Assembly (NCBI RefSeq): GCF_900215325.1
Contig: NZ_OCMS01000002.1
Coordinates: forward strand, 434,001-498,000
Direction: 5' to 3'
Length of the DNA: 64,000 bases
Source: Fibrobacter sp. UWB16
GTDB lineage: Bacteria > Fibrobacterota > Fibrobacteria > Fibrobacterales > Fibrobacteraceae
The notes under the pieces: model-generated
What the model saw: only the letters and a program-made list of their open reading frames with translations
Told to the model about the DNA's origin: nothing
Database searches by the model: none
Position numbers and translations under genes: made by a program
Shown: positions 1-64,000 of the stretch, piece after piece
How the letters are laid out: every line of letters starts with the position of its first letter
Numbering within the stretch: position 1 is the stretch's first letter

Positions 1-7
1 CGCCTTT

Positions 8-28
8 GACGCTCTTTGAGCGTCTTTT
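8..28 (+). terminator. Intrinsic terminator of a gene left of the window
   Basis: A perfect 7-bp stem (GACGCTC/GAGCGTC) with a 3-nt loop is followed by TTTT. It probably ends a gene lying before base 1 and insulates pgk. Confidence 0.7.
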
Positions 29-64
29 GCTGGGCTCAAAAATGAATCTGCAAGCAGCTTCGCT

Positions 65-94
65 TTGTTCGCCCTACGCAAAAGTTACTATATT
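65..94 (+). promoter_or_regulatory. Likely pgk promoter
   Basis: A TATATT -10 hexamer lies at 89-94 with a weak TTGTTC -35 at 65-70 and an 18-bp spacer. This leaves a leader of roughly 35 nt before pgk, including its AAGAAGG ribosome-binding site. The same TACTATATT or TACTATCTT core recurs upstream of other genes in this window. Confidence 0.6.
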
Positions 95-135
95 TTCCCG
101 CGTGAAATTTTAACCCTAAAAAAGAAGGTGCTATA

Positions 136-1392
136 ATGGCAAAGCTTTCTATCGAAGATCTCGAACTCGCCGGCAAGCGCGTGTTCATCCGTGTCGACTT
201 CAACGTTCCGCAGGACAAGGTGACTGGTGAAATCACCAACACCAAGCGTATCGAAGCCGCTCTCCCGACCATCCAGTACGCTCTCGACAAGGGTGCAGCC
301 GTCGTGCTCGCTTCCCACCTCGGCCGTCCGAATGGCGAAAAGAACATGAAGTACACGCTCGCTCCGGTTGCAAAGAAGCTCGAAGAACTCATCAAGAAGC
401 CGGTGAAGTTCCTCTCCGACTGCGTTGGTCCGGAAGTCGAAGCCGCCTGCGCCGCTATCAAGCCGGGTGAAATCATCCTCCTCGAAAACCTCCGCTTCCA
501 CATCGAAGAAGAAGGCAAGCGCAAGATCAAGAACGCTGATGGCACCGAAACCAAGGAAAAGGCCGACAAGGAAGCCGTCAAGGCATTCCGCGCAAGCCTC
601 ACCAAGCTCGCTGACGTTTATGTGAACGACGCTTTCGGTACCGCTCACCGCGATCACTCTTCCATGACTGGTGTCGCACTCCCGCAGCGTGCCGCTGGTT
701 TCCTCATGAACAAGGAACTCAAGGCTTTCGACCAGGTGCTCAACAATCCTCCGCGTCCGTTCCTCGCCATCCTCGGCGGTGCAAAGGTCGCTGACAAGAT
801 CCAGCTCATCAACAACCTCCTCGACAAGGCCGACAAGATCATCATCGGCGGCGGCATGGCTTTCACCTTCAAGAAGGTTCTCAACAACATCGAAATCGGT
901 TCTTCTTTGTTTGACGAAGAAGGTGCCAAGCTCGTTCCGGATCTCATGGCTAAGGCTAAGGCTGCTGGCAAGGAAATCATCCTCCCGGTTGACTACATCG
1001 CTGCCGACAAGTTCGCTGCCGATGCTGCTACTAAGGCTGTCACGGATGCCGAAGGCATTCCGGCTGGCTGGATGGGCCTCGATGTGGGCGCTGAATCCAC
1101 CAAGCTCTTCGTGAATGCTATCAAGTCCGCAAAGACCATCGTCTGGAACGGTCCTGCAGGCGTGTTTGAATTCGAAGCCTTTGAAAAGGCTACCAAGGCT
1201 ATGGCCGACGCTATCGTCGAAGCTACCGCTGCTGGCGCAATCACCGTGATCGGTGGTGGCGATACCGCTACGGCTGCCAAGAAGTACGGCGCTGACAAGA
1301 AGGTGACCCACACCTCTACGGGTGGTGGCGCATCCCTCGAACTCCTCGAAGGAAAGGTGCTCCCGGGCGTCGCTGTGCTTACTGATAAGTAA
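136..1392 (+). CDS. pgk: Phosphoglycerate kinase
   Basis: This 418-residue cytoplasmic enzyme transfers phosphate between 1,3-bisphosphoglycerate and ADP in glycolysis. The N-terminal RVDFNVPQ substrate-binding motif (about residues 18-25), WNGPAGVFE (about 337), the GGGDTATAA loop (about 373) and the C-terminal [13 protein letters not shown] are all present. Length is near the family norm of about 390-420. An AAGAAGG ribosome-binding site precedes ATG 136. It is monocistronic, bounded by terminators on both sides. Its codon use is strongly biased to C-ending codons, as expected for a highly expressed gene. Confidence 0.98.
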
Positions 1393-1450
1393 TCCACAGG
1401 AAAGTCATCCTGGAGCCCTAAAAAGGGCGATAGGATCCATCACCTTTGAA

Positions 1451-1481
1451 AGACTCTGCAAGTTTTTGCAGGGTCTTTTTT
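1451..1481 (+). terminator. pgk terminator
   Basis: An AGACTCTGCA/TGCAGGGTCT stem with a short loop is followed by six T residues, 58 nt after the pgk stop codon. Confidence 0.85.
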
Positions 1482-1604
1482 GTGTTGTCATGCCGCACTT
1501 GCTAATAGCCACTTGCAGCTTTGCTGCTTAGTGGATATAGTCCTCGAAACGGGGAAGGCGGCATCGCCTTTTTAGAGACTCTCGCGTTCTCGCGAGATTT
1601 TTTT
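1482..1604 (+). other. Hairpin-rich gap ending in a second terminator
   Basis: No gene fits this stretch after the pgk terminator. It holds an imperfect hairpin CCACTTGCAGC/GCTGCTTAGTGG (about 1510-1535), a small GGCG/CGCC hairpin (about 1557-1570), and a perfect TCTCGCG/CGCGAGA stem followed by seven T residues (1580-1604). The last is a textbook terminator. The segment could be a back-up terminator array or a short RNA of about 100 nt. No convincing promoter is seen. Confidence 0.45.
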
Positions 1605-1687
1605 CGTTCTATATATCTTTTTTATTGCTTTGTCAGTTATTCGCTTTTTTTTCAGAGAATCTGGAATCATTATTCTATTTTATTTGC

Positions 1688-2167
1688 ATGCATTTTTACA
1701 AACATTTGATTGTAGCTTTGATTTTGCTTTGTTCGTTCAGTTTTGCGCAGGAAAAGTCTTTGAACGGCTCGATTCCTGTTGCGAAGACTCCTGTGGATTC
1801 TGCTGCGTATTATCAGAAAATGTATGAGTACAATTTGGAAAAATATCACACCGATGTTTTTGTGAAAGACGTGATGTTCTGGACTTATATCGGAGGCATG
1901 ATTGCTTCTGGTTGTATCTCTTTGCCTGTGGCTTTGGGGGCGGGAGTTCGCGGTGGAAAAATATCTACTATGGAGAAGGTTGGGATTATTGCTCCTTTAG
2001 CTATTATGGGAACTGCTGGTCTTGGGTATATTACCTTTGAAATTGCGACATTAGTTCGCCGCAGTAAATATGAAAAATACTATCAAAAGTGGAATGATTA
2101 TCAAATCGTGCCTTTTGTGAATCCCGTTAATGGGGGTGTGGGCGGATTATTGTCGTTGAATTTCTAG
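1688..2167 (+). CDS. Secreted or membrane hypothetical protein
   Basis: I do not recognise the family of this 159-residue protein. It opens with a signal-peptide-like segment (MHFYKHLIVALILLCSFSFA, cleavage likely before QEK). Two hydrophobic stretches follow, at about residues 65-85 and 97-120, separated by a glycine-rich basic loop, so it is probably membrane-associated. The reading frame is open further upstream to 1625, but only the 1688 ATG gives a clean signal peptide. The gene is more AT-rich than pgk. It follows the strong terminator at 1580-1604, so it must have its own promoter. Confidence 0.6.
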   Translation: MHFYKHLIVALILLCSFSFAQEKSLNGSIPVAKTPVDSAAYYQKMYEYNLEKYHTDVFVKDVMFWTYIGGMIASGCISLPVALGAGVRGGKISTMEKVGIIAPLAIMGTAGLGYITFEIATLVRRSKYEKYYQKWNDYQIVPFVNPVNGGVGGLLSLNF

Positions 2168-2224
2168 AACTGCAGGACTTATTCCTGTCAGTGGAATGGT
2201 CTTCGGGGCTTTTTTCGGATATGC

Positions 2225-2253
2225 TTGACTTGCGGTCTGCTTTTTTGTATATT
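2225..2253 (+). promoter_or_regulatory. Strong promoter of the type III antitoxin RNA
   Basis: A TTGACT -35 (2225-2230), a 17-bp spacer and a TATATT -10 (2248-2253) form one of the best promoters in the window. Transcription is predicted to begin near 2260-2261, exactly at the first base of the 51-nt repeat array. This is the arrangement expected for a type III antitoxin RNA. Confidence 0.8.
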
Positions 2254-2260
2254 AACAATA

Positions 2261-2362
2261 GAAACAGGGTGGTAGGTCGCCACCTGAGAAAAAAAGAAAG
2301 GCCAAATTGATGAAACAGGGTGGTAGGTTGCCACCTGAGAAAAAAAGAAAAACCAAAATTTG
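2261..2362 (+). ncRNA. Type III antitoxin RNA (TenpI-like), two 51-nt repeats
   Basis: Two head-to-tail 51-nt units start at 2261 and 2312. The first 38 positions differ at one site only (C to T at position 18). Each unit carries the hairpin GGTGG-N7-CCACC followed by an A-rich stretch. A promoter feeds the array directly and an intrinsic terminator follows. In type III systems (ToxIN, CptIN, TenpIN) such tandem-repeat RNA is processed by the toxin into single units that bind and neutralise it. Identification rests on architecture plus the downstream toxin. Two repeats is at the low end for these systems. Confidence 0.8.
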
Positions 2363-2399
2363 CCGCTTCTTATATGAAAATATAAGGAGCGGCTTTTTT
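2362..2399 (+). terminator. Terminator between antitoxin RNA and toxin gene
   Basis: A 14-bp stem with one wobble pair (2362-2375 with 2380-2393), a GAAA tetraloop and TTTTTT form a near-ideal intrinsic terminator. In type III toxin-antitoxin loci a leaky terminator at this position sets the excess of antitoxin RNA over toxin mRNA. Confidence 0.9.
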
Positions 2400-2411
2400 G
2401 TTGAGGAGAAA

Positions 2412-2897
2412 ATGAGCCGAATTACAATCGTTCATTTGAACGAAAAATTTTTTGAAGAGCATGCTCAGCATGTTGAAATATTAAAGAAACCAAAAAGACC
2501 GCATTTGGTTTTGATTTTGAAAATAGCTCAGGGTACGTTTGCTATTCCTTTTAGAACAAGTGCTCACCGTCCTAAGACAGGTCGTATTTCGCATTGCTTT
2601 TTCTTTGCAAAATCTGGTCGAAAATCGTTAAGCACGACAGGGCGTATCCCGGCTCTTGATTTTGCGAAGGCTGTTATTGTTACAGAAGATGATATTGGAG
2701 ATGTAACAAGGATTGATGCAAATGAATTTAAGGAATTGCAAGATCATTTCCGCGAAATCGAGACGAAGTTTCTGAATTATCTAAGATATTATGTGAATTC
2801 AATTAAGACACAGACGAATTTGGATGCCCCTGAAATCAAGTATTCTTCACTGCAATATTTTATGGATACTCTTGTTGAAATGGATCTTGAAAAATAA
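2412..2897 (+). CDS. Type III toxin, TenpN-like endoribonuclease
   Basis: This 161-residue protein resembles the TenpN branch of the ToxN/AbiQ superfamily, RNases inhibited by a repeat RNA. Diagnostic features are the start ITIVHLNEKFFEEH, then EILKKPKRPHLVL and FAIPFRTSAH (the TenpN-type IPxRS...H region), and a later ALDFAKAVIV strand. The C-terminal third is helical. Start choice: the ATG at 2412 has a strong GAGGAG ribosome-binding site at 2403-2408. The frame is open upstream through the repeat and terminator, but that part would not be translated. The gene is AT-rich relative to its neighbours, suggesting horizontal transfer. Likely roles are phage defence (abortive infection) or locus stabilisation; substrate specificity cannot be read from sequence. 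Confidence 0.8.
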   Translation: MSRITIVHLNEKFFEEHAQHVEILKKPKRPHLVLILKIAQGTFAIPFRTSAHRPKTGRISHCFFFAKSGRKSLSTTGRIPALDFAKAVIVTEDDIGDVTRIDANEFKELQDHFREIETKFLNYLRYYVNSIKTQTNLDAPEIKYSSLQYFMDTLVEMDLEK

Positions 2898-2909
2898 ATG
2901 GTTCTCGTT

Positions 2910-3065
2910 TTAGTCTTGTTCGCCTTGCTTTTGCGGTGCGGTTTCGTCGTGTTCCTCGATTTTACTGACTTTGGTGAACCAGTAGTCTTCGCTGTTGATG
3001 GAACTCATGTTGCCGATGAGCTGGTCGAGGTCGAGATTTTGAATGTCGTTGTTTTCGTTAGGCAT
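2910..3065 (-). CDS. Small acidic hypothetical protein
   Basis: This 51-residue acidic reading frame starts MPNENNDIQNLDLD and ends KQGEQD. I recognise no family. No good ribosome-binding site precedes the ATG. The frame stays open further upstream, but that part runs through a palindromic repeat and the oppositely oriented redox gene, so it is not credible. It converges on the toxin gene with 12 nt between stop codons. It may be a real small protein or a chance frame. Confidence 0.45.
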   Translation of the reverse strand: MPNENNDIQNLDLDQLIGNMSSINSEDYWFTKVSKIEEHDETAPQKQGEQD

Positions 3066-3096
3066 AGCTAGAATATATATATTTATAAGAAAAGGT

Positions 3097-3122
3097 GATG
3101 CCGGCACGGAGGCCGGCATGAC
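3097..3122. repeat. GTCAT-type palindromic repeat
   Basis: ATGCCGGC and GCCGGCAT form a perfect 8-bp inverted repeat, ending in the GAC expected of a GTCAT head read on the minus strand. It belongs to the dispersed family also seen near 11037, 42787, 42846 and 45606. Confidence 0.7.
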
Positions 3123-3140
3123 AATGTAAAAGGAGCTTTT

Positions 3141-3488
3141 ATGTCGATTGCCGAATTTTCGAAGAAATTTCATGCAGATAAGCGCGGTAATTGCGCTATG
3201 GCTGTAGCTTATGGCTATGCGCGTGCTACGGGCAAGTCCGAAGATGAAGCGGTAAAGGCCGCTGAAATGTTCCGTACTTTTGGCGGTGGCAAGGCTCCGG
3301 ACGGTTTGTGCGGGGCGCTCTATGCCGCGAAGATGATGCAGCCCGACCACGCTGAATCGATTGAAGATGTCTTTAAGCGCGGTGCTCAGGGCTGTACCAA
3401 GTGTAAGGAAATTCGCCCGAATAAGATTATCCCGTGCAACCGCTGTGTGGAACTGGCGGGCGAGGCGCTGGATTTTTTGGAGAAATAA
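3141..3488 (+). CDS. C_GCAxxG_C_C family putative redox protein
   Basis: This 115-residue protein carries the family's cysteine pattern: a GNCAMAVAYGYA segment near residue 19, GLCGALYAAK near 58, a CTKCKEI pair near 91-97 and CNRCVELAG near 105. Members are small putative metal-binding or redox-active proteins of unresolved function, often in anaerobes. The ribosome-binding site AAAGGAG precedes ATG 3141. It stands alone between a palindromic repeat upstream and a triple repeat downstream. Confidence 0.85.
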   Translation: MSIAEFSKKFHADKRGNCAMAVAYGYARATGKSEDEAVKAAEMFRTFGGGKAPDGLCGALYAAKMMQPDHAESIEDVFKRGAQGCTKCKEIRPNKIIPCNRCVELAGEALDFLEK

Positions 3489-3489
3489 C

Positions 3490-3597
3490 TGGATGCTTCG
3501 GGCGTTTGCCCTCAGCATGACGAGTTGTACATTGTGGGCTTTCGCCCTCAGCATGACGTGATTAGGTGCTTCGGGCTTTTTGCCCTCAGCATGATGG
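3490..3597. repeat. Triple copy of a GTCATGCTGAGGGC-type repeat
   Basis: Three tandem-like copies, at about 3491-3521, 3540-3559 and 3567-3595, each read on the minus strand as GTCATGCTGAGGGC, a loop, then GCCC. Each can fold into a GGGC/GCCC hairpin. They fill the whole gap between the redox-protein gene and the convergent minus-strand gene and may act as terminators. Confidence 0.65.
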
Positions 3598-3598
3598 T

Positions 3599-4216
3599 CT
3601 ATACCCTCACGTTCAAGAGGTCTTCTTCCCAGGCGTCTTTTTGCTTGCGGAGAGCTTCGAGAGACTTGTCGTCGGCGGTGCTTTCGTCGCGTGCCTGCAT
3701 GAGCTGCTTGTAGCCTTCGGCGAGTTCGCTTGCGTGCGGGTAGTCCGGTGCGAGTTTTGCAAGGGCCTCTAAAATGGCGTTGTCCGAATACAGGCGGGCA
3801 ATCCCTTCGAGGGTGCGCTCGATATACTTTTGAGTTTCGTTGCTTTGCTTAAATGATTCAGCCTCTTCAAATTCAAGAGGCTTTATTTTGTCCATCCACT
3901 CGCACTCTTGAGCGTAGAGTTCGTTATCTTCGGCGATGGCGTCTTTACGACCGAAAATGGCCAACTGAGATTTGAGGAACGGACGGTAGCTCTCGATGTC
4001 GATTTTTTGCGATGTTTGCTCGAAAAAATTGCCAAGATTCTTGAGATTTGTTTCGGATGGATTGTTCAGAAGGCATTCTTTGAGGACTGCAAGCTGATCT
4101 TTTGGCGGGAGTCGCTTGAAAGATTCGGAACGGGTGCTGTTGGCGCGGATTCTGAGGCGTAAAATGCGCAACAGCAGAAGCATCATAACAATGAAAAATA
4201 CAATAGACCAATTCAT
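3599..4216 (-). CDS. Membrane-anchored helical hypothetical protein
   Basis: This 205-residue protein has one N-terminal membrane segment (about residues 4-22), an Arg-rich stretch just after it, and a long helical, acidic soluble part. It has low-level tetratricopeptide-like or coiled-coil character but no motif I can name. The anchor plus basic flank suggests the C-terminal domain lies in the cytoplasm. It is divergent from the fibro-slime gene and appears monocistronic. Confidence 0.65.
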   Translation of the reverse strand: MNWSIVFFIVMMLLLLRILRLRIRANSTRSESFKRLPPKDQLAVLKECLLNNPSETNLKNLGNFFEQTSQKIDIESYRPFLKSQLAIFGRKDAIAEDNELYAQECEWMDKIKPLEFEEAESFKQSNETQKYIERTLEGIARLYSDNAILEALAKLAPDYPHASELAEGYKQLMQARDESTADDKSLEALRKQKDAWEEDLLNVRV

Positions 4217-4418
4217 GGGCGGAAAAAATAGATAATCTGCGTCAAAAAATGATAGATAAAAGAATAAATTGCCTGTATTATACGGGTATCATTTAAAAAA
4301 TCTCAAAAAAAACTGTTTTTACATATATTTTGCAATATTACAAGACCTCATTTCTTTTTATTTGGTTTATATTTAGGTGGAATTGTTGTACCTATTATTA
4401 GGTGGAGATTGGAATATT
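4217..4418 (+). promoter_or_regulatory. AT-rich leader of the fibro-slime gene
   Basis: This gap is strongly AT-rich. Several TATATT-like -10 candidates occur between 4320 and 4375, so no single promoter can be chosen. TTAGGTGGA appears twice (about 4372 and 4397); the second copy supplies the ribosome-binding site for ATG 4419, 11 nt upstream of it. TAGGT (first copy) can pair with ACCTA near 4390, which could fold the leader. Confidence 0.4.
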
Positions 4419-7199
4419 ATGAAATTGACTAAATGGATTACCCTAAGCGCTTTATTTGGTTTTTCCGTGTCCTTTGCACAAGGCGCTAAGGATGTCCGTA
4501 TCCTGGATATTGTTATTCGCGATTTCCAGCCGAATCACCCAGACTTCGAAAATTTCTCGGAAGAAGCTGTTAAGCATCTGGACAATATTTATAATTACAG
4601 GACTGGTACTGGAACGCTCATGCAGTTGAATGGCTATGATCTTTCCTGGTATAATAATGCGGCCAAGTATCATTATTCCTGTGGTAATATGAATACTATT
4701 GCTTTGGGTGCCGGTGCTGCGATTGGTGCAGATGGTCTTCCGATGAAGCCTAACTATGCTCTGCCTTTGTATTTGCAGCAAGTTTCTACTAAAGATACTT
4801 TGCGATATGGTGAATGCGGTGATAAGTATAAAGACCCGAAGACGCAGGTCGAACTGACTCAACGTGGTTATAAGAACGCACAAAATGATGTTAGTGGCTA
4901 CAAGTGCCCGAATGGAAATACCATGTGGGCAAACCCGGTTATTTATACTCCGGGCATGGTGGCTCCGTATTTGCAGTTCCCGAAAATGACGGGCGGCGAA
5001 GGCAAATATGACATGCTTAATGATGTGGTTATTGTTAAGGCAAACGACCTTTGTGATAACCAGTACTTTGAACAGTGGTTTGCAGATGTCCCGCCGGTAA
5101 ATGGCCTTTATGTCAATAAGCGTGTTAATACGACGATGGACATTCCGAAGGACGATAATTCGAACTACTTTATTTACGACTACAACTACAACAATGGCGG
5201 TTATTCTCCGTTGGATAGTATCAATCCGGATACTAGAGAATGGGTGATGAATAAGCCCTGCAACCCCAAAATCCAGCCAAACCAGGTTTGTGATCAGTTT
5301 GATCCGCAGACGCTTTCTATTTTCTGCCCGCCGTATGATTATGAATGGCGCGATAAGCAGGCGGACTATCGTGGAAATAACACGTATAAGCTTTGTACGG
5401 ACTGGCTGAACTATGGTGGCCCGCGCAATGTAAGTGCAATTGACGGTAGTGGTTATAGTGCTGCATGGCAGGCTGCTGTGTATAATGGTTCTTTGGGTAA
5501 GCAACACCTCCGCAATTACGCCTTTACGATGATGGGCTATGCTAGCTTCAAGTACAAGCAGAGCAACCAGAGTCCTATGCACGAAGTCTTCGAATTCGCC
5601 GGTGACGATGATATGTGGATTTTCGTGGATGGCGTTCTTGTCGTGGACTTGGGCGGTACTCACTTGTCAGCTCCGGGTAAGGTGGATATTGAAGTCCTTG
5701 CCAAGAACAACCATGGTTGCCATATCCTTGCTGACGGAACTCCGGAACCTCTTGCTAATTATTCCAACTGCGCTGGCGCTTCTGATGCAAAGGGTTGGGC
5801 TGATGATACCTGGCACCATTTGCACTTCTTCTATGCAGACCGCCAGTCTGATGGTTCTAACATTTATATTCGTACTTCTCTTGCTGAACTTGCTCCGTCT
5901 CGCTATGGTCAGCCGTCTGTAGGTAACGTTATTGTGAAGGTGGGCGAAGATGGCGTTCCTAAGAACAGTATGTTTATGAACGTTCCGCTTGCTGATTCCA
6001 CCGTTGCCAATATGGTCAATCCGATTAATAACGCTCCGTCTATGCTTGTGATGCGTGATGAAGTTGTGCTTGGTTTAGATGGCAAGCCGTTAAAGAATTC
6101 CCAGGGTACGGATTCCATGGTCACTAATGTTTATGGTTATTATGTGTCAAAGATGGAAGGTCCTGTTGATAAAGGTGCTGATGGTCAATTGTACCAGTTC
6201 AGCGGTACTTTGACGGATGCGACTGGTAGAGTTCTTGAAGGTGGACTTTTGGGTAATGACCGCATTGCCTTTAACGTGAAATGGTCTCAGGGACTTGAAG
6301 ATGATGGCAATGGCGGAAACTACACTGCTGATGAATGGAAGCAGATCATGTTCTGGTCTAAGTTGATGCCGTTTAACGTCGCTGCATCTTCGGGTAAGAA
6401 TGTGGAAGGCTTCGACGAAAAGGATAAGTGGGCCAAGATTTCTTATACGGCAGTCGCTGTTGTGACGGTTATTCCTGATGATCCGGCTTATGACCGTCCG
6501 GACTTTACTAACGAAGCTCAGAAACTTTCGAATTTGGCTGAAGCTAGCGATGATGGAACTCTCCCGACGGATATGACGGCTGACCTTGTGTTGACTCCGA
6601 TTCCTGCAACGGGCATTGACCCGATGAAGTGGGCTAAGGATAATGCCGAAACCATTACGGTTTCTGGCCCTCAGGGTGAAGTTGCTGCTGGTTCTGTCGT
6701 TTATGGTGCAAGTCAGGGGACGAATTCGACGCTTTGCTATAGCAATGGCTCTAAGAAAGTTCCTGGCAAGAAGAGTAATGAATCTTGCACACAGTGGTCT
6801 TTCCCGACAACTCAGCCGTTCCACGTGAACATTCGTGTGTTTGACCATCTTGGACACTTTGTGAACCAGTATACCAAGCGTGTTACGGGTGATGATTTCA
6901 AGAATGCATTGATGGGTCAGCGCGCCGGTAGTGTTGTTGCTGGCAAGACTGAACCTAAATGTAATGATTTGCCGTTGTATGGTGAAACTGGTGCCTTGCT
7001 TGCTACGATCAAGATGTATCCTGTAACGGATAAGGGTCGTTTGCTCGCTACGGGTCCGTATGTATACCAGATGACGGTTGTGTTGGAACAGTTCGATTAT
7101 TGCTATTCGAATGGTAGTTCTACAACGCCTGCAACGATGCCGTTCCAGCGTACTACGGAAACGATCAGACGCGGTTATCGTAGAACTGTAAGAAAGTAA
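4419..7199 (+). CDS. Fibro-slime domain secreted protein
   Basis: This 926-residue secreted protein has a signal peptide (MKLTKWITLSALFGFSVSFA) and begins its mature part with RILDIVIRDFQPNHPDF, the opening of the fibro-slime domain family. The domain core is recognisable at about residues 387-415 (EFAGDDDMWIFVDG, then LVVDLGGTH) and 460-490 (WHHLHFFYADRQSDGS), which together resemble a PA14-type beta-barrel carbohydrate-binding fold. Cysteine pairs are frequent, as expected for an exported protein. A long C-terminal region of beta-rich repeats ends in a basic tail. Fibro-slime proteins of Fibrobacter are cell-surface proteins linked to adhesion to cellulose; that role here is inferred. The frame opens at 4377, but the 4419 ATG gives the signal peptide. 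Confidence 0.9.
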   Translation: MKLTKWITLSALFGFSVSFAQGAKDVRILDIVIRDFQPNHPDFENFSEEAVKHLDNIYNYRTGTGTLMQLNGYDLSWYNNAAKYHYSCGNMNTIALGAGAAIGADGLPMKPNYALPLYLQQVSTKDTLRYGECGDKYKDPKTQVELTQRGYKNAQNDVSGYKCPNGNTMWANPVIYTPGMVAPYLQFPKMTGGEGKYDMLNDVVIVKANDLCDNQYFEQWFADVPPVNGLYVNKRVNTTMDIPKDDNSNYFIYDYNYNNGGYSPLDSINPDTREWVMNKPCNPKIQPNQVCDQFDPQTLSIFCPPYDYEWRDKQADYRGNNTYKLCTDWLNYGGPRNVSAIDGSGYSAAWQAAVYNGSLGKQHLRNYAFTMMGYASFKYKQSNQSPMHEVFEFAGDDDMWIFVDGVLVVDLGGTHLSAPGKVDIEVLAKNNHGCHILADGTPEPLANYSNCAGASDAKGWADDTWHHLHFFYADRQSDGSNIYIRTSLAELAPSRYGQPSVGNVIVKVGEDGVPKNSMFMNVPLADSTVANMVNPINNAPSMLVMRDEVVLGLDGKPLKNSQGTDSMVTNVYGYYVSKMEGPVDKGADGQLYQFSGTLTDATGRVLEGGLLGNDRIAFNVKWSQGLEDDGNGGNYTADEWKQIMFWSKLMPFNVAASSGKNVEGFDEKDKWAKISYTAVAVVTVIPDDPAYDRPDFTNEAQKLSNLAEASDDGTLPTDMTADLVLTPIPATGIDPMKWAKDNAETITVSGPQGEVAAGSVVYGASQGTNSTLCYSNGSKKVPGKKSNESCTQWSFPTTQPFHVNIRVFDHLGHFVNQYTKRVTGDDFKNALMGQRAGSVVAGKTEPKCNDLPLYGETGALLATIKMYPVTDKGRLLATGPYVYQMTVVLEQFDYCYSNGSSTTPATMPFQRTTETIRRGYRRTVRK

Positions 7200-7220
7200 T
7201 TCTTAGAGAATATTGAAGAT

Positions 7221-7252
7221 ACTCCCTGTGGTGATTCCACGGGGAGTTTTTT
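7221..7252 (+). terminator. Fibro-slime gene terminator
   Basis: An ACTCCCTGTGG/CCACGGGGAGT stem (one wobble pair) with a 5-nt loop is followed by six T residues. Confidence 0.9.
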
Positions 7253-7306
7253 ATAGTCTGTGGGAGGAAAGCGCGCAGGGGCTCGCGGCGTGTGGCGCCG
7301 GTGCGG

Positions 7307-8737
7307 TTAGAGAGGCTTTGCTATCAGTGCGAAGGGTTCGGCATCGGTGATGCGGACGCGGAGCGTTTGCCCGGCAGGGAATGTGCCTTGTAAGGCGACG
7401 GGGCGGTAGGCTTCGTTGCGGGCGATGGTTGTGCCTGCGCGGTAGCCGGGCTTTTCTGTGACGACGGTGCATTCGTCGCCGATCCATTCGCGGTTGTTCT
7501 CGAGGGCGATTTTCTGGAACGCTTCGGCGAGAATCGCGGAACGTTCGTGCTTGATATCGTCGGGGACTGCCAGGCTGGATGCTGATTCGAGATGCGTTGG
7601 TTTGCTTGTTTCGAGACGCGCGGCGACAGTGCCTGGGCGTGCGACAAAACGCGTGTTGTTGCAGACGGTCGGGCGAGTTTCTTTTAAAAGCTTTAACGTA
7701 TCGTTGAAATCAGCGTCGGTTTCGCCGGGATAGCCGACAATAAGGTCGGTGCTGAGCGTGAACTTGCGGAATCGCTCGGTAAAGGCGTGGGCGAGGGTTG
7801 CGTAGTCGCGTGCGGTGTGACGGCGGTTCATCGCCTTGAGAACGTTTTCGCTGCCACTCTGGACGGGAATGTGGATGAACTTGTAAATGCGATTATCCGT
7901 GAAGCAATCCAAAAGTGCTTCTTGATAGCCGAGGACATGGCGCGGATTGCCCATGCCGAGGCGGATGTGGTAATTGCCGTTCACGTGTGTGAGGATTCTT
8001 TGTGTGAGTTCAGCGAGATTCGTGCCGATGTCAAAACCGTAGCAGGCGCAGTCTTGGCCGGTGAGCTGGATTTCGAGGCAACCGTCATCGACGAGCGCTT
8101 GGACTTGATCTACGATAGTTTGGGGCGCAAAGCTGTGGAGTCGTCCTTTGACGAGGTGCGTGCTGCAAAAGGCGCACGCGTCGAGACAGCCTTCTTCGAT
8201 GTTCACGATGCCGACGAACGGGGATTCGCGAAGGACATTGCGATAGATTTTGTTGCTGCCGGGAGTGCGCGCGGATGTCTGACTTGAGGGGGATTGCGCG
8301 GACTGGGTTGGTAATATTGCCGAATCTTCAAGTTCTTTTAGGCTTGTGAATTGAACGTGCGGAACGGCGCGGAGAGCTTCTTCGCGGAAGTCCTTAGGGG
8401 CGCAACCCGTGATGTATATGGGAACGCCCGGAAATGTGCTCGCTGCTTTGCGCAGAAGTTTCATGGCGCCCGCATTGCCCTTGACCGTGCAAACGTTCAG
8501 GTAGAACGCTTCGGGCTTTTCAGTGCGGAAGTCCACGGGATTTGCGGCGCTTGTGGAATTCGCGGCATTTTCAAGATTCGCGGGCGTCTTGGAAGAAAAA
8601 CTCGTTGCTCTTGTGGAATGCGCCGGCTTCGCTTCCGGAAACTCGAACGTGACTTCGGATTTTTGCGAGAGGATGCGCGCAATCTTTTCACCGTCACCGA
8701 AATTTGCGGCACAGCCCTGGCTTAAAACGACTATCAT
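7307..8737 (-). CDS. MiaB/MtaB-family tRNA methylthiotransferase
   Basis: This radical-SAM enzyme of 476 residues is predicted to add a methylthio group to modified adenosine 37 of tRNA. The N-terminal cluster cysteines are C9 (SQGCAAN), C83 (NVCTVKG) and C112 (TGCAPKD); the radical-SAM triad is C184, C188 and C191 (CLDACAFC). The stretch LTGQDCACYGFDIGTNL and the HIPVQSGSENVLKAMNR region look closer to the archaeal/eukaryotic CDKAL1-type (e-MtaB, acting on t6A) than to bacterial MiaB, which is an impression without alignment. Ser/Thr/Ala-rich inserts at about 37-72 and 140-165 are unusual. The start at 8737 overlaps the spoIID stop by 4 nt; the frame's upstream extension lies inside spoIID. 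Confidence 0.85.
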   Translation of the reverse strand: MIVVLSQGCAANFGDGEKIARILSQKSEVTFEFPEAKPAHSTRATSFSSKTPANLENAANSTSAANPVDFRTEKPEAFYLNVCTVKGNAGAMKLLRKAASTFPGVPIYITGCAPKDFREEALRAVPHVQFTSLKELEDSAILPTQSAQSPSSQTSARTPGSNKIYRNVLRESPFVGIVNIEEGCLDACAFCSTHLVKGRLHSFAPQTIVDQVQALVDDGCLEIQLTGQDCACYGFDIGTNLAELTQRILTHVNGNYHIRLGMGNPRHVLGYQEALLDCFTDNRIYKFIHIPVQSGSENVLKAMNRRHTARDYATLAHAFTERFRKFTLSTDLIVGYPGETDADFNDTLKLLKETRPTVCNNTRFVARPGTVAARLETSKPTHLESASSLAVPDDIKHERSAILAEAFQKIALENNREWIGDECTVVTEKPGYRAGTTIARNEAYRPVALQGTFPAGQTLRVRITDAEPFALIAKPL

Positions 8738-9981
8738 CTCTTGAATTTTTCCAGCGTGATGCCGGGGTAATAGTGCGTTAAAATCTGGATGTAGCTTTGA
8801 CCGGCCTGTGCGCGAGCGCGAGCGCCCATTTGGCAAAGCCCAACGCCATGCCCGAATCCCTTGCCTTTGAGAATCCATTCATTCCCGTTCTTGTGGATGC
8901 GGAAAAAGCTGGAGGGGAGGATGGTGCCACCGCGCTTGAATAGCCAGCGGATTTTGTCTGCTTTGGCAGTGAAAGAACCGTTGTTCGTTTCGATGACGAG
9001 CGTGTGGATGCGACCGCTTTTGAGCGTGTCTTGAATGTGCATCGACTTGATGCTCGAAAAACTCGGGACGTTTGCTTTCGCTTCTTTTGCGTTTATCTGG
9101 AATAAATCGCGAAGTTCATCTTCGGTGAATTCACGAGTCCATTCCGAGTAGCTTGATTCGCGGCACCACGGTGTTCCGTCGGGGCGGAGGTCGGGCTTGT
9201 TTTTGAGATAGGGGTGGTCTGGGCGACCCCAGGTGACAACGCCTTCGGTTTCGCCTCCGCAAGTGGAATGGTAATAGGCAGTGATGAATTCTCCGTTGTA
9301 CGTCATCACGACGCCTTCGGTTTCACGGATGGCTTTGTCTGTAAGTGCCGTGGCGCTGTGGAGACCTTTGTAGACTTGGTCGCGTGTGTCGGCGTAAACG
9401 TCAAAGCCTTGTGCGACTCGGCTGCCGAAGTGCTTGTAGGCATAGGTACGTGCGGCAACGGCTTGGGCCTTGAGCGCTTCAAACTTGGATTCGTCGAGTT
9501 TGCCGATTTCGTAAGGAACAACGCCTCGCAAGTAATCTTCAATGTCGATGACGTTGATGGCGTTTAGCTTGTTGCCATTGGCGGTGACGATAAATTCACC
9601 GTTGTAGCAGGCTTTATTGAGGCCTGCCTTGTCTGTTGCAATGGCGATGCAATCGCTTGCGGAAGATCCTGTGGCCTTGAAAACGCGTCGGTCTGCGGTT
9701 TGCTGGCGCTTTGATTTTGTCTTGATTTTGAGTTTGCCTTTAGAGGCGGTGATGTGCAGTTCTTCGTTCTTTTGACGGACGAAAATGTTTGGCACACCGA
9801 CAAAGACGCCCACCTGGATAGGGCGGTTGAGTTCTTTGGCGATTTTTTGAGGAACGATGGTCTGCTCAGATACGCTGTTTGCTTCGATCGGGCTATACTC
9901 AGAATTGCCGGCCGCAAGAGATGAGGTCGCCAAGGAGAGTGTCGTCAAAGCAACTGCTGAAAATATCCGGAGCAGGCCCAT
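8734..9981 (-). CDS. SpoIID/LytB domain protein
   Basis: This exported 415-residue protein has a signal peptide and the SpoIID domain: IEDYLRGVVPYEIGKL, ALKAQAVAARTYAYKH, ITAYYHSTCGGETEGVVTWG and the C-terminal GKGFGHGVGLCQMGARA. SpoIID proteins are lytic transglycosylases acting on peptidoglycan stripped of side peptides; in non-sporulating Gram-negatives they are thought to act in division or wall turnover. It is translationally coupled to the methylthiotransferase gene downstream and follows def with 5 nt between them. Confidence 0.93.
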   Translation of the reverse strand: MGLLRIFSAVALTTLSLATSSLAAGNSEYSPIEANSVSEQTIVPQKIAKELNRPIQVGVFVGVPNIFVRQKNEELHITASKGKLKIKTKSKRQQTADRRVFKATGSSASDCIAIATDKAGLNKACYNGEFIVTANGNKLNAINVIDIEDYLRGVVPYEIGKLDESKFEALKAQAVAARTYAYKHFGSRVAQGFDVYADTRDQVYKGLHSATALTDKAIRETEGVVMTYNGEFITAYYHSTCGGETEGVVTWGRPDHPYLKNKPDLRPDGTPWCRESSYSEWTREFTEDELRDLFQINAKEAKANVPSFSSIKSMHIQDTLKSGRIHTLVIETNNGSFTAKADKIRWLFKRGGTILPSSFFRIHKNGNEWILKGKGFGHGVGLCQMGARARAQAGQSYIQILTHYYPGITLEKFKR

Positions 9982-9986
9982 GGACC

Positions 9987-10526
9987 TTATTTCTTTTTGA
10001 GCTTCGCCTGGGTTTCTTTTGCCATCTTGCGGAGCTTGGACTGATTCATCGTGCGGTCCGACGTCGAGATCTTATCGACAAAGAGGTCGCCGTTGAGGTG
10101 GTCGCATTCGTGCTGGATGCAGCGGGCGAACAGACCTTCGCAGTTATGAATTTCCTGGGCTTCGCCATTGATGTCAAAGAAACGAACTGTCACGCGGTCC
10201 GGACGGACAACGTTGCAGAAAATTTCCGGGAGGGAGAGGCAACCTTCATCGTAATCGACGTTTTTGGCATCCGGTTCAGCTTCCCATTCGGGGTTGAACA
10301 TGATGTACGGACGCGGTTCCTCTTCGTCTGGAATGGCGGTGTCGATGACCACGAGACGGATGTTCTTGCCAATCTGCGGAGCGGCAAGGCCGCAGCCCGG
10401 AGCATCGTACATGGTTTCGAGCATGTCTTTTGCGAGCTGGCGGAGTTCCGGCGTGATTTCGGTGATGGGTTCGCACTTTTTGCGAAGCACCGGGTCACCG
10501 TAAATTCTGATGGGGAGAATGGCCAT
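9987..10526 (-). CDS. def: Peptide deformylase
   Basis: This 179-residue metalloenzyme removes the N-formyl group from nascent proteins. All three motifs are intact: GCGLAAPQIG (44-53), EGCLSLPEI with metal ligand C96, and QHECDHLNG with H139, E140 and H143. It lies 2 nt downstream of yajC and directly upstream of spoIID in one minus-strand operon. Confidence 0.97.
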   Translation of the reverse strand: MAILPIRIYGDPVLRKKCEPITEITPELRQLAKDMLETMYDAPGCGLAAPQIGKNIRLVVIDTAIPDEEEPRPYIMFNPEWEAEPDAKNVDYDEGCLSLPEIFCNVVRPDRVTVRFFDINGEAQEIHNCEGLFARCIQHECDHLNGDLFVDKISTSDRTMNQSKLRKMAKETQAKLKKK

Positions 10527-10528
10527 GA

Positions 10529-10894
10529 TTACTTCTTTTCTTCGACCTTAGCGGAAGTGTCGTTGTTGATGACGCGGAGAATGGCTGCCTTTTCGAATTC
10601 GATGGTGGAGGTGCCAGTGCGGAGCGTGATGATGTTTTCTTCCATGCTAGCGATGGTGCCGATGATGCCTGCGGCGGTCATGACCTTGTCGCCCTTCTTG
10701 AGCTGCTTGCGCATTTCGTCCATCTGCTTCATTTCCTTCTGCTTCGGGCGGATGAAGAAGAGCCACATCACCACAAAGAGGAGGATGAGCGGGAGGAAGC
10801 TAGCGAGAGCGCCCGGCTGTTCCGGCTGAGCGGCTGCGTCCTGTGCGAAAGCGGCGATGGAGGAAAGAGTCACGAGAAGTGCAGAGAGTTTCAT
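10529..10894 (-). CDS. yajC: Sec translocon accessory subunit YajC
   Basis: This 121-residue protein has an N-terminal signal-like segment, a single membrane helix (about residues 28-50, LASFLPLILLFVVMWLFFIR), the RPKQKEMKQMDEMRKQLKKG motif and a small beta domain. YajC associates with SecDF-YidC. It is the first gene of the yajC-def-spoIID-methylthiotransferase operon. Its own promoter is visible at 10932-10937. Confidence 0.95.
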   Translation of the reverse strand: MKLSALLVTLSSIAAFAQDAAAQPEQPGALASFLPLILLFVVMWLFFIRPKQKEMKQMDEMRKQLKKGDKVMTAAGIIGTIASMEENIITLRTGTSTIEFEKAAILRVINNDTSAKVEEKK

Positions 10895-10931
10895 ATTGAA
10901 CCTTGTAAAAGGGTGAATGTGTTACGTAACA

Positions 10932-10978
10932 AAGATAGTAATTTGGATTTTAGAACTTAGAACTTAGAGCTTAGAATT
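10932..10978 (-). promoter_or_regulatory. yajC promoter with heptamer array upstream
   Basis: On the minus strand a TATCTT -10 (10932-10937, in the context TACTATCTTTG) lies about 37 nt from the yajC start. No consensus -35 is seen. Four 7-bp units (10951-10978, plus-strand TAGAACT TAGAACT TAGAGCT TAGAATT) occupy the -35 zone. An AAGG element serves as ribosome-binding site. Confidence 0.6.
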
Positions 10979-11036
10979 GCTGGCAATAATCGATACTTGA
11001 ATTTTTTTTCGTTTTACAAGAAGGCGATTCCCGACT

Positions 11037-11069
11037 GTCATCCCGGACTTGTTCCGGGACGGGAATGAC
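11037..11069. repeat. GTCAT-type palindromic repeat
   Basis: GTCATCCCGGACTTGTTCCGGGA followed by CGGGAATGAC: a palindrome with CCCGGA/TCCGGGA arms, headed and tailed by GTCAT and ATGAC. A member of the dispersed repeat family. Confidence 0.75.
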
Positions 11070-11077
11070 ATTCAGTC

Positions 11078-11112
11078 TATTGACTAATGACCGATGACTA
11101 CTGGCCAGTAAT
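11078..11112. repeat. Degenerate heptamer array at a gene end
   Basis: Units TATTGAC, TAATGAC, CGATGAC, TACTGGC and CAGTAAT follow one another. The last two overlap the stop codon and final codons of the minus-strand cyclic-nucleotide-binding gene, so the array has entered or grown from coding sequence. Confidence 0.6.
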
Positions 11113-11997
11113 TAATTTCTTATCGAGCAATGGATAAATGCGGTTGAGTTCGAGCAGGTTTAGGAGCTTGTCGAAGTTGGCGCAATATTTTTCTTTGGGG
11201 AGCTCTTTGAGGAGCTGCTTTTGCAAAAGCGTTTCGAGGTTGCGCGGGGTGAGGCTCATCCCGTGCATGGTGCGCTTGGTTTGCTCAATCAAATCGCTGG
11301 TGTTAACGGCAACGAGACCGTCGGACTGGAGTTCGCCTTTGTCGCAGGCGGCTTTCACAAATGCGGTGAGGATAGCCTGGTCGGTAAGCGAAAGGATGTT
11401 CGGCGATGTGCTCTTGTAAATGGCGCGATGGCGGAGCGTCTCGTAGAGAATCTTGATCAGCGGCTTGTTCTCTACAGATACGGATTCCGATTGCAAACGG
11501 ACGAGCTTGAAGTCCTGTAAAATAATTAATAGTTTGTATGTTCCAAGTGCGGAGAGCTTTGAAAATTGAGCGATTTCGTCTTGTAGTGCGACTAAACTAA
11601 TATCTTTCGCGGGCATTCTCGAAAGCACGAACAACAGCGACGGGAAAGTTGTGATCAAGTCGCTTTTGCGCTTGTTCTCTTGCGCGATGTGATTGCGCTG
11701 TGTGAGGAACGCGAGAATGGACTTGAGCCAGATGGGTTGTTCTTTCATCGTGTCGTGCAAGGCGCTTTGCGGAACGACTTCGATTTCGCAGTCTTCTTCG
11801 GCGCAGACCGTGTATTCCATGGGTTCGCCTGCGATAAGGCTGAGTTCGCCAAATGTGGAACCTGGGCCGAAATTCAGAATTTGCGTACCGTTTTGCTCGT
11901 CCTTAGAAGTTGCGGTAAGTGCACCGCTTTTGACGATGTAAAACGAATGGGTGAGGTCGCCTTGCAGGCAGAGATTTTCGCCTTCTCTCAAAATCAT
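11098..11997 (-). CDS. Cyclic-nucleotide-binding domain protein
   Basis: Residues 1-100 of this 299-residue protein form a cNMP-binding beta-roll: ILREGENLCLQGDLTHSFYI and the cassette FGELSLIAGEP. The arginine that normally follows the cassette and holds the cyclic phosphate is missing (MEYTV instead), so ligand binding is doubtful. The helical C-terminal region shows no clear winged helix; it may be a divergent regulator or a protein-interaction module. It overlaps its upstream partner by 4 nt (ATGA), implying coupled translation. Confidence 0.75.
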   Translation of the reverse strand: MILREGENLCLQGDLTHSFYIVKSGALTATSKDEQNGTQILNFGPGSTFGELSLIAGEPMEYTVCAEEDCEIEVVPQSALHDTMKEQPIWLKSILAFLTQRNHIAQENKRKSDLITTFPSLLFVLSRMPAKDISLVALQDEIAQFSKLSALGTYKLLIILQDFKLVRLQSESVSVENKPLIKILYETLRHRAIYKSTSPNILSLTDQAILTAFVKAACDKGELQSDGLVAVNTSDLIEQTKRTMHGMSLTPRNLETLLQKQLLKELPKEKYCANFDKLLNLLELNRIYPLLDKKLITGQ

Positions 11998-12902
11998 TTG
12001 ACCGTCCCCTTGAGATTTGGCTCGTACTGCAAAGCCAATAAATAGTAATTTACTTTGTCAAAATTAAGGGCGAAAAGATGGTTCTCTTTTTCGTTGAACC
12101 ATTCAAATTGCTGCATTTGGAGCCAGTCTGTAACGCCAACTTCAAGGTTATGTTCCTTGAATAAATTCATCCATGCGGAGCCGTCTATGGTTGTACTTGG
12201 TTCGAGAGTCGATAGCCAAACGAGACATCTCTTTTGCTGGAGCGTGAGCTTGAACGGAAGCCACGGAAGTTCAAGTTCTTGCGTCTTGAGGTAGTCCGCG
12301 AAAATTTTGAGAAGGAGCGGGTCCGGGACGGTTAGCGTCGAGCCGTTGGCTTGCGGGATGAGCATCTTGCGGCGGATAAGCGTCTTTAGAGCTTCGTTTG
12401 CAGCGGGGAACGGCGTCTTGGTGAGCCACGAGAATTCTTGCAACAGCAACTGCTTTTGCAAAATTTCGTCTTTGCTGTAGAATTTGCAGAAAGAGGCGAG
12501 GCTTTCGAGCGGATTTTCCGTCTTTGCTGCGCGGATGGACTCGTTGATGCGGCGCGTTTTGGCCGAAATCGCCTTGATAGCTGCCAAAAGCCAGACGGGG
12601 AGCGCCTTTAGCTCGGATTCCATGCACTCGTCATTGATGATGGTGATGGTGGAATCGGTTGTCGCCTGGAAAATATAGCGTACGGGTTCGCGTTCAAGCA
12701 GGGCGCCTACGCCCACGAGATTTCCGGGATGGATCTTGAAAACGACCTTGTTGTTCGCTTTGGGGTCGAGTGCGACAAGCTCACCTTCGTTCAAAAGGAT
12801 GATTTTCTTGTCTTCGTCCTCTGGTGAGGATACAACAAAACCCGCCTTCACGCGGAGTCGCGTGGGCGGGATAAGTCTTGGTTGCGAATTCCCCGTAATC
12901 AT
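11994..12902 (-). CDS. Divergent cyclic-nucleotide-binding-like protein
   Basis: This 302-residue protein has the same general plan as its downstream neighbour. An N-terminal beta-roll (about residues 14-100, with VVSSPEDEDKKIILLNEGEL and PGNLVGVGALLEREP where the binding cassette would be) is followed by a helical C-terminal region. The cassette is more degenerate than in the partner. The two genes may be an old tandem duplication encoding a heterodimer; that is inference. No DNA-binding motif is obvious. It lies downstream of rplS on the same strand with only 31 nt between them. Confidence 0.6.
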   Translation of the reverse strand: MITGNSQPRLIPPTRLRVKAGFVVSSPEDEDKKIILLNEGELVALDPKANNKVVFKIHPGNLVGVGALLEREPVRYIFQATTDSTITIINDECMESELKALPVWLLAAIKAISAKTRRINESIRAAKTENPLESLASFCKFYSKDEILQKQLLLQEFSWLTKTPFPAANEALKTLIRRKMLIPQANGSTLTVPDPLLLKIFADYLKTQELELPWLPFKLTLQQKRCLVWLSTLEPSTTIDGSAWMNLFKEHNLEVGVTDWLQMQQFEWFNEKENHLFALNFDKVNYYLLALQYEPNLKGTVK

Positions 12903-12933
12903 CGGGAAATAACCGCCTTCGAAGTCCGGCTAA

Positions 12934-13281
12934 TTAAGCCTGGCGTTCTTCGATACGTGCAGCCTTACCGCGGAGGTCGCGCATGTAGTAAATGCGAGCC
13001 TGGTGAACCTTACCGGAGCGTTCGACAACGATGGAGTCGATGCGCGGGGAGTTGACCGGGAAGATACGTTCGACAGCGACTGCACCGGACATCTTGCGGA
13101 CCGTGATGGACTTGCCGATGCCAGAGTTCTTCTGCTGAATAACGACGCCCTTGAACGGCTGGATACGTTCCTTGGTACCTTCGATAACCTTGACGTTAAC
13201 GGTAACGGTATCGCCAGCACGGAATTCCGGAAGGTCGGTCTTCAAATTTTCGTTTTGGATTGCTTCAATGTTCAGGGACAT
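12934..13281 (-). CDS. rplS: 50S ribosomal protein L19
   Basis: A protein of 115 residues at the subunit interface. [26 protein letters not shown] and the [14 protein letters not shown] core match the family. The frame is open to 13311, but the start at 13281 has an upstream AGGT ribosome-binding site and gives standard length. Last gene of the ffh-rpsP-rimM-trmD-rplS block, 16 nt after trmD. Confidence 0.97.
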
Positions 13282-13297
13282 AATGTGTACCTCGTTA

Positions 13298-14002
13298 TTA
13301 TTTGTCGCCAAATGTAGTATTTATTTCAAGATTTTTAAAGATGTCGGGGCGTCTTTCTTGCGTTCTTTTTAACGATTCTTGACGTCTCCACTCTGAAATG
13401 TTCTTGTGATGACCGGAAAGTAGCACCTCAGGCACCTTTTTTCCTTCGAATTCTTCGGGGCGGGTGTAGACGGGCCAACCCAAAACGCCTTGCGCAAAAG
13501 AGTCCGTTTCACCGGATTCCTTGTGGCCCAGAGCCCCGTCCAGCAGTCGCACTACGGCGTCCGTGACGAGCATCGCCGGAAGTTCGCCTCCGCTCACGAC
13601 AAAATCGCCGATGGAAATTTCCATGTCGACCTCGGTCTGGCGGATGCGGTCATCGATTCCCTTGTAGTGTCCGCAGACAAGAACAAGGTGGTTTTCTTGA
13701 GAGAGTTCTTTAGCAATCTTGTGTGTGAAGGGGACGCCATCTGCCGTGAGGTAGATGACTTTTCCGCCATCTTCCTTGACTCCCGTGCTGCGAATGGCCT
13801 TCGCAAGCGGTTCGGGACGGAGTACCATGCCCGGTTCGCCACCGTACGGAACATCGTCCACCTGCCCGTAGGCGTTGATGGCGAAGTCTCGCAGATAGAC
13901 TGTATTGAACTCAAACAAGCCTTTTGCCTGTGCGCGGCCCATGATTGAATTTTTCATCGGCGCGAACATTTCGGGGAAGATGGTGATGCAGTCGATCTTC
14001 AT
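13298..14002 (-). CDS. trmD: tRNA (guanine-N1)-methyltransferase
   Basis: This 234-residue SPOUT enzyme methylates G37 of tRNAs using S-adenosylmethionine, preventing +1 frameshifts. [13 protein letters not shown] opens the protein; the trefoil-knot motifs [13 protein letters not shown] and [16 protein letters not shown] are intact, as is the C-terminal [17 protein letters not shown]. Start 14002 overlaps the rimM stop by 4 nt (ATGA). Confidence 0.97.
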
Positions 14003-14553
14003 CGTTCCTCCGGGCAAACGGATTTTAAATAGTCGCTATCACAAACAATGAACTTTTCTTCGTCGTTGATTTCCTTGACGCAATCGTCAATCCAAGGGGC
14101 GAGGATGGACTTGCTGCTGAATTCAGATTGCACGGCAAGGTCGAACTTGATGAGGAACGCATCGACCGTCATCAGTTCTTGCACTTCGATGACTTCACCG
14201 ACGTCGCGACCGTCTTCGGTGTGGACGCGGAAACCTTCCAGGTCGTCAAGATAGTATTCGCCTTCGGGGAGCGGGAGACGTTCGGATTCGGGAATCATGA
14301 CGTCGCCATTGACGAGCGGAGAGAGTGCTTCTGGAGTGTCGAAACCCTTGAATTTCAAGAGCCAGAGGTTGTTTGCCTGCTTGGCATCTTCGAGGGTGAG
14401 TTCCAAAACTTCGCCATTCCTCTTTTGAACGCGCACGTCTTTAAGGCTCTTGCAGCGAGTCAGGTCGTGGGTCAGGGGCATCGCTTTGATGTAGCCTTTG
14501 ACGCCATGCGCACGCATGAGCTGGCAGACGGTGATGTATTCTTGAGAATCCAT
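13999..14553 (-). CDS. rimM: 16S rRNA processing protein RimM
   Basis: This 184-residue 30S maturation factor binds ribosomal protein S19. The N-terminal RimM domain (VCQLMRAHGVKGYIKAMPLT) is followed by a PRC-barrel (YYLDDLEGFRVHTEDGRDVGE). Its order within rpsP-rimM-trmD is the conserved bacterial one. A terminator and a heptamer array separate it from rpsP, so its level may be set independently. Confidence 0.94.
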   Translation of the reverse strand: MDSQEYITVCQLMRAHGVKGYIKAMPLTHDLTRCKSLKDVRVQKRNGEVLELTLEDAKQANNLWLLKFKGFDTPEALSPLVNGDVMIPESERLPLPEGEYYLDDLEGFRVHTEDGRDVGEVIEVQELMTVDAFLIKFDLAVQSEFSSKSILAPWIDDCVKEINDEEKFIVCDSDYLKSVCPEER

Positions 14554-14563
14554 TTTAGAAGAA

Positions 14564-14591
14564 AGACGAGAGACTAGAGACGAGAGATGGT
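14564..14591. repeat. Heptamer array upstream of rimM
   Basis: AGACGAG, AGACTAG, AGACGAG, AGATGGT: 7-bp units between the rpsP terminator and the rimM start. No -10 box is visible next to it. Confidence 0.55.
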
Positions 14592-14610
14592 TGTTTGTGG
14601 TTTGCTAAAG

Positions 14611-14640
14611 AAAAAAGTCCCGTGCATGCGGCACGAGACT
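14611..14640 (-). terminator. rpsP terminator
   Basis: On the minus strand the stem AGTCTCGTGC/GCACGGGACT is followed by six T residues. It lies between rpsP and rimM, so it is probably an attenuating terminator inside the operon. Confidence 0.85.
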
Positions 14641-14657
14641 CTTTATTAAAGGCGTAA

Positions 14658-15071
14658 TTAAGCCTGTGCTTCTTCAGCGGCCGGAGCTTCAGCAGCTTCC
14701 TTGGCAGCCTTTTCGGCTTCGAGGCGAGCCTGAGCCTTCGGGCTCAACTTGCGCTGCTTGGACTTGATTTCGCGAGCGACCGGAGCCTTGCCTTCGATGG
14801 AGCGGTTGGCCTTGAGGTCGTGGAACAAGTCAGAAATGCCAGTCTTCTTGAGGAGAGACTTGACAGTGTCAGACGGCTGTGCACCGACGGAGAGCCACTT
14901 GAGGACCTTTTCCTGTTCGAAGCGGATTTCCGGCTGCTTGAGGTTCGGGTTGAAGAAACCGACCTGTTCGATAAAGCTATCGTCGCGAGCCTTGCGGTTG
15001 TCGATGACGACGATGCGGTAGATCGGGTTGTGACGCTTGCCGAAGCGGGCGAGACGGATAACAGTTGCCAT
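14658..15071 (-). CDS. rpsP: 30S ribosomal protein S16
   Basis: The core (ATVIRLARFGKRHNPIYRIV, RDDSFIEQVGFFNP, LSVGAQPSDTVKSLLKK) is canonical. At 137 residues it is longer than the usual 80-90 because of a C-terminal Lys/Ala/Glu-rich extension (about residues 90-137), as seen in several phyla. The start at 15071 follows an AGAGGT ribosome-binding site; the longer open frame to 15140 is leader. Confidence 0.97.
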   Translation of the reverse strand: MATVIRLARFGKRHNPIYRIVVIDNRKARDDSFIEQVGFFNPNLKQPEIRFEQEKVLKWLSVGAQPSDTVKSLLKKTGISDLFHDLKANRSIEGKAPVAREIKSKQRKLSPKAQARLEAEKAAKEAAEAPAAEEAQA

Positions 15072-15266
15072 TTTATACCTCTTTATGGGGTTTTTCCCGA
15101 AATTTCGGGGTTTTAGTTCTTTTGATGCCAAATATAGCAAACTTGCTTTTGTGTGTAAAGGACGGCAATGAAAAAAAATCCGTCATTTACTTATAAATTA
15201 ATTTGTTGAGCGGCGCGAAAATCTATAAAAATGCCGAAATTTGCTCAAAAATGCCAATTTTAAACG

Positions 15267-15293
15267 AAAAAGACCCGCTTTGTCGCGGGCCCT
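15267..15293 (-). terminator. ffh terminator
   Basis: On the minus strand GGGCCCGC, a GACAAA loop and GCGGGTC are followed by TTTTT, directly after the ffh stop codon. Confidence 0.8.
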
Positions 15294-15296
15294 TGA

Positions 15297-16661
15297 TTAT
15301 CTCTTTTTCTTCTTGTTTTTGTCCTTGGGCGGGGTGTAGTTCGAACCGATGGTTCCGCCGTTGTTCTGGCGCTTGGCGAAATCGCCGACCTTCTTGAACA
15401 TTTCCTTCATGCTTTCGTACTGCTTGAGGACTGCGTTCACGCGGGCGGCATCCGTGCCGGAACCCTTTGCGATACGGGCCTTGCGGCTACCGTCAATAAT
15501 CTGCGGCTTCTTGCGTTCCTTCGGCGTCATGGAGCTGAGGACAGCTTCCACATAGACCAACTGCTTTTCGTCGATCTGGTCGAGCGGGAGCTTGTTGAGT
15601 CCCGGGATGAGGCTCAAAATATCCTTGATGCGGCCGAGCTTCTTGATCGTGCGGAGCTGCTTCAAGAAGTCGTTCAAGTCGAACGTGTTGTTGAGAATCT
15701 TTTTCTTGAGGTCCTTCGCGTCCTTTTCGTCGATGACCTGCTGAGCCTTTTCAACGAGGGAGACCACGTCGCCCATGCCGAGGATTCGGCTAGCCATGCG
15801 GTCCGGGTGGAAAAGGTCGATTTCGTTCAGCTTTTCGCCAACACCGATAAAGCATATAGGCACGCCCGTCATCTTCTTGATGCTGAGCGCTGCACCGCCG
15901 CGGGTGTCGCCATCCATCTTCGAGAGGCAGACGCCCGTGAAGTTCAGACGGTTCCAGAAAGTCTCGGCGACATTCACTGCTTCCTGACCGATCATGGCGT
16001 CAGCGACGAACAAAATTTCGTCCGGATGAACTGCGTCGCGTGCCTTTTCGAGTTCCTGCATCAACTCTTCGTCAATCTGCAAACGGCCTGCGGTATCGTA
16101 AATCACGAGGTCAAAACCGTTGTCCTTTGCGTACTGGTAGCCGTGCTTGATGATTTCGACCGGATTGCCCTGGCCTTCGTCATAAACCGGGACGCCGATG
16201 GACTTGCCGAGCACCTGCAACTGCTTGATAGCGGCCGGACGGTAAACGTCAGCGGCGACGAGGAGCGGTTTCCTCTTCTTCTTGCTGCGCATCCAGAGGG
16301 CAATCTTGCCTGCAAACGTCGTCTTGCCCGAACCCTGCAGACCGACCATCATGATGCCCACCGGGGAGGGGGCGGAAAGGTTGATTTCCTTAGTTTCTCC
16401 ACCCATGACGGCTACAAGCTCGTCGTGGATAATCTTCACAATCTGCTGACCCGGGGTCACGGAATTGAGCACTTCGGCGCCCATGGACTTTTCCTTGACA
16501 GACTTCACAAAGTCGCGGGTCACGTTGAAGTTCACGTCGGCAGCGAGGAACGCGCGACGCACCTCACGCAGCGATTCCGCCACATTTTCTTCGGTAAGTT
16601 TGCCCTGCCCACGCAGGTTCTTGAGGGTATTTTCTAGAGAATCAGTCAGCTGTGAAAACAT
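15297..16661 (-). CDS. ffh: Signal recognition particle protein Ffh
   Basis: This 454-residue GTPase binds signal sequences of nascent membrane proteins together with SRP RNA. The N-terminal four-helix domain, G domain (GLQGSGKTTFAGKIA near residue 108, DTAGRLQID, SKMDGDTRGGAAL) and methionine-bearing M domain (about 300-430) are complete, ending in a Lys-rich tail. The SRP RNA gene itself was not found in the window. A -10 box lies so close that the predicted leader is only a few nucleotides. Confidence 0.98.
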   Translation of the reverse strand: MFSQLTDSLENTLKNLRGQGKLTEENVAESLREVRRAFLAADVNFNVTRDFVKSVKEKSMGAEVLNSVTPGQQIVKIIHDELVAVMGGETKEINLSAPSPVGIMMVGLQGSGKTTFAGKIALWMRSKKKRKPLLVAADVYRPAAIKQLQVLGKSIGVPVYDEGQGNPVEIIKHGYQYAKDNGFDLVIYDTAGRLQIDEELMQELEKARDAVHPDEILFVADAMIGQEAVNVAETFWNRLNFTGVCLSKMDGDTRGGAALSIKKMTGVPICFIGVGEKLNEIDLFHPDRMASRILGMGDVVSLVEKAQQVIDEKDAKDLKKKILNNTFDLNDFLKQLRTIKKLGRIKDILSLIPGLNKLPLDQIDEKQLVYVEAVLSSMTPKERKKPQIIDGSRKARIAKGSGTDAARVNAVLKQYESMKEMFKKVGDFAKRQNNGGTIGSNYTPPKDKNKKKKR

Positions 16662-16670
16662 AGTGGGTCA

Positions 16671-16715
16671 AAGATAGTAATTAGAACTTAGAACTTAGAG
16701 CTTAGAACTTAGAAA
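16671..16715 (-). promoter_or_regulatory. ffh promoter with heptamer array
   Basis: A minus-strand TATCTT -10 (16671-16676, in TACTATCTTTG) ends 9 nt before the ffh start codon, so the mRNA should be nearly leaderless. Five 7-bp units (plus-strand TTAGAAC, TTAGAAC, TTAGAGC, TTAGAAC, TTAGAAA; 16681-16715) abut the -10 box and fill the -35 region. The first three units match the yajC promoter array. Confidence 0.65.
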
Positions 16716-16717
16716 AG

Positions 16718-16940
16718 TGTGTGAAAAAGCTTGTAATGGTGTCATTCTGAGCGGAGCCAGTAAGGCGAAGTCGAAGAATCTATAAAATTTAGGAATGTTG
16801 GTGAAAATGCTTGTAATGACGTCATCCTGAACGCGAAGCGTGAAGGATCCAGTAAATTTTATATGGGGAGGGAGAAGTCTCTCCCTCGCTTCAGCCTTCG
16901 GCTTCCGCTACCTTTTCCGCCGCCCTGAGCTTGTCGAAGG
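16718..16940. repeat. Cluster of interspersed GTCAT repeats
   Basis: Two related units begin with a shared GTGAAAA(A/T)GCTTGTAATG leader at about 16722 and 16800. They continue as GTCATTCTGAGCGGAGCC...GAAGAATCT (16741-16781) and GTCATCCTGAACGCGAAGCG...GGATCCAGT (16821-16853). A CCCTGAGCTTGTCGAAGGG hairpin follows at about 16921-16939. No coding sequence is evident. These GTCATyCTGAGC...GAAGGATC elements occur in many bacterial genomes, and one recurs inverted at 58925. Confidence 0.6.
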
Positions 16941-17050
16941 GGAGCGGGCTTCAGACGCCAGCCCGCAACGCCTGGCTTGTCCTGCCCGCACGCCATCAAA
17001 ATCCTTTGAAAAATTCCCATTTTTTAGAAAAAATCACTCTTTTGTAAACT

Positions 17051-17086
17051 TTTTGTGCGTTTCGCTCTTTTTTATGTTATCTTTTT
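17051..17086 (+). promoter_or_regulatory. Possible promoter of a structured RNA
   Basis: TTGTGC near 17051 and TTATCT near 17075-17080 with an 18-bp spacer resemble the -35 and -10 used elsewhere here. It precedes a chain of hairpins with no convincing gene. Confidence 0.35.
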
Positions 17087-17102
17087 AACGAAATAGAGTT
17101 TT

Positions 17103-17345
17103 TACTCTTGTTCTCCAAACGAAATCTGCAAATTTCAAATAACCGAGAACAAGGTGAACGCTCACGCAGGCACGCCGTTTTTGCGGTGTGTTTCAGTTTG
17201 CTATGCCGACTATTGAGTCGGTCTTTGGCCGTATGGTCAAGGGCAACAGCCCTTTCGGGGCGTGGGTCGTTTGCGTTTATCGGTTATAGGCTTTGCAGAG
17301 CCTCGTTTGGATAAATGCAACGATCTGCGCCTTTTTTGTATTCTC
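17103..17345 (+). ncRNA. Candidate structured RNA (hairpin chain)
   Basis: Five to six stable hairpins follow one another: CTTGTTCTC/GAGAACAAG (17107-17115 with 17145-17153), CACGCCG/CGGTGTG (about 17170-17190), CCGACT/AGTCGG (about 17206-17221), GGCC/GGTC (about 17227), AAGGGC/GCCCTT (about 17240-17255) and AGGCTT/GAGCCT (about 17288-17303). I match it to no known class: it lacks the tRNA-like end of tmRNA, the conserved RNase P motifs and the SRP tetraloop region. An overlapping 68-codon frame (17108-17314) ends IGYRLCRASFG, vaguely like the C-terminus of formylglycine-enzyme-fold proteins, so a decayed gene end is the alternative. Confidence 0.35.
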
Positions 17346-17408
17346 TAAAAATGCGGATTATTGCCAAGAAGGGGAGAAACTCCTGTAATTTTAATTAAGG
17401 AGAAATTT

Positions 17409-17471
17409 ATGCCTAAATGTCCTCATTGTGGTGCTAATGTTGATGCTGAAGATCCTTTTATTTGGACCTGA
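17409..17471 (+). pseudogene. Zinc-ribbon gene cut by a stop codon
   Basis: A strong AAGGAG ribosome-binding site (17397-17402) and ATG 17409 start the 20-residue peptide MPKCPHCGANVDAEDPFIWT, then TGA. In the same frame after TGA come FYKCSK and a further open stretch to 17541. A zinc ribbon needs a second cysteine pair, and only one further cysteine follows, so this looks like the broken start of a longer zinc-ribbon protein. A genuine 20-residue peptide cannot be excluded. Confidence 0.5.
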
Positions 17472-17526
17472 TTTTATAAATGTTCAAAATTGACCCAAGT
17501 CGTATCACTTAAACAAGGAAACTATT

Positions 17527-17991
17527 ATGTCAAGAGAAAGAAGAGTTAACTATCAATGTAACTATTGCGGTAAGAGCGGAATAGGATATGTAGAAGAAGA
17601 ATATAGAAATAATCAATGGCAAGTTGTCAGTGAGACAATTCCCAATGGATGGAGTAGATATCGCTATAAAATGCTTGTTTGTCCTCAATGTGATGATAAT
17701 CCCAAAGTAAGAGCGGCTATTCGAAATAAAATAAAGTCAAAAGATTCTTCCCGCACAGGTTGCTTTCTTGCTCTTGCTTCATTTTCAATATTGATTCCTG
17801 GATTTTCTTTTTTGGCAAGTAAAGACTACATTGGGATTATATTTTGTTCGGCCATAGTGATAGGTAATATCTTTATTTTTAAAGCACTAGGAACTAAAAA
17901 AAGTGGATATGTTATTTCTGTTCTACTTTTAATAATTGAAGTATTCCTTTCTTTTGCTTTATTAATAGGCTCTATTGATGCTGGCAAATAA
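17527..17991 (+). CDS. Zinc-ribbon plus transmembrane hypothetical protein
   Basis: This 154-residue protein begins with a zinc-ribbon-like part (CNYCGKSG near residue 11, CPQCDDN near 52) followed by three hydrophobic segments (about 76-92, 96-114 and 121-150). I do not recognise the family. The gene is AT-rich compared with the ffh block and lies 55 nt after the broken zinc-ribbon frame, which may be a relative. ACAAGGAAAC upstream is a plausible ribosome-binding site. Confidence 0.65.
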   Translation: MSRERRVNYQCNYCGKSGIGYVEEEYRNNQWQVVSETIPNGWSRYRYKMLVCPQCDDNPKVRAAIRNKIKSKDSSRTGCFLALASFSILIPGFSFLASKDYIGIIFCSAIVIGNIFIFKALGTKKSGYVISVLLLIIEVFLSFALLIGSIDAGK

Positions 17992-18199
17992 TCAGATTCT
18001 TCGAATTATGTTGCAGCTTTAATAACGGAAAAGCGTAATGTATCCCCAATGGGTTAACAAGTAAAACATCCTCCTTATCTTTATTGCTTGAAGTAGAAAA
18101 CTATAAAAATTTTGAACAGTTAATAAAGTTATGGAGGAAGTTTATTTTTCCCCGATGGGTAAAAATACAAGAAAGAAAAATAGTCTAAGGAGTAATGAT

Positions 18200-18760
18200 A
18201 TGGTGAAGTTTTTTGCTTTAGTTTTATTTATGGAGGCCATGTCTTGGGCTGTTGTTGTTAAGCCTCCCTTTTCGAAGAAAGATATTCTCGTAAATATTCT
18301 ATCTCCTTCGAATACAAGTACTTCAAAGGTGTTAAGTACTATGCCGATTGTTATTGATGGACGATATATGTGCCCATATATTGGTTCCGTATATGGTCCC
18401 ATGGAAAAGGATTTTGTCTGTGCTGATGCGTATGTTTATCATTTGGTACGGGTTGCTGCAAATACAAAAAAATCCTTAGATTGTTATTATGATTACAATC
18501 TGCTTAGTGGTGATCATACGCTTTCCGTTCTGCAACAGAAGGAATGCCCAGATATTCTTGTTAGCTATGCAGGATACAAATTTTTAGCAGCTGTTTATTT
18601 TGATGAGATTGATGATTATCGATTGTATTTCTTTGATATGGATGTCCCGAAACAGGTTTTTCAGGGAGATTTGGATAATTTTCCCAAGGTACAATCTCAA
18701 ATTCGGTATAGACGAACGCATATGGGTCGTGAAAAAACTAAAAATGAGATCATATTTTAG
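18200..18760 (+). CDS. Secreted hypothetical protein
   Basis: This 186-residue protein has a signal peptide (MVKFFALVLFMEAMSWA) and no motif I recognise. Cysteines and aromatic residues are spread through the mature part, fitting an exported protein. The 18200 ATG has an AAGGAG ribosome-binding site at 18188-18193; the open frame from 18131 lacks one. AT-rich, like the adjacent orphan gene, so likely acquired. Confidence 0.6.
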   Translation: MVKFFALVLFMEAMSWAVVVKPPFSKKDILVNILSPSNTSTSKVLSTMPIVIDGRYMCPYIGSVYGPMEKDFVCADAYVYHLVRVAANTKKSLDCYYDYNLLSGDHTLSVLQQKECPDILVSYAGYKFLAAVYFDEIDDYRLYFFDMDVPKQVFQGDLDNFPKVQSQIRYRRTHMGREKTKNEIIF

Positions 18761-18792
18761 TCTCTAATTAAAAGTGTGTGCATATAAGTATA

Positions 18793-18819
18793 GCAGGCCG
18801 TGAACGACCTGCTGCTTTT
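18793..18819 (+). terminator. Weak terminator hairpin
   Basis: GCAGG/CCTGC stem with a 10-nt loop followed by TGCTTTT, downstream of the secreted orphan gene. A near copy of this hairpin lies at 19154. Confidence 0.5.
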
Positions 18820-18902
18820 ATGGAATGCGCGGCCCCTTGCGCGCTCAATCTCGAAATAGTAAATTCTTATTTAGTTCAAATTTCAACAGCGAGGTAAAGA
18901 AA

Positions 18903-19127
18903 ATGACGGATGTGATGGCTGAACGCGAAAACGCTTTTGCCGAAGGCAAAGAAGAAGGTTTTGCCGAAGGCAGGGCGGAAGGCTTTGCTGAAGGGGCTTT
19001 TACCGAGCGTACAAAAGCGGATAAGGAAAAACGTCAAATGGCGAAAAGTCTCAAGGAACAGAATGTAGATGTTTCTATAATCGCTAAAACGACTGGTTTT
19101 TCTGAAGAAGAAATTCGCAGTTTATAG
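18903..19127 (+). pseudogene. 3' remnant of an Rpn-type PD-(D/E)XK nuclease gene
   Basis: Only the C-terminal part survives: a 74-residue frame from ATG 18903 with the repeats EGKEEGFAEGRAEGFAEG and the ending IIAKTTGFSEEEIRSL, typical of Rpn/YhgA-like nuclease tails. The catalytic domain is absent. The complete relative at 46707-47696 shows what is missing. A weak GAGGT element precedes the ATG, so a short peptide could still be made. Confidence 0.6.
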
Positions 19128-19153
19128 CTGAAATTCAGTCTTTAAGAATGCAA

Positions 19154-19183
19154 AAAAGCAGGCCGCATGAACGACCTGCTTTT
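19154..19183. terminator. Bidirectional terminator
   Basis: AAAAGCAGG/CCTGCTTTT is a perfect 9-bp stem with a 12-nt loop and T-runs on both strands. It separates the nuclease remnant from the convergent symporter gene. Confidence 0.8.
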
Positions 19184-19195
19184 CTTGTTCCGTTT

Positions 19196-20629
19196 TTACA
19201 GCCTTTGTCCTTCGTTCCAGTAATCGGTGGGTTGCTCGACGCCGCATTCTTTTGCGATGTAGACGGGTTCAAGTCCTTTCTTTCGCTGGTCGATGTAGTT
19301 CTTGAGAGCTTTAATCGCAATTGGCGAGAGAATCAAGATGACGGGGATGTTCACGAGGACCATGAGGCCTTGGCAAAGGTCTGCGCTGTCCCAGGCGAAC
19401 GATGCGCTGGATGTGGCGCCTAAGAAGACGATGGCGGTTGCGATGGTCTTGAATACATTGCGGATTTTCTTGGTGGGGCGCCTGTTCAAGATGAAGCGGA
19501 GGCAGCCTTCGGTGTAGTAGTAGTTTCCGATGAGCGTGGTGTAGCCAAAGAGGCACATGGAGAATGTGATGAAGATGGCGCCGTTGCTGCCGAGAACGGA
19601 GGCGAGAGACTTTTGTACGTAAATGATTCCCGAAATGTCCTTGCTGGGTTCGATGTTGGTCGAGAGGCACATGAGGGCTGTGGCGGAGCAGATGAGGAGC
19701 GTGTCGATGAATACGGAAAGCGATTGCACGAGGCCTTGCTTGACGGGGTGCGAAACGCTTGCACTTGCACTTGCGTTCGGGGCAGAACCCATACCTGCTT
19801 CGTTGGAGTAGAGGCCGCGCTTGATGCCGTACATGATGCAGCTTCCGGCGAAGCCGCCAAATCCAGCGTCAAACGAAAATGCATTCTTGAAAATCGTGCC
19901 GAACATGGCGGGAACGTTCGATATGTTGTATATGATGATGCCGAAGGCGACGATGACGTAGATGGTTCCCATGAAGGGGACTAGGTAACTTGTGATGGTG
20001 GAAATTTTCTTCGCGCCTTCCCAGATGCAAAGAGCGAAGAGTGCGGCTAAAATGAATCCGACGATGAACGGTGTGGATGCCTGATCGTAGAATTTGTATC
20101 CGGTGAGGGAGTCCTGAATGTTGTACGAGGCGAGCAGGTTGTAGCCCACGATGTAGGTGAGGAGCACAAAGCCCGAGAAGAGAACGCCTAGCCAACGTTT
20201 GCCGAGAGCTGTCTGGATGTAATAGGACGGTCCGCCGTAAGAGTGTCCTGTGACATCGTCATGGCGCTTGTAAATCTGGGCGAGGGTGGATTCTACGAAT
20301 GCGGAGGCGGCGCCGAGGATGGCGATTACCCACATCCAGAAAATGGCGCCCGGGCCGCCGAGGCAAATGGCCGAAGATACGCCGACGATGTTTCCGGTGC
20401 CGACGCGGGAGGCTGTCGAGACCATCAATGCCGCAAATGACGAAATCCCGTGCTTGTGCAATGGCTTTTCGCGGGTGACACGGAATGTTTCGATCAGATA
20501 GCGGACTTGTGGAAATCCCAAACGGACTGAAAGGAATACCCCAGCAACAATCAAAAACAGCGGGACTATGTAGAAATCGTAAAGGGCGGTGTTAAGCACC
20601 GAAACAACGGGATGTAAGGGGTTTGACAT
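19196..20629 (-). CDS. Sodium:alanine/glycine symporter (AGCS family)
   Basis: This 477-residue inner-membrane protein has about 10-11 hydrophobic segments and the AGCS signatures: STASRVGTGNIVGVSSAI near residue 71, GGPGAIFWMW, and GGPSYYIQTALGKRWLG. It couples amino-acid uptake to the sodium gradient. ATG 20629 follows AGGAG. It is divergent from the aminotransferase gene with 50 nt between starts, so the two may be co-regulated. Confidence 0.93.
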   Translation of the reverse strand: MSNPLHPVVSVLNTALYDFYIVPLFLIVAGVFLSVRLGFPQVRYLIETFRVTREKPLHKHGISSFAALMVSTASRVGTGNIVGVSSAICLGGPGAIFWMWVIAILGAASAFVESTLAQIYKRHDDVTGHSYGGPSYYIQTALGKRWLGVLFSGFVLLTYIVGYNLLASYNIQDSLTGYKFYDQASTPFIVGFILAALFALCIWEGAKKISTITSYLVPFMGTIYVIVAFGIIIYNISNVPAMFGTIFKNAFSFDAGFGGFAGSCIMYGIKRGLYSNEAGMGSAPNASASASVSHPVKQGLVQSLSVFIDTLLICSATALMCLSTNIEPSKDISGIIYVQKSLASVLGSNGAIFITFSMCLFGYTTLIGNYYYTEGCLRFILNRRPTKKIRNVFKTIATAIVFLGATSSASFAWDSADLCQGLMVLVNIPVILILSPIAIKALKNYIDQRKKGLEPVYIAKECGVEQPTDYWNEGQRL

Positions 20630-20679
20630 AGAAATCTCCTATTGGATAAATAGTAGAAAAATTTTTAAATTTTCCCGCC

Positions 20680-21843
20680 ATGCAACCGTTAAGTAAACGC
20701 ACTGAAACTTTTACCGATTCCGTTATCCGCCGAATGACCCGTATTGCCAATGCTTGCGGGGCTATTAACCTGTCGCAGGGATTTCCTGATTTTGACCCGC
20801 CTGAGGCGCTCACGAAGCGTCTTTCGGAAGTGGCTTTGACGGGGCCGCACCAGTATGCGATTACTTTTGGCGCGCAGAATTTCCGCGAGGCGCTGAGCGA
20901 TAAGCAGTTCCATTTTAGCGGGCTGCGTTACGATCCGCAAAAAGAGATAGTGATTACTTGCGGCAGTACCGAAGCGATGATGGCTTCGATGATGTCGGTC
21001 TGCAATCCGGGCGATAAGGTGGTACTGTTCTCGCCGTTTTACGAGAACTATTCCGCCGATACGATTTTGTGCGGGGCGACTCCGGTTTATGTGCCGCTTT
21101 CGCCTGTTGACTTGAGCTTTGATGCGAACGTCTTGGAAAGTGCGATGGCGCAACCTGGCGTGAAGGCGCTGGTGCTTTGCAATCCGGCAAATCCGAGTGG
21201 TAAAGTCTTTACGCACGAAGAACTTTCGATTATTGCATCGCTTGCTGTCAAGTACGACTTGTATGTGATTACAGACGAGGTTTACGAGCATATCGTTTTT
21301 GCTCCGCATCGCCACACGTACATTGCGACGCTCCCAGGAATGCTCGAACGCACGATTGAATGTAGCAGCTTGAGCAAGACTTACTCGATTACGGGTTGGC
21401 GTTTGGGCTATGTGCTTGCAGCGGAACCGGTTATGGAACGCATCAAGAAGGTTCATGACTTTTTGACGGTGGGTGCTGCGGCTCCGTTGATGGAGGCTGC
21501 TGTGACGGCGCTCCGTTTTGACGACTCGTACTATACGGGGTTGCAGGCGCATTACACGCACATGAAGGATGTATTTACAAACGGACTCCGCAATCTCGGG
21601 TTGCGTTTTACCGAACCGCAAGGGGCTTACTTTGTACTGATTGATATTAGCGAGTTCGGGTATGAAGGAGATGAACAATTCTGTATTGATATGGCGCAGA
21701 AGGTGGGTGTCGCGGCTGTTCCGGGGTCGAGCTTCTTCCGCGAGCCGGTGGACCATCTTGTTCGTTTGCATTTCGCGAAGAAAGATGAAACGCTTTACGA
21801 AGCACTCAATCGCTTGGAAAATTTGAAAAAGTTGAAACGATAG
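20680..21843 (+). CDS. Class I/II PLP-dependent aminotransferase
   Basis: This 387-residue fold-type I enzyme starts with INLSQGFPDFDPPEAL, typical of the kynurenine/methionine aminotransferase branch (YbdL-like). NPANPSGKVFT contacts the cofactor region, DEVYEHIVF supplies the pyridine-nitrogen aspartate, and SSLSKTYSITGWRLGY contains the Schiff-base lysine K233. The C-terminal PGSSFF..VRLHFAKK arginine binds the substrate carboxylate. The exact amino acid used is not readable. No Shine-Dalgarno sequence precedes the ATG. Confidence 0.93.
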   Translation: MQPLSKRTETFTDSVIRRMTRIANACGAINLSQGFPDFDPPEALTKRLSEVALTGPHQYAITFGAQNFREALSDKQFHFSGLRYDPQKEIVITCGSTEAMMASMMSVCNPGDKVVLFSPFYENYSADTILCGATPVYVPLSPVDLSFDANVLESAMAQPGVKALVLCNPANPSGKVFTHEELSIIASLAVKYDLYVITDEVYEHIVFAPHRHTYIATLPGMLERTIECSSLSKTYSITGWRLGYVLAAEPVMERIKKVHDFLTVGAAAPLMEAAVTALRFDDSYYTGLQAHYTHMKDVFTNGLRNLGLRFTEPQGAYFVLIDISEFGYEGDEQFCIDMAQKVGVAAVPGSSFFREPVDHLVRLHFAKKDETLYEALNRLENLKKLKR

Positions 21844-22006
21844 CTTGTGTGAATTAATTTGTAATTAAAAGGTGTGGCGGAATGCTGCTCCTTTTTTAGT
21901 TATAAAAAAATTGTATCATCAGTAATGAAATAATAGTATTGGACAAAAGCCTCCGCAGAATCTAATATTGTGCCAACAAAAAAACAACTTAACAACGGAG
22001 GAATCA

Positions 22007-23401
22007 ATGAATATCTTTAAAAAAAATACGAAACTTTCGACTATTATTTTAGCATCACTCCTTTCACTTTCTGCATGTTCTGATGACGATTCAAATTCTG
22101 TCGCTCCTTCAACCTCTGAAGAACATGAACATCATGCTACGGAAGAACATTCCGGTTCTGGCGAAACGCATTCCGGTGCTGCCGATGAACATTCTGGTCA
22201 TGCTACGGAATCTGGTGACCACAAATCTGCATCAAGCGGCTTGACGCTTGGCGATGAAAATATTAAAGATGGCATCATTTTCTTGCAGGATACGACAATT
22301 AATGGCGTGTTGACGGTGAATACTTCAACGCCGGGCGCAACGGTGCTTAAAAACGTCAAGGTCACAGGCAATTTGTTGATTAAGCGCTCTGGCCGCGTCG
22401 ATTTCTCGGGTAGTGCCGATGTGGTTCACGTGGGTAGCAGCAATACGGATGTCTACGCTTTTGAAGACAACGCAAAAGTGAATGGCCATCATTTTATGGG
22501 CAAGAACAATACCTTTACGACCAAGAGATTTTCGGATTATCAGGAAGTAGATTGGACCGAAAAGGCTGTGCATTTGTCTACAGGAATCCACTTGGCTTAT
22601 ACGGTCACGGGTGACGAAAAGGGCACTCCTGTCATTTTGATCCACGGCCTTACGGATGGTCGCGTTTCTTGGTCGCAGGTGGCTCCACAGCTTGCCAAGA
22701 AGGGCTATCGCGTTTATGTTCCGGAACTCCGCGGTAACGGAAAGACGGATAAACCTATTGAAGAATCGGCTTATGCGCTCAAGGAATTGACGAATGATAT
22801 CGCAGCCTTTATTGATAAACTTGAACTGAAGAAGCCGCATATTGTTGGCCATTCTCTAGGCGCGTTTGTGGCGCAGGAACTCTCTATTTTGCATGCCGAT
22901 AAAATTGCATCCATTACATTGATTGGCTCGGGCGCTGCGGTCGATGAAACGAATGCCACGATAGATTGGCTTGTGAATGGCACAGGTGATAAAAATTTTG
23001 ATGGAATTTTTGCTTACGATTCTACGCAGAAACTTCCTGAATCCTTCATTGAAAAGTGGGGCGAAAATACGAATCCCGATGAAGAATTCCAGGCGGCGAA
23101 CTTGGAACATTTAAAACAAGTTCCTTACTATGCATGGAAATTCCTCGTCAGGAATTTGTTGAAGATTGATAATTCGAATCGTCTTTCTTCGATTAAATCG
23201 GATGTCCAAATTATTTGGGGTACAAAGGACGCTATATTCGATAAAAAGTCGCAGGAAACTTTGCAAAAGGGTCTCGATAAGGCAAAGAGCATCGAATTCC
23301 ATGAAATCAAGGACGCCGATCATAATACACATTGGGGCTCCAAAGCCGCTGTAGAAACGGTAACGGACTATATCGACAACTTTATCAAGGGCGACAAGTA
23401 A
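22007..23401 (+). CDS. His-rich lipoprotein with alpha/beta-hydrolase domain
   Basis: This is a three-part envelope protein of 464 residues. A lipoprotein signal ends in LSLSACS. A linker at about residues 35-72 is packed with His, Glu, Gly and Ser (HEHH, EEHSGSGETHSG). A short beta-repeat segment (about 80-165, TINGVLTVNT, NVKVTGNLLI) resembles bactofilin-like polymer-forming folds. An alpha/beta hydrolase follows (about 185-464) with HGLTDG, nucleophile S283 in GHSLG, an acid region IIWGTKDAIFD and catalytic His in DADHNTHWG. The substrate is unknown; the His-rich part suggests metal binding. Start 22007 has GGAGG; the upstream frame to 21968 lacks support. Confidence 0.85.
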   Translation: MNIFKKNTKLSTIILASLLSLSACSDDDSNSVAPSTSEEHEHHATEEHSGSGETHSGAADEHSGHATESGDHKSASSGLTLGDENIKDGIIFLQDTTINGVLTVNTSTPGATVLKNVKVTGNLLIKRSGRVDFSGSADVVHVGSSNTDVYAFEDNAKVNGHHFMGKNNTFTTKRFSDYQEVDWTEKAVHLSTGIHLAYTVTGDEKGTPVILIHGLTDGRVSWSQVAPQLAKKGYRVYVPELRGNGKTDKPIEESAYALKELTNDIAAFIDKLELKKPHIVGHSLGAFVAQELSILHADKIASITLIGSGAAVDETNATIDWLVNGTGDKNFDGIFAYDSTQKLPESFIEKWGENTNPDEEFQAANLEHLKQVPYYAWKFLVRNLLKIDNSNRLSSIKSDVQIIWGTKDAIFDKKSQETLQKGLDKAKSIEFHEIKDADHNTHWGSKAAVETVTDYIDNFIKGDK

Positions 23402-23417
23402 TTATTAATTATGGGGA

Positions 23418-23449
23418 GGAGTATCTGTAAAAAGATACTCCTTTGTGTT
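23418..23449 (+). terminator. Hairpin between lipoprotein and outer-membrane genes
   Basis: GGAGTATCT/AGATACTCC, a perfect 9-bp stem with a 6-nt loop, followed by TTTGTGTT and immediately the start codon of the next gene. It could partly terminate transcripts of the hydrolase gene and lower expression of the downstream genes, or hide the GGAGGAG ribosome-binding element at its 5' side. Confidence 0.6.
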
Positions 23450-24631
23450 ATGAATAAAATAATTTTATCATGCGTTTTATTGTTTGCGGGTGTCGCTTTT
23501 TCTGAAATTCGCCCGAAGTTGGACCTTTCTGGGATGGTGATGGTCCACGCTTATTCCGATTGGAATACGGATGAGCCTAAGGTTACGCACCGTTTTGAAT
23601 CTATGCTAGATTTGGACTTTGACCTTCGTTTTAACGATCGCTGGTCTGCATGGCTTGAACTCGAAGCGATGGGGATGGCGATGAACGGAATGGAGGATAT
23701 GGAAGGAATGGACATGGGCGATGAATCGTCTATGGATCCCGTAAATCCTGCTGTTGTCTTTAATGGCGCGTATATTCAATACACTCGTTCGGAACGCACT
23801 TTCTTTCGCGTTGGTGACTTGAAATTTTTTGAAGGTATTTTCAAGAATTATTATGATTTCGGGGATCCGCGCGATGACGCTGCAGGCATTTCGCAAAAGA
23901 CGATTCGCGGTTTAGAATTCCAGTGGAACGGATTGCAATTTGATATAGGTTTTGGCACTGCGGGCAATGACCAAAGTTGCCATTACCATTTCATGTTTGG
24001 CGAGTACATGGGAATGGATTGTCTGGAAGGTTATACGTATGAAGTTCATGCGGCGTACGACTTAGAAATTGCAAATCAAGTTTTCCGTCCTTATTTTGAT
24101 TACAAAAGCTATCAGCGTAAAGACTACAATGAACTTTATGCAGGCTTGGATGTATCGCTATCTTTGGGAAACTTTGCTTTCCACGGGTTGTACGGATTTC
24201 ATTCGGTATTCCTCGCAAGTGACGATGCTGTCTCGAACCACGTCTTGCTTGTAGAACCGTCATTTGATATTTCGAGATTTTGCATAGTGGGCTCTTTGTT
24301 CTATGCGTTCATCGATGACCCTGTTCGTACAAGTCTAGAAATTACCTCGCGTCCGGAATACTTTTTTGCTTTCATTGAACCGAGTGTTGCCGTGAATGAA
24401 TATCTGAGTATCGGCGTTCCTTTGGAATTGCATACGAACAGCTTGGATAAAAAGGATGACTTGGGCTCTGTGCGCATCGGCGGAAGATTCTACTTTAATG
24501 TTCCTGACTTTAAAATAGATATTATTTCGATGGTGCTTGTCGATATCCCGTATGGCGATGATTGGCCGTCCGAAGGGAATAAGAATGATCCTTCCTTTAT
24601 TTTTGGTGTAGAAGCGATGTTTGACTTCTAG
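23450..24631 (+). CDS. Outer-membrane beta-barrel protein with Met-rich segment
   Basis: This 393-residue protein has a signal peptide (MNKIILSCVLLFAGVAFS) and alternating beta strands through to a C-terminal aromatic residue (GVEAMFDF), the usual end of Gram-negative outer-membrane barrels. Near residues 76-97 is a Met/Asp/Gly-rich loop (MNGMEDMEGMDMGDE), a pattern seen in copper-binding proteins, though metal binding here is inference. It lies between a His-rich lipoprotein and an NlpA-like protein, suggesting a shared envelope role. The start at 23411 is less likely because it lacks a signal peptide at its N-terminus. Confidence 0.7.
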   Translation: MNKIILSCVLLFAGVAFSEIRPKLDLSGMVMVHAYSDWNTDEPKVTHRFESMLDLDFDLRFNDRWSAWLELEAMGMAMNGMEDMEGMDMGDESSMDPVNPAVVFNGAYIQYTRSERTFFRVGDLKFFEGIFKNYYDFGDPRDDAAGISQKTIRGLEFQWNGLQFDIGFGTAGNDQSCHYHFMFGEYMGMDCLEGYTYEVHAAYDLEIANQVFRPYFDYKSYQRKDYNELYAGLDVSLSLGNFAFHGLYGFHSVFLASDDAVSNHVLLVEPSFDISRFCIVGSLFYAFIDDPVRTSLEITSRPEYFFAFIEPSVAVNEYLSIGVPLELHTNSLDKKDDLGSVRIGGRFYFNVPDFKIDIISMVLVDIPYGDDWPSEGNKNDPSFIFGVEAMFDF

Positions 24632-24639
24632 GAGCTCAT

Positions 24640-24984
24640 ATGAAAAAGATTGTATTACTTTGTATTTTGCTGAGTTCCCTTGCGATGGCTCGTTTTGATT
24701 GCTGTGCCCGCAAACGCGCAACTATTAAAAAACAAGAAACTTCATTGACTTTTTCGGTGGGAGTGGTCCGTGATGAAGATGAGTCCCTGCTGAAGAAGGC
24801 TTCATCTTCGCTTGCCAAGGAATCTATCACGTTACAGATAAAAAAGTGGGATACTCAGGAGCATGCCAACGAGGCACTTGCCAAGGGCTTTGTCGATGGC
24901 TTGTATATTGATAGTCTTTGGTTTAACTCGGATTCAGATAAGAAAGAAGTTCTCTTGAGGCTGAAAAAAGAAATAGGAAAGTAA
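24640..24984 (+). CDS. Mini NlpA/MetQ-like periplasmic protein
   Basis: This 114-residue protein has a signal peptide (MKKIVLLCILLSSLAMA) followed by one lobe that reads like the N-terminus of MetQ/NlpA binding proteins: SVGVVRDEDESLLKKASSS, LQIKKWDTQEHANEALAKGF and VDGLYIDS. Full MetQ proteins have about 270 residues and two lobes, so this is less than half. It may be a stand-alone lobe or a truncated gene; the frame itself is intact, with GGAG 5 nt before the ATG. Likely co-transcribed with the barrel gene 8 nt upstream. Confidence 0.65.
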   Translation: MKKIVLLCILLSSLAMARFDCCARKRATIKKQETSLTFSVGVVRDEDESLLKKASSSLAKESITLQIKKWDTQEHANEALAKGFVDGLYIDSLWFNSDSDKKEVLLRLKKEIGK

Positions 24985-25030
24985 AATCGGCTGTCGCGCG
25001 GTCTTTGATTTTTTCTATCTTTGCCAAGCT

Positions 25031-26446
25031 ATGGTTGATGCTATTTTAAATAGGTTCTATAAACCTTCGAAATTCAAGAAGAACGGGGACGTGAAGGATG
25101 TGCTCGTGGTGGCACTCCCGATGCTTCTGTCGATGTCGTTTGACACGTTCATGACGTTCATTGACCGATTGTTCCTCTCGAAGCTTGGCCCTGCCGAAAT
25201 GAATGCGGCGCTTGGGGCGGGGGCGGTGCAGCTTGCACTCACGATGTTTTTTACGGGCGCGATTAGCTATACGACGGCAATGGTGGCTCAGCGCTTGGGT
25301 GGTAAAAAACGCTGGGATTGCGCCCGCGTGTTCATGCAATCGGTGTACTTGTCGCTGATTTCAGTGCCGCTTTTGTACCTCACGATTCCGCTGGGGCATT
25401 TTGCGTTTGGACTGGAGCATTTGCCGGCGGATCAGCTCGAATACCAGAAGACGTATTTCAATATTTTGATGTTTGGCGGCGTAATCAATTTGTTGCGTAA
25501 TGCCGCTCCGTGTTTCTTTAGCGGTATTGGCGAAACCAAGGTCGTGATGAAGGCTGCTTTCGTTGGCATGATTGTGAACGTTGCTTGCAACTTTGTGTTG
25601 ATTTACGGCTACGGTCCGATTCCTGCGATGGGCGTTGCGGGCGCTGCTTATGGCACGCTTATTGGCAATGTGGTTTCTACGGTGATTCTGTTTGCGAAGT
25701 TCTTTAGCAATAGTTGCCATCGTCGTTTCCGCACGCGTTTTGCTTTCGCGTTTAGCTGGCCGTTGACTCGCGAACTTTTGAAAAAGGGCATTCCGTCTGG
25801 CGTCGAGATGTTCTTGAACATGGCGGCGTTTCAGTCGTTGATTTTGATGTTCCATGCGCTTGGGCCTGAGGCGGCGACAGCTTCTTCGATCATGTTCAAC
25901 TGGGACTTGGTGGCGTATGTGCCGCTGATGGGGCTGGAGGTCGCGTCGACGAGCCTGGTGGGGCGCTATGTGGGCGCCAAGAATGCCGCTGCGGCAACGC
26001 GTTCGACTTATTCTGGACTTAAGCTTGGCTGGGGCTATTCTCTGGTGATGGGCGTTTTTTTCATCTTCTTGCCGGGCGTGTTGACGGACATTTTCAAGCC
26101 GGATGTTGCCGAGGCGACGGAAAGCGCGCTTGCGATTTTTAATGCGGCTCGCCCGATGAGCATGTTCATGCTTCGGATTGCGACGTTCTACATTTTTGTT
26201 GAAGTCTTGCTCGTGATTTATGCGGGTGCGCTTCGCGGTGCGGGCGATACGGTCTGGGTGATGTTCGCTTGCGGTATCATGAACTGGTTCGTGGCGATTG
26301 CCTTGTACATCGTGGCTTACGTCTTCCATCTGCCGGCCCATTACGCTTGGATTGTCGTGGTTGCCGTTTATAGCACGGCTCCGCTGATTTTCTGGCGTCG
26401 CTGGAAGAGCGGAAAATGGCGCAGACACGTGATGAACGCTAAGTAA
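25031..26446 (+). CDS. MATE family efflux transporter
   Basis: This 471-residue inner-membrane protein has 12 predicted helices in two homologous halves. The N-terminal half has LVVALPMLLSMSFDTFMTFID and LGAGAVQLALTMFF; the middle has KKGIPSGVEMFLNMAAFQS. MATE proteins export cationic drugs or metabolites using a sodium or proton gradient; the substrate is not readable. A TATCTT -10 ends about 11 nt before the ATG with no Shine-Dalgarno, so translation may start on a very short leader. Confidence 0.93.
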   Translation: MVDAILNRFYKPSKFKKNGDVKDVLVVALPMLLSMSFDTFMTFIDRLFLSKLGPAEMNAALGAGAVQLALTMFFTGAISYTTAMVAQRLGGKKRWDCARVFMQSVYLSLISVPLLYLTIPLGHFAFGLEHLPADQLEYQKTYFNILMFGGVINLLRNAAPCFFSGIGETKVVMKAAFVGMIVNVACNFVLIYGYGPIPAMGVAGAAYGTLIGNVVSTVILFAKFFSNSCHRRFRTRFAFAFSWPLTRELLKKGIPSGVEMFLNMAAFQSLILMFHALGPEAATASSIMFNWDLVAYVPLMGLEVASTSLVGRYVGAKNAAAATRSTYSGLKLGWGYSLVMGVFFIFLPGVLTDIFKPDVAEATESALAIFNAARPMSMFMLRIATFYIFVEVLLVIYAGALRGAGDTVWVMFACGIMNWFVAIALYIVAYVFHLPAHYAWIVVVAVYSTAPLIFWRRWKSGKWRRHVMNAK

Positions 26447-26593
26447 AGCTCAAAAATCGTAGATTCGGGGCTTTTTTACAACTTTTAACTAGGCTTATCG
26501 AAGTGCTGTAGGTATATTTATAAGACCTGCGGCATTTTTGTTTTTGGTGTGGGCTATTTTTGCAGAGGTCGTGGGTGAGGATTGGAATTGGAT

Positions 26594-28000
26594 ATGAAAA
26601 AAAATCACGTCATTGCGGGCTTCGTTGCGCTCGCATCTATCGCTTTTGCTGCCCCGCCGTCTAACTTTAGCGGCTGGAATCTCGTTTTTGAAGATAACTT
26701 TGACGGCACTTCGCTTGACACGAAAAAGTGGAACTCGACGTACAACTGGGGCCCGACGCATAACCATCGCGCCTACTGCGCCAAAGAAAACGTGATTGTC
26801 TCCGATGGTACACTCAAGCTCAAGGGAGAAAAGAAAACGCATCCTGATGCCAAAGGACGAAAGGCCAAATTCAACAACAAGGAAATCCCTGTCGATTACA
26901 CTTCGGGCGCAATTGACACCAAAGGCCATTTCGAAGTCAAGTACGGATATATTGAAGGCCGTTTCAAGGCACCCTCACAAAAGGGAACTTGGCCTGCGTT
27001 CTGGACGTTGCAAGACGGCTGGCCTCCTGAAATCGACATTTTGGAAATTCCTGCGTCGCGTAAGCAGCACCATTATTATTTACATTACACAGACCCGAGC
27101 TGGTACAACAGTCATGGCTCGGCGTGGGATCATGAAGCCTCTTTTGGCGGCCATAAGGACGACAATGTGGACCGCTCGGCGGATTTCCACACGTATGCGG
27201 TGGAATGGGATGAATCGACGCTTAGCTTTTATTTTGACGACAAAAAGTTTGCAAGTTACAACCGCCCGACTGAAATCAAGCAGCTTTCGGCGCAGTACAT
27301 TATCGTGAATTTGGCGATTGGTGGCTGGGCTGGCGATGATATTGAAATCACTTCGGACAAACCTGCATATTTCGAAGCGGACTGGGTGCGTGTATGGCAG
27401 GCGAAACCTGCAAAGCCCGATACCGTGCGCATTATGTCGATGAATTTTGGTACATGCATGACGCGAACTGCCGAGGACAAGCTTGCGCTTGGCGATTGCA
27501 GCGGCGATAATGCGATTGCAACGATAACTCCGCTTTCTTCGACAACTTACCGCATCAATTTTGGCGATATCTCGCTAGATACGCCGAATGAGTCAACTGA
27601 TGCGGGTGTGACGATGGGCCTTTACAAGTGGAATGGCGGCGGTCATCAAAAAGTAGTCATGGAAAAGCAATCCGGCTATGAGGGCTCCGTGGTGCGCATG
27701 AAAATGCAACACAGCAATATGTATCTGCGAGCAACGACGGATGGCGAACGCGTGGTGCAAAGCTGGGCTGATGACTGGGAATGGAACCAGATGTGGCGTT
27801 TACTCAAGTCAGGTGATGAAATTCCGACGAAGGATCCTACGATTGGTTTGCGCGATGTCTCGCGAACACAAGCCCCTGCTTATGGCGCCAAAGTTTTCCG
27901 TAAGAATGGGATGCTTTACGTACAGTTCGGCGACGGGCTTCGGGGCGATAATTCCCGCGAATCCCGCACCTACGATTTCAAGGGCCGGACAATTAAATAA
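26594..28000 (+). CDS. Secreted GH16 beta-glucanase with C-terminal module
   Basis: The catalytic domain of this 468-residue enzyme spans about residues 20-265: signal peptide, then WNLVFEDNFDGTSLD, the active site WPPEIDILE (nucleophile E146, acid/base E151) and FHTYAVEWDESTLSFYFDD. GH16 enzymes cleave beta-1,3(4)-glucans such as laminarin or lichenan. A region at about 280-420 resembles a ricin-type or RICIN-like carbohydrate-binding trefoil (tentative). The final 40 residues (GAKVFRKNGMLYVQFGDG, ending in a basic RTYDFKGRTIK) look like the C-terminal tails of Fibrobacter secreted enzymes. Confidence 0.9.
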   Translation: MKKNHVIAGFVALASIAFAAPPSNFSGWNLVFEDNFDGTSLDTKKWNSTYNWGPTHNHRAYCAKENVIVSDGTLKLKGEKKTHPDAKGRKAKFNNKEIPVDYTSGAIDTKGHFEVKYGYIEGRFKAPSQKGTWPAFWTLQDGWPPEIDILEIPASRKQHHYYLHYTDPSWYNSHGSAWDHEASFGGHKDDNVDRSADFHTYAVEWDESTLSFYFDDKKFASYNRPTEIKQLSAQYIIVNLAIGGWAGDDIEITSDKPAYFEADWVRVWQAKPAKPDTVRIMSMNFGTCMTRTAEDKLALGDCSGDNAIATITPLSSTTYRINFGDISLDTPNESTDAGVTMGLYKWNGGGHQKVVMEKQSGYEGSVVRMKMQHSNMYLRATTDGERVVQSWADDWEWNQMWRLLKSGDEIPTKDPTIGLRDVSRTQAPAYGAKVFRKNGMLYVQFGDGLRGDNSRESRTYDFKGRTIK

Positions 28001-28001
28001 A

Positions 28002-28772
28002 TTACTCTTTTCTTTTGTATCCGCTGAGCCCGAGTAAAATCAGGGCCGGCGTATAGAAGTACCATACAAAGTTGTTGGCGACAGTCGCTACAATTTCTTG
28101 AACGCTGTGGTCATCGCCGGTTGCAAGCGAAATGCCTACGCATGCATCGCAGCAGAAGAATAGAATCATGCCGCGTTTGATGTTGCGTGCGTTTTTAGCG
28201 GGGAAATATCCTTTGCTAGGAACCTTGCAGGCGACAACGAGTGAGCAAATGAGGAATGCTGCATAAGTTGCGATAATCGGGACTGTCGGTCCTTCGAAAA
28301 TGCGGAACAGATGAAGCGCATTCGTGATGAACATGACCGTAAATGGAATGATCAAAATCCACGGAGAGCTTTTGTCTGTATCGCTTGTGCGTGTGTGACG
28401 GTAGATAAAAAGCGCCTGCACGACCATAAAGAAGCAAATGCCAAGCAACGTGTAATCGCTGCGGTGCTCCAGAACGTGTGCATAATTGTGCATGATTTTC
28501 AAACAGAAATCCGCGCACAAAGCCATAGCGAAACCCGCCTGCAAAAAGTTGCGGTCGCGCTTGCACAGGCAATTCCCGCCAATGAAAAATACGACAATCG
28601 TCATGATGGCGGTAACAGCGAACTTAGCGATGTTCTGGTAGTTGCTGCTTTCGACGAGGCACTGCTCGACAGCACCACAGTTGTAAAATACAAGCCAGTC
28701 TCTCACGAAGAATGTAATCATGAGAATTCCGACGATAATAATAAGCGAAGTTATAAGTGTTTTCTTGTTCAT
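28002..28772 (-). CDS. YhhN-like multi-pass membrane protein
   Basis: This 256-residue protein has about seven to eight membrane helices. Internal stretches such as AGFAMALCADFCLKI and GMILFFCCDACVGISLATG resemble the repeated GLxFSLxGD motifs of YhhN/TMEM86 proteins (lysoplasmalogenase family). The assignment is tentative. The start is taken at MNKKTLITSL (28772). It is the last of three minus-strand genes after DUF1653 and a lipoprotein, and its stop converges on the GH16 gene with no gap. Confidence 0.55.
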   Translation of the reverse strand: MNKKTLITSLIIIVGILMITFFVRDWLVFYNCGAVEQCLVESSNYQNIAKFAVTAIMTIVVFFIGGNCLCKRDRNFLQAGFAMALCADFCLKIMHNYAHVLEHRSDYTLLGICFFMVVQALFIYRHTRTSDTDKSSPWILIIPFTVMFITNALHLFRIFEGPTVPIIATYAAFLICSLVVACKVPSKGYFPAKNARNIKRGMILFFCCDACVGISLATGDDHSVQEIVATVANNFVWYFYTPALILLGLSGYKRKE

Positions 28773-28808
28773 AACGTACAATATAAGTAAATTCAAAGAT
28801 AATGAATA

Positions 28809-29711
28809 TTATTTGTCTGAATTTATATCAATGTCGAGCATGTCTGCAACGCATGGAATGAATTCGTTTTTATATTGTTCATTGTTGCTGTATTCATAAA
28901 CATGGTGGTTGGGCTTTTCCCTTATGTATTTGCTCATGTCCTTTGTGTTGCAAAGTGATTTGGGGTATTGTATGTCTTCTCGAACATGTTTACTTGTGTA
29001 GGAACAGGTCTTGTCTTTAGATTCAAATGTTACGGTTTCTGTAGCGACGTTGTCAGAATTGATTTCATATGATCCTGTTACTTTTACAGAAATCCCGTTG
29101 GCTTTAAATTTGGCTGTATTGCATCCTGATTTTAGAATTGAAACGTCGTCGACATCCATATCTAAATCGTATTGCAAAAATTCTTCAATCCAATAATCGT
29201 CAAAATCATCTCCGATGCAATATTTCTTGTTCTTTTCCCAAGAAAAAGCAAGACTGTTATGTGTGATTGTTAGAACGCGAAAAGCTTTTGATTTTTCACC
29301 TTTTCCTGGTTCGCATTCTAGGGTTCCGTTTTCGTAGTGACAATCGTCATCGTTTGGTACTTCTTTCCAAGTGCCATAGATGCCTTCTGCGTTATTGCTT
29401 GTTAAAACTAAAGGATCTCCTTCGTGTCGAACTTTTGCGATGGAGTTGATGTCTGTAGAACTATTTCCTGTGAAGATGAGTAATGTGTCATGGGTGAATT
29501 CGTAACCATAATTCTTTTTGTATACGTATTCATCCCAACGTGTGCTGTTTGAAGTTACATAGCAAAAATCATAAATGATTGAAAATAGCTGATTTGTTTC
29601 ATCAAGTATGTATTTGGGCTTTGAACTCGCTGATGTTCCGTTATCTCCACAACTGGTGAGGGGAAAAATAATGGATGCAAATAAAGTGAATAATAAGATT
29701 GTATTTTTCAT
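28809..29711 (-). CDS. Hypothetical lipoprotein
   Basis: This 300-residue protein has a lipoprotein signal (MKNTILLFTLFASIIFPLTSC), a Ser/Asn linker and a beta-rich mature domain with several cysteines. I recognise no motif. The ribosome-binding site TAGGAGAA precedes ATG 29711. It starts 3 nt after the DUF1653 stop, so the two are co-transcribed. The sequence is AT-rich, like other accessory genes here. Confidence 0.7.
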   Translation of the reverse strand: MKNTILLFTLFASIIFPLTSCGDNGTSASSKPKYILDETNQLFSIIYDFCYVTSNSTRWDEYVYKKNYGYEFTHDTLLIFTGNSSTDINSIAKVRHEGDPLVLTSNNAEGIYGTWKEVPNDDDCHYENGTLECEPGKGEKSKAFRVLTITHNSLAFSWEKNKKYCIGDDFDDYWIEEFLQYDLDMDVDDVSILKSGCNTAKFKANGISVKVTGSYEINSDNVATETVTFESKDKTCSYTSKHVREDIQYPKSLCNTKDMSKYIREKPNHHVYEYSNNEQYKNEFIPCVADMLDIDINSDK

Positions 29712-29714
29712 GAA

Positions 29715-29957
29715 TTATTCTCCTAATTCAACTTCTTCAAAACGGTATTTTTGTTTGACGTCTGGATATTTTTCGTGATCGACTTCGCTTAAGAACATGG
29801 ATTTCTCGCGAAGCCAAACTGTATTATCGCCGTAAAGTGCGCGGTAGATGACGTATTCATCTTCGGTTTCGGAATGTTTCGCTACTCCTTCAACAATGTA
29901 GTAGCGATTTTTGAAGTGCTTGTAAATGCCGTGAATTTTAAGTTCTCTTTTTTCCAT
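29715..29957 (-). CDS. DUF1653 domain protein
   Basis: This 80-residue protein matches DUF1653: [20 protein letters not shown], then [21 protein letters not shown]. Function is unknown; the domain is a small beta fold found alone or fused in many bacteria. The open frame extends upstream to 30080, but homology begins at [15 protein letters not shown], preceded by a weak AGGAAAA ribosome-binding element. First gene of a minus-strand trio. Confidence 0.85.
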
Positions 29958-29999
29958 AAATTTTTTCCTGAATATTAAAGAATGATTTTTTTCAATTTT

Positions 30000-30015
30000 T
30001 TGTAACTTATTACAA
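30000..30015. promoter_or_regulatory. Possible operator TTGTAA-N4-TTACAA
   Basis: A perfect 6-bp inverted repeat with a 4-bp spacer lies 43 bp upstream of the DUF1653 start. A second inverted repeat, TTGCAAAA-N9-TTTTGCAA, follows at 30056-30080 in the same divergent region. Confidence 0.4.
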
Positions 30016-30094
30016 TTTGTGAAACCTCTTTTACATCTTACGTAATATTTTTGAATTGCAAAAAAATATTTGTTTTGCAATTTACCTTATTTCG

Positions 30095-30123
30095 TGCGAA
30101 TTCGCAAGAGCTTTTGTTATATT
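30095..30123 (+). promoter_or_regulatory. Promoter and palindrome of the RelA/SpoT-domain gene
   Basis: A TATATT -10 (30118-30123) is preceded, at -35 distance, by a perfect 12-bp palindrome TGCGAATTCGCA (30095-30106). The palindrome covers the -35 position, where an operator would block RNA polymerase. No good -35 consensus is present, so activation is also possible. Confidence 0.5.
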
Positions 30124-30166
30124 ATGACATGTAAAGCGCAAGAAATCTTGCATCAGGAGGCGTAAG

Positions 30167-31153
30167 ATGATTTCTTTGAATGACTATCTGTTTTCTGGAA
30201 ACACTGTGTTGAAAATTTTGCACCAATATTCAAATGATCTCAGAAACAGCGCTAAGGAAACACATAATGGCATCGATCTTGCGCATTCAAATTTTCTGAT
30301 TCAGATTATTGAATTGCTGGAACACAATGACTTCTTGACTTCGCAATCTCAACGAATAAAAGAATTCTACAAGTACATGACGAGGGAATATCCCTTCTTG
30401 GCGTTTACGTTCAAAGGGCGTATCAAATCTCTGATTCGCGCCGAAGAAAAATTTAATGGGTATATCCTTGAATTTGTTTATAACTATTACAAGAAAAATG
30501 GGGTGTTCCCATCTGAAGCCGAAATAAAAAGCACGCTGAATTTCCGCGACTTGATTGCTTACCGTATCGTTATTTCGATGCCATCTTGCCATATCAAAAA
30601 AGGTGAAGAACGGAGCGAAGTTGAACGGAAGTATCTTTACGAAATTGCGAACGTCATGCCCGAATTTTTGGAAGAACGTGGGTTTACTCCAGAAATTTCA
30701 AGACATAAGGATGGCGGTCATTGCGACTTGCTAAAAGATGCTGTTCAGCCTTATTACCATGACTCGGTGGCGACTCCGCGAAGCTCCGGTTACCAATCGT
30801 TGCATATAACGATGTATGATAATCTTGCACGTTGCTATACCGAAGTGCAACTTAGAACAAAAGATATGGATGACTTTGCTGAAATCGGTGATGCAAACCA
30901 CTTCGGTTATGAAAAGACGCAAGAAACGCGACGCTCCAAGCATGACCAAATTCCAAGCGGCGAGTGCGTTTACTTTGATGATGCTTATGAGCGCCTGACG
31001 AAATTGCAGGAACTTGAGCTTTCAAAGCTGGACGTGAATATGTTTAAGGCCATCAACAATCAATTGATTAACGATGGTTGCGGACTTTTCAGAGGACGCC
31101 AAATTTTGCCGTTCGAACACCTATCAAGATTCCAGAACGACTTGATAGATTAG
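30167..31153 (+). CDS. RelA/SpoT synthetase-domain protein
   Basis: This 328-residue protein contains an apparently complete (p)ppGpp-synthetase-type nucleotidyltransferase domain at about residues 75-250: GRIKSLIRAEEKF (83-95), NFRDLIAYRIV (about 125), the G-loop stretch SSGYQSLHI (about 206-214) and EVQLRTKDMDDFAE (about 226). It has no HD hydrolase, TGS or ACT domain, so it is a stand-alone synthetase or a toxic variant (ToxSAS type). The helical N-terminal region (1-75) and C-terminus (260-328) are not recognised. A strong AGGAGG ribosome-binding site precedes the ATG. No partner antitoxin gene is adjacent on the same strand. Confidence 0.85.
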   Translation: MISLNDYLFSGNTVLKILHQYSNDLRNSAKETHNGIDLAHSNFLIQIIELLEHNDFLTSQSQRIKEFYKYMTREYPFLAFTFKGRIKSLIRAEEKFNGYILEFVYNYYKKNGVFPSEAEIKSTLNFRDLIAYRIVISMPSCHIKKGEERSEVERKYLYEIANVMPEFLEERGFTPEISRHKDGGHCDLLKDAVQPYYHDSVATPRSSGYQSLHITMYDNLARCYTEVQLRTKDMDDFAEIGDANHFGYEKTQETRRSKHDQIPSGECVYFDDAYERLTKLQELELSKLDVNMFKAINNQLINDGCGLFRGRQILPFEHLSRFQNDLID

Positions 31154-31199
31154 CGTTCTGGTATGATAGGCTTTCATTAGTTATTGCTATAGATAAATT

Positions 31200-33134
31200 C
31201 TACTTCACTGTTATTTTTTGCATTTGCGTTCCGCTTGCAGTTTCTATGCGCACAATGAAATTGCCTCTGCCGAGTACTTCGCTTGCAATGCGGATGTTTC
31301 CGCGGGCGATGGCGTGCATTCGCAGTACGCTTTGCCCGAGACTGTTGAACACGTTTATACGGCGCACTTTCCCTGAACCGTTGTCGATAAACCAGTTGCC
31401 GTTTTCATGGTGCAGCAGGTTCCCTGTGAGAGCGCTTCTCGTGGGGGCTATGGCGTCGATTTGTTTTGGCGTAGTTGTAGTGAGTAGCACCGCGGTGATG
31501 GATTTTGCAGGGAGCGTCATCTTGAATCTGTTTATGCTGTAGCCCGTCGCAGTGGTCGTTCCGCCCTGCGCATTTGCTTCAACTGCGTTCTCTTTCAAGG
31601 CGTTGCTTGTGTGCGAAACGAACGTTTCGCCTTGGAGATTTTGCAAGGTGAGTGTTTTGACTGTTCCGTCGGAGGCGAAGTTCGCAAGATCGAGGTTGAT
31701 TTCTTGTGCGTCCTTTTCAGCGCGGTTCACGAAGATGACTGTGAGCGAATCGCCCTTGTTACTGATTGAACTGTAGGCGGATACCAGCGAATCATTACTT
31801 GAAGTCGACTGCACTCGGTTTGGATGACCGTAGCGGCTGAAAAGGTGCACTGTTTCGTACATACCGTCGCCCCAGGTCCACGGGGTGAAAATTTCGACAC
31901 CGTTGTCCTGCATGGTGCCAAGGAATGACGCGTAAATGAGTGCTGTCACCATAGGATCAGAATCGTTCAGGTCGGTTTCGGTAATGCCGAGCGTAATGCC
32001 GTGATCCTTGCCGAAATATTTTTCGAGCCAGTCGTTGATACGCTTGAAGATGTACTCCTTGGTGATTTTATTGTCCCAGTTGCCACCGACCATCTTTATG
32101 CCGTTTGCGCCTGGATAGTTATAGGTCGTGTCAAACAAGACTCGATGCCAGTTCACGCGTGATTCGTAATCCTTTTCTGTCGGGTACCAGTGAATGTCGA
32201 AAACATCGAGTAGGCGAACACCAGATTTTTTCTGTTCTTCGGCAACTTTCATGATAAAGTATTCTAGCCAACAGTAGTTGCGGTCTTCGCCTTTAGGGCG
32301 GTCTTCCTTGTTGTACGAAGATACGGAACACCATTGCCATTCGTTTGCGGCAACAGGGCCGGTGAGCTTGATGTCTTTCCACTGGGCGCGCGCCTTCTTG
32401 GCAACGTCAATGTAACGCTCAACGAGAAAGTCTCCCGTGACGGGCAAATCCAGGTCGGAATGTGTACCGCGCCAAATTTCCATCTCGTTGTCCATGCTCC
32501 AATACTTGAAACGGCTCATATCAAACTTGAGTTCGTCTTTCCAATGCGGGATAATCGCTACCGTAGAATCGGCCGGCCATTCTATGTTGTAAAGCGATGG
32601 GTCGCCCGCTTTGATGAGCGTCTTTCCGTCTTCTGAGACTTCGCCGCCGCCCGCAAGGTCGAACGTTTGCGTTGCGTACGTGCCGTGTTCTTGTTTCCAG
32701 TTCCAGTCGGGAAAGTTGTAGTCAGTGCTACTAGCTGCATAGCCTGTGAGCTGGAAGGCGTACATCGCGTCGATCCCCGGCATGTTGTCGAGCACCTTTT
32801 GTGCGGTAATCGCCCAATCGTGCGAGTACACGTTGTTATACCAGTCGGGGTGAACTGTCATTTTGTGACGCCAATTGTAGCGCGTGGCGTTGTTGCCGTT
32901 GTTCGCTCGCAACATGTGGATGCCTGCTTCGAGCATCTGGTTGATGAAGGCAGACTCTTCTTCGGTCACCTCAGCGTCGCCATCGCTGATTTTGTCGATG
33001 TTTCGCCCGTAAAGGTACGGCGAAATTTTCTTGATGCCCGCATTTGCATCAACGGTAATGTCGATGGCCAATGTGGGGGAGACCGCAAATAGCGTGCCGA
33101 AAGCAGCCACTGTGAAAAAATTTGAATATCCCAT
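31200..33134 (-). CDS. Secreted GH44 endoglucanase/xyloglucanase
   Basis: The mature part of this 644-residue enzyme begins with the GH44 start ITVDANAGIKKISPYLYGRN. The acid/base region is WSMDNEMEIWRGTH (about residues 207-220) and the nucleophile region is GITLGITETDLND (about 380). A beta-sandwich follows (about 440-545). The last 70 residues (VRRINVFNSLGQSVLRM ... GNFIVRIETASGTQMQKITV) form a type-IX-secretion-like sorting tail. GH44 enzymes cleave beta-1,4 bonds in cellulose or xyloglucan. The start is the ATG at 33134; a TTG two codons upstream keeps the frame open. Confidence 0.93.
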   Translation of the reverse strand: MGYSNFFTVAAFGTLFAVSPTLAIDITVDANAGIKKISPYLYGRNIDKISDGDAEVTEEESAFINQMLEAGIHMLRANNGNNATRYNWRHKMTVHPDWYNNVYSHDWAITAQKVLDNMPGIDAMYAFQLTGYAASSTDYNFPDWNWKQEHGTYATQTFDLAGGGEVSEDGKTLIKAGDPSLYNIEWPADSTVAIIPHWKDELKFDMSRFKYWSMDNEMEIWRGTHSDLDLPVTGDFLVERYIDVAKKARAQWKDIKLTGPVAANEWQWCSVSSYNKEDRPKGEDRNYCWLEYFIMKVAEEQKKSGVRLLDVFDIHWYPTEKDYESRVNWHRVLFDTTYNYPGANGIKMVGGNWDNKITKEYIFKRINDWLEKYFGKDHGITLGITETDLNDSDPMVTALIYASFLGTMQDNGVEIFTPWTWGDGMYETVHLFSRYGHPNRVQSTSSNDSLVSAYSSISNKGDSLTVIFVNRAEKDAQEINLDLANFASDGTVKTLTLQNLQGETFVSHTSNALKENAVEANAQGGTTTATGYSINRFKMTLPAKSITAVLLTTTTPKQIDAIAPTRSALTGNLLHHENGNWFIDNGSGKVRRINVFNSLGQSVLRMHAIARGNIRIASEVLGRGNFIVRIETASGTQMQKITVK

Positions 33135-33210
33135 AAACAACGCCTTTTAAATGGTCACTGCGGAACGGTTTTCCTGTAAATATATACTCAAATATAGTTT
33201 GGCAAAAATT

Positions 33211-33250
33211 AAATAAACGCCTGTGGACATTTGTGACTACAGGCGCATTT
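33211..33250 (-). terminator. DoxX gene terminator
   Basis: CGCCTGT/ACAGGCG stem (33218-33224 with 33239-33245) with T-rich flanks on both strands, just downstream of the minus-strand DoxX gene and upstream of the GH44 promoter. Confidence 0.6.
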
Positions 33251-33269
33251 TTAGGGATGGGCGTTTTTT

Positions 33270-33707
33270 TTACGGAGATTCCGCCTTTTTAGGACTTTTG
33301 CGCCATTCCTTGAGCTTCTGCACGCCGTCAGTGGACCAGAGTGCCCAGGCAATCAGCACAGGCTGGAAGAACAGGCGGATAAAACGAGCCTGGTCAGTGT
33401 CAAGTCCGAATGCGTTGATGCCGTTCACGTACTGGCTGATGTTGCCCGGGAAAATAGCAACGTAGAACAGCGCAAGCAGTACGCCAACCGTACCCTTGTG
33501 CTTGTACAAGAATATCATGCTGAGGCCGAGAGCGATCTCGACAACCCCCGAGGCCAATACCACGAAATCCAGGAATCCCGGATTCTGCGGAAACCACGAT
33601 GGGACCTGCGCCAGGAATTCCTGCCTAGCGATGGTCAAGTGACTGATACCTGCATAGGTCATAAATAACCCTAGCAGACCCCTACAAAACATTTTTAAGT
33701 ATTTCAT
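33270..33707 (-). CDS. DoxX-like membrane protein
   Basis: This 145-residue protein has four membrane helices and DoxX-type features: GLLGLFMTYAGISHL in helix 1, PGFLDFVVLASGVVEIALGL in helix 2, and FRxxVL-like ARFIRLFFQPVLIAWALW at the C-terminus. Family members are quinone-linked or of unknown function. The ATG at 33707 lies 6 nt after a TATATT -10, so the mRNA is predicted to be leaderless; the upstream open frame to 33743 would lie in the promoter. Confidence 0.85.
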   Translation of the reverse strand: MKYLKMFCRGLLGLFMTYAGISHLTIARQEFLAQVPSWFPQNPGFLDFVVLASGVVEIALGLSMIFLYKHKGTVGVLLALFYVAIFPGNISQYVNGINAFGLDTDQARFIRLFFQPVLIAWALWSTDGVQKLKEWRKSPKKAESP

Positions 33708-33713
33708 ATTTTT

Positions 33714-33743
33714 AATATAGGATAAAAGGGGCGGAAAAGTCAA
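33714..33743 (-). promoter_or_regulatory. Leaderless promoter of the DoxX gene
   Basis: On the minus strand TTGACT (33738-33743), an 18-bp spacer and TATATT (33714-33719) end 6 nt before ATG 33707. The expected transcription start coincides with the start codon. Confidence 0.7.
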
Positions 33744-33782
33744 AAAATTTTTTTGCCACGAATGAGTGCTAAAAGGCTAACG

Positions 33783-34229
33783 TTAAACTGAAATTTCTAT
33801 TTCAAACAGTTGGTTCGCAAGCCCGACCGTTGGTTCGAAATCAGCAATCTTCTTGAACCCGTATTTTTCGTATAGGCCGTGGTGCTCGCTTTTGAGATAA
33901 ACTTTTTTGTAGCCGAGCCTTTGGGCGTAATCAAGCGCTGCGTCAATTAAGCTTTTGGATAGCCGCTCTCCCCGGAATTTTTCGCTAACGTAAACGAGGT
34001 TAATAAAGGGGCTGCAATTGAATTTCGGAGGAATGTTCCCGTTCTCCTCGAGAACGCAAAAGCCGACAACATCTTCACCGTGTACAGCAACGAAAACTTT
34101 TTCCCAGTCTAGGAAATCGTTCTTTGACATTCGCTCGGCTAAACGACGCCCCGGCAGCCATGGGCAATCATTCGCGAAAGCGCGGGTCTTTTCCCACCAC
34201 GGATCATCTTTGTTAATCGCGATTATCAT
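33783..34229 (-). CDS. GNAT family N-acetyltransferase
   Basis: This 148-residue acyl-CoA-dependent transferase has a beta4 strand with NLVYVSEKFRGERLSKSLIDAAL (acetyl-CoA pyrophosphate loop, KFRGERLSK standing for the usual RxxGxG/A) and the C-terminal VYLKSEHHGLYEKYGFKKI motif. The substrate is unknown. It is monocistronic on the minus strand; upstream 34230-34356 holds only AT-rich sequence. Confidence 0.85.
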   Translation of the reverse strand: MIIAINKDDPWWEKTRAFANDCPWLPGRRLAERMSKNDFLDWEKVFVAVHGEDVVGFCVLEENGNIPPKFNCSPFINLVYVSEKFRGERLSKSLIDAALDYAQRLGYKKVYLKSEHHGLYEKYGFKKIADFEPTVGLANQLFEIEISV

Positions 34230-34356
34230 TGCTTGCCTCAGCTTTTAAAGAATCCCTATAGGACTTAACTAAACAAGATAAACCTATTTTAGGACAATAT
34301 ACCACTTTTTCAAAGGGATAGTTTTACCCCTGCTCATAAAGAGCCCTTATAAGTTT

Positions 34357-34911
34357 TTACGGGTACTTTGCTCCGGGGACGTTCTTCAGAATTTCTTTCC
34401 AGAAGTCGCGGAATTCCTTTTCGGTGACGGAGCCTCCAGCGGAAAGTAGCCGGTAGTGCTCGCCTTGCCAAACGTAATCGACGGGGGAGGCTTCAAAGCC
34501 ATTGCGCTGGTAAAAGTCGCGACGACGATTCCTGCGTTCAAGTTCTTCGGCGTCCTTGGAATCTTCTTCGACTTCGATATCGACAACGATGCGTGTGTCG
34601 GGGTGTTGTTCGCGAATGACTTGCAGAATTTGTGAGCCGTACCCGCGGCTGCGCAGTTCTGGAACGACTGCGAAATAGACGATGTTCGTAATGCTCCCGT
34701 GCGTGATGGAGTTCGAGAATCCGCAGAACTTGGGAGCCGCGCCACTTTCGCCATCTTCCTTGCCGAAAAACGCCCAGAATTCACGCTTGATTTTATCGTC
34801 AAGCAAATGCTTGATCGGGATGCGCTCGTTCGCCGGGAACGCCGATTCGTACAGCGCCTTGACCTGCGGCAACCACGGAGATTTCTTTGTGACTTCAAAA
34901 TACTGGAGCAT
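34357..34911 (-). CDS. GNAT family N-acetyltransferase
   Basis: The fold signature of this 184-residue protein is clear: IVYFAVVPELRSRGYGSQIL with the RSRGYGS acetyl-CoA loop, and DFYQRNGFEA near the C-terminus. The substrate is unknown. It begins 6 nt after the stop of an XRE regulator gene, so the two are likely one operon; GNAT proteins in such pairs can be toxins, but nothing here proves that. Confidence 0.85.
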   Translation of the reverse strand: MLQYFEVTKKSPWLPQVKALYESAFPANERIPIKHLLDDKIKREFWAFFGKEDGESGAAPKFCGFSNSITHGSITNIVYFAVVPELRSRGYGSQILQVIREQHPDTRIVVDIEVEEDSKDAEELERRNRRRDFYQRNGFEASPVDYVWQGEHYRLLSAGGSVTEKEFRDFWKEILKNVPGAKYP

Positions 34912-34917
34912 TGTCGT

Positions 34918-35310
34918 TTACCAGAACAGGTTTTTGTAGCTAGTTCCGAGTGCATCGGCGAGGCGGTGAGCCATCTTGCGACCGATGGGCTCCTTTCCTC
35001 GTTCCATTGCGGATACTTGTTGTTTGGTGATTCCAGCCTTGTCTGCCAACTGTTGCTGGGTGTAGCCGAAGGTCGTTCGCAAAAGTTTTAAGCTTTCTGC
35101 AGGAGTGGACTTGGCTTCCGTTTCCTTGAACCAGTCGGTATCCATAATATTTATGGATTCTTCGTTATCATCGCACTTGATTTCCTCTACATTTGGAAAA
35201 GCGGACTTTAAAAATATGACGAGATAATCAGGAATGTTTTTCCCTTCAAAAGTAAAAACGGTCCCATTCTTAGCCTTGCTAGTAAGGCGCATTTTCACGG
35301 CTTCCAACAT
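34918..35310 (-). CDS. XRE-family helix-turn-helix regulator
   Basis: Residues 70-130 of this 130-residue protein form a Cro/C1-type HTH (LRTTFGYTQQQLADKAGITK, QQVSAMERGKEPIGRKMAHR). The N-terminal 60 residues resemble antitoxin-type extensions of unknown role. The start is at 35310, with a strong GGAGGT ribosome-binding site, inside the overlapping 60-codon frame. It probably autoregulates. The last 10 codons are duplicated at 36633-36667. Confidence 0.8.
   Translation of the reverse strand: MLEAVKMRLTSKAKNGTVFTFEGKNIPDYLVIFLKSAFPNVEEIKCDDNEESINIMDTDWFKETEAKSTPAESLKLLRTTFGYTQQQLADKAGITKQQVSAMERGKEPIGRKMAHRLADALGTSYKNLFW
34923..34955. repeat. 33-bp direct repeat, copy 1 (XRE gene end)
   Basis: These 33 bases encode the C-terminal ALGTSYKNLFW of the XRE regulator on the minus strand. 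They recur with one mismatch and the same orientation at 36635-36667. Confidence 0.9.
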
Positions 35311-35461
35311 AGGTGACCTCCAGTTCAATTCCTTTAATCGTTTCAATCCAGCATGCCGCCCAGTCGTGTAAGTCTCTTACCAATTTGGCGAAGAGAACTT
35401 GCTCTTTTTGGGGCTTAAGCCTTACTGCTTTTAGAATTTTTGGTTTTGTTATTACATTCAT
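35279..35461 (-). CDS. Small basic hypothetical protein overlapping the XRE gene
   Basis: This 60-residue frame (MNVITKPKILKAVRLKPQKE, ending SRENAPY) overlaps the XRE gene start by 32 nt, the geometry of a small toxin or leader coupled to an antitoxin. No family recognised. Its ATG touches the 3' edge of a TACATT -10 box, so a transcript from that promoter would start inside the frame; either the promoter is misread or this frame is not translated from it. Confidence 0.4.
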   Translation of the reverse strand: MNVITKPKILKAVRLKPQKEQVLFAKLVRDLHDWAACWIETIKGIELEVTYVGSRENAPY

Positions 35462-35490
35462 AATGTATGAAAAATCTTTCCTTGTGTCAA
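35462..35490 (-). promoter_or_regulatory. Promoter of the XRE-GNAT operon
   Basis: On the minus strand TTGACA (35485-35490), 17 bp, TACATT (35462-35467). Transcription would begin near 35455, giving an approximately 145-nt leader to the XRE start at 35310. Confidence 0.65.
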
Positions 35491-35520
35491 GAATTTTTCT
35501 TTACATTGATAATGAAAAAG

Positions 35521-35545
35521 ACTCCAAGTAAAAACTTGGAGTTTT
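35521..35545. terminator. Orphan terminator-like hairpin
   Basis: ACTCCAAGT/ACTTGGAGT with a short A-rich loop, followed by TTTT on the plus strand and CTTTTT on the minus strand. It sits between divergent genes where no gene ends, so it may be left from a lost gene. Confidence 0.5.
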
Positions 35546-35642
35546 AATCTACAATCGAAAAATATGAAAAAAGTGAAATCCCTAAATTTTGCAATCAGCC
35601 GTTTGCAAATCGCTTGATTTTGTCATCTATGGTTGTCTGTTG

Positions 35643-35671
35643 TTCACTTGAAAAGAATAGGAATGTATATT
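35643..35671 (+). promoter_or_regulatory. Leaderless promoter of the metallo-hydrolase gene
   Basis: TTCACT (35643-35648), 17 bp, TATATT (35666-35671); the ATG follows 7 nt later at 35679, so transcription should start at the start codon. No Shine-Dalgarno sequence is present. Confidence 0.65.
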
Positions 35672-35678
35672 TATCCTT

Positions 35679-36605
35679 ATGAAATTGCTTGAAAATAAAT
35701 TTATTCCATTTGTCGCGGCGATTGCTTTTGCGATTGCAGGCTGCAGCGACTCGAAAAATTCCACGAAAGAATCTGCGGAACGTAAGTCTGCGGTAAATCT
35801 TGAAACTCCTGCGAAAGTGACGATGCCTTCTGCTGCGGTGAACACGCCTGAAGTCGAAGGAACGAAAACTGTTACGCTTGCGAACGGAGCTTCGGTCACT
35901 TGGATTCAGGACAACGAGGGCAAAAAGCTGATGCCTCGTGAACTTTTCAGCGATGCGAGCGACTCTCTTTACGAAAGTTTGAATATGCCTGCGGGCCTCC
36001 CAGCTTCTGTCAGCACGTTCTTGGTAAAAACGGATGGTAAGTACATCTTGTTTGATGCTGGTCTTGGAGCGTGGGGCGGACAACTGATGAAGCGGCTTTC
36101 TGCGTTAAACGTGGATCCGGATTCTATAGGACTCGTCTATTTGACTCATTTTCATGCGGACCACATTGCGGGCCTTGTGAAAAACGGCACCGCCGGGAAA
36201 ATGGAGAAAGCCTTCAAAAATGCCGCAGTGTATGCAGGCAAGGTGGAATATGACGCTTGGATGAACGATATCCCGAAAAATGATTTGCAAAAGGATATCA
36301 TGGCTCTTTATAAAGATAGTCTCCACTTGTTTGCTTTCGGTGATAGCCTTCCGCATGGTGTTCTTGCATTGGATGCCGTGGGGCATACGCCAGGCCATAC
36401 CGCTTTCCAAATTTCAAACTTGCTCGTGATTGGCGACTTGATGCATGGCTATGCATTGCAAAAGATCCATCCCGAAATCAATTCCAATTACGACATGGAC
36501 AAGGAAAAATCTGCCGCAAGCCGCAAACGCATTATGCAGTACGCACGCGAACATAAACTCCTGATGGCCGGAATGCACTTGCCACCTCCCGGATTTGCGA
36601 AGTAA
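35679..36605 (+). CDS. Metallo-beta-lactamase-fold lipoprotein
   Basis: This 308-residue protein has a lipoprotein signal ending AIAGCSD and the zinc motif THFHADH (T156-H162); HTPGHTAFQ and GDLMHGYAL provide further metal ligands. Domain layout resembles lactonases and organophosphate hydrolases of the MBL fold (LFDAGLGAWGG, YLTHFHADHIAGL). The substrate is unknown; placement in the envelope is inferred from the lipobox. It lies within the segment bounded by the 33-bp repeats. Confidence 0.85.
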   Translation: MKLLENKFIPFVAAIAFAIAGCSDSKNSTKESAERKSAVNLETPAKVTMPSAAVNTPEVEGTKTVTLANGASVTWIQDNEGKKLMPRELFSDASDSLYESLNMPAGLPASVSTFLVKTDGKYILFDAGLGAWGGQLMKRLSALNVDPDSIGLVYLTHFHADHIAGLVKNGTAGKMEKAFKNAAVYAGKVEYDAWMNDIPKNDLQKDIMALYKDSLHLFAFGDSLPHGVLALDAVGHTPGHTAFQISNLLVIGDLMHGYALQKIHPEINSNYDMDKEKSAASRKRIMQYAREHKLLMAGMHLPPPGFAK

Positions 36606-36634
36606 TGGCTTTTTTTTGCGGAAAATTGGCTACT

Positions 36635-36667
36635 AGAACAGGTTCTTGTAGCTAGTTCCGAGTGCAT
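36635..36667. repeat. 33-bp direct repeat, copy 2 (stray XRE gene end)
   Basis: Same orientation as copy 1 at 34923, one mismatch in 33. On the minus strand it reads ALGTSYKNLF followed by TAG, with no upstream XRE gene. It runs into ATAGACA/TGTCTAT, a perfect 7-bp hairpin at 36665-36681. Confidence 0.85.
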
Positions 36668-36758
36668 AGACAAAGTGTCTATAAAATTTTTAGGGGAGGG
36701 CGCGCGCTTAGCCACTTTTCTGTATAATTTATAATTGTTGTTTAACCCAAAGGGATAT

Positions 36759-38333
36759 ATGGGAATGTTTAATAAGCTTTCTGGTTTTGCGTCCGCGGCG
36801 TGTGTTGCTGCGGGCTTTGTGCTGTTTGGTGCGGTTCCTTCCGAGGCTGCTCCGGACCCGAATTTCCACATTTACATTGCGTACGGGCAGTCCAATATGG
36901 GCGGCACGGCTGATGCTCAGAGCGCAGATAAGGTCGAAAATTCACGCTTCAAAATTTTCGCAACGCAAAAATGCTCGGGCAAGGGGCGCAACACGCTCGG
37001 CGATGTTTACCCGGCAGTGCCTTCGCTCTTTAACTGCGGCAACACGATTTCTGTGGCGGACTGGTTTGGTCGCACAATGGCTGACAGCATGCCCGACGTG
37101 ACGATTGGGATTATCCCGGTCGCGGTGGGTGGCGCGAGCATCAAGCTCTTTGACCAGGACCAGTACAAAACTTATCTCTCGACGGCAGAAACCTGGCTCC
37201 AGAACTACGCCAAGGAATACGCAAGCGATGGCAATGTGACGAAGACGATTATCGACATCGCGAAAAAGGCGCAAGAAAAGGGCGTTATCAAAGGCTTCAT
37301 TTTTCATCAGGGCGAAACTGACGGTGGCTATTCCGACTGGCCGAAAATTGTGAAAAAGACCCGCGATGATATTCTCAAGGCGCTCGACATGAGTTCCGAT
37401 ACGGTGCCGTTTGTGGCGGGCGAACTCCTCCGCGAAGGCTGCTGCTATTCTGACCGCGTGTCGAAACTTCCGAATTCCATGGACAATACTTATTATGCCT
37501 CTTCCGAAAATTTGAAGGGCAATGGCGTGGACCGCTACCACTTCAATCACGATGCCTACGTGGAATTCGGCAAGCGCTATGCGGCGCAGATGCTCAAGGC
37601 AGTGAACCGCAAGCCTGTAGAACCAGTTCCGCAGAAGCCGTTTGGCAAGGTAGAAGGCGATAGCGTTGTCGCTGGCGAAGCCGCCAAGATTCCAGGCAAG
37701 ATCGAAGCTGAAAACTACGACATCAATGGCGTCGGTACGGGCAATTTCTCGTACTCGGATAAAGATTCCGAAAACAGGGGTGGCGAGTATCGCAAGGATG
37801 GCGTGGATATTTATAAGGGCGGTGACAATTACGCCATTGGTTACACGCAAGAAGGCGAATGGCTAGAATACACCGTGAATGTGGAGCGTGATGGAAAGTT
37901 CTACGTCTCTGCGAATGTGGCTTCTGGAACAGAATCGTCTAGCTTTAGCTTGCTTTTGGATGATAAGGAAATTGTACCCTCCACGAAGGTTCCAAAAACG
38001 GGCGATGAGTGGGACGTCTATGAAAGACTGGAATTAGGTCAGGTGGAATTCACTAAGGGCGAGCATGTGCTGAAGCTTTTGATTACAGGCAATTACGTGA
38101 ACATCGACTGGATTGAAGTTGAGGATCGCTCGCTTGCCATTCGTCCGAAATTCGAGGCTTCATCGGGCGCGCAAACCTACGATGTATTCGATATGCTCGG
38201 AGCGCATGTTGGCCGTATCGAGGCTACAACCTCTCAAGATGTTTCGCAGAAAGTCCGCGCTCTCGTAAAACAAAAAGGCTCGTATCTCGTGAAGTCCCGT
38301 AACAGCTCTGCGACAATACGTGTGATGAAGTAA
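36759..38333 (+). CDS. CE6 acetyl xylan esterase with CBM6
   Basis: After a signal peptide, this 524-residue secreted enzyme has a SASA/CE6 catalytic domain with IAYGQSNMGG (nucleophile S45), IIPVAVGGASIKLF and FHQGETDGGYSDW (about 25-285). A CBM6-type beta-sandwich (about 305-455, KIEAENYD, YAIGYTQEGEWLEYTVNV, IDWIEVED) binds xylan or cellulose. The last 60 residues (YDVFDMLGAHVGRIEA, GSYLVKSRN) form a sorting tail. It removes acetyl groups from xylan so that xylanases can act. AAAGGG precedes ATG 36759. Confidence 0.93.
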   Translation: MGMFNKLSGFASAACVAAGFVLFGAVPSEAAPDPNFHIYIAYGQSNMGGTADAQSADKVENSRFKIFATQKCSGKGRNTLGDVYPAVPSLFNCGNTISVADWFGRTMADSMPDVTIGIIPVAVGGASIKLFDQDQYKTYLSTAETWLQNYAKEYASDGNVTKTIIDIAKKAQEKGVIKGFIFHQGETDGGYSDWPKIVKKTRDDILKALDMSSDTVPFVAGELLREGCCYSDRVSKLPNSMDNTYYASSENLKGNGVDRYHFNHDAYVEFGKRYAAQMLKAVNRKPVEPVPQKPFGKVEGDSVVAGEAAKIPGKIEAENYDINGVGTGNFSYSDKDSENRGGEYRKDGVDIYKGGDNYAIGYTQEGEWLEYTVNVERDGKFYVSANVASGTESSSFSLLLDDKEIVPSTKVPKTGDEWDVYERLELGQVEFTKGEHVLKLLITGNYVNIDWIEVEDRSLAIRPKFEASSGAQTYDVFDMLGAHVGRIEATTSQDVSQKVRALVKQKGSYLVKSRNSSATIRVMK

Positions 38334-38344
38334 TTTTTGCGATT

Positions 38345-39319
38345 CTAAAGAACTGCTTTTCTAAAGACCCGGGCGACCTCGTCCGGGTTATCGCTTTTCA
38401 GCCAACTTAATGTTTCCGTGCCACGGTAGCTCCAGGCAAAAATGTTCTTGATGCCTGCAGCACGGCTTTCAGCGACGGCGATAGCGAGGTCGTTTTCTCG
38501 GCCCGCTTCAATCTGGTAGGCCTTGACCCACATCTGTACGGACTTCCCGTAGTGGGCCGCAACTTCTACGAGCTTGTTTGCTGTCTCGCGGTATTTTTCG
38601 CGGACCCATTCTTCACTTGCTCCGCGCTCCCAGTACGGATCGCTTGCGATTTCATCGACGGCCTCAAGGCGCGCGACACGACCCCAGTCGTCGAGCCCCG
38701 CCGGGAACCACGGCGGGAGCATGCAAACGCAGTTGCGTTTGCCGCGCGCTTTAACATCTTGAGTCATCTCGTCTAAGAAATCAATGAGGCTTTCTTCGCG
38801 GAAATGCTTTACGTCATCTGTAAACTCGGCGGGCATCTCGTAGCCGAACTTTGTACGGAACTTTGCGCGGCATTTTTCGCAGCGGCAGCTCCAGTTGCTA
38901 AGCCCGCCCTTCTCGAAGTAAAAGTGCGGTTCGTCCCAGAAAATCGTAGAGACGTTTGTATCGCAGACCGTTGCAATCCACTTGTGCATGTACGCGCGGA
39001 ACTCTGGATGATTTGGGCAGGCGGCAACCTTTGGCTTTCCGTCTATGGCGACTTGGCACATGTCGTGATTCCTTGCTGTGAGTTCCGAATAAGCTTCACC
39101 GCCAAACACGCGGCCGACGCCCCATGGATTCACGTAAACGGAAAGTCCCATCGCGGCAGAATCGTTCACGATCTGCTTCATGGTGTCATAATAGTATTGC
39201 AGGTCTTCTTCGCTCCAAGTATGGAGGATTGCGTTGTATCCTGCTTCCTTTATGTGTACAAGGTCCATGTGTGCGAGCTTCGGAGAGCGCACACCAAAGT
39301 AGCTGACGCCTTTAATCAC
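38345..39319 (-). CDS. TIM-barrel glycoside-hydrolase-like protein, unknown family
   Basis: This 324-residue protein has no signal peptide. It reads like an (alpha/beta)8 glycosidase: MIKGVSYFGVRSPKLAHMDL at the N-terminus, STIFWDEPHFYFEKGG near residue 127 (a DE pair at a strand end, as in catalytic acids), a CRCEKCRAKF cysteine cluster that may bind zinc, and VQMWVKAYQIEAGRE near 268. I cannot name the family. Being cytoplasmic and next to CE6, it may act on imported oligosaccharides; that is inference. Confidence 0.6.
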   Translation of the reverse strand: MIKGVSYFGVRSPKLAHMDLVHIKEAGYNAILHTWSEEDLQYYYDTMKQIVNDSAAMGLSVYVNPWGVGRVFGGEAYSELTARNHDMCQVAIDGKPKVAACPNHPEFRAYMHKWIATVCDTNVSTIFWDEPHFYFEKGGLSNWSCRCEKCRAKFRTKFGYEMPAEFTDDVKHFREESLIDFLDEMTQDVKARGKRNCVCMLPPWFPAGLDDWGRVARLEAVDEIASDPYWERGASEEWVREKYRETANKLVEVAAHYGKSVQMWVKAYQIEAGRENDLAIAVAESRAAGIKNIFAWSYRGTETLSWLKSDNPDEVARVFRKAVL

Positions 39320-39335
39320 GGTAAAAAACCTCTGT

Positions 39336-39791
39336 TTAAAATCCTCTGTAGCTCTTGTGCTGAGTCCACTTGGCCCATTGCGGGCAGCCGTTCTTGTGCA
39401 GCACGTTTTCGAGCGTTGCGCACCATTCGTCTTCGTTTATGGGGCGCCTGATCCAGAATGTTCCGTTGTCGCTTGAATCTTCGGGGAGAGGCATGTCGTC
39501 TGGAATGATTTCGATAATCCACGATTCGGGAATGCCGTTGTGGAGTTCCTTGCTGAAGGCCAGGTTCTTCTCGGTTGCATGGTCGGCATGGTCAAAGATG
39601 ATGAGCGATGGCGACTGACCGATGATGAGTGCCGATTCCAAAAGGCTCTGGGCGCTTTCGATGGAATTGCAAGTATAGAGGGTGGAATCTTCCGCCATGT
39701 TACCATGTTCTAAAAGCCAGCGGAATGTCCACTGGTTCAGCTTGTCGAGGCTGCCTGGCGATGATGGCGTTATAAAAAATATGTGTCCCAC
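39336..39791 (-). CDS. Hypothetical receiver-like protein
   Basis: Alternating strands and helices in this 151-residue protein (GHIFFITPSSPG, PSLIIFDHADHATEKN, WIIEIIPDDMPLP) suggest a flavodoxin-like or degenerate response-regulator fold. The position of the phosphorylated aspartate is not clear, so phosphorylation is unlikely to be readable from sequence. It lies 16 nt upstream of the TIM-barrel gene and probably shares its transcript. Confidence 0.55.
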   Translation of the reverse strand: MGHIFFITPSSPGSLDKLNQWTFRWLLEHGNMAEDSTLYTCNSIESAQSLLESALIIGQSPSLIIFDHADHATEKNLAFSKELHNGIPESWIIEIIPDDMPLPEDSSDNGTFWIRRPINEDEWCATLENVLHKNGCPQWAKWTQHKSYRGF

Positions 39792-39855
39792 GCCTAAAGT
39801 ATAGAAAGTTTATTGTTAAATTATTGGCAGAAAAATTGAATTGTCCTTGAAAATT

Positions 39856-40842
39856 ATGAAATTCCCAGACCTAGGCGAGTTTAGATTCGTCAGCAAAATT
39901 TTGGAAGGGGCTTATCCCTTGAAGAACGAGTCGCCGGTACACCGCAGCTGGCTCAATGCAGGGGATGACTGCGCCATCTTTGATGGCTGGCTTGCGACCA
40001 AGGACCTCTCGGTCGAGAACACGCACTTTCGCTTGGATTGGTCGAGTCCTGAACAGGCGGTCGAGAAGCACATTGTGTCCAACGTCTCGGATGTGTCTTC
40101 CATGGGCGGTCTGCCCAAGATTGCGTTGTTCGGACTTTGCGTGAACAAAAACTGGAGCGAAGAAACTCGAAACAGAATTGCAAAAGCGGTTGCGCAAGGC
40201 TTTGAGAGAAGAGGAATTACGCTGATTGGTGGAGATACGGTTGTAGGCGATGTCGGGATGTTTTCGACAACTCTCCTCGGCACGACCGATGGTAAAATTT
40301 CACTCCTCCGCAGTGCGGCAAAACCGGGGGACCATGTTTTTGTGGCGGGCACGCTCGGCAAATCTGATGCCGGACTTTGGATTTTGATGAACCACCCCGA
40401 AGAGGCTAAACGCTTCCCGCGGCTGGTGGAATACCACCTTGCACCCAAAATTTGCGAGGATGCGGGGGCTCAACTGGTGAAACAGGGGGTGCGTGGCGCC
40501 TGCATGGACATTAGCGATGGCCTTAGTTCCGAAGTAAACCACCTTGCGCTCTCGTCTGGCGTTTCTATCGAAATTGACGAGCAAAAACTGCCTATTGACC
40601 CCGATGTTTTGGAAATGTGCGAGTATTTTGGGCTTTCCCCCCTCCATTTTGCACTAAATGGTGGCGAAGAATACGAACTTCTGTTCACTTCTAATCTTAC
40701 AAAAAGTATATATTTAGAAGGAGTGTCCCCAAATGGGACTGTCCACGATATCGGATTGGTATCTTGTGGTAGTGGTGTTTGTTTGAAAAGGCAAGATGGA
40801 GTTAAGGCGCTCCTGAATGCCCAGGCGTGGTCGCATCTATGA
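39856..40842 (+). CDS. thiL: Thiamine-monophosphate kinase
   Basis: This 328-residue enzyme phosphorylates thiamine monophosphate to the active diphosphate. AGDDCAIF, VSNVSDVSSMGG, GGDTV near 122, the MDISDGLSSEV motif and NGGEEYELLF are all present. ATG 39856 is chosen over the upstream TTG; neither has a clear ribosome-binding site. Its stop overlaps the next start by 4 nt. Confidence 0.95.
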   Translation: MKFPDLGEFRFVSKILEGAYPLKNESPVHRSWLNAGDDCAIFDGWLATKDLSVENTHFRLDWSSPEQAVEKHIVSNVSDVSSMGGLPKIALFGLCVNKNWSEETRNRIAKAVAQGFERRGITLIGGDTVVGDVGMFSTTLLGTTDGKISLLRSAAKPGDHVFVAGTLGKSDAGLWILMNHPEEAKRFPRLVEYHLAPKICEDAGAQLVKQGVRGACMDISDGLSSEVNHLALSSGVSIEIDEQKLPIDPDVLEMCEYFGLSPLHFALNGGEEYELLFTSNLTKSIYLEGVSPNGTVHDIGLVSCGSGVCLKRQDGVKALLNAQAWSHL

Positions 40843-42764
40843 AAGATTCAAATAGTTTAGGGCAGTTGCTGGTTCGTGTTAACCTGATTAACGAAGACCA
40901 GTTGAAGTACGCCGAAGATGAAGTTAAGTATCAGGCTCAGTTGGGCAAGAAGGTGACTCTTGTCCAGATTCTTGTAAAGGCCGGTATGGTCAAGCAAGAA
41001 CAGCTGACGGATATTCTTGGTGTCCAGATGCAGAGTGTCACCAAGAAACGTATTGGTGAAATGCTTTTGGACCAGGGCTTCATTACCCAGGACCAGTTGA
41101 ACGAAGCTCTTGAAAAGCAGAAAACGTCGGGCGGTAAGCGCTTAGGGCGCGTGCTCGTCGATCTTAAGTTTATTGACGAAAAGAAACTTACGGATATTCT
41201 CTGCTGCCAGTTCGAAGTGCCTTTTGTAAAGCTTGATGCCATCAAGCTTGATGAAAAAGTTTACGAGTACATTACTGAAGAACAGTGCAAAGCGCACAAG
41301 ATTGTTCCGCTGTATGTGACGAAGGATTCTCGCCAGGCCCTTGTGGTTGCCATGGCGGACCCGACAAATGTGCGCCTCAGGGACTCTATCAAGTTTAAGG
41401 TCAAGAAAAACGTCGATGTGGTCATGGCGTCTGAACAGGACATCAAGAAGACTATCGACATCCTCTTTGCAGGCCATGGTCCCGCCGAAGAATCCCTTGC
41501 AGAACTTATCGGTTCTTCTAACGACGATGAACTTGAAACTGTCGAACGCGGAAGTGGCAATAGCGATGAACCGGAATTGACCGACGAAGAAGGCCGCCAG
41601 GTCGTGAAGATTGTGACGACCTTGATCCATGAAGCTATTGCCCGTCATGCATCCGATATTCACCTTGAACCGCAAGAGACCTTCCTCAAGTTGCGCTACC
41701 GTATTGACGGTGACTTGCAGGTGATGTCTCCGATTCCGGCACGACTCATGCCGCAGATCCTTTCGCGTATCAAGCTCTTGTCCAAGATGGACATCGCAGA
41801 AAAGCGTAAGCCGTTGGACGGCCGTTTCACGGTGCGTTACAAGGGATCCGAAGTTGACCTTCGTGTGAGCTCGTTCCCGATTTCTTTGCGTAAGCGCGGC
41901 GTCTGCGAAAAGATCGTTATGCGTATTTTGGACCCGAATTCGGGTCAGTTCCCGCTTAAGGAAATGGGCTTTGACGCCCGCGTGCTCAAGCAGTTTATCG
42001 ATGCGATTAATGCCCCGAACGGCATTGTGCTCGTTACTGGTCCGACGGGTTCCGGTAAGTCTACCACGCTTTACGCTTCTATTCGAGAAATTTTGGATTC
42101 CACGATCAACATCTCGACGATGGAAGACCCGGTGGAATTGAATATTGACGGCGTGAACCAGGGCCAGATTAACAATGCCGCAGGCTTTACCTTTGCGGCG
42201 GGCATTCGTGCCTTGCTCCGTCAGGACCCGGACGTGATCATGATCGGTGAAATGCGTGACCAAGAAACCTCGACAATGGCTATCGAAGCTGCTTTGACGG
42301 GTCACTTGGTCTTCAGTACGCTCCATACGAACGACGCTGCCGGTGCATTCCCTCGTTTGCTCGAAATGGGACTGGAACCGTTCCTTGTGTCTACTGCAAT
42401 TAAGGGAGTCTTGGCCCAGCGACTTGTGCGCCGCATTTGCAAGAACTGCAAGGAACCGGTCGAAATCTCGCAGGAACTTCGCGATGAACTCCACCTCTCG
42501 CCGGACATGCAGTTCTATCATGGCCGCGGTTGTGAAAAGTGCGATGGTTCGGGCTTCAAGGGCCGTTGCGGTATTTACGAGTTCCTCGTGCCGAACGAAG
42601 CTGTGCGTAATCTCGTGATCAAGCGCGCTTCCGGTGACGAAATCAAGCGCGAGGCCATCAAGTCTTGCGAAATGATTACGCTCCGTATGGATGGCATCAA
42701 CAAGGCTCTCCAGGGTCTGACGACTTTGGAACAGGCCATTGGCGCTTCCACCGCCGACGAATAA
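40839..42764 (+). CDS. Type IV pilus/type II secretion assembly ATPase (PilB/GspE)
   Basis: This 641-residue ATPase has two N-terminal MshEN repeats (LGQLLVRVNLINEDQL, then IGEMLLDQGFITQDQLNEAL), a linker, and a C-terminal hexameric motor. The Walker A is GPTGSGKST (401-409), the Walker B region DVIMIGEMRDQET, and a zinc tetracysteine (CKNCKEP, then CEKCDGSGFKGRCG). It powers pilus or pseudopilus extension. PilC, PilT and secretin genes are not in the window, although PilM-like and PilN/O-like genes lie at 49.3-51.2 kb. Coupled to thiL by ATGA. Confidence 0.93.
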   Translation: MKDSNSLGQLLVRVNLINEDQLKYAEDEVKYQAQLGKKVTLVQILVKAGMVKQEQLTDILGVQMQSVTKKRIGEMLLDQGFITQDQLNEALEKQKTSGGKRLGRVLVDLKFIDEKKLTDILCCQFEVPFVKLDAIKLDEKVYEYITEEQCKAHKIVPLYVTKDSRQALVVAMADPTNVRLRDSIKFKVKKNVDVVMASEQDIKKTIDILFAGHGPAEESLAELIGSSNDDELETVERGSGNSDEPELTDEEGRQVVKIVTTLIHEAIARHASDIHLEPQETFLKLRYRIDGDLQVMSPIPARLMPQILSRIKLLSKMDIAEKRKPLDGRFTVRYKGSEVDLRVSSFPISLRKRGVCEKIVMRILDPNSGQFPLKEMGFDARVLKQFIDAINAPNGIVLVTGPTGSGKSTTLYASIREILDSTINISTMEDPVELNIDGVNQGQINNAAGFTFAAGIRALLRQDPDVIMIGEMRDQETSTMAIEAALTGHLVFSTLHTNDAAGAFPRLLEMGLEPFLVSTAIKGVLAQRLVRRICKNCKEPVEISQELRDELHLSPDMQFYHGRGCEKCDGSGFKGRCGIYEFLVPNEAVRNLVIKRASGDEIKREAIKSCEMITLRMDGINKALQGLTTLEQAIGASTADE

Positions 42765-42786
42765 TAGACGCTTGTCGCCCCGAACA

Positions 42787-42874
42787 GTCATCCCGGACTC
42801 CGTTCCGGGATCGCCTTTATCGTGTCATCCCCGCCTTTTTATCTTGTCATCCCCGCCTCCGAGCGGGGATCTCC
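42787..42874. repeat. Three GTCAT repeats in a row
   Basis: GTCATCCCGGACTCCGTTCC... (42787-42814), a partial GTCATCCCCGCC (from 42824) and a full GTCATCCCCGCCTCCGAGCGGGGATCTCC (42846-42874). The full copies are palindromic and may help end the ATPase transcript, for which no other terminator is visible. Confidence 0.75.
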
Positions 42875-42895
42875 TATTTTTGTAAGAGTCTAAAC

Positions 42896-42937
42896 TAATA
42901 ACCAATGACCATTGACCAATGGCCAAATTACTATATT
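42896..42937 (+). promoter_or_regulatory. uvrD promoter with heptamer array
   Basis: TAATAAC, CAATGAC, CATTGAC, CAATGGC, CAAATTA (42896-42930) lead directly into a TATATT -10 (42932-42937). A TTGACC within the array is only 14 bp from the -10. The leader is about 25 nt and carries the AGGAG ribosome-binding site of the helicase gene. Confidence 0.6.
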
Positions 42938-42967
42938 GCACATCTGTATATCGACTAGGAGTGCTAG

Positions 42968-45535
42968 ATGGACGATTTTGTAGAATGCAATGTTGTTGAT
43001 GATAGTGTTTTAGATAAAGAGTTGAACCCGGAACAGGCCGCTGCCGCGAAGAAAATCAACGGTCCGATGTTGATTTTGGCCGGTGCAGGTTCTGGAAAGA
43101 CGCGTTGCATTACTTACAAGATTGCTCACTTGGTTTCGTACCACAAGATTGATTCCAATCGCGTGCTGGCAGTGACTTTTACGAACAAGGCCGCCCGCGA
43201 AATGAAGGACCGTATCCAGAAGCTTTTGAATTGCCGTAAGCCGTTCACGTGGATGGGAACGTTCCACTCTGTTTGTCTTAAGCTTTTGAAACTCTGCTTG
43301 GCCAAGGAGTCCGTGATCAAGGCGCTTGGCGGCAAGTGGTTTGATGCAAACTTCTCCATTTACGATGATGATGACCAGAAGCGCATCCTCAAGGAAATCT
43401 TGAAGGACGATCTTGGCGACGATTATGACGTGAATGAATTGAAGAAGGTTCATAGCGCTATTTCTCGTTTCAAGAATACGGTCTTGTACAAGAACGACAA
43501 GGCGGTTTTGCAGACGCCGGATGTGGCTGCTTTGAACGCTGAATTTGCTGATGAAGAACGCAAGGCTCGTTATTACGCCGCTTACCAGAAAAAGCTTGCG
43601 GAATCGAACGCGATGGACTTCGACGACTTGCTGTTCAATACGGTTCGCATGTTGCAGATGGTGCCGAATTTGGCGGAACAGCTGAGACAGCGTTTCCAGT
43701 ACGTTGTCGTGGACGAATACCAGGATACGAACGACGTTCAGTATGAACTTTTGAAGTTGCTCATCAACAAGGATACGAAAAACGTAACGGTGGTGGGCGA
43801 TGACGACCAGAGTATTTACGGCTGGCGTGGCGCAAACATCAAGATTATCCGTAACTTTCACCGCGATTTTGCTCCGGTGACGATTGTAAAGCTCGAACGC
43901 AATTACCGCTCAACAGCAAACATTGTGAAAGGCGCTGGTTCCGTGATTGCGCATAACGTCCGCCCTGCCGAAATGCAGAAAAACGTGTTCTCCAAGGAGG
44001 AAGCGGGCGAGCTTATTCACGTGCGCTATTTTGAAGATGACCGTGCCGAAGCTTCGAACATTGCAAAGACTGTGGCGCAGGCGGGCCCTGATTTTTATGC
44101 CAAGACTGCAATTTTCTACCGCACGAACGCGCAGTCCCGCGTACTTGAAAAGGCGCTCAACGATTTGCGCATTCCGTCGGTGATTTTTGGCGGTACAAGA
44201 TTCTGGGACCGCAAGGAAATCAAGGATGTGCTTGCTTACTTGCGCGTGCTCGCCAACGAAAAAGACGATGCAGCCTACTTGCGCGTGATTAACACTCCGC
44301 CGCGTGCCATCGGCAAGACGACAGTCGAAGGCGTACTCGCCAAGGTGAAAGCGGGCGAGGGGTCGTTCTGGGACAATTTATTGGCCGAGGCGAACGGCAC
44401 GGGGCGCGGCGCTCCGAAGCTCAAGGTGTTTACGGACCTTGTGACGAACTGGAAGAACATGATGGCTTCTGGTGAGTATCCGCTTCCGATTCTTGCTGAA
44501 CATATCATCAACGATACGGGCTATAAGGACTTCTTGCGCAAGGAAGACGAAGTCACGGCTGATGAACGCATTGCGAACTTGGACGAAATGATTAACGCTA
44601 TCCGTGAATTTGACGAAGAACATCCGGGCGCAACTCTCGATGCTTTCTTGCAGGATATTTCGCTTTTGACGGATGGCGACAAGAAAGTCGATACATCGAA
44701 GGGCCTCGTGACGCTCATGACGATTCACATGGCGAAGGGCTTGGAATTCAATACGGTTCATCTGGCGGGTTGCGATGATGAAATCTTCCCGCTCGTGCGT
44801 GGAACTTCTATGCTCTCGATGGCAGAAATCAACGAGCAGATGGAAGAAGAACGCCGCCTGTTCTATGTGGGCTGCACCCGTGCTGAAAAGAAACTTTATC
44901 TGTACCATGCGGAACGCAGGTTCTTCCAGGGGAACATCCGTCCGTTTGCGCCGTCGCGCTTTCTTAAGGAATTGGATCCGTCCGTTGTCGACTTTACGCC
45001 GTGCTTGAATACGCGTCCGTCTGTTCCTGATTTTGTCGGCAATACGCGCTCCAAGCCGTCATACGGTTCGTACGGCTCGTCGAACTATGGCTCTCGTCCG
45101 TCTTATGGCAATTCGGGCTCGGGCAATTCCTATGGAAATTCTTATGGCAATCGCTCGTTTGGCGGAAATTCGTATGGCGGAGGTTCTCGTGGCGGTTATG
45201 GGAACGGTTCCGGCAACTCGTACGGTGGCGGTTCTTACGGCTCGTATGGCTCTCGTCCGGCGCCTGTGCCACAATCCATCAAGAAGAACGATAAGCATAT
45301 TGTCTACCGCAATCCGGTGAAGGTTGTGAAGGCGCCTGCTCCGTCTGGTCCGACAATCGAGTACGATAATCCGTACCACGAGGGCGCACGCGTTCGCCAT
45401 TCTAGGTATGGAACGGGCGTGATTATGAAGGCTTACGGCAGTGGCGACAATGCTCGCGTCGATGTGCGCTTCGACCGCGAGAACATGAACCGCACCATCA
45501 TCCTCAAATACGCCACATTGGAAGTGATTGGGTGA
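42968..45535 (+). CDS. UvrD/PcrA-family DNA helicase with SYG-rich tract
   Basis: This 855-residue SF1 helicase acts in nucleotide-excision and replication repair. Q-motif LNPEQAAAAKKI, Walker A AGAGSGKTRCI (about 38-48), VVDEYQDTNDVQYELLK, GDDDQSIYGWRGA, and MTIHMAKGLEFNTVHLAGCDD are intact. Residues about 694-767 are a low-complexity tract of Ser, Tyr, Gly and Asn (SYGSYGSSNYGSRPSYGNS). After it comes a C-terminal Tudor-like domain (EGARVRHSRYGTGVIMKAYG), which in PcrA/UvrD contacts RNA polymerase. A Gly/Tyr-rich spacer of this size is unusual for the family. Confidence 0.95.
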   Translation: MDDFVECNVVDDSVLDKELNPEQAAAAKKINGPMLILAGAGSGKTRCITYKIAHLVSYHKIDSNRVLAVTFTNKAAREMKDRIQKLLNCRKPFTWMGTFHSVCLKLLKLCLAKESVIKALGGKWFDANFSIYDDDDQKRILKEILKDDLGDDYDVNELKKVHSAISRFKNTVLYKNDKAVLQTPDVAALNAEFADEERKARYYAAYQKKLAESNAMDFDDLLFNTVRMLQMVPNLAEQLRQRFQYVVVDEYQDTNDVQYELLKLLINKDTKNVTVVGDDDQSIYGWRGANIKIIRNFHRDFAPVTIVKLERNYRSTANIVKGAGSVIAHNVRPAEMQKNVFSKEEAGELIHVRYFEDDRAEASNIAKTVAQAGPDFYAKTAIFYRTNAQSRVLEKALNDLRIPSVIFGGTRFWDRKEIKDVLAYLRVLANEKDDAAYLRVINTPPRAIGKTTVEGVLAKVKAGEGSFWDNLLAEANGTGRGAPKLKVFTDLVTNWKNMMASGEYPLPILAEHIINDTGYKDFLRKEDEVTADERIANLDEMINAIREFDEEHPGATLDAFLQDISLLTDGDKKVDTSKGLVTLMTIHMAKGLEFNTVHLAGCDDEIFPLVRGTSMLSMAEINEQMEEERRLFYVGCTRAEKKLYLYHAERRFFQGNIRPFAPSRFLKELDPSVVDFTPCLNTRPSVPDFVGNTRSKPSYGSYGSSNYGSRPSYGNSGSGNSYGNSYGNRSFGGNSYGGGSRGGYGNGSGNSYGGGSYGSYGSRPAPVPQSIKKNDKHIVYRNPVKVVKAPAPSGPTIEYDNPYHEGARVRHSRYGTGVIMKAYGSGDNARVDVRFDRENMNRTIILKYATLEVIG

Positions 45536-45605
45536 TTGATGTGTGAGGTCGCTTTGCTATGAGGCTTGAGGATCATTTAAACATGTGTGCTGTCTAACCT
45601 TGCAT

Positions 45606-45633
45606 GTCATGCCCCGCTCCGACGGGGCATCTC
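45606..45633. repeat. GTCAT-type palindromic repeat
   Basis: GTCATGCCCCGCTCCGACGGGGCATCTCC; arms GCCCCG/CGGGGC. Lies 70 nt after the helicase stop codon. Confidence 0.75.
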
Positions 45634-45671
45634 CTTTCTACAGTCTTACATGTAAATTTTCATAAAAACGC

Positions 45672-45700
45672 TTGACGTTGTTTTTGCGATTTTGTAAATG
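45672..45700 (+). promoter_or_regulatory. Promoter of the TonB-C lipoprotein gene
   Basis: TTGACG (45672-45677), 17 bp, TAAATG (45695-45700), giving a leader of about 40 nt before ATG 45746. Confidence 0.5.
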
Positions 45701-45745
45701 ATATTCAGTGGTCATAAAGCTTGTAATACAGAATGTATGGTGAGT

Positions 45746-46447
45746 ATGAAAATTTGTAAAATGGACAAGTTTATCATTGCGATTGTCATCGCATGTGTTG
45801 CTTTTATACTTTCTGGTTGCAAAGAAGAAAAAAGAGTGACTGAGTCTAGCCATTTGACTGCAACGAAGGAATTGGCTACATCTCAAAAAAATGAAAAACC
45901 TATTTGTTGTTTCAAGGAAGATTATAATGTTGTAGAATCTAATGATAATGTTGCACATCAAAGGAACTTAAAAAATGATAGTTCCTCTGCAGGTCTAGAT
46001 AGTAGTTGGTATCGTCGTGGTAAGCCGATACCTGGCTTATGTATTTCTGTTGGGGAGACTTGTTTCCAATCTCCAGATGATCCTCATACAAGAATTAAAT
46101 ATAAGGGAACCATTAAGTTACCTTTTATAAGTGATATTGATTTCAAGTATGAAAAGAAGGCTTCTCGTTCTGCTTCGGATATTGTGAAAATTATTCGTCA
46201 ACGGAAATCGGGACTTCACTTTACTTATTACAAACATCTGAGAAAAAATCCTGGAATTAAAGGTAAAATTACCTTAAAATTCACAATTGCTCCAAAAGGT
46301 GAAATTTCTGATATTTCCATCGTTTCCTCTACAACTCAAAATCGCAATTTTGATGCGGAAATACTAGAAAAAGTAAGCCATTGGAGGTTTAACTCAACAA
46401 AATACGGCAAAACAACTGTCACAATCCCGTTGACCTTTACTGAATGA
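45746..46447 (+). CDS. Lipoprotein with TonB C-terminal domain
   Basis: This 233-residue protein has a lipoprotein signal ending FILSGCKEE, an unstructured Lys/Ser/Asn-rich middle, and a TonB-C domain at about 155-233 (GKITLKFTIAPKGEISDISI, FDAEILEKVSHWRF, TVTIPLTFT). Such orphan TonB-C proteins occur in deltaproteobacteria and Fibrobacterota; without ExbB/ExbD nearby, an energy-transducing role is doubtful. The gene is AT-rich and flanked by repeats, suggesting acquisition. ATG 45761 is an alternative start. Confidence 0.75.
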   Translation: MKICKMDKFIIAIVIACVAFILSGCKEEKRVTESSHLTATKELATSQKNEKPICCFKEDYNVVESNDNVAHQRNLKNDSSSAGLDSSWYRRGKPIPGLCISVGETCFQSPDDPHTRIKYKGTIKLPFISDIDFKYEKKASRSASDIVKIIRQRKSGLHFTYYKHLRKNPGIKGKITLKFTIAPKGEISDISIVSSTTQNRNFDAEILEKVSHWRFNSTKYGKTTVTIPLTFTE

Positions 46448-46706
46448 ATATTGCTTGCAAACGGTTGTTTGTAGAACAACCTGCTACTCGGTCATGTCAA
46501 CTCAAGCAAGCTTGGTTGCCGCGGCACTCGTGCAAACGTTTGTTTGCAAAATGAATGTCAACCAGCCCTCCCCCTTGTTTTTCTTGAACGTGTTTGTTAG
46601 ATTATGGTCGACGGTTCTGATGAACTGAATTTATTTATCGTTATCTATATCCTTTCTTATATCATTGCTTTTATGAACTTGTCTCTAAAAAAGAGAAAGG
46701 ATTTTT
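46448..46706 (+). other. Gap with a 16-bp direct repeat and a promoter
   Basis: TGCAAACGGTTGTTTG (46456-46471) recurs with one change at 46531-46546. A possible promoter, TTGTTT-17-TAGATT, lies at 46575-46603. An AAAGGA ribosome-binding site serves the nuclease gene at 46707. No RNA gene or coding frame of merit is visible. Confidence 0.45.
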
Positions 46707-47696
46707 ATGGAAGAAAAACAGACGGCAAAAAAGCCTCACGATGCTTTTTTCCGTTGGCTGTTTGCAGATTCAAATCACCTCAGGTTGTTGCTTGAACTTG
46801 CGGGAAAAGTAAATGTTGACGTGGCGGATTTTCTTGCTGCGGTAAAATTGGACACTTTAGTTCGCATTCCGGACTCGTATTCCGAAGTGTACGAAACAGG
46901 CGATGCGGATTTGGCTTTCCGCGTGAACGTCGCTACGGGAGCGCCCGTATTTGTGGGAATTCTCGTGGAACACAAGTCCGGCCGTGATGCCGACACGTTC
47001 AATCAGCTTGCTCGCTACGTGCGCTCCGTGATGAAACGCTTCGATGAAGGTCGCCTGTTTGATGGACTCCCGACGATGGCTATCATATTCTATAACGGGC
47101 GCGAAAATTGGAACCCGCTGGAACTGCTCGAAAAGGACTATCCCAAGTATTTTCATGGCATGGTGTTGCCGTTCCGCTGTGCGTTCGTGAACATGTCGGA
47201 CATTCCGGATAGCGACTGCCTAGCTTGCGAAAATGTCGCAACAGGCCTCGGAATCGCGGCGATGGCGCATGCTTACGACAAGGATGCCTTCCTTGAAGTG
47301 TTCCGTCAATTCAAGCCGAGATTGCGAAAAATGCCAGACAAGGAGTGCTCTTGTTTGCTCGAAAAAATAAGTCTATATTTAGCAGAGTATCTCGGTAAAG
47401 AAGTTATGAAGGAGTTGAACATGGCTTTCAAGAGCATTGGACAAAAGTACGGATTCGTCAGTGCCGGCGATTCATTCCGTCAGGAGATTGCTGATGCGCG
47501 CACTGAAGAACAAGCCAAAGCGCAAAAGCTGATAGATGAAGAACGTCAAAAAGCCGAGAACGCTAAAGCAGAATTGGTGCAGAATCGTGACGACACTGAA
47601 ACTGTTTTGCGTGAAATGGGAATATCCGATGAACAAATTGCTGAAATGCAAGCCAAATTAGATGTTCTTCGTCAAAGTCGACAATCTCATGGATAA
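46707..47696 (+). CDS. Rpn family PD-(D/E)XK nuclease (transposase-like)
   Basis: This 329-residue protein opens with KKPHDAFFRWLFADSNHLRLLLEL, followed by the nuclease core GDADLAFRV ... FVGILVEHKSG (Asp and Glu-x-Lys of PD-(D/E)XK) and LARYVRSVMKRF. Rpn/YhgA proteins promote RecA-independent recombination and DNA breaks in E. coli, and some act in phage defence. The C-terminal tail is a long coiled coil rich in Glu, Lys and Ala. A decayed relative lies at 18903. Confidence 0.88.
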   Translation: MEEKQTAKKPHDAFFRWLFADSNHLRLLLELAGKVNVDVADFLAAVKLDTLVRIPDSYSEVYETGDADLAFRVNVATGAPVFVGILVEHKSGRDADTFNQLARYVRSVMKRFDEGRLFDGLPTMAIIFYNGRENWNPLELLEKDYPKYFHGMVLPFRCAFVNMSDIPDSDCLACENVATGLGIAAMAHAYDKDAFLEVFRQFKPRLRKMPDKECSCLLEKISLYLAEYLGKEVMKELNMAFKSIGQKYGFVSAGDSFRQEIADARTEEQAKAQKLIDEERQKAENAKAELVQNRDDTETVLREMGISDEQIAEMQAKLDVLRQSRQSHG

Positions 47697-47780
47697 CTTA
47701 CTTTGGGTATACCGAGGAACAAATCTTAGCGGAGTAGAAAAAATTTTCTATCTTGCATCCTGTAAAAAAAGAGGTTTTTT

Positions 47781-48062
47781 ATGCTTGAACGTGAAGAAGT
47801 TTTGAAGCTCGCGAAGTTGTCTCGCTTGAGCATTGCAGAAGAAGATATTCCGGCAATCAAGGGTCACTTGGACAAGATGCTCGACCATCTCGAAGCATTG
47901 AAGGCTTTGGACCTTTCTAACGTGGAACCGATGACCGCTGTCGAAAACGGCGCTACCATCCTCCGCGAAGACGTGCCGGTCCAGGGCTTTACGCTCGAAC
48001 AGGCTTTTGCAAACGCTCCGGCCGTCGAAAACGACCACTTCGCCATCCCGAAGGTGATGTAG
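47781..48062 (+). CDS. gatC: Asp/Glu-tRNA amidotransferase subunit C
   Basis: This 93-residue subunit stabilises GatA in the complex that amidates Glu-tRNA(Gln) and Asp-tRNA(Asn). LKLAKLSRLSIAEEDI, LDKMLDHLEALKALDLSNVE and LREDVP are typical, as is the short C-terminus. The partners gatA and gatB are not nearby, so the complex genes are split. kdsB follows after 6 nt. Confidence 0.93.
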   Translation: MLEREEVLKLAKLSRLSIAEEDIPAIKGHLDKMLDHLEALKALDLSNVEPMTAVENGATILREDVPVQGFTLEQAFANAPAVENDHFAIPKVM

Positions 48063-48068
48063 TTCGCC

Positions 48069-48821
48069 TTGAACAAGGTCAGTTGCATCGTTCCGGCCCG
48101 CATGGGCTCTTCCAGATTCCCGGGGAAACCTCTCCTGAAGCTCAACGGCAAGGAGATGATTGTCCGTACCATGGAACGAGCGCTCCTTGCGGATTGCTTT
48201 GACCGCATTGTCTGTGCGACGGATAGCGCTGAAATCGAAACGGTGGTCAAGGCGGCAGGCTTTGACTGCGTGATGACTGGCGAATGTGCAACTGGTTCTG
48301 ACCGCGTGGCGGAGGCCGCCAAAAAGCTTGGCCTCGACCTGGTCGTGAATCTTCAGGGCGACGAGCCTCTCGTTGAACCTTCCGTGCTCCGCGATGTCGC
48401 GAAAGACCTCTCGGAACACTCCGACTGCTGGGTGACGGTCGCATGCCCGTTGAACCCCGCAGAAGCTGAACTCAAGACCGTCGTGAAAGTGCTCGTGCGC
48501 GACGGTGTGGCTGTTGACTTTACAAGGTCCGTGCCGCCTGCAGAAGCGAACCGCTGGTTCCAGCACCAGGGCATTTACGCATACTCCCGCGAAGCCCGCG
48601 ACGAGTTTGCATCGCTTCCGCAGAACAAAATTGAGCAGGAACGCTCGCTGGAGCAAATGCGAATCTTAGGGCGCCGCCCGATCCGCATTGTCCAGAGCGT
48701 GTACCCGAGCATCTCTGTGGATGTCCCGTCGGACGCGACCCACGTCGAGAATATTTTATTAGATCGTTTGCTATATCCTTCTCTAGATGAACCTTTCAGA
48801 AAAGGCAATGAACGCTTCTGA
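48069..48821 (+). CDS. kdsB: 3-deoxy-manno-octulosonate cytidylyltransferase
   Basis: This 250-residue enzyme activates Kdo as CMP-Kdo for lipopolysaccharide inner core. PARMGSSRFPGKPLLKLNGK is the nucleotide-binding loop, IVCATDSAEIE and VNLQGDEPLVEP complete the family set. The start codon is TTG (48069); the family N-terminus begins exactly there, so it is accepted. Presence of kdsB shows a lipopolysaccharide-bearing outer membrane. Confidence 0.93.
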   Translation: MNKVSCIVPARMGSSRFPGKPLLKLNGKEMIVRTMERALLADCFDRIVCATDSAEIETVVKAAGFDCVMTGECATGSDRVAEAAKKLGLDLVVNLQGDEPLVEPSVLRDVAKDLSEHSDCWVTVACPLNPAEAELKTVVKVLVRDGVAVDFTRSVPPAEANRWFQHQGIYAYSREARDEFASLPQNKIEQERSLEQMRILGRRPIRIVQSVYPSISVDVPSDATHVENILLDRLLYPSLDEPFRKGNERF

Positions 48822-49281
48822 AAAAAGAATTCTCAAACTCGCAATAATCCTCTTTACTATTGGCTTAACCGTCCGCTACCTCCCGTGGGGACTCCCGTCT
48901 ATTGAGACATTCGAAGTCGGTGACGCTATTATTGTCGCCAATGCGCCTCCGGGTGCGTTTTCTGATGCAGTCCCGGTTGCAGATGCTAGTACAGTCCAGA
49001 CTTACGATACCGACAAAGTAATACCAATTGCTGATCCCGGCCCGAAATCGACCGAGCATCACCGTAAGGCGAAGAAAAAAGTCACGCTCCCGCTCCATAT
49101 TAATACTGCGAGTGCAGACGACTTGTGCGCGCTAAAAGGGGTGGGGCCCAAGCTTGCCGAAAAAATTATTGAGCAAAGAACCGCGTCTGGGCCGTTCAAA
49201 GGGCCTGCGGACCTCAAAAAAGTGCATGGAATTGGAAAGAAAAAGCTTGAAAACATGTTACAATCGATAATTTTTGATTAG
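48787..49281 (+). CDS. ComEA-like helix-hairpin-helix protein
   Basis: This 164-residue protein has one N-terminal membrane helix (about 15-35), a Pro/Ala/Asp-rich spacer and a C-terminal ComEA-type DNA-binding HhH pair: INTASADDLCALKGVGPKLA, EKIIEQRTASGPFKGPADLK, VHGIGKKKLENM. It probably binds incoming DNA in the periplasm or at the membrane for transformation. It overlaps kdsB by 35 nt; an internal ATG at 48808 is an alternative start. Confidence 0.85.
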   Translation: MNLSEKAMNASEKRILKLAIILFTIGLTVRYLPWGLPSIETFEVGDAIIVANAPPGAFSDAVPVADASTVQTYDTDKVIPIADPGPKSTEHHRKAKKKVTLPLHINTASADDLCALKGVGPKLAEKIIEQRTASGPFKGPADLKKVHGIGKKKLENMLQSIIFD

Positions 49282-49314
49282 TTTTAGGATATAAAACTTT
49301 ACATAAGCATATTT

Positions 49315-50226
49315 ATGAGCGAAACGAAGTTATACCTAGGTATTGAAGTTGGCGACACTTCTATGAAGGTTGCCCTTGTAGACGCTTCAGCAAAGAAGGT
49401 TGTCAAGGCTGCTGTCCTCCCGTCGGAGAGCAACCCTATTTACGATATTTTCCTTTTTGAAAGCATGCTCCAGCAGTGGGTGGATGAAAACGAGATCAAG
49501 GATGTTGTGGCGACTTCGGTCACGATGCCTGCGACGATGTCGATTATCCGCAAGGTCTATGTGCCACAAGAAGCTGTCGCTAACAAGGCGCAGTATTTGA
49601 AGTGGTACATGGAACTGTTTACTAATGCCGATGTGAGCGCCTATATCGTGGACTCCAAGACGCTAAGTGGTGACGATTCCCTGGGTTATAACGAATTGAT
49701 CATGGCTGTCCGCAAGGAATGGGTCGAAGCTCTGCGCAAGGGTTTCCGTTCCCGAATGCTTGCTCCAAAGTCTTTGGAAGTCGATGTGCTTTCGCTCATG
49801 AACGTGATGGATGTTGGCGAAAAGATCAAGGATGCCGTTTGCGTGGTGAAGGCTGACTTTGCCGGTGTGACACTTGCCTGGATGCGTCGTGACGAGCTCC
49901 TTGCATTGCGTTGCGTTTCGACTCTTTCGATGGTCGGCAAGACCGAAGATACGGCTTATCCGATTCTTGCAAACGAGATTGTAGAACAGATGAAACTGGT
50001 CCAGACGGAAAATGCCATTAGTGGTGTAACTGACGTGCGTCTGTGTGGTGAGATGGCTTCGAACGAACAGTTCGTGAATACTCTCACGAGCAAACTGGGT
50101 GATTACCAGGTGTCGCTTATGTCTGGCTTGTCTCAGCTCCCGTGTGACGAAAGCGTGAACCCCGTCGACATGATTTGCTGTATTGGTGCTGTTGGCGCTG
50201 CTCTCAATCAGATGGAGGGTGTATGA
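49315..50226 (+). CDS. PilM-like actin-fold protein
   Basis: This 303-residue cytoplasmic protein begins with LYLGIEVGDTSMKVALVDA, the phosphate-1 loop of the actin-like PilM/FtsA fold, and VRLCGEMASNEQF resembles the phosphate-2/adenosine part. It is followed by a PilN/O-like membrane protein with ATGA overlap, the order of pilus-assembly platforms. It is shorter than typical PilM (about 350), so the assignment is by context and fold. Confidence 0.7.
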   Translation: MSETKLYLGIEVGDTSMKVALVDASAKKVVKAAVLPSESNPIYDIFLFESMLQQWVDENEIKDVVATSVTMPATMSIIRKVYVPQEAVANKAQYLKWYMELFTNADVSAYIVDSKTLSGDDSLGYNELIMAVRKEWVEALRKGFRSRMLAPKSLEVDVLSLMNVMDVGEKIKDAVCVVKADFAGVTLAWMRRDELLALRCVSTLSMVGKTEDTAYPILANEIVEQMKLVQTENAISGVTDVRLCGEMASNEQFVNTLTSKLGDYQVSLMSGLSQLPCDESVNPVDMICCIGAVGAALNQMEGV

Positions 50227-51209
50227 TTCACATGAACCTTATTGCGGTGGCGGAAAGAAATTCCTCCATCGGTAGTGTCTCGCAGCATGTGCATGTGACG
50301 AACGTTGCGGACGTGGAACGCCGTTATAAGAGAAAGTATTTGACGGTTGCTGTTGCTGCGTTGTTTGCTGTTGTCGCTTTTAGTTGCTACTTGAGCGTCT
50401 GGGGTGTTCCCTCTGCGTTGGATGGCGTTTTCCCGGATTCCTACCTCAACTTGATCGGGGCGAAGGGCGGTTCTGTGGCCAAGACGGCCGCTGCCGGTCC
50501 GACCGCCGAAGAGATTGCAAAACAGCAGGAAGCCGTGGCGAAGGCTCGTGCGGCAATGTCTGTCAGGGATATTGTTGGCGAGATTAAGCCCGAGGTCTTG
50601 TTTAATAACAAACGAACGAGCTACAATAGTTACTTGCCGCTCGAAAAGCTTTCGTACCAGAAGACTTCCTTGGCTCAGTTCCTGTCGTTCCTCAATACAG
50701 CTGTACCGGATGATATCGGTTTTTCGGAATGCGTGTTCCAGGCCCCGAACTACTATTATCTCCGTGGTATTGCGATGAAGGCTTCTTCGCAGCATACGCT
50801 TATGGATAGGCTCAAGGCTGTAAGTAAACAGCTCCAGACGCCGATTGCCTCTGAAGCGGCGACCGAAGTGGCTGCATTTGGCCAGTTCTCTGTGCCGCAG
50901 GTGCGCCTTGATGCCGTGCGCGGTTTTGTTCCGGCTGCGGAAGTTGCAGCAGAAGTCAAGGCTCTTAAATCGCTTGCGGCTTCGAACAAGGTGCAGCTGA
51001 AGGGTACTGAAAAGCCTGTCGTCGAAGATTTTGGCGTGTACAAGCGCTATACGTACAACGTTACGACAACGTCGGACTTTGCTGAATTGCTGAACTTCTT
51101 GAACGCCTTTGCAAATTCACCAATCCGCATGGGTGTGCCGAAGACCGATCTTAGATTTGCAAAGAAGTTCCTCGTCACGTCTCTGCGTGTCGAAATGCTT
51201 GTCCGCTAA
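50223..51209 (+). CDS. PilN/PilO-like pilus assembly protein
   Basis: This 328-residue protein has a short cytoplasmic N-terminus (MIHMNLIAVAERNSS), one membrane helix (about 40-58) and a large periplasmic part with two ferredoxin-like halves (about 110-210 and 230-328). PilN/PilO proteins link the inner-membrane platform to the pilus. The conserved PilN INLLP motif is not visible; MNLIAVAERN may stand in its place. Coupled to the PilM-like gene by ATGA. Confidence 0.65.
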   Translation: MIHMNLIAVAERNSSIGSVSQHVHVTNVADVERRYKRKYLTVAVAALFAVVAFSCYLSVWGVPSALDGVFPDSYLNLIGAKGGSVAKTAAAGPTAEEIAKQQEAVAKARAAMSVRDIVGEIKPEVLFNNKRTSYNSYLPLEKLSYQKTSLAQFLSFLNTAVPDDIGFSECVFQAPNYYYLRGIAMKASSQHTLMDRLKAVSKQLQTPIASEAATEVAAFGQFSVPQVRLDAVRGFVPAAEVAAEVKALKSLAASNKVQLKGTEKPVVEDFGVYKRYTYNVTTTSDFAELLNFLNAFANSPIRMGVPKTDLRFAKKFLVTSLRVEMLVR

Positions 51210-51210
51210 T

Positions 51211-51753
51211 ATGCCGATTCGTATTACTGGCGGTTCTTTGCGGGGGCGCAATATCGAGTCCCCGGATACCATGAAAACACGTCCGACAGCTTCCCGCACG
51301 AGGGAAGCTCTCTTTAACATTTTGCAGGGCGTCGACGGATTCCGCATGTTGGACCTTTTTGCCGGCAGTGGCATTATGGGCCTTGAGGCGCTGAGCCGTG
51401 GGGCTGCAAGCGTTACTGCTGTGGAACTTGCACGCCCGCAGGCGAAGATGATTGAACGCTCGTACAAGTCGGTTGGCATGGATTCCAGGCTTAAGCTTTT
51501 GGAAACGAGCGTACTCACGCTGAAAAAGGAAATTGTCTGTGCCGAAGGCGGTTTTGACTTGATTTATGCAGATCCGCCGTTCAAGGACATGGAATACCCG
51601 GACTTGCGCCCGTTTATCGAGTGGTTGAACCCGGGCGGCGTGGCTGTTTTTGAAGCTCCGAGCCGCAAGTTGCCCGAATGGGCTGAAGGTGACGATTTTC
51701 AGGGGCAAGTTCGCCGCTATGGCGAGTCATCGCTGATTATTTTCAGGGCGTGA
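51211..51753 (+). CDS. rsmD: 16S rRNA (guanine966-N2)-methyltransferase
   Basis: This 180-residue enzyme has the typical N-terminus MPIRITGGSLRGRNIESPD, the RPTASRTREALFNIL helix, DLFAGSGIMGLEALSRGA as SAM-binding motif I and IYADPPF as the catalytic DPPF-type motif. The start ATG at 51211 lies just after the preceding stop; an upstream frame to 51109 belongs to the pilus gene. Confidence 0.94.
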   Translation: MPIRITGGSLRGRNIESPDTMKTRPTASRTREALFNILQGVDGFRMLDLFAGSGIMGLEALSRGAASVTAVELARPQAKMIERSYKSVGMDSRLKLLETSVLTLKKEIVCAEGGFDLIYADPPFKDMEYPDLRPFIEWLNPGGVAVFEAPSRKLPEWAEGDDFQGQVRRYGESSLIIFRA

Positions 51754-51772
51754 TTTTTGTAAATTATACCAC

Positions 51773-52354
51773 ATGGTGTGGAATTCTAAAGCAAAGAAAA
51801 AAATGGCTATGGAGGATGGTTGTGGACGCCGTGTTGCGGTGTTTGCAGGCTCCTTTGACCCGTTTACTGTTGGACACTTTGACCTTGTAAAACGTGCCGC
51901 AGGCATTTTTGATTCCTTGATTGTGCTTGTCGCCCAGAACGCAAACAAGAAAAACTTGTTTGACGCCGAAACGCGCAAGGCGATGATTGAGGTTGCTGTT
52001 TCTGAATTCCCGAATGTTTCTGTCGATGTTTATGGCGGATTGACGGTCGATTTTATGAAGTCTGTCGGGGCGCATTATCTGTTGCGCGGGATCCGCAATT
52101 CGGCTGACTTGGATGCAGAACAGGCGGTCGCCTGGAACAACAAGGTCATCTACGGTGATGGCGATGTCGAGACGGTGCTTTTGCTCAGTGCGCAGGAACA
52201 TCTTGTGGTGAGTAGCTCCCTTGTGCGAGAACTCCTCGAGTGCGGTGCCGGAAAGAGCCCAGCCGAGCAGAAACGCCTTATCTCTAATTATGTGCCGAAG
52301 AACATGGTATCCATGCTTTTAAAAGAGTTTAGGAAAAAATATGAAGCCATTTAA
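51773..52354 (+). CDS. coaD: Phosphopantetheine adenylyltransferase
   Basis: This 193-residue enzyme performs the fourth step of coenzyme A synthesis. AVFAGSFDPFTVGHFDLVKRA contains the TxGH nucleotidyltransferase motif; YLLRGIRNSADLDAEQAVAW and the SSSLVREL motif are intact. It is slightly longer than usual (about 160) due to a basic N-terminal extension. rsmD-coaD is a common bacterial pair. Confidence 0.95.
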   Translation: MVWNSKAKKKMAMEDGCGRRVAVFAGSFDPFTVGHFDLVKRAAGIFDSLIVLVAQNANKKNLFDAETRKAMIEVAVSEFPNVSVDVYGGLTVDFMKSVGAHYLLRGIRNSADLDAEQAVAWNNKVIYGDGDVETVLLLSAQEHLVVSSSLVRELLECGAGKSPAEQKRLISNYVPKNMVSMLLKEFRKKYEAI

Positions 52355-53234
52355 ATATTTACCCAAGGCCTTGCAGACGCTTTTAATTGCGAATGCGGCT
52401 GTATTTATTATCGCATTCCTGGGACGCGGACTTGAAATCAACCTGGGCGCCGGTTACGGAAGCCTTACGGATTACATCAGCTATTATGGCGCATTTATGC
52501 CGAGAGTCCCGCTTGAACTGTGGCGCTACGTGACGTACATGTTCATCCACTTTGACTTTATGCATTTCTTCTTCAATATGCTGATGCTCTGGATGTTCGG
52601 TTCCGAAGTGGCAGAATGGATGGGGTCGCGTCATTTTATCTCGATGTACTTTTTCTGCGGAATCTTTGCGGCGCTGTTCAGCTTCTTCATGTGCTTGCTC
52701 GGGCTTACGAACAATCCGATTATCGGTGCGTCTGGCGCCTTGATGGGTGTCTTTGTCGCTTACTACAAGTTCTTCCCGGATCGTGTCATCCTCATGTTCT
52801 TTGTCATCCCGATGCGAATCAAGAACGCCATGTGGGTGATGATTGCGCTTGATATTCTCTTTGCAAATTCGGGGGACATGATTGCACACTTTGCCCACTT
52901 GGGCGGTGTCGTGGCCGGGTTCCTTTACATGGCGGTTTTCCAGAACGGTCCGAAGGTGCTTTATCATTCTCCGCTTTCGGCTATTTTCCGTTTGTTCTCC
53001 CGGAATCCAGAAAAGTATGATCAAGGAAATTCGGGAACGCGCTCTTATCGGAGTGACCGTGTAGAAGAACCGGAAGTTCTCGAAGGTGAAGTGTTCTACG
53101 TAGATGAACAGAAACGCATGGACGAAATCCTCAAGAAGGTGGAACGCAGTGGTATCCAGTCCTTGAGCGAATCGGAACGTGAATTTTTATTAAAAGCGGG
53201 TGACCGTTTGCGTCGCCGTCGCGGAGGATTCTAA
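52341..53234 (+). CDS. Rhomboid family intramembrane serine protease
   Basis: In the six-helix core of this 297-residue protein, GASGALMGVF supplies the catalytic serine (IIGASGA) and HFAHLGGVVAGFLYM the histidine. HFDFMHFFFNMLMLW is the conserved second-helix HxxxN region. The C-terminal 70 residues are cytoplasmic, acidic and basic mixed (EEPEVLEGEVFYVDEQKRMD). Substrate unknown. The start overlaps coaD by 14 nt. Confidence 0.92.
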   Translation: MKPFKYLPKALQTLLIANAAVFIIAFLGRGLEINLGAGYGSLTDYISYYGAFMPRVPLELWRYVTYMFIHFDFMHFFFNMLMLWMFGSEVAEWMGSRHFISMYFFCGIFAALFSFFMCLLGLTNNPIIGASGALMGVFVAYYKFFPDRVILMFFVIPMRIKNAMWVMIALDILFANSGDMIAHFAHLGGVVAGFLYMAVFQNGPKVLYHSPLSAIFRLFSRNPEKYDQGNSGTRSYRSDRVEEPEVLEGEVFYVDEQKRMDEILKKVERSGIQSLSESEREFLLKAGDRLRRRRGGF

Positions 53235-54193
53235 TGAAGAAAGTTCTTGGTATGGGCGCTGCCCTTGTCGATATTTTGGCTAACGTGAGTGATGAATGGA
53301 TTCAAGCTCAGGGTGTACAGAAGGGTGGCATGAACATGGTCGACTGGCCGCAGATGGAAAAGTTCCTTGGCGCTCTCGACAATCCGATTCGCGTGCCGGG
53401 TGGCTCGACTTGCAATACCATGGTGGGTCTTTCTCGCTTGCACGGCAAGGCTGCCTTTATTTCGAAGATTGGCGATGACGAACTTGGCAAGCTTTTCCAG
53501 GAACACTTGAAGAATAACGGTGTGGAATCGAAGCTCGGGATGAGCGATGTCGCTACGGGCTGCGTGTTCTCTGCCGTGACTCCGGATGCCCAGCGCTCCA
53601 TGTGGACTTATCTTGGCGCTTCGGACTTCCTCGGTTCGGATGACTTTACTCCGGCTCTCTATGACGATGTGGGACTCCTTTACGCTGAAGGCTACCGTGC
53701 TTTTAATGGCGAATGCTTCAAGAAGTCGTTTACGCTCGCTCGTAGCCTCGGTGTCGAAACCGCTCTCGACTTTAGCTCGTTCGGTGTGGTCGAAGCTTGC
53801 CGCAAGCTGTTCGATGAACTCTTCGAAGAAAAGATGATTGATATTATCATCGCTAACGAAGATGAAGCTTTTGCTTATGCAGGTGTCAAGGAAGAAGCTG
53901 CTCTCGAAGTCTTGGCGAAGAAGGCTAAGGTCGCGGTCGTGAAGATTGGCAAGCGCGGTGCCTTGATCGCTAAGGATGGCGTGGTAACTCGCGTGTCTGC
54001 GGGTGCTGCAAAGGCTATCGATACGACGGGTGCTGGTGACCTCTGGGCATCGGGTTTCCTCTACGGTTACATGAACGGCTGGGATATGGAACGCTCGGGC
54101 AAGCTCGGTAGCATTGTCTCGAACGAAGTTGTTCAGGTGATGGGCGCCCAGATTCCGGAAGAAGGCTGGCAGCGCATTTACGCCCAGATGTAA
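53234..54193 (+). CDS. PfkB family sugar/nucleoside kinase
   Basis: This 319-residue ribokinase-fold protein has VPGGSTCNTMVGLSRLHGKA (substrate lid glycine pair), KIGDDELGKLFQEHL, VKIGKRGALI and the C-terminal DTTGAGDLWASGF (about 262-274) with the catalytic Asp in GAGD. Overall pattern is close to adenosine-kinase-like or fructokinase-like members; substrate not readable. It overlaps the rhomboid stop by 1 nt. Confidence 0.9.
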   Translation: MKKVLGMGAALVDILANVSDEWIQAQGVQKGGMNMVDWPQMEKFLGALDNPIRVPGGSTCNTMVGLSRLHGKAAFISKIGDDELGKLFQEHLKNNGVESKLGMSDVATGCVFSAVTPDAQRSMWTYLGASDFLGSDDFTPALYDDVGLLYAEGYRAFNGECFKKSFTLARSLGVETALDFSSFGVVEACRKLFDELFEEKMIDIIIANEDEAFAYAGVKEEAALEVLAKKAKVAVVKIGKRGALIAKDGVVTRVSAGAAKAIDTTGAGDLWASGFLYGYMNGWDMERSGKLGSIVSNEVVQVMGAQIPEEGWQRIYAQM

Positions 54194-54203
54194 TTGAGGG
54201 TAT

Positions 54204-54674
54204 ATGGTTTCTGTTGTTCGTTCTTTTGTGAAGTCGTGGGCTTTGTGCTCTTTGCTCGTGCTTGCTTTTGCCGGAGTTGTAAATGCAGCTGATTCGAAAA
54301 CTGCAGGTAGTGCTGCAGAAAATGCGGCGGAAAAGGCAGAGCTTGTTGCAGAAATTGCTGTGCGCGATAGCGTGATGGCGGTTCACGACAGTGCCTGTAC
54401 TGTAGAAAAGCAGTCTTTGCGTTCGGATCTCGAAGTGGAAAAGGCCAAGTGCGAAAACTGGGAACAGAGCTACAACACGCTTAAGAAGAACAACGAAACC
54501 TGTGCCAAGGCTTTGAGTGTTGCTGTCCAGGCTACTCAAGAGCAAATGGAACAGCAGAAAGCTAAGGAAAAGGTCGACAAGGAAAAAGAAAATACGGACC
54601 GCATGATGACTGGTGCATCTATGGCGGCTAGCTTTGGACTTGGCATGTTAATCATGTGGCTTATTCTTGATTAA
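54204..54674 (+). CDS. Secreted coiled-coil hypothetical protein
   Basis: This 156-residue protein has a signal peptide (SWALCSLLVLAFAGVVNAA), Ala/Glu-rich helices (about 35-60), a likely coiled coil with two cysteines (about 66-125), and a hydrophobic C-terminal helix (TGASMAASFGLGMLIMWLIL) that would anchor it to the inner membrane. Not recognised. It follows the PfkB gene after 10 nt and may share its transcript. Confidence 0.7.
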   Translation: MVSVVRSFVKSWALCSLLVLAFAGVVNAADSKTAGSAAENAAEKAELVAEIAVRDSVMAVHDSACTVEKQSLRSDLEVEKAKCENWEQSYNTLKKNNETCAKALSVAVQATQEQMEQQKAKEKVDKEKENTDRMMTGASMAASFGLGMLIMWLILD

Positions 54675-54717
54675 ATTTATTAAGTGATAATCTAGGCTGG
54701 ATTACGCAGGAGTTGAA

Positions 54718-56295
54718 ATGAAAAGAACCGCTTTGGTCATGAGCCTGCTTCTGTGTGCGGGTTTCTCATTTGCAAAAAAGTCGGATGTCCCGGCAGGGCC
54801 GTTCCATTTGCGTTCGACGCTGAAGCAGATTGCTTCTGTTCCCATGACGACTGCTGAAATTTCGGCATACATGCCCGAAAAGAAGGTGCTGTTCGTTGTT
54901 GGCGGCGAGAATGTCCTCGAAGTCGTTGACATGGCTAGTCCTGCATCGCCGAAAAAGATAAGCGAAATGAAGTTGCCGGGTGGCGCCTCTAGCGTGACTG
55001 TTTATGGTGACCTCGTGGCCGTTAGCCTCTTGAACAATCCTGAATGGAAAATGGGACATGTGCAGGTGATGCGCTATAACAAGAAACTTGAAGTTCTTGG
55101 AAAGCATGAACTGTGCTACATGCCTGACATGATTACGTTTACACCGGATGGTGCGAATTTGCTCGTGGCATGCGAAGGTTCTCCGGATGAAACTTTCGCG
55201 GAAGACCCGGAAGGCGGCATTGGCGTTTTGTCGATTGCAGGCGTGAATGTGTCGAGTGCTGCTGAATTGGCTAGAGCTTGGAAAAAGCCGCAGAAGACGG
55301 TTGTCGGATTTGGCGAACTCGATTCGCTTGCTCTGATGGCAAAGGGCGTTCGTAAGACGGGTGTGAAGAGCTTTGTGCAGTCGCTTGAACCGGAATATAT
55401 TACGGTTTCCGAAGATTCTAAAACGGCGTGGGTGAGCTTGCAAGAGAACAATGCTCTTGTGAAGTTTGATGTGGCCGCCAAGAAAATTTTGGATGTATTC
55501 CCGCTTGGATATGTGGACCATTCAAAGCCGGGATTTGGTCTGGACATCAAGAAGAACAAGCAAATTGAGATTAAAAACTATCCGTTGCGCGGCTTGCGCC
55601 AGCCTGATGGAATTTCTGCGTTCACTGTGAATGGCAAGACGTTTGTGCTTACGGCCAATGAAGGCGCTCCGGTCAATGATTACAAGGCTTGGACGGATGT
55701 GACGACTCCGATGATGCTTGCCCAGAATGGCTTGCTGGATCCGAGTGTGTTTACGGCTGAAGTGCTCGAAGATGTGAAGAACATTTCTGTGAGCAATTTG
55801 GAACGCTGCAATGTAGCTCCGGATAAGACGGAGAATGGCAGATGCCCTTACATGTATAGCTTTGGAACGCGCTCGATAAGCATTTTCGATGGCGAAACGG
55901 GGCACCTGATGTGGGATTCTGGCGACGCTTTTGAACAGACAATGGCTCAGATGGCGCCTGATTACTTTAACTGGAATTCCAAGAAGGGTAAAGTCAAGAT
56001 GGATGCTCGCAGTGAAGACAAGGGCTGCGAACCGGAAAACGTGACGACGGGTATTGTGGGCGATAAGCGCTATGCTTTTGTTGGTCTAGAACGCACGAGT
56101 GGTGTTGCCGTGTTTGACATTACGGGAATCGAGAGCGGGAATGCTCCGAAACTGGAAGATTTCTATTTAGACCCGAAAGATCGCGGTCCTGAAGGCATCT
56201 TGTTTATCCCTGCAGAAAAGAGCCCGAACGGTGAACCGCTTTTAGTTGTAGGCTACGAGTACAGCAAAACTCTTGCTGTGTATAGCGTGAAGTAG
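54718..56295 (+). CDS. Choice-of-anchor I family secreted protein
   Basis: This 525-residue protein has a signal peptide and then a beta-propeller-like repeat pattern: VVDMASPASPKKISEMKLPG, MPDMITFTPDGANLLVACEG, SLEPEYITVSEDSKTAWVS, QPDGISAFTVNGKTFVLTANEG and GPEGILFIPA. The family includes secreted alkaline-phosphatase-associated proteins of unclear activity. The segment EGSPDETFAEDPEGGIGVL is characteristic. It stands alone with a good ribosome-binding site (CAGGAG). Confidence 0.82.
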   Translation: MKRTALVMSLLLCAGFSFAKKSDVPAGPFHLRSTLKQIASVPMTTAEISAYMPEKKVLFVVGGENVLEVVDMASPASPKKISEMKLPGGASSVTVYGDLVAVSLLNNPEWKMGHVQVMRYNKKLEVLGKHELCYMPDMITFTPDGANLLVACEGSPDETFAEDPEGGIGVLSIAGVNVSSAAELARAWKKPQKTVVGFGELDSLALMAKGVRKTGVKSFVQSLEPEYITVSEDSKTAWVSLQENNALVKFDVAAKKILDVFPLGYVDHSKPGFGLDIKKNKQIEIKNYPLRGLRQPDGISAFTVNGKTFVLTANEGAPVNDYKAWTDVTTPMMLAQNGLLDPSVFTAEVLEDVKNISVSNLERCNVAPDKTENGRCPYMYSFGTRSISIFDGETGHLMWDSGDAFEQTMAQMAPDYFNWNSKKGKVKMDARSEDKGCEPENVTTGIVGDKRYAFVGLERTSGVAVFDITGIESGNAPKLEDFYLDPKDRGPEGILFIPAEKSPNGEPLLVVGYEYSKTLAVYSVK

Positions 56296-56306
56296 CGCTC
56301 CGCACA

Positions 56307-58850
56307 TTACATGACCGTTTCCGGCCACGGGTGCTTTGGATAGCGCCCGCGGAGTTCTTTACGGACTTCGGCGTAGGTGTTCTGCCAGAAGCTTGTGAGA
56401 TCCCATGTTTTTTGAATCGTGCGGAAGTTCGGTGCGAGAATGTCGTAACGCACTTTGAGCTTGTTGTCTGCGATTTTGTGCTCGCCGCGGAGCTGCATAA
56501 AGTCTTCGATGCGTGCAGATATCTCAACGAGAACGCCGTCTGCGCTTTGTACAATCTTGCCGCTGCTCTGTTCATCAGCGGTGGCGACTTCTTGATAGCT
56601 GTAACGGGCTCGCTTGCCATTGGGCAATACGTAATGATCGGGGAACGTTTTTTGCAACCATGCGAGCATGGACTTGCCGAAGTAATCTTCGACAATGTTG
56701 CGGTAACGGTCTTCGTTGATGTCGCGCAAAAGGAATATGCCGTCCGTAAGCTCGTTTAGAATAAGCTCCATATCCTCGTCATTGAATTCGGGGAGGCCGT
56801 ATTCCGGGTAAAGCTTTGCCGCAAGGCGCATCTTGATAAGGAGCGTCTGGATGTTTTCGGTGAGATAACGGCCGGTCCAGTTTTCTTTTTCGAGCTTGTC
56901 GCGCCAAGCATCGGCTGTGAGCTCTTTGAGCTTTTCGAGGACTTTGGGCGATGCTTCTTGCGGGAGGATTTCTTTGCGGCTTGTTTCGCGGACGTCGCCA
57001 TTGGGACTTTCGCTTTCGTGAATCTCGATGCCGATAAAGCGTTCTTGACCGCTACGCCATAACAGTTCATAGCGAATGTTTTCGCTTTCGCCGCCGAGCA
57101 ATTCTTTGGGCACAGGAGCGTAAAGGCTCACGCGCAGTTCGGATTTGCTGCCGCCACCTGTGCGGAGCATAGAGAGCGCGAGCAATGCGTATGGCGGCTC
57201 TGATACTTGCAAACGGATGGTGTTGCCGTTGCTTAACTTGTAAACGTTACCGCTTGGAGTGGCGAGAGCATCCGGGAATGCGGCGAGAAGCTGTTGCGCC
57301 ATGAAATGTGAGGACGGAGAGTAAACGGGCATCTCCTTTAATGAGTCGCGGAAGTCGCGGAGCTGCTTTAGCGTGAACGAAACTTCTCGCGGAATGTTGA
57401 TGGCTTTAGAAAGAGTATCGCTTGCGAGCGTGAACAAGTTGAGCGTGTCTTTAGATTTCTGTACAAATTCTGTGCCGGAATGGATCCAGGCCATGGCGGC
57501 TAGGAGCAAGTCGGGGAGGTCTGCGGCGCTTGTTGCTTTTGCTAAAATCAATGCGAGCGGAATGCTTGAAATCGGTGTTTGAATGGCTCGCTTGCCGAGT
57601 TCCGTGATGTGACCGTCTTGCAACATGCCGAAGTTATTGAGCATCGATGTGGCGACTCTTTCGCGCGCTTCTGGAATCGCCGTGGGCAGTTTTATTCCCG
57701 CTCTCTCATCTGACTCAAGCGCTGCTTTTTGCAATAGAAATTCCGAGGGCTCGATTTGCAAGACTTCGGGCACGATGCCTTGTGGCATGTGCTTCTCGGC
57801 ATCTTCGGTCCAGAGGCGGATGGCGCAACCGTTCTGTGTACGGCCACTACGGCCACTGCGCTGGATGGCGTTCTGCAACGAAATTGGGAGCGTGCGGAGT
57901 ACGTTTACTTTTTCGCTATCGTCATATTCACTGACGCGTTCGATACCGCTATCGACAACACCTGTCACATTTGGAACAGTGATAGACGTTTCTGCAATGT
58001 TGGTCGTAAAGATGACGCGCGGACGTTCCGTTTCTTCGAAAATGCGGTCTTGCGTTTCTCGGTCTTGGCCGCCGTAGAGTTCAAGGAATTCGGCGACATT
58101 GTCGCCCAGAGCTTCGCTCGCGGCGGTGTGGCATTTGGCAATTTCTGCTTTACCCGGCAAGAATACGAGCGTTGTCTGCCAAACGTTATTGCGGTACAAA
58201 GTGCGCAATGCGCGGACAACTTCGCTTTCGATTCCCTGACCTGCGCTGATGTTTACGCCTGCGGCGGGTTTCTGGTGAAGAATTTGTACGGGATAAAGCG
58301 GATGCCCGAGTTCCAGACATTTGACGCCGAGCGCTTGTTCCATTTCTTCGCGGTTGAGCTTTGCACTCATGACGGCGATTCTTGGCGCTTTGATACTTTC
58401 ACTACCTGAAGTTTGGCTTGCTGCTTGCAATTTGAGCAAGTACGCAAAGAGCAGGTCCATGTCGGCTTTGCGTTCGTGGTATTCATCGAAGATGACCCAT
58501 TCCGCATTCATCTTGCCGTGCAGAAGCTCCTGCAAAAAGTTACCGTACGTTTGGAACAAGATTCTCGTAGCGCTGGATTTGCAACTGTCTTGGCGGAACT
58601 GGTAACCGACGGTCTTGCCGCAGGGCTCGTTGTGGAGCTTTGCTGAGTACTGCGCGAGGGCGAGGGCTGCGATGCGTCTCGGTTGCAATACGACAATGCG
58701 ACCGCTAAAGTGATTGCTCAAGAACCACGGGATGTACAAAGACTTACCGCTACCGGTGGGCGCTTCGACGAGCAAGTTGTTCGTCTTGTTGACGGCGTCT
58801 ACGAGCTTTTGTTCTTCTTCGGCAATGGCTAAATCTTTGTACGTGCGCAT
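56307..58850 (-). CDS. hrpB: ATP-dependent RNA helicase HrpB
   Basis: This 847-residue DEAH-box protein has VEAPTGSGKS (Walker A, about 28-37), PRRIAALALAQY, VIFDEYHER (a DEYH variant of DEAH), TNIAETSITVPNV and QRSGRSGRTQNG (motif VI). The C-terminal HrpB-specific region carries LYPEYGLPEF and the final GRYPKHPWPET motif. Function in bacteria is not well defined. It converges on the choice-of-anchor gene with 11 nt between stops. Confidence 0.93.
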   Translation of the reverse strand: MRTYKDLAIAEEEQKLVDAVNKTNNLLVEAPTGSGKSLYIPWFLSNHFSGRIVVLQPRRIAALALAQYSAKLHNEPCGKTVGYQFRQDSCKSSATRILFQTYGNFLQELLHGKMNAEWVIFDEYHERKADMDLLFAYLLKLQAASQTSGSESIKAPRIAVMSAKLNREEMEQALGVKCLELGHPLYPVQILHQKPAAGVNISAGQGIESEVVRALRTLYRNNVWQTTLVFLPGKAEIAKCHTAASEALGDNVAEFLELYGGQDRETQDRIFEETERPRVIFTTNIAETSITVPNVTGVVDSGIERVSEYDDSEKVNVLRTLPISLQNAIQRSGRSGRTQNGCAIRLWTEDAEKHMPQGIVPEVLQIEPSEFLLQKAALESDERAGIKLPTAIPEARERVATSMLNNFGMLQDGHITELGKRAIQTPISSIPLALILAKATSAADLPDLLLAAMAWIHSGTEFVQKSKDTLNLFTLASDTLSKAINIPREVSFTLKQLRDFRDSLKEMPVYSPSSHFMAQQLLAAFPDALATPSGNVYKLSNGNTIRLQVSEPPYALLALSMLRTGGGSKSELRVSLYAPVPKELLGGESENIRYELLWRSGQERFIGIEIHESESPNGDVRETSRKEILPQEASPKVLEKLKELTADAWRDKLEKENWTGRYLTENIQTLLIKMRLAAKLYPEYGLPEFNDEDMELILNELTDGIFLLRDINEDRYRNIVEDYFGKSMLAWLQKTFPDHYVLPNGKRARYSYQEVATADEQSSGKIVQSADGVLVEISARIEDFMQLRGEHKIADNKLKVRYDILAPNFRTIQKTWDLTSFWQNTYAEVRKELRGRYPKHPWPETVM

Positions 58851-58885
58851 TGTAGATGTTCTCTTTAGGTTTCTTTAAACAACAG

Positions 58886-58907
58886 ACCCCGGCGCATTGA
58901 CCGGGGT
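58886..58907 (-). terminator. Possible terminator hairpin
   Basis: ACCCCGG/CCGGGGT, a 7-bp GC-rich stem with an 8-nt loop, between the membrane-anchored gene and hrpB. The T tract is interrupted, so termination may be partial. Confidence 0.5.
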
Positions 58908-58925
58908 ATATAAAAGAAGATTTAA

Positions 58926-58984
58926 CTGGATCCTTCGCTGCTTCGCCACTCAGGATGACGTAATGGCTTCGCCACTCAGGATGA
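58926..58984. repeat. Inverted copy of the GTCATCCTGAG repeat
   Basis: Read on the minus strand: GTCATCCTGAGTGGCGAAGC and on to GAAGGATCCAGT (58926-58958), preceded by a second partial unit (58963-58984). Same family as 16821-16853, opposite orientation. Confidence 0.7.
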
Positions 58985-58995
58985 TTTCCTACTGA

Positions 58996-59460
58996 CTAAG
59001 CCTTCGGGTATCTCAGCTTTTCACCAGTAGCGGCGTCAATGTAAGGCGGCTTGCCTTCGCGGAACTTCTGGTTGATGACCAAGTTCTGGAGTCTCCTACG
59101 GATGCCAGCTTCGGTCTTGCAGAAGAAGAACACGACCTTGTTTGTACCCGGAACCTGGAACACAGCAAGCTTGAACTTCTGAGAAACGGCGCGACGGAAA
59201 AACTTCACATCTTCTTTCTTCGGGATGACCTGATCGCTGCCCGGCTTGATTTCGCAAATCATGTCGGCATCGGCGAGCAAAGCCTTGGACTTCTGCTGGA
59301 GAGCGAGGAAGTTCGGTTCGGTGCTCTTGCGGATGTTTTCCATGTTGAACGGGCTTCTGGCTTTCAGGCCCTTGAGCGCACCACGGATAACAAAAAATAA
59401 AGCGACGACCACGACCAGAATAATCAGGTAGGGCCAGTTGTTTGCTAAAAAGTCTAACAT
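58996..59460 (-). CDS. Membrane-anchored hypothetical protein
   Basis: This 154-residue protein has one N-terminal membrane helix (about 8-27) and a basic cytoplasmic domain beginning RGALKGLKARSPFNM. The middle region (MICEIKPGSDQVIPKKEDVK, FFCKTEAGIRRRLQ) looks nuclease- or nucleotide-binding-like, but I recognise no family. A GAGGTGATT ribosome-binding site precedes ATG 59460. Upstream, minus-strand TATATTTG resembles a -10 box. Confidence 0.65.
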   Translation of the reverse strand: MLDFLANNWPYLIILVVVVALFFVIRGALKGLKARSPFNMENIRKSTEPNFLALQQKSKALLADADMICEIKPGSDQVIPKKEDVKFFRRAVSQKFKLAVFQVPGTNKVVFFFCKTEAGIRRRLQNLVINQKFREGKPPYIDAATGEKLRYPKA

Positions 59461-59546
59461 AATCACCTCAATTTGGTGCCTCAAATATAGCAATTTTTGT
59501 GAGCTTCGCAAAAAACGCTAGCGAATGCCTTTTGTATCTTTGATTC

Positions 59547-60827
59547 GTGAAATTTTTTGTGAAGACTTTTTTGTTAGCGGGGATAGTTTCCGCTTTTGTA
59601 TCTGCAAACGCCGCCGAAACAGATTCGCTGCGTGTGGATTCTGACCAATGTGTTGATGGAGCAAAAATCGAATCGATTGAGTTTGAAGGCTTGGAACATA
59701 CGAAGCCGCGTGTGGTGTGGCGCGAACTCACGCACAAGGTTGGGGGCGAATTTTCGCAGAAGACTTTTGAGTCAGAGAAGCTTCGCCTGCAAGACCTAGA
59801 CCTCTTTACGGATATTTACGTTTCTTGTAAAAATGGGAACGTAGTTTATAATTTCAAGGAAATCTTTCGCTGGATCCCGTCGCCGGCTGGCAAAAAGACG
59901 GACCGCGATGGTCTCATGCTGGGGCTTGCCCTTGCGAACCTGAATGTGCTGGGCGAAGACATCCGTGCCGAGGTGCAGTTCCGTACCGCCATTGACCCGT
60001 TCTTCGAAAATAACGAGTACGCCTTTTACGCAAGTTCCCCGTATTTGTTCGGGCTCCCGTTGGGTTGGAATTTTGAATTTTTGCGGACGGATAGCTGGGA
60101 TGACCTTCGTGGTTTTCAGGATGCGACATGGTTGCTTAGTTTAGATGTGAACTGGAAACTGCTTTCGCATTTTTCAATTCTCGGCAAAACCGTGTACCGC
60201 TATTTAGAAAAGGGACCTGGCGTGTTGCCTGAATTTGGGCTTGGCTTTGCTGTGGACTACCGCGATAGCGAACTTGATACGCGTAAGGGAATTTATTTTG
60301 AAAGTGACGTGACGCATGTTGGCGTTGGCGGCAAGCGTGGCGAGAATTTTGTTGAGTTCCTGGAAGATGCTCGAGCCTATTACACGTTTGGTCGATTTGT
60401 CACGGGGGCGACCGCACTTGTTCGCTTGCGTCCGGGCGATGTAAAAAAATATGATTATTACTATCACGGCGGAGCAAATACGTTCCGTGGGCACGAGTCC
60501 GATTCGTTGCATTTGGGTGTCCATGAGATGCTTTTGACGTTGGAAGAACGTTTTGTTTTGCGCGAGCGCCGTCCGGCTTCGTTGTGGGGTGTTAACTTCT
60601 TCTATGGTATTCAACTGGTGGCGGGCTTAGATGCAAGCGTGCTTTGGGATAAAGGTACTCCTGGCTGGAAAAAATATGAAGGCGCTGTCTATGGAGGCTT
60701 GCATGTCGTAATCCCGGCGCTGGACCGAATCCGCTTTGAAGTGGGGTACAGCCCGGATCATGGTGAACCGGTGTTCTATTTTGGCCTCTTTGACAAGGTG
60801 ACCTCGGCACGCTGGCGGAGCAGGTAA
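59547..60827 (+). CDS. Omp85-family outer-membrane protein with one POTRA domain
   Basis: This 426-residue protein has a signal peptide, a single POTRA-like domain (about 35-105: IESIEFEGLEHTKPRVVWREL, LQDLDLFTDIYVSC) and a 16-strand-type barrel with GLGFAVDYRDSELDTRKGIY and the lid motif NTFRGHESDSL (an xRGx element). BamA has five POTRA domains and TamA three, so this is a minimal relative, closest in plan to TpsB-like or patatin-associated barrels. Function is unknown; it may insert or export a partner. Confidence 0.85.
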   Translation: MKFFVKTFLLAGIVSAFVSANAAETDSLRVDSDQCVDGAKIESIEFEGLEHTKPRVVWRELTHKVGGEFSQKTFESEKLRLQDLDLFTDIYVSCKNGNVVYNFKEIFRWIPSPAGKKTDRDGLMLGLALANLNVLGEDIRAEVQFRTAIDPFFENNEYAFYASSPYLFGLPLGWNFEFLRTDSWDDLRGFQDATWLLSLDVNWKLLSHFSILGKTVYRYLEKGPGVLPEFGLGFAVDYRDSELDTRKGIYFESDVTHVGVGGKRGENFVEFLEDARAYYTFGRFVTGATALVRLRPGDVKKYDYYYHGGANTFRGHESDSLHLGVHEMLLTLEERFVLRERRPASLWGVNFFYGIQLVAGLDASVLWDKGTPGWKKYEGAVYGGLHVVIPALDRIRFEVGYSPDHGEPVFYFGLFDKVTSARWRSR

Positions 60828-60953
60828 TTCAGAGTTTGGATTTGAAGGCTCTTTGGTAAAAAAAGACTTTACAAATTCCGAATAAATACTAAATTAGGGA
60901 TTATATTTGTAATAAAAAGATAATGAGGCTCAACGTGGGCCGACGGAGAATAA

Positions 60954-61544
60954 ATGGCTATTAACTATTTGGATCTTCCAATTGGACGCAAGTATCCCTA
61001 TGAAGTGGATTGCGTCGTGGAAATCGGTAAAGACACGAACTTGAAGTATGAATACGACGAACGCCTGCATGTGTTCCGTCTTGACCGTTGCCTCTTGAGC
61101 TCTATGAGCTACCCTTGCACGTATGGTTTTATTCCGAGCACCAAGGCTGACGATGGTGATGCTTTGGATATGCTCATTTACAGCCCGGCATCCATGATTA
61201 CGGGGACGGTTTGCACTTGTCGCGTGATTGGAGCGCTTGACATGACCGATGGTGGCAAGAAGGACTACAAGGTTTTGGGCGTGCCGGTGTTCAACCCGCG
61301 TCCGTTCTGCGACATTACTGATGTGGACCAGATGTTCCTCCGCATTACAAAGAACTTCTTCCAGAACTACAAGGAACTGGAAGGCAAGGACGTGCAAATT
61401 GGGGATTGGATGAATGCTGCTTTTGCTCGTGAAAAGGTGATTGCGGCTCACAAGGCTTACTTTCAGAACCAGGTCCAGGTGCCGGAATCCTGCTACCAGG
61501 AACCTGAACATGACGAAAAGATAACTGCTGAGGAGTTGATATAA
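60954..61544 (+). CDS. ppa: Inorganic pyrophosphatase
   Basis: This 196-residue family I enzyme hydrolyses pyrophosphate with magnesium. MSYPCTYGFIPSTKADDGDALDMLIY carries the metal-binding DGDxLD core near residue 67, and VIGALDMTDGGKKDYKVLGV the second aspartate set. The C-terminal 20 residues are family-divergent. An ACGGAGAA ribosome-binding site precedes the ATG. Confidence 0.95.
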   Translation: MAINYLDLPIGRKYPYEVDCVVEIGKDTNLKYEYDERLHVFRLDRCLLSSMSYPCTYGFIPSTKADDGDALDMLIYSPASMITGTVCTCRVIGALDMTDGGKKDYKVLGVPVFNPRPFCDITDVDQMFLRITKNFFQNYKELEGKDVQIGDWMNAAFAREKVIAAHKAYFQNQVQVPESCYQEPEHDEKITAEELI

Positions 61545-61601
61545 GCCGAGCGTCGCGGGAGACCGCTTGCGGGCTCACATGACCGAGGCGCAATATCTAG
61601 A

Positions 61602-61622
61602 AAAACAACGAAGTTGTTTTTT
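61602..61622 (+). terminator. ppa terminator
   Basis: AAAACAAC/GTTGTTTT, an 8-bp stem with a 3-nt loop followed by further T residues. Confidence 0.7.
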
Positions 61623-61665
61623 ATTTATCTAAAGTCTTGGAATTTGCTCGTTATAAAATTTGCCT

Positions 61666-61700
61666 ATGGTCTTGTCTTTGATGGCAAGACCATTTTTTTT
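61666..61700 (+). terminator. Second strong terminator before the Pro/Cys-rich gene
   Basis: ATGGTCTTG/CAAGACCAT, a perfect 9-bp stem with a 10-nt loop and seven T residues. Only 44 nt separate it from the previous terminator, so it either backs it up or ends a very short RNA. Confidence 0.8.
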
Positions 61701-61709
61701 AAGAATTTG

Positions 61710-61753
61710 TTGGTTTTGTTACAAAATATTTAATATATTATTTTTGTTGTAAC
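61710..61753 (+). promoter_or_regulatory. Promoter with an inverted repeat around the -10
   Basis: TTGGTT (61710-61715), 18 bp, TATATT (61734-61739). GTTACAA (61718-61724) and TTGTAAC (61747-61753) form an inverted repeat that brackets the -10 box, a plausible operator. Confidence 0.5.
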
Positions 61754-61775
61754 AATTAAAGTAGATAGAGGTTTT

Positions 61776-62252
61776 ATGAACAAGCTTATGCTTACCTGCG
61801 CGATGTCGCTCATGCTGCTTAGCACGTCTGCTATGGCATTGACGATTAACGTTGAACCGAAAAAGGAGGAAAAATCTCGTGTAGCACCGCCTCCTCCGCC
61901 ACCTCCTCCTTCGGCTAGGGTGGTCACCTGCAAGTTTGCAGAACCGAAGTGTGACCGTCATGACAGAATTCATGCTGAACGTTACAACAACGATCAGAAG
62001 ATGTATAGCCGTGGCGAATGCTATCGTGGTGAAAAGGAACGTAAGTTTGACTTCTACTGCGATAACGGTGATGTCTGGATGCAGATTGATTACCGTCGCG
62101 ACCGTGCTGACCGTATTGAATGCAAGGATCCGAAGCGTGGCAAGTTCTTTGCTGCTCGCAGCGTTCGCGAATGCGAAGATCTTCATCGTGACTACAATCG
62201 TCCGGAACCGCCTCGTAAGCACCATCACGACCGTCGAGACTACCGCGACTAA
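61776..62252 (+). CDS. Secreted proline- and cysteine-rich hypothetical protein
   Basis: This 158-residue protein has a signal peptide (MLTCAMSLMLLSTSAMA), then a run of eight prolines (about residues 39-46) and a domain with six cysteines (VVTCKF, PKCDRHD, GECYRGE, DFYCDNG, IECKDPK, VRECEDL), likely disulfide-bonded. It ends in a His/Arg/Asp-rich tail. Not recognised. Expression probably uses the promoter at 61710-61739. Confidence 0.7.
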   Translation: MNKLMLTCAMSLMLLSTSAMALTINVEPKKEEKSRVAPPPPPPPPSARVVTCKFAEPKCDRHDRIHAERYNNDQKMYSRGECYRGEKERKFDFYCDNGDVWMQIDYRRDRADRIECKDPKRGKFFAARSVRECEDLHRDYNRPEPPRKHHHDRRDYRD

Positions 62253-62300
62253 GTTTGCGTAAAATTTTTAGCGAGCGTAGGCTCGCTTGCTGAAATTAAA

Positions 62301-62335
62301 AAGCCTCTCGCTTAAAGCGGGAGGCTAAATTTTTT
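62301..62335. terminator. Bidirectional terminator before galE
   Basis: AGCCTCTCGC/GCGGGAGGCT stem with a 5-nt loop; TTTTTT on the plus side and a T-run on the minus side. It serves the Pro/Cys-rich gene and the convergent galE. Confidence 0.85.
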
Positions 62336-62349
62336 GCAGGGAGGAGGGA

Positions 62350-63366
62350 TTAGCCCTTGTAACCCTTGGGATTGTTCTTTTGCCAGTTCCAGGCGTCACG
62401 GCACATTTCTTCGATGCCGTATTGTGCCTTCCAACCGAGTTCGTCGAATGCCTTTTGCGGGTTGCAGTAGCAAGTGGCGATATCGCCTGCGCGACGCGGC
62501 TTGATGCTGTACGGAATCTTGACGTTGTTGACCTTTTCGAAAGCTTTTACGACGTCGAGCACGGAATAGCCATGACCTGTACCCAAGTTATAAATAGCGA
62601 GCCCGCACTTGCGTTCAATAGCCTTGAGTGCGCTCACGTGGCCAGAGGCGAGGTCGCAGACGTGGATGTAGTCGCGGACACCTGTGCCATCCGGGGTATC
62701 GTAGTCATTGCCAAACACGCCGAGTTCCTTGCGGAGACCGACTGCGGTCTGTGTGATGTATGGCATTAAGTTGTTTGGAATTCCGTTCGGGTCTTCGCCG
62801 ATACGTCCGCTCGGGTGTGCGCCAATTGGGTTGAAGTAACGGAGCAAAACGATGTTCCATTCCGGGTCTGCTTTTTGCACGTCGCGGAGGACTTCTTCGA
62901 GCATGGACTTTGTCTGTCCGTAGGGGTTGGTGCATTGGCCCTTGGGGCAAGCTTCTGTAATAGGAATTTGTGCCGGGTTGCCGTAAACGGTTGCCGAAGA
63001 ACTGAAAATGAGGTTCTTGCAGCCGTGATTACGCATGGTATGGAGCAACACGAATGTGGCGTTCATGTTGTTTTCGTAGTATTCGAGCGGCTTTGCGACG
63101 GATTCGCCGACGGCCTTGAGCCCTGCAAAGTGGATGCAGGCGTCGAACTTGTTTTCGCTGAAAATCTTGTCCATGGCGGCAGCGTCACGGACGTCTGCCT
63201 TGACGAACGGAATGGGGGAGCCAACTAGCTCTGCTACGCGGCGGAGCGATTCATCGCTTGAGTTTACAAGGTTATCGACAACGACTACGGAATGACCCGC
63301 TTTGTAGAGTTCGATGATGGTGTGGCTTCCGATATAGCCTGCGCCACCCATAACAGCTATTTTCAT
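62350..63366 (-). CDS. galE: UDP-glucose 4-epimerase
   Basis: This 338-residue short-chain dehydrogenase-fold enzyme interconverts UDP-glucose and UDP-galactose. GGAGYIGSH (7-15) binds NAD; SSSATVYG and NPYGQTKSM supply Ser and the YxxxK pair; LRYFNPIGAHPSGRIGEDP and GTGVRDYIHVCDLA are typical of GalE. The start at 63366 is the family N-terminus; the open frame continues to 63441 without support. Confidence 0.95.
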   Translation of the reverse strand: MKIAVMGGAGYIGSHTIIELYKAGHSVVVVDNLVNSSDESLRRVAELVGSPIPFVKADVRDAAAMDKIFSENKFDACIHFAGLKAVGESVAKPLEYYENNMNATFVLLHTMRNHGCKNLIFSSSATVYGNPAQIPITEACPKGQCTNPYGQTKSMLEEVLRDVQKADPEWNIVLLRYFNPIGAHPSGRIGEDPNGIPNNLMPYITQTAVGLRKELGVFGNDYDTPDGTGVRDYIHVCDLASGHVSALKAIERKCGLAIYNLGTGHGYSVLDVVKAFEKVNNVKIPYSIKPRRAGDIATCYCNPQKAFDELGWKAQYGIEEMCRDAWNWQKNNPKGYKG

Positions 63367-63423
63367 GATTGCTCCAATGATAAAAGTTCGGTGCATAATA
63401 TACGAAATTTTTAGATTGTAGAT

Positions 63424-64000
63424 ATGAACGATTACTATCAATTTGCAATACTTTCAGCTGTCGTTGTGGCGGTTTATGCTTTTTTGTATTTCGTAGTGCA
63501 TCCGCTTGCGAAATGGATTGCGATAAAGACTCCGAACAAGTTTGATGACTTGCTTGTGAAAAAGAAAGTGATTTCTCGTGCGCTCTTTTTTGTGCCGGTG
63601 ATTATTCTGGTGCAGTCGTTCCCGTATGTGCTCGCGAAGGGCCATTGGCTTTATGAATTTTGTGAACATATCGGAAATATTTTGTTCACGGTAGCAGCAT
63701 TCTTGCTCGCGAGTGCTGTGCTTGACGTCATCGAAAGCCTGAATGAACGCAATGTGAAAATGAAGTTGCGCCCGATGCGCGGCATTTTCCAGGCCATTAA
63801 ACTTGCGATGTTCTGTGTGGCGACCATCCTTGTGGCTTCACAGATTGTGAATAAAAGTCCGGTGATTATTTTGTCGACTTTGGGCGCCATGGCAACGGTC
63901 TTGTTGTTGGTTTTCAGGGACTCGATTCTTGGCTTGGTCTCTGGAATCCAAATAAACTTGTCGGACCTCTTGCGCAAGGGCGACTGGATTGAAATTGAAC
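63424..64000 (+). CDS. MscS-family mechanosensitive channel, partial
   Basis: This frame starts at ATG 63424 and runs off the window after 192 codons. It has several hydrophobic helices, then the MscS pore-lining helix and start of the beta domain (LGAMATVLLLVFRDSILGLV, SGIQINLSDLLRKGDWIEIE). The N-terminal helices and LSDLLRKGDWIEI resemble the YbdG-like branch. Such channels open under hypo-osmotic shock. It is divergent from galE with 57 nt between the start codons. Confidence 0.85.
   Translation, partial: MNDYYQFAILSAVVVAVYAFLYFVVHPLAKWIAIKTPNKFDDLLVKKKVISRALFFVPVIILVQSFPYVLAKGHWLYEFCEHIGNILFTVAAFLLASAVLDVIESLNERNVKMKLRPMRGIFQAIKLAMFCVATILVASQIVNKSPVIILSTLGAMATVLLLVFRDSILGLVSGIQINLSDLLRKGDWIEIE

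Follow-up and report, generated by a model that had tools for sequence, protein, structure and literature searches.

What is the chain of stable hairpins that stands beside ffh in Fibrobacter sp. UWB16, and what does it do for the genes that follow it? The window, that is the whole stretch of 64,000 nucleotides that was analysed, carries ffh at 15297-16661 (- strand; TIGR00959, E 2.3e-178) as the fixed upstream neighbour of the locus, and the hairpins lie at 17051-17345. The folding energy of the + strand of this interval is -114.1 kcal/mol, where shuffled sequences average -76.4 (sd 4.58, z -8.23), a value that 0/200 shuffles equalled; the - strand folds less strongly (z -4.73, also 0/200 shuffles). 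The conserved body is a structured RNA of 248 nt on the + strand (17093-17340), which is slightly narrower than the interval of the preliminary description. It is a copy of the type referred to here as class A, of which 82 copies were aligned, and scores 292.8 bits with covariance model R1, which was built from 30 aligned copies with the window sequence itself among its seed. G-U pairs make up 25.5% of the paired cells in stem P2 and 22.8% in the terminator stem (82 copies). Since G-U pairs would become mismatches if the - strand were transcribed, their conservation points to an RNA on the + strand. With compensatory changes in the 82 aligned copies, we regard it as nearly certain that the window element is a real structured RNA.

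Upstream of the body is a promoter-like stretch (17042-17092, +) with TTGTAAA at 17042-17048 and ATGTTAT at 17074-17080. TTGTAAA lies within 60 nt upstream of 46/92 copies, and ATGTTAT or a near variant is found upstream of 58/92. The plausible promoter that had been noticed at this place has motifs that recur before other copies; its function as a promoter is a reading of the sequence, by which transcription of the RNA would start upstream of hairpin 1. Between ffh and the RNA, REP-like palindromic repeats were seen by eye at 16738-16800 and 16815-16860 (GTCATTCTGAGCGGAGCC...GAAGTCGAAGAATC, GTCATCCTGAACGCGAAGCGTGAAGGATCC). Pieces resembling these repeats were also seen by eye inside the central hairpin of some variants of the RNA, e.g., in L173, L175, and L177.

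The RNA was compared with known families. It had been judged by eye not to fit tmRNA, RNase P, 6S, or SRP RNA, and this was borne out by the covariance models of Rfam 15, those four included: 0 matches anywhere in the 64-kb window reached the gathering score. A tRNA/tmRNA search of the window found none either. Likewise, no family reached its gathering score on the RNA itself in 18 loci that cover class A as well as variant copies, and the sub-threshold Rfam matches near it had E values of 0.95-5.8. The sole Rfam match in these 18 loci is a DUF3800-XI RNA (RF02975, 60.1 bits) at L040:5393-5439 (-), which sits about 170 nt upstream of, outside, and on the opposite strand to the RNA at L040:5610-5858. 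At the sensitivity of that search, window positions 17040-17345 had no match in 50,697 phage records, and IMG/VR held no exact match to the core pattern of the RNA, a result that holds for that collection and sensitivity.

The preliminary description had left room for a decayed gene end, in which conservation would follow the codon positions of an overlapping frame. The sole open reading frame of at least 60 aa that overlaps the RNA body is a 68-aa frame at 17108-17314. Substitutions relative to the window, sorted by codon position of this frame, are 0.156, 0.191, and 0.248, so that third positions do change a little more, as the gene-end reading would have it; however, the frame is open in just 15/82 class A copies and length modulo 3 is kept in 34/82. 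Together with the compensatory changes in the alignment, this rules the decayed gene end out, and we would be very surprised to see it return.

The anatomy of the RNA was derived from the 82 class A copies, which are 245-256 nt long, have an own code score of at least 47, and were counted once where identical. L086, L096, and L030 (mismatched), L109 (5' side cut), L235, L268, L182, and L183 were left out of this set. The structure as a whole has 605 double-changed cells, where shuffles average 164.8 (sd 17.3; 0/500). RNAalifold on 30 copies returned a long-range fold of 70 pairs, 26 of them with compensatory changes. Covarying stems are thus present in the alignment with other Fibrobacter genomes that had been proposed as a check. 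The "at least five stems" described earlier are accounted for by hairpin 1, the central hairpins (three or four in number), and the last hairpin, which measures about 73 nt and carries a U run.

In hairpin 1 (17108-17153, +), an outer stem joins 17108-17115 to 17145-17152; an internal loop with segments a and c separates it from an inner stem, which is capped by apical loop b. The outer stem is 98.6% paired with changes on both sides in 2/8 pairs, and the inner stem is 86.6% paired with no double change. Hairpin 1 is followed by GAACGCTCACGC (17156-17167, +), a putative antiterminator, which forms the 5' strand of a central closing helix with 17260-17272 (99.4% paired, 12 pairs). Enclosed by this helix on the + strand are P2 (17168-17193; 99.3% paired, 6/10 pairs double-changed), P3 (17206-17221; 94.3% paired, 5/6 pairs double-changed), and the less strongly supported P4 (17225-17240; 69.5% paired) and P5 (17241-17252; 94.7% paired). 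These central hairpins (17168-17252) are replaced or missing in variant classes.

The last hairpin (17259-17337, +) resembles an intrinsic terminator, with GGCGTGGGTCG (17259-17269) pairing with CGATCTGCGCC (17321-17331) ahead of a U run (17332-17337). This lower, terminator stem is 99.3% paired, with the G-U share given above and no double change. The upper stem (17273-17281 with 17310-17318) is 99.6% paired. At the top (17282-17309, +), segments c' (17282-17287), b' (17294-17299), and a' (17305-17309) are arranged around an inner stem AGGC/GCCT, which is 77.1% paired and has no double change. Behind the terminator a leader (17338-17408, +) extends to the cargo, in which CTCCT (17380-17384) faces AGGAG (17398-17402) before the start codon, a pairing seen by eye. 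The consensus of 86 leaders has ACTCCA...ATGGAG at the place of the CTCCT/AGGAG of the window.

The most striking feature of the RNA is a three-part code by which hairpin 1 and the last hairpin of the same copy are complementary. Segment a (CAAAC, 17116-17120, +) pairs with a' (99.8% paired, 5/5 pairs double-changed), segment b (TCTGCA, 17125-17130, +) with b' (100% paired, 4/6 pairs double-changed and 2 invariant), and segment c (ATAACC, 17139-17144, +) with c' (96.9% paired, 6/6 pairs double-changed), so that 15/17 code pairs show double changes in the 82 copies. In 134 elements of at least 150 nt, neither aligned nor filtered by score, the 5' and 3' loops of one and the same copy form a duplex of -34.6 kcal/mol on average, vs -19.9 for crossed copies, and the own partner is the best in 109/134. 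A further set of 163 elements was obtained from 186 rows by a score of at least 47 and a length of at least 160 nt. The 23 rows dropped are 12 tandem second elements, 3 antisense-type, 3 mismatched copies, L109, L186, L277, L231:4731, and L227:2389. As the 163 elements were chosen by score, their own-score mean is selected, and the 134-element test is the clean one.

G-U pairs make up 0-2% of the code helices, compared with 13-25% in stem 1, the competing helix, P2, the upper stem, and the terminator stem, 7.8% in P3, and none in P5. Inverted repeats maintained at the DNA level or by template switching would explain this near absence as well as selection on the RNA would. In three of 86 class A copies (L086, L096, and L030) the 5' and 3' codes are mismatched, and in each of them the 5' code is known from another copy and the 3' code is not complementary to it. 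From their sequences these copies look like recombinants or assembly errors; unless they are assembly chimaeras, pairing is not kept at every moment.

The code is fixed neither by place nor by cargo, since four codes and four cargoes are found at the ffh locus. Here the codes are CAAAC-TCTGCA-TAACCG in this genome (G000), TAGTC-TCTGCA-AGAACG in G046, CAAAC-TCTGCA-AGAACG in G005, and ACCTT-TCTGCA-TTACCG in G008; ffh was assigned from sequence in the last three and by its family model in the window.

How far the RNA is spread was examined at several levels. Within the genus, blastn found matches in 78 of 80 genomes. R1 matches 90/167 Fibrobacterota genomes, comprising 79/80 of the genus, 10 in three other genera of the same family, and one weak match in another family (G081, E 3.7e-5); a weak blastn match in G113 (E 1.1e-4), likewise outside the family, was not repeated by the covariance model. 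Among 84,980 species genomes the core pattern was found in 51 stretches, 50 of them titled Fibrobacter, Fibrobacterales, or Fibrobacteraceae and the remaining one a single 3.7-kb contig titled Bacteroidales bacterium; F. intestinalis ATCC 43854 is one of the strains with the pattern. The genome of the window has one complete copy, that of the window, and a 5' remnant at C2:697182. In six deeply searched genomes, 8, 12, 12, 13, 16, and 17 coded elements were fetched with a passing score; the match numbers of the covariance searches, of these six as of the 167 genomes, include antisense matches on the last hairpin. An RNA class that is largely confined to one bacterial family and has no Rfam entry is represented by 8-17 coded elements in each of these six genomes.

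Outside class A, copies occur in which the central domain is a different one. Class D (about 170 nt) consists of the coded hairpins, the competing helix, and the terminator only. Class B is about 240 nt long and often has a second element 29-46 nt further on. In 12/12 tandem class B loci compared by eye, this second element contains a further hairpin 1 whose code is identical or similar to that of the first, so that the last hairpin of the first element is flanked by potential partners to either side. When scored, the second hairpin has its best match in its own neighbour in 6/12 of these loci, and the rest are confused with loci of similar code.

The RNA heads many interchangeable Fibrobacter gene sets, often of anti-virus genes, and its shorter variants often precede restriction-modification genes. 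In the window, the first cargo gene is the truncated remnant of a zinc-ribbon gene (17409-17471, +; 20 codons), for which a longer frame was seen by eye at the same place in L069. It is followed by a gene for a 154-aa protein (17527-17991, +), with a similar protein behind the RNA in L069, and a gene for a 209-aa protein (18131-18760, +), with a similar protein in L040, both likenesses again being seen by eye; neither protein has a Pfam or NCBIfam match. The variable stretch of the window is closed by a fragment of an Rpn-family recombination-promoting nuclease/putative transposase (18825-19127; TIGR01784 at 37.8 bits, which is under the curated cut-off), and in L034 and L036 longer frames of this type were seen by eye after the cargo. 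Elsewhere, class A cargo includes FISUMP proteins (TIGR02145 in 5/10 proteins scanned, the ten including one ffh and three from the window), a zinc-ribbon/TM2 protein (L064), and proteins without a family.

Class B and D cargo includes a type III methyltransferase, enzymes of the ISP and MmeI types, HsdM, C5 methylases, a methylase of the EcoRI type next to a GmrSD-like gene, and a helicase resembling DrmD; by eye, lipoproteins, one acyltransferase, and unknown proteins were seen there as well. Of the methyltransferase genes in the six genomes, 22/60 have an element on the same strand within 3 kb upstream of the matched domain, a share which may not hold elsewhere as these genomes were picked for many copies. 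By family, an upstream element was found for 6/16 (PF00145), 8/14 (PF01555), and 8/30 (PF02384). The 60 genes are a hand count from 67 rows (18, 15, and 34) in which pieces of one gene were merged. In these genomes the RNA thus stands ahead of over one third of the methyltransferase genes counted.

Attenuation is the best reading of this RNA, since its last hairpin is terminator-like and has its 5' arm in common with a conserved competing helix. GCGUGGGUCG serves both as the 5' arm of the terminator stem and as the 3' strand of the conserved helix with ACGCUCACGC. It pairs either with upstream ACGCUCACGC or with CGAUCUGCGCC, the latter making the terminator, and because GCGUGGGUCG is common to both helices the two exclude each other. 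In class A the competing helix is 99.4% paired over 12 pairs, of which 6 are invariant and 1 is double-changed, and some of its columns are common with the terminator stem; with almost no compensatory change, its conservation could have another cause, e.g., a protein site. For the 161/163 elements that were computable, the energy of the separate-hairpin fold minus that of the long-range fold is on average +4.9 kcal/mol (sd 5.6), and in 88/119 mid-length elements the two folds lie within 6 kcal/mol. As in known attenuators, a terminator-like hairpin with a GC-rich stem and a U run lies upstream of a gene. A frame of at least 90 aa starts within 120 nt behind the element in 110 of the 140 elements with at least 900 nt of downstream sequence, frames being counted mechanically with no gene caller. 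Bearing on the same point, class D keeps hairpin 1, the competing helix, and the last hairpin alone.

We give an even chance to the claim that the RNA is a cis-acting, self-coded transcription attenuator leader for the exchangeable accessory or defence genes behind it, and the RNA probably decides whether those genes are read. In the proposed mechanism, RNA polymerase would start upstream of hairpin 1. Pairing of a, b, and c with a', b', and c' would keep the GCUCACGC strand beside GCGUGGGUCG, the terminator arm would be occupied, and transcription would continue into the cargo. Without contact between hairpin 1 and the last hairpin, the terminator would form and the short RNA alone would be made. 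Which fold is ON we infer. Candidate triggers may include an address-matched RNA (such as the short RNA left by previous rounds), a protein, or the polymerase state in phage-infected cells, and the copy-specific code would keep each leader paired with itself.

Two further explanations take the code as a means of recognition beyond the leader. The RNA could be an independent small RNA, finished at its own terminator and acting in trans, with the code setting mutual recognition (dimers, or plasmid-like incompatibility) and the cargo merely co-inherited. The promoter-like stretch and the terminator-like hairpin do bracket the RNA, 459/489 code helices are 6-9 bp and thus short enough for a loop-loop contact of closed hairpins, and 128 distinct codes occur among the 163 elements. 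Moreover, the full code is common to 0/536 same-genome pairs, vs 17/12,324 between unrelated copies; this is as chance predicts, fewer than one identical pair being expected in 536. Avoidance, however, predicts lower compatibility within a genome, and cross-compatible pairs (score at least 50) make up 13/1072 same-genome ordered pairs vs 364/24,648 unrelated ones, with no clear difference. The idea of orthogonal codes that avoid each other within a genome thus found no support. The frame within 120 nt behind 110/140 elements and the possible hairpin over the ribosome-binding site in the leader consensus also suggest a leader rather than a trans-acting RNA, and we consider the trans-acting small RNA unlikely. 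Less credible again is a guide RNA of a recombinase or nuclease, of the bridge-RNA or TIGR type, whose code would name a DNA target. Such an RNA would account for two coded loops and a quick code turnover, but here one loop is the complement of the other, and by eye no gene was noticed that goes along with the copies as a rule, the cargo being variable. Nor are the code segments commoner in their own 3-kb flanks than those of other copies: for 151 elements, with the 12 tandem loci left out and elements masked, there are 69 matches vs 65.3 (sd 8.2) in permutations, 138/400 of which are as high. With the tandem loci included a weak excess appears (89 vs 71.3, sd 8.1), which vanished upon their exclusion and the masking of elements, and the code as a guide to DNA in these flanks was rejected; we consider the guide reading highly improbable.

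The element could also act as DNA. In this explanation its folded strand or its repeats would be a recombination site through which cargo is shuffled, either integron attC-like or a hotspot of homologous exchange, and the transcription signals would be secondary. It draws on the four different cargoes behind the RNA at the ffh locus (G000, G046, G005, and G008), on the Rpn-family fragment that ends the variable stretch of the window and the longer frames after the cargo in L034 and L036, on arrays of element, genes, element, and genes, and on code helices nearly without G-U as well as recombinant-looking copies. Yet the conserved G-U pairs elsewhere in the structure indicate a + strand RNA, the copies are scattered over many contigs rather than gathered at one integration site, and code segments are not enriched in the flanks by the permutation test above. 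Besides Rpn-family genes, no recombinase was noticed beside the elements in the loci inspected by eye. On these grounds a DNA-level cassette element appears improbable, and the attenuator leader is retained as the preferred reading.

Attenuators and kissing-loop codes are known kinds. In open-licence PMC full texts no report of this RNA was found; neither there nor in Rfam was there a leader family that has a private three-segment code per copy and is common to unrelated defence genes. Transcription attenuators and riboswitch-type leaders have two mutually exclusive helices, one of them terminator-like, ahead of a gene. The Fibrobacter RNA has the same arrangement, but its long-range pairing is copy-specific and re-coded, one family precedes many unrelated genes, and its central domain is not constant across classes. 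Plasmid copy-control RNAs (ColE1 RNAI/RNAII and pT181) use kissing loops, and that of pT181 works by attenuation. They resemble the Fibrobacter RNA in a loop-coded recognition in which letters change together on a constant scaffold; their partners, however, lie on opposite strands, whereas the Fibrobacter partners lie within one transcript and on chromosomal contigs. As in kissing-loop incompatibility, co-varying loop codes were found, but there was no sign of same-genome code avoidance. Integron gene cassettes carry exchangeable cargo, including restriction-modification genes, and a structured inverted-repeat attC element at the 3' side of the cargo. Exchangeable cargo with a structured inverted-repeat element is seen in Fibrobacter as well, and arrays exist. 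In contrast to attC, the Fibrobacter element is 5' of the frames taken as cargo, has promoter- and terminator-like sequences, and occupies scattered sites, and no integrase was noticed by eye.

The paranemic crossover motifs of RNA nanotechnology are designed (PMC10376919). On their pattern, two closed hairpins could be connected through helices of about half a turn each that are self and cross in turn (PMC10376919), and hairpin 1 and the last hairpin would join in this way. The cross helices and outer stems of the Fibrobacter RNA are supported by the alignment, but its inner self-helices, 86.6 and 77.1% paired, show no double changes, and much of the same data can be explained by a simple nested stem of long range. 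ROOL, GOLLD, and OLE RNAs are, like the Fibrobacter RNA, orphan structured bacterial RNAs, and "kissing loop" is a frequent term in PMC12286853. They differ in that they are reported as large RNAs that form homo-oligomers (PMC12286853); the Fibrobacter RNA has no Rfam match.

A wider joint reading was also formed, to which only a minor share of our belief attaches. It proposes genome-wide, RNA-headed interchangeable cassettes (FISUMP surface proteins, restriction-modification genes, and DISARM-like genes) with a private three-part code per leader. Hairpin 1 and the terminator hairpin would dock by a natural paranemic-type three-helix contact, docking would be ON, and the coded short RNA from terminated rounds would dock in trans and turn OFF its own cassette alone. 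If this is true, defence genes would be accompanied on their travels by a self-addressed RNA switch, thanks to which many of them could exist side by side, each controlled separately. For the control of newly acquired restriction and other defence genes in bacteria, an RNA leader common to unrelated defence genes would be a new answer. Moreover, the per-copy re-coding of a long-range RNA contact on a constant scaffold is a natural experiment on RNA-RNA recognition.

Further observations concern the surroundings of the elements. Upstream of class D elements, a CGTACCGAATGGTTCGGAGCGACCGG-like stretch was found in L225 (second), L226, L227, and L228, and it may be part of the class D unit. Behind class D, a gene set encoding proteins of about 224-237, 139, and 118-119 aa recurs at L226:6369-7498, L227:9974-11064, and L228:5336-6426. 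It adjoins restriction-modification genes, its first member has no Pfam match in L228, and by its sequence context it is a candidate accessory or defence system. Similar proteins of 805 and 802 aa are also encoded behind class D at L231:4978-7392 and L250:566-2971, the first having no Pfam match. Lastly, the leaders of L004, L007, L015, L069, L079, L071, L051, L073, and L106 contain a second conserved, hairpin-like stretch behind the terminator. By eye, its C-rich loop could pair with a downstream G-rich stretch (CCCGC...GCGGG; CCCUC...GAGGG in L069/L079), and this second stretch is possibly a separate element of the pseudoknot type.
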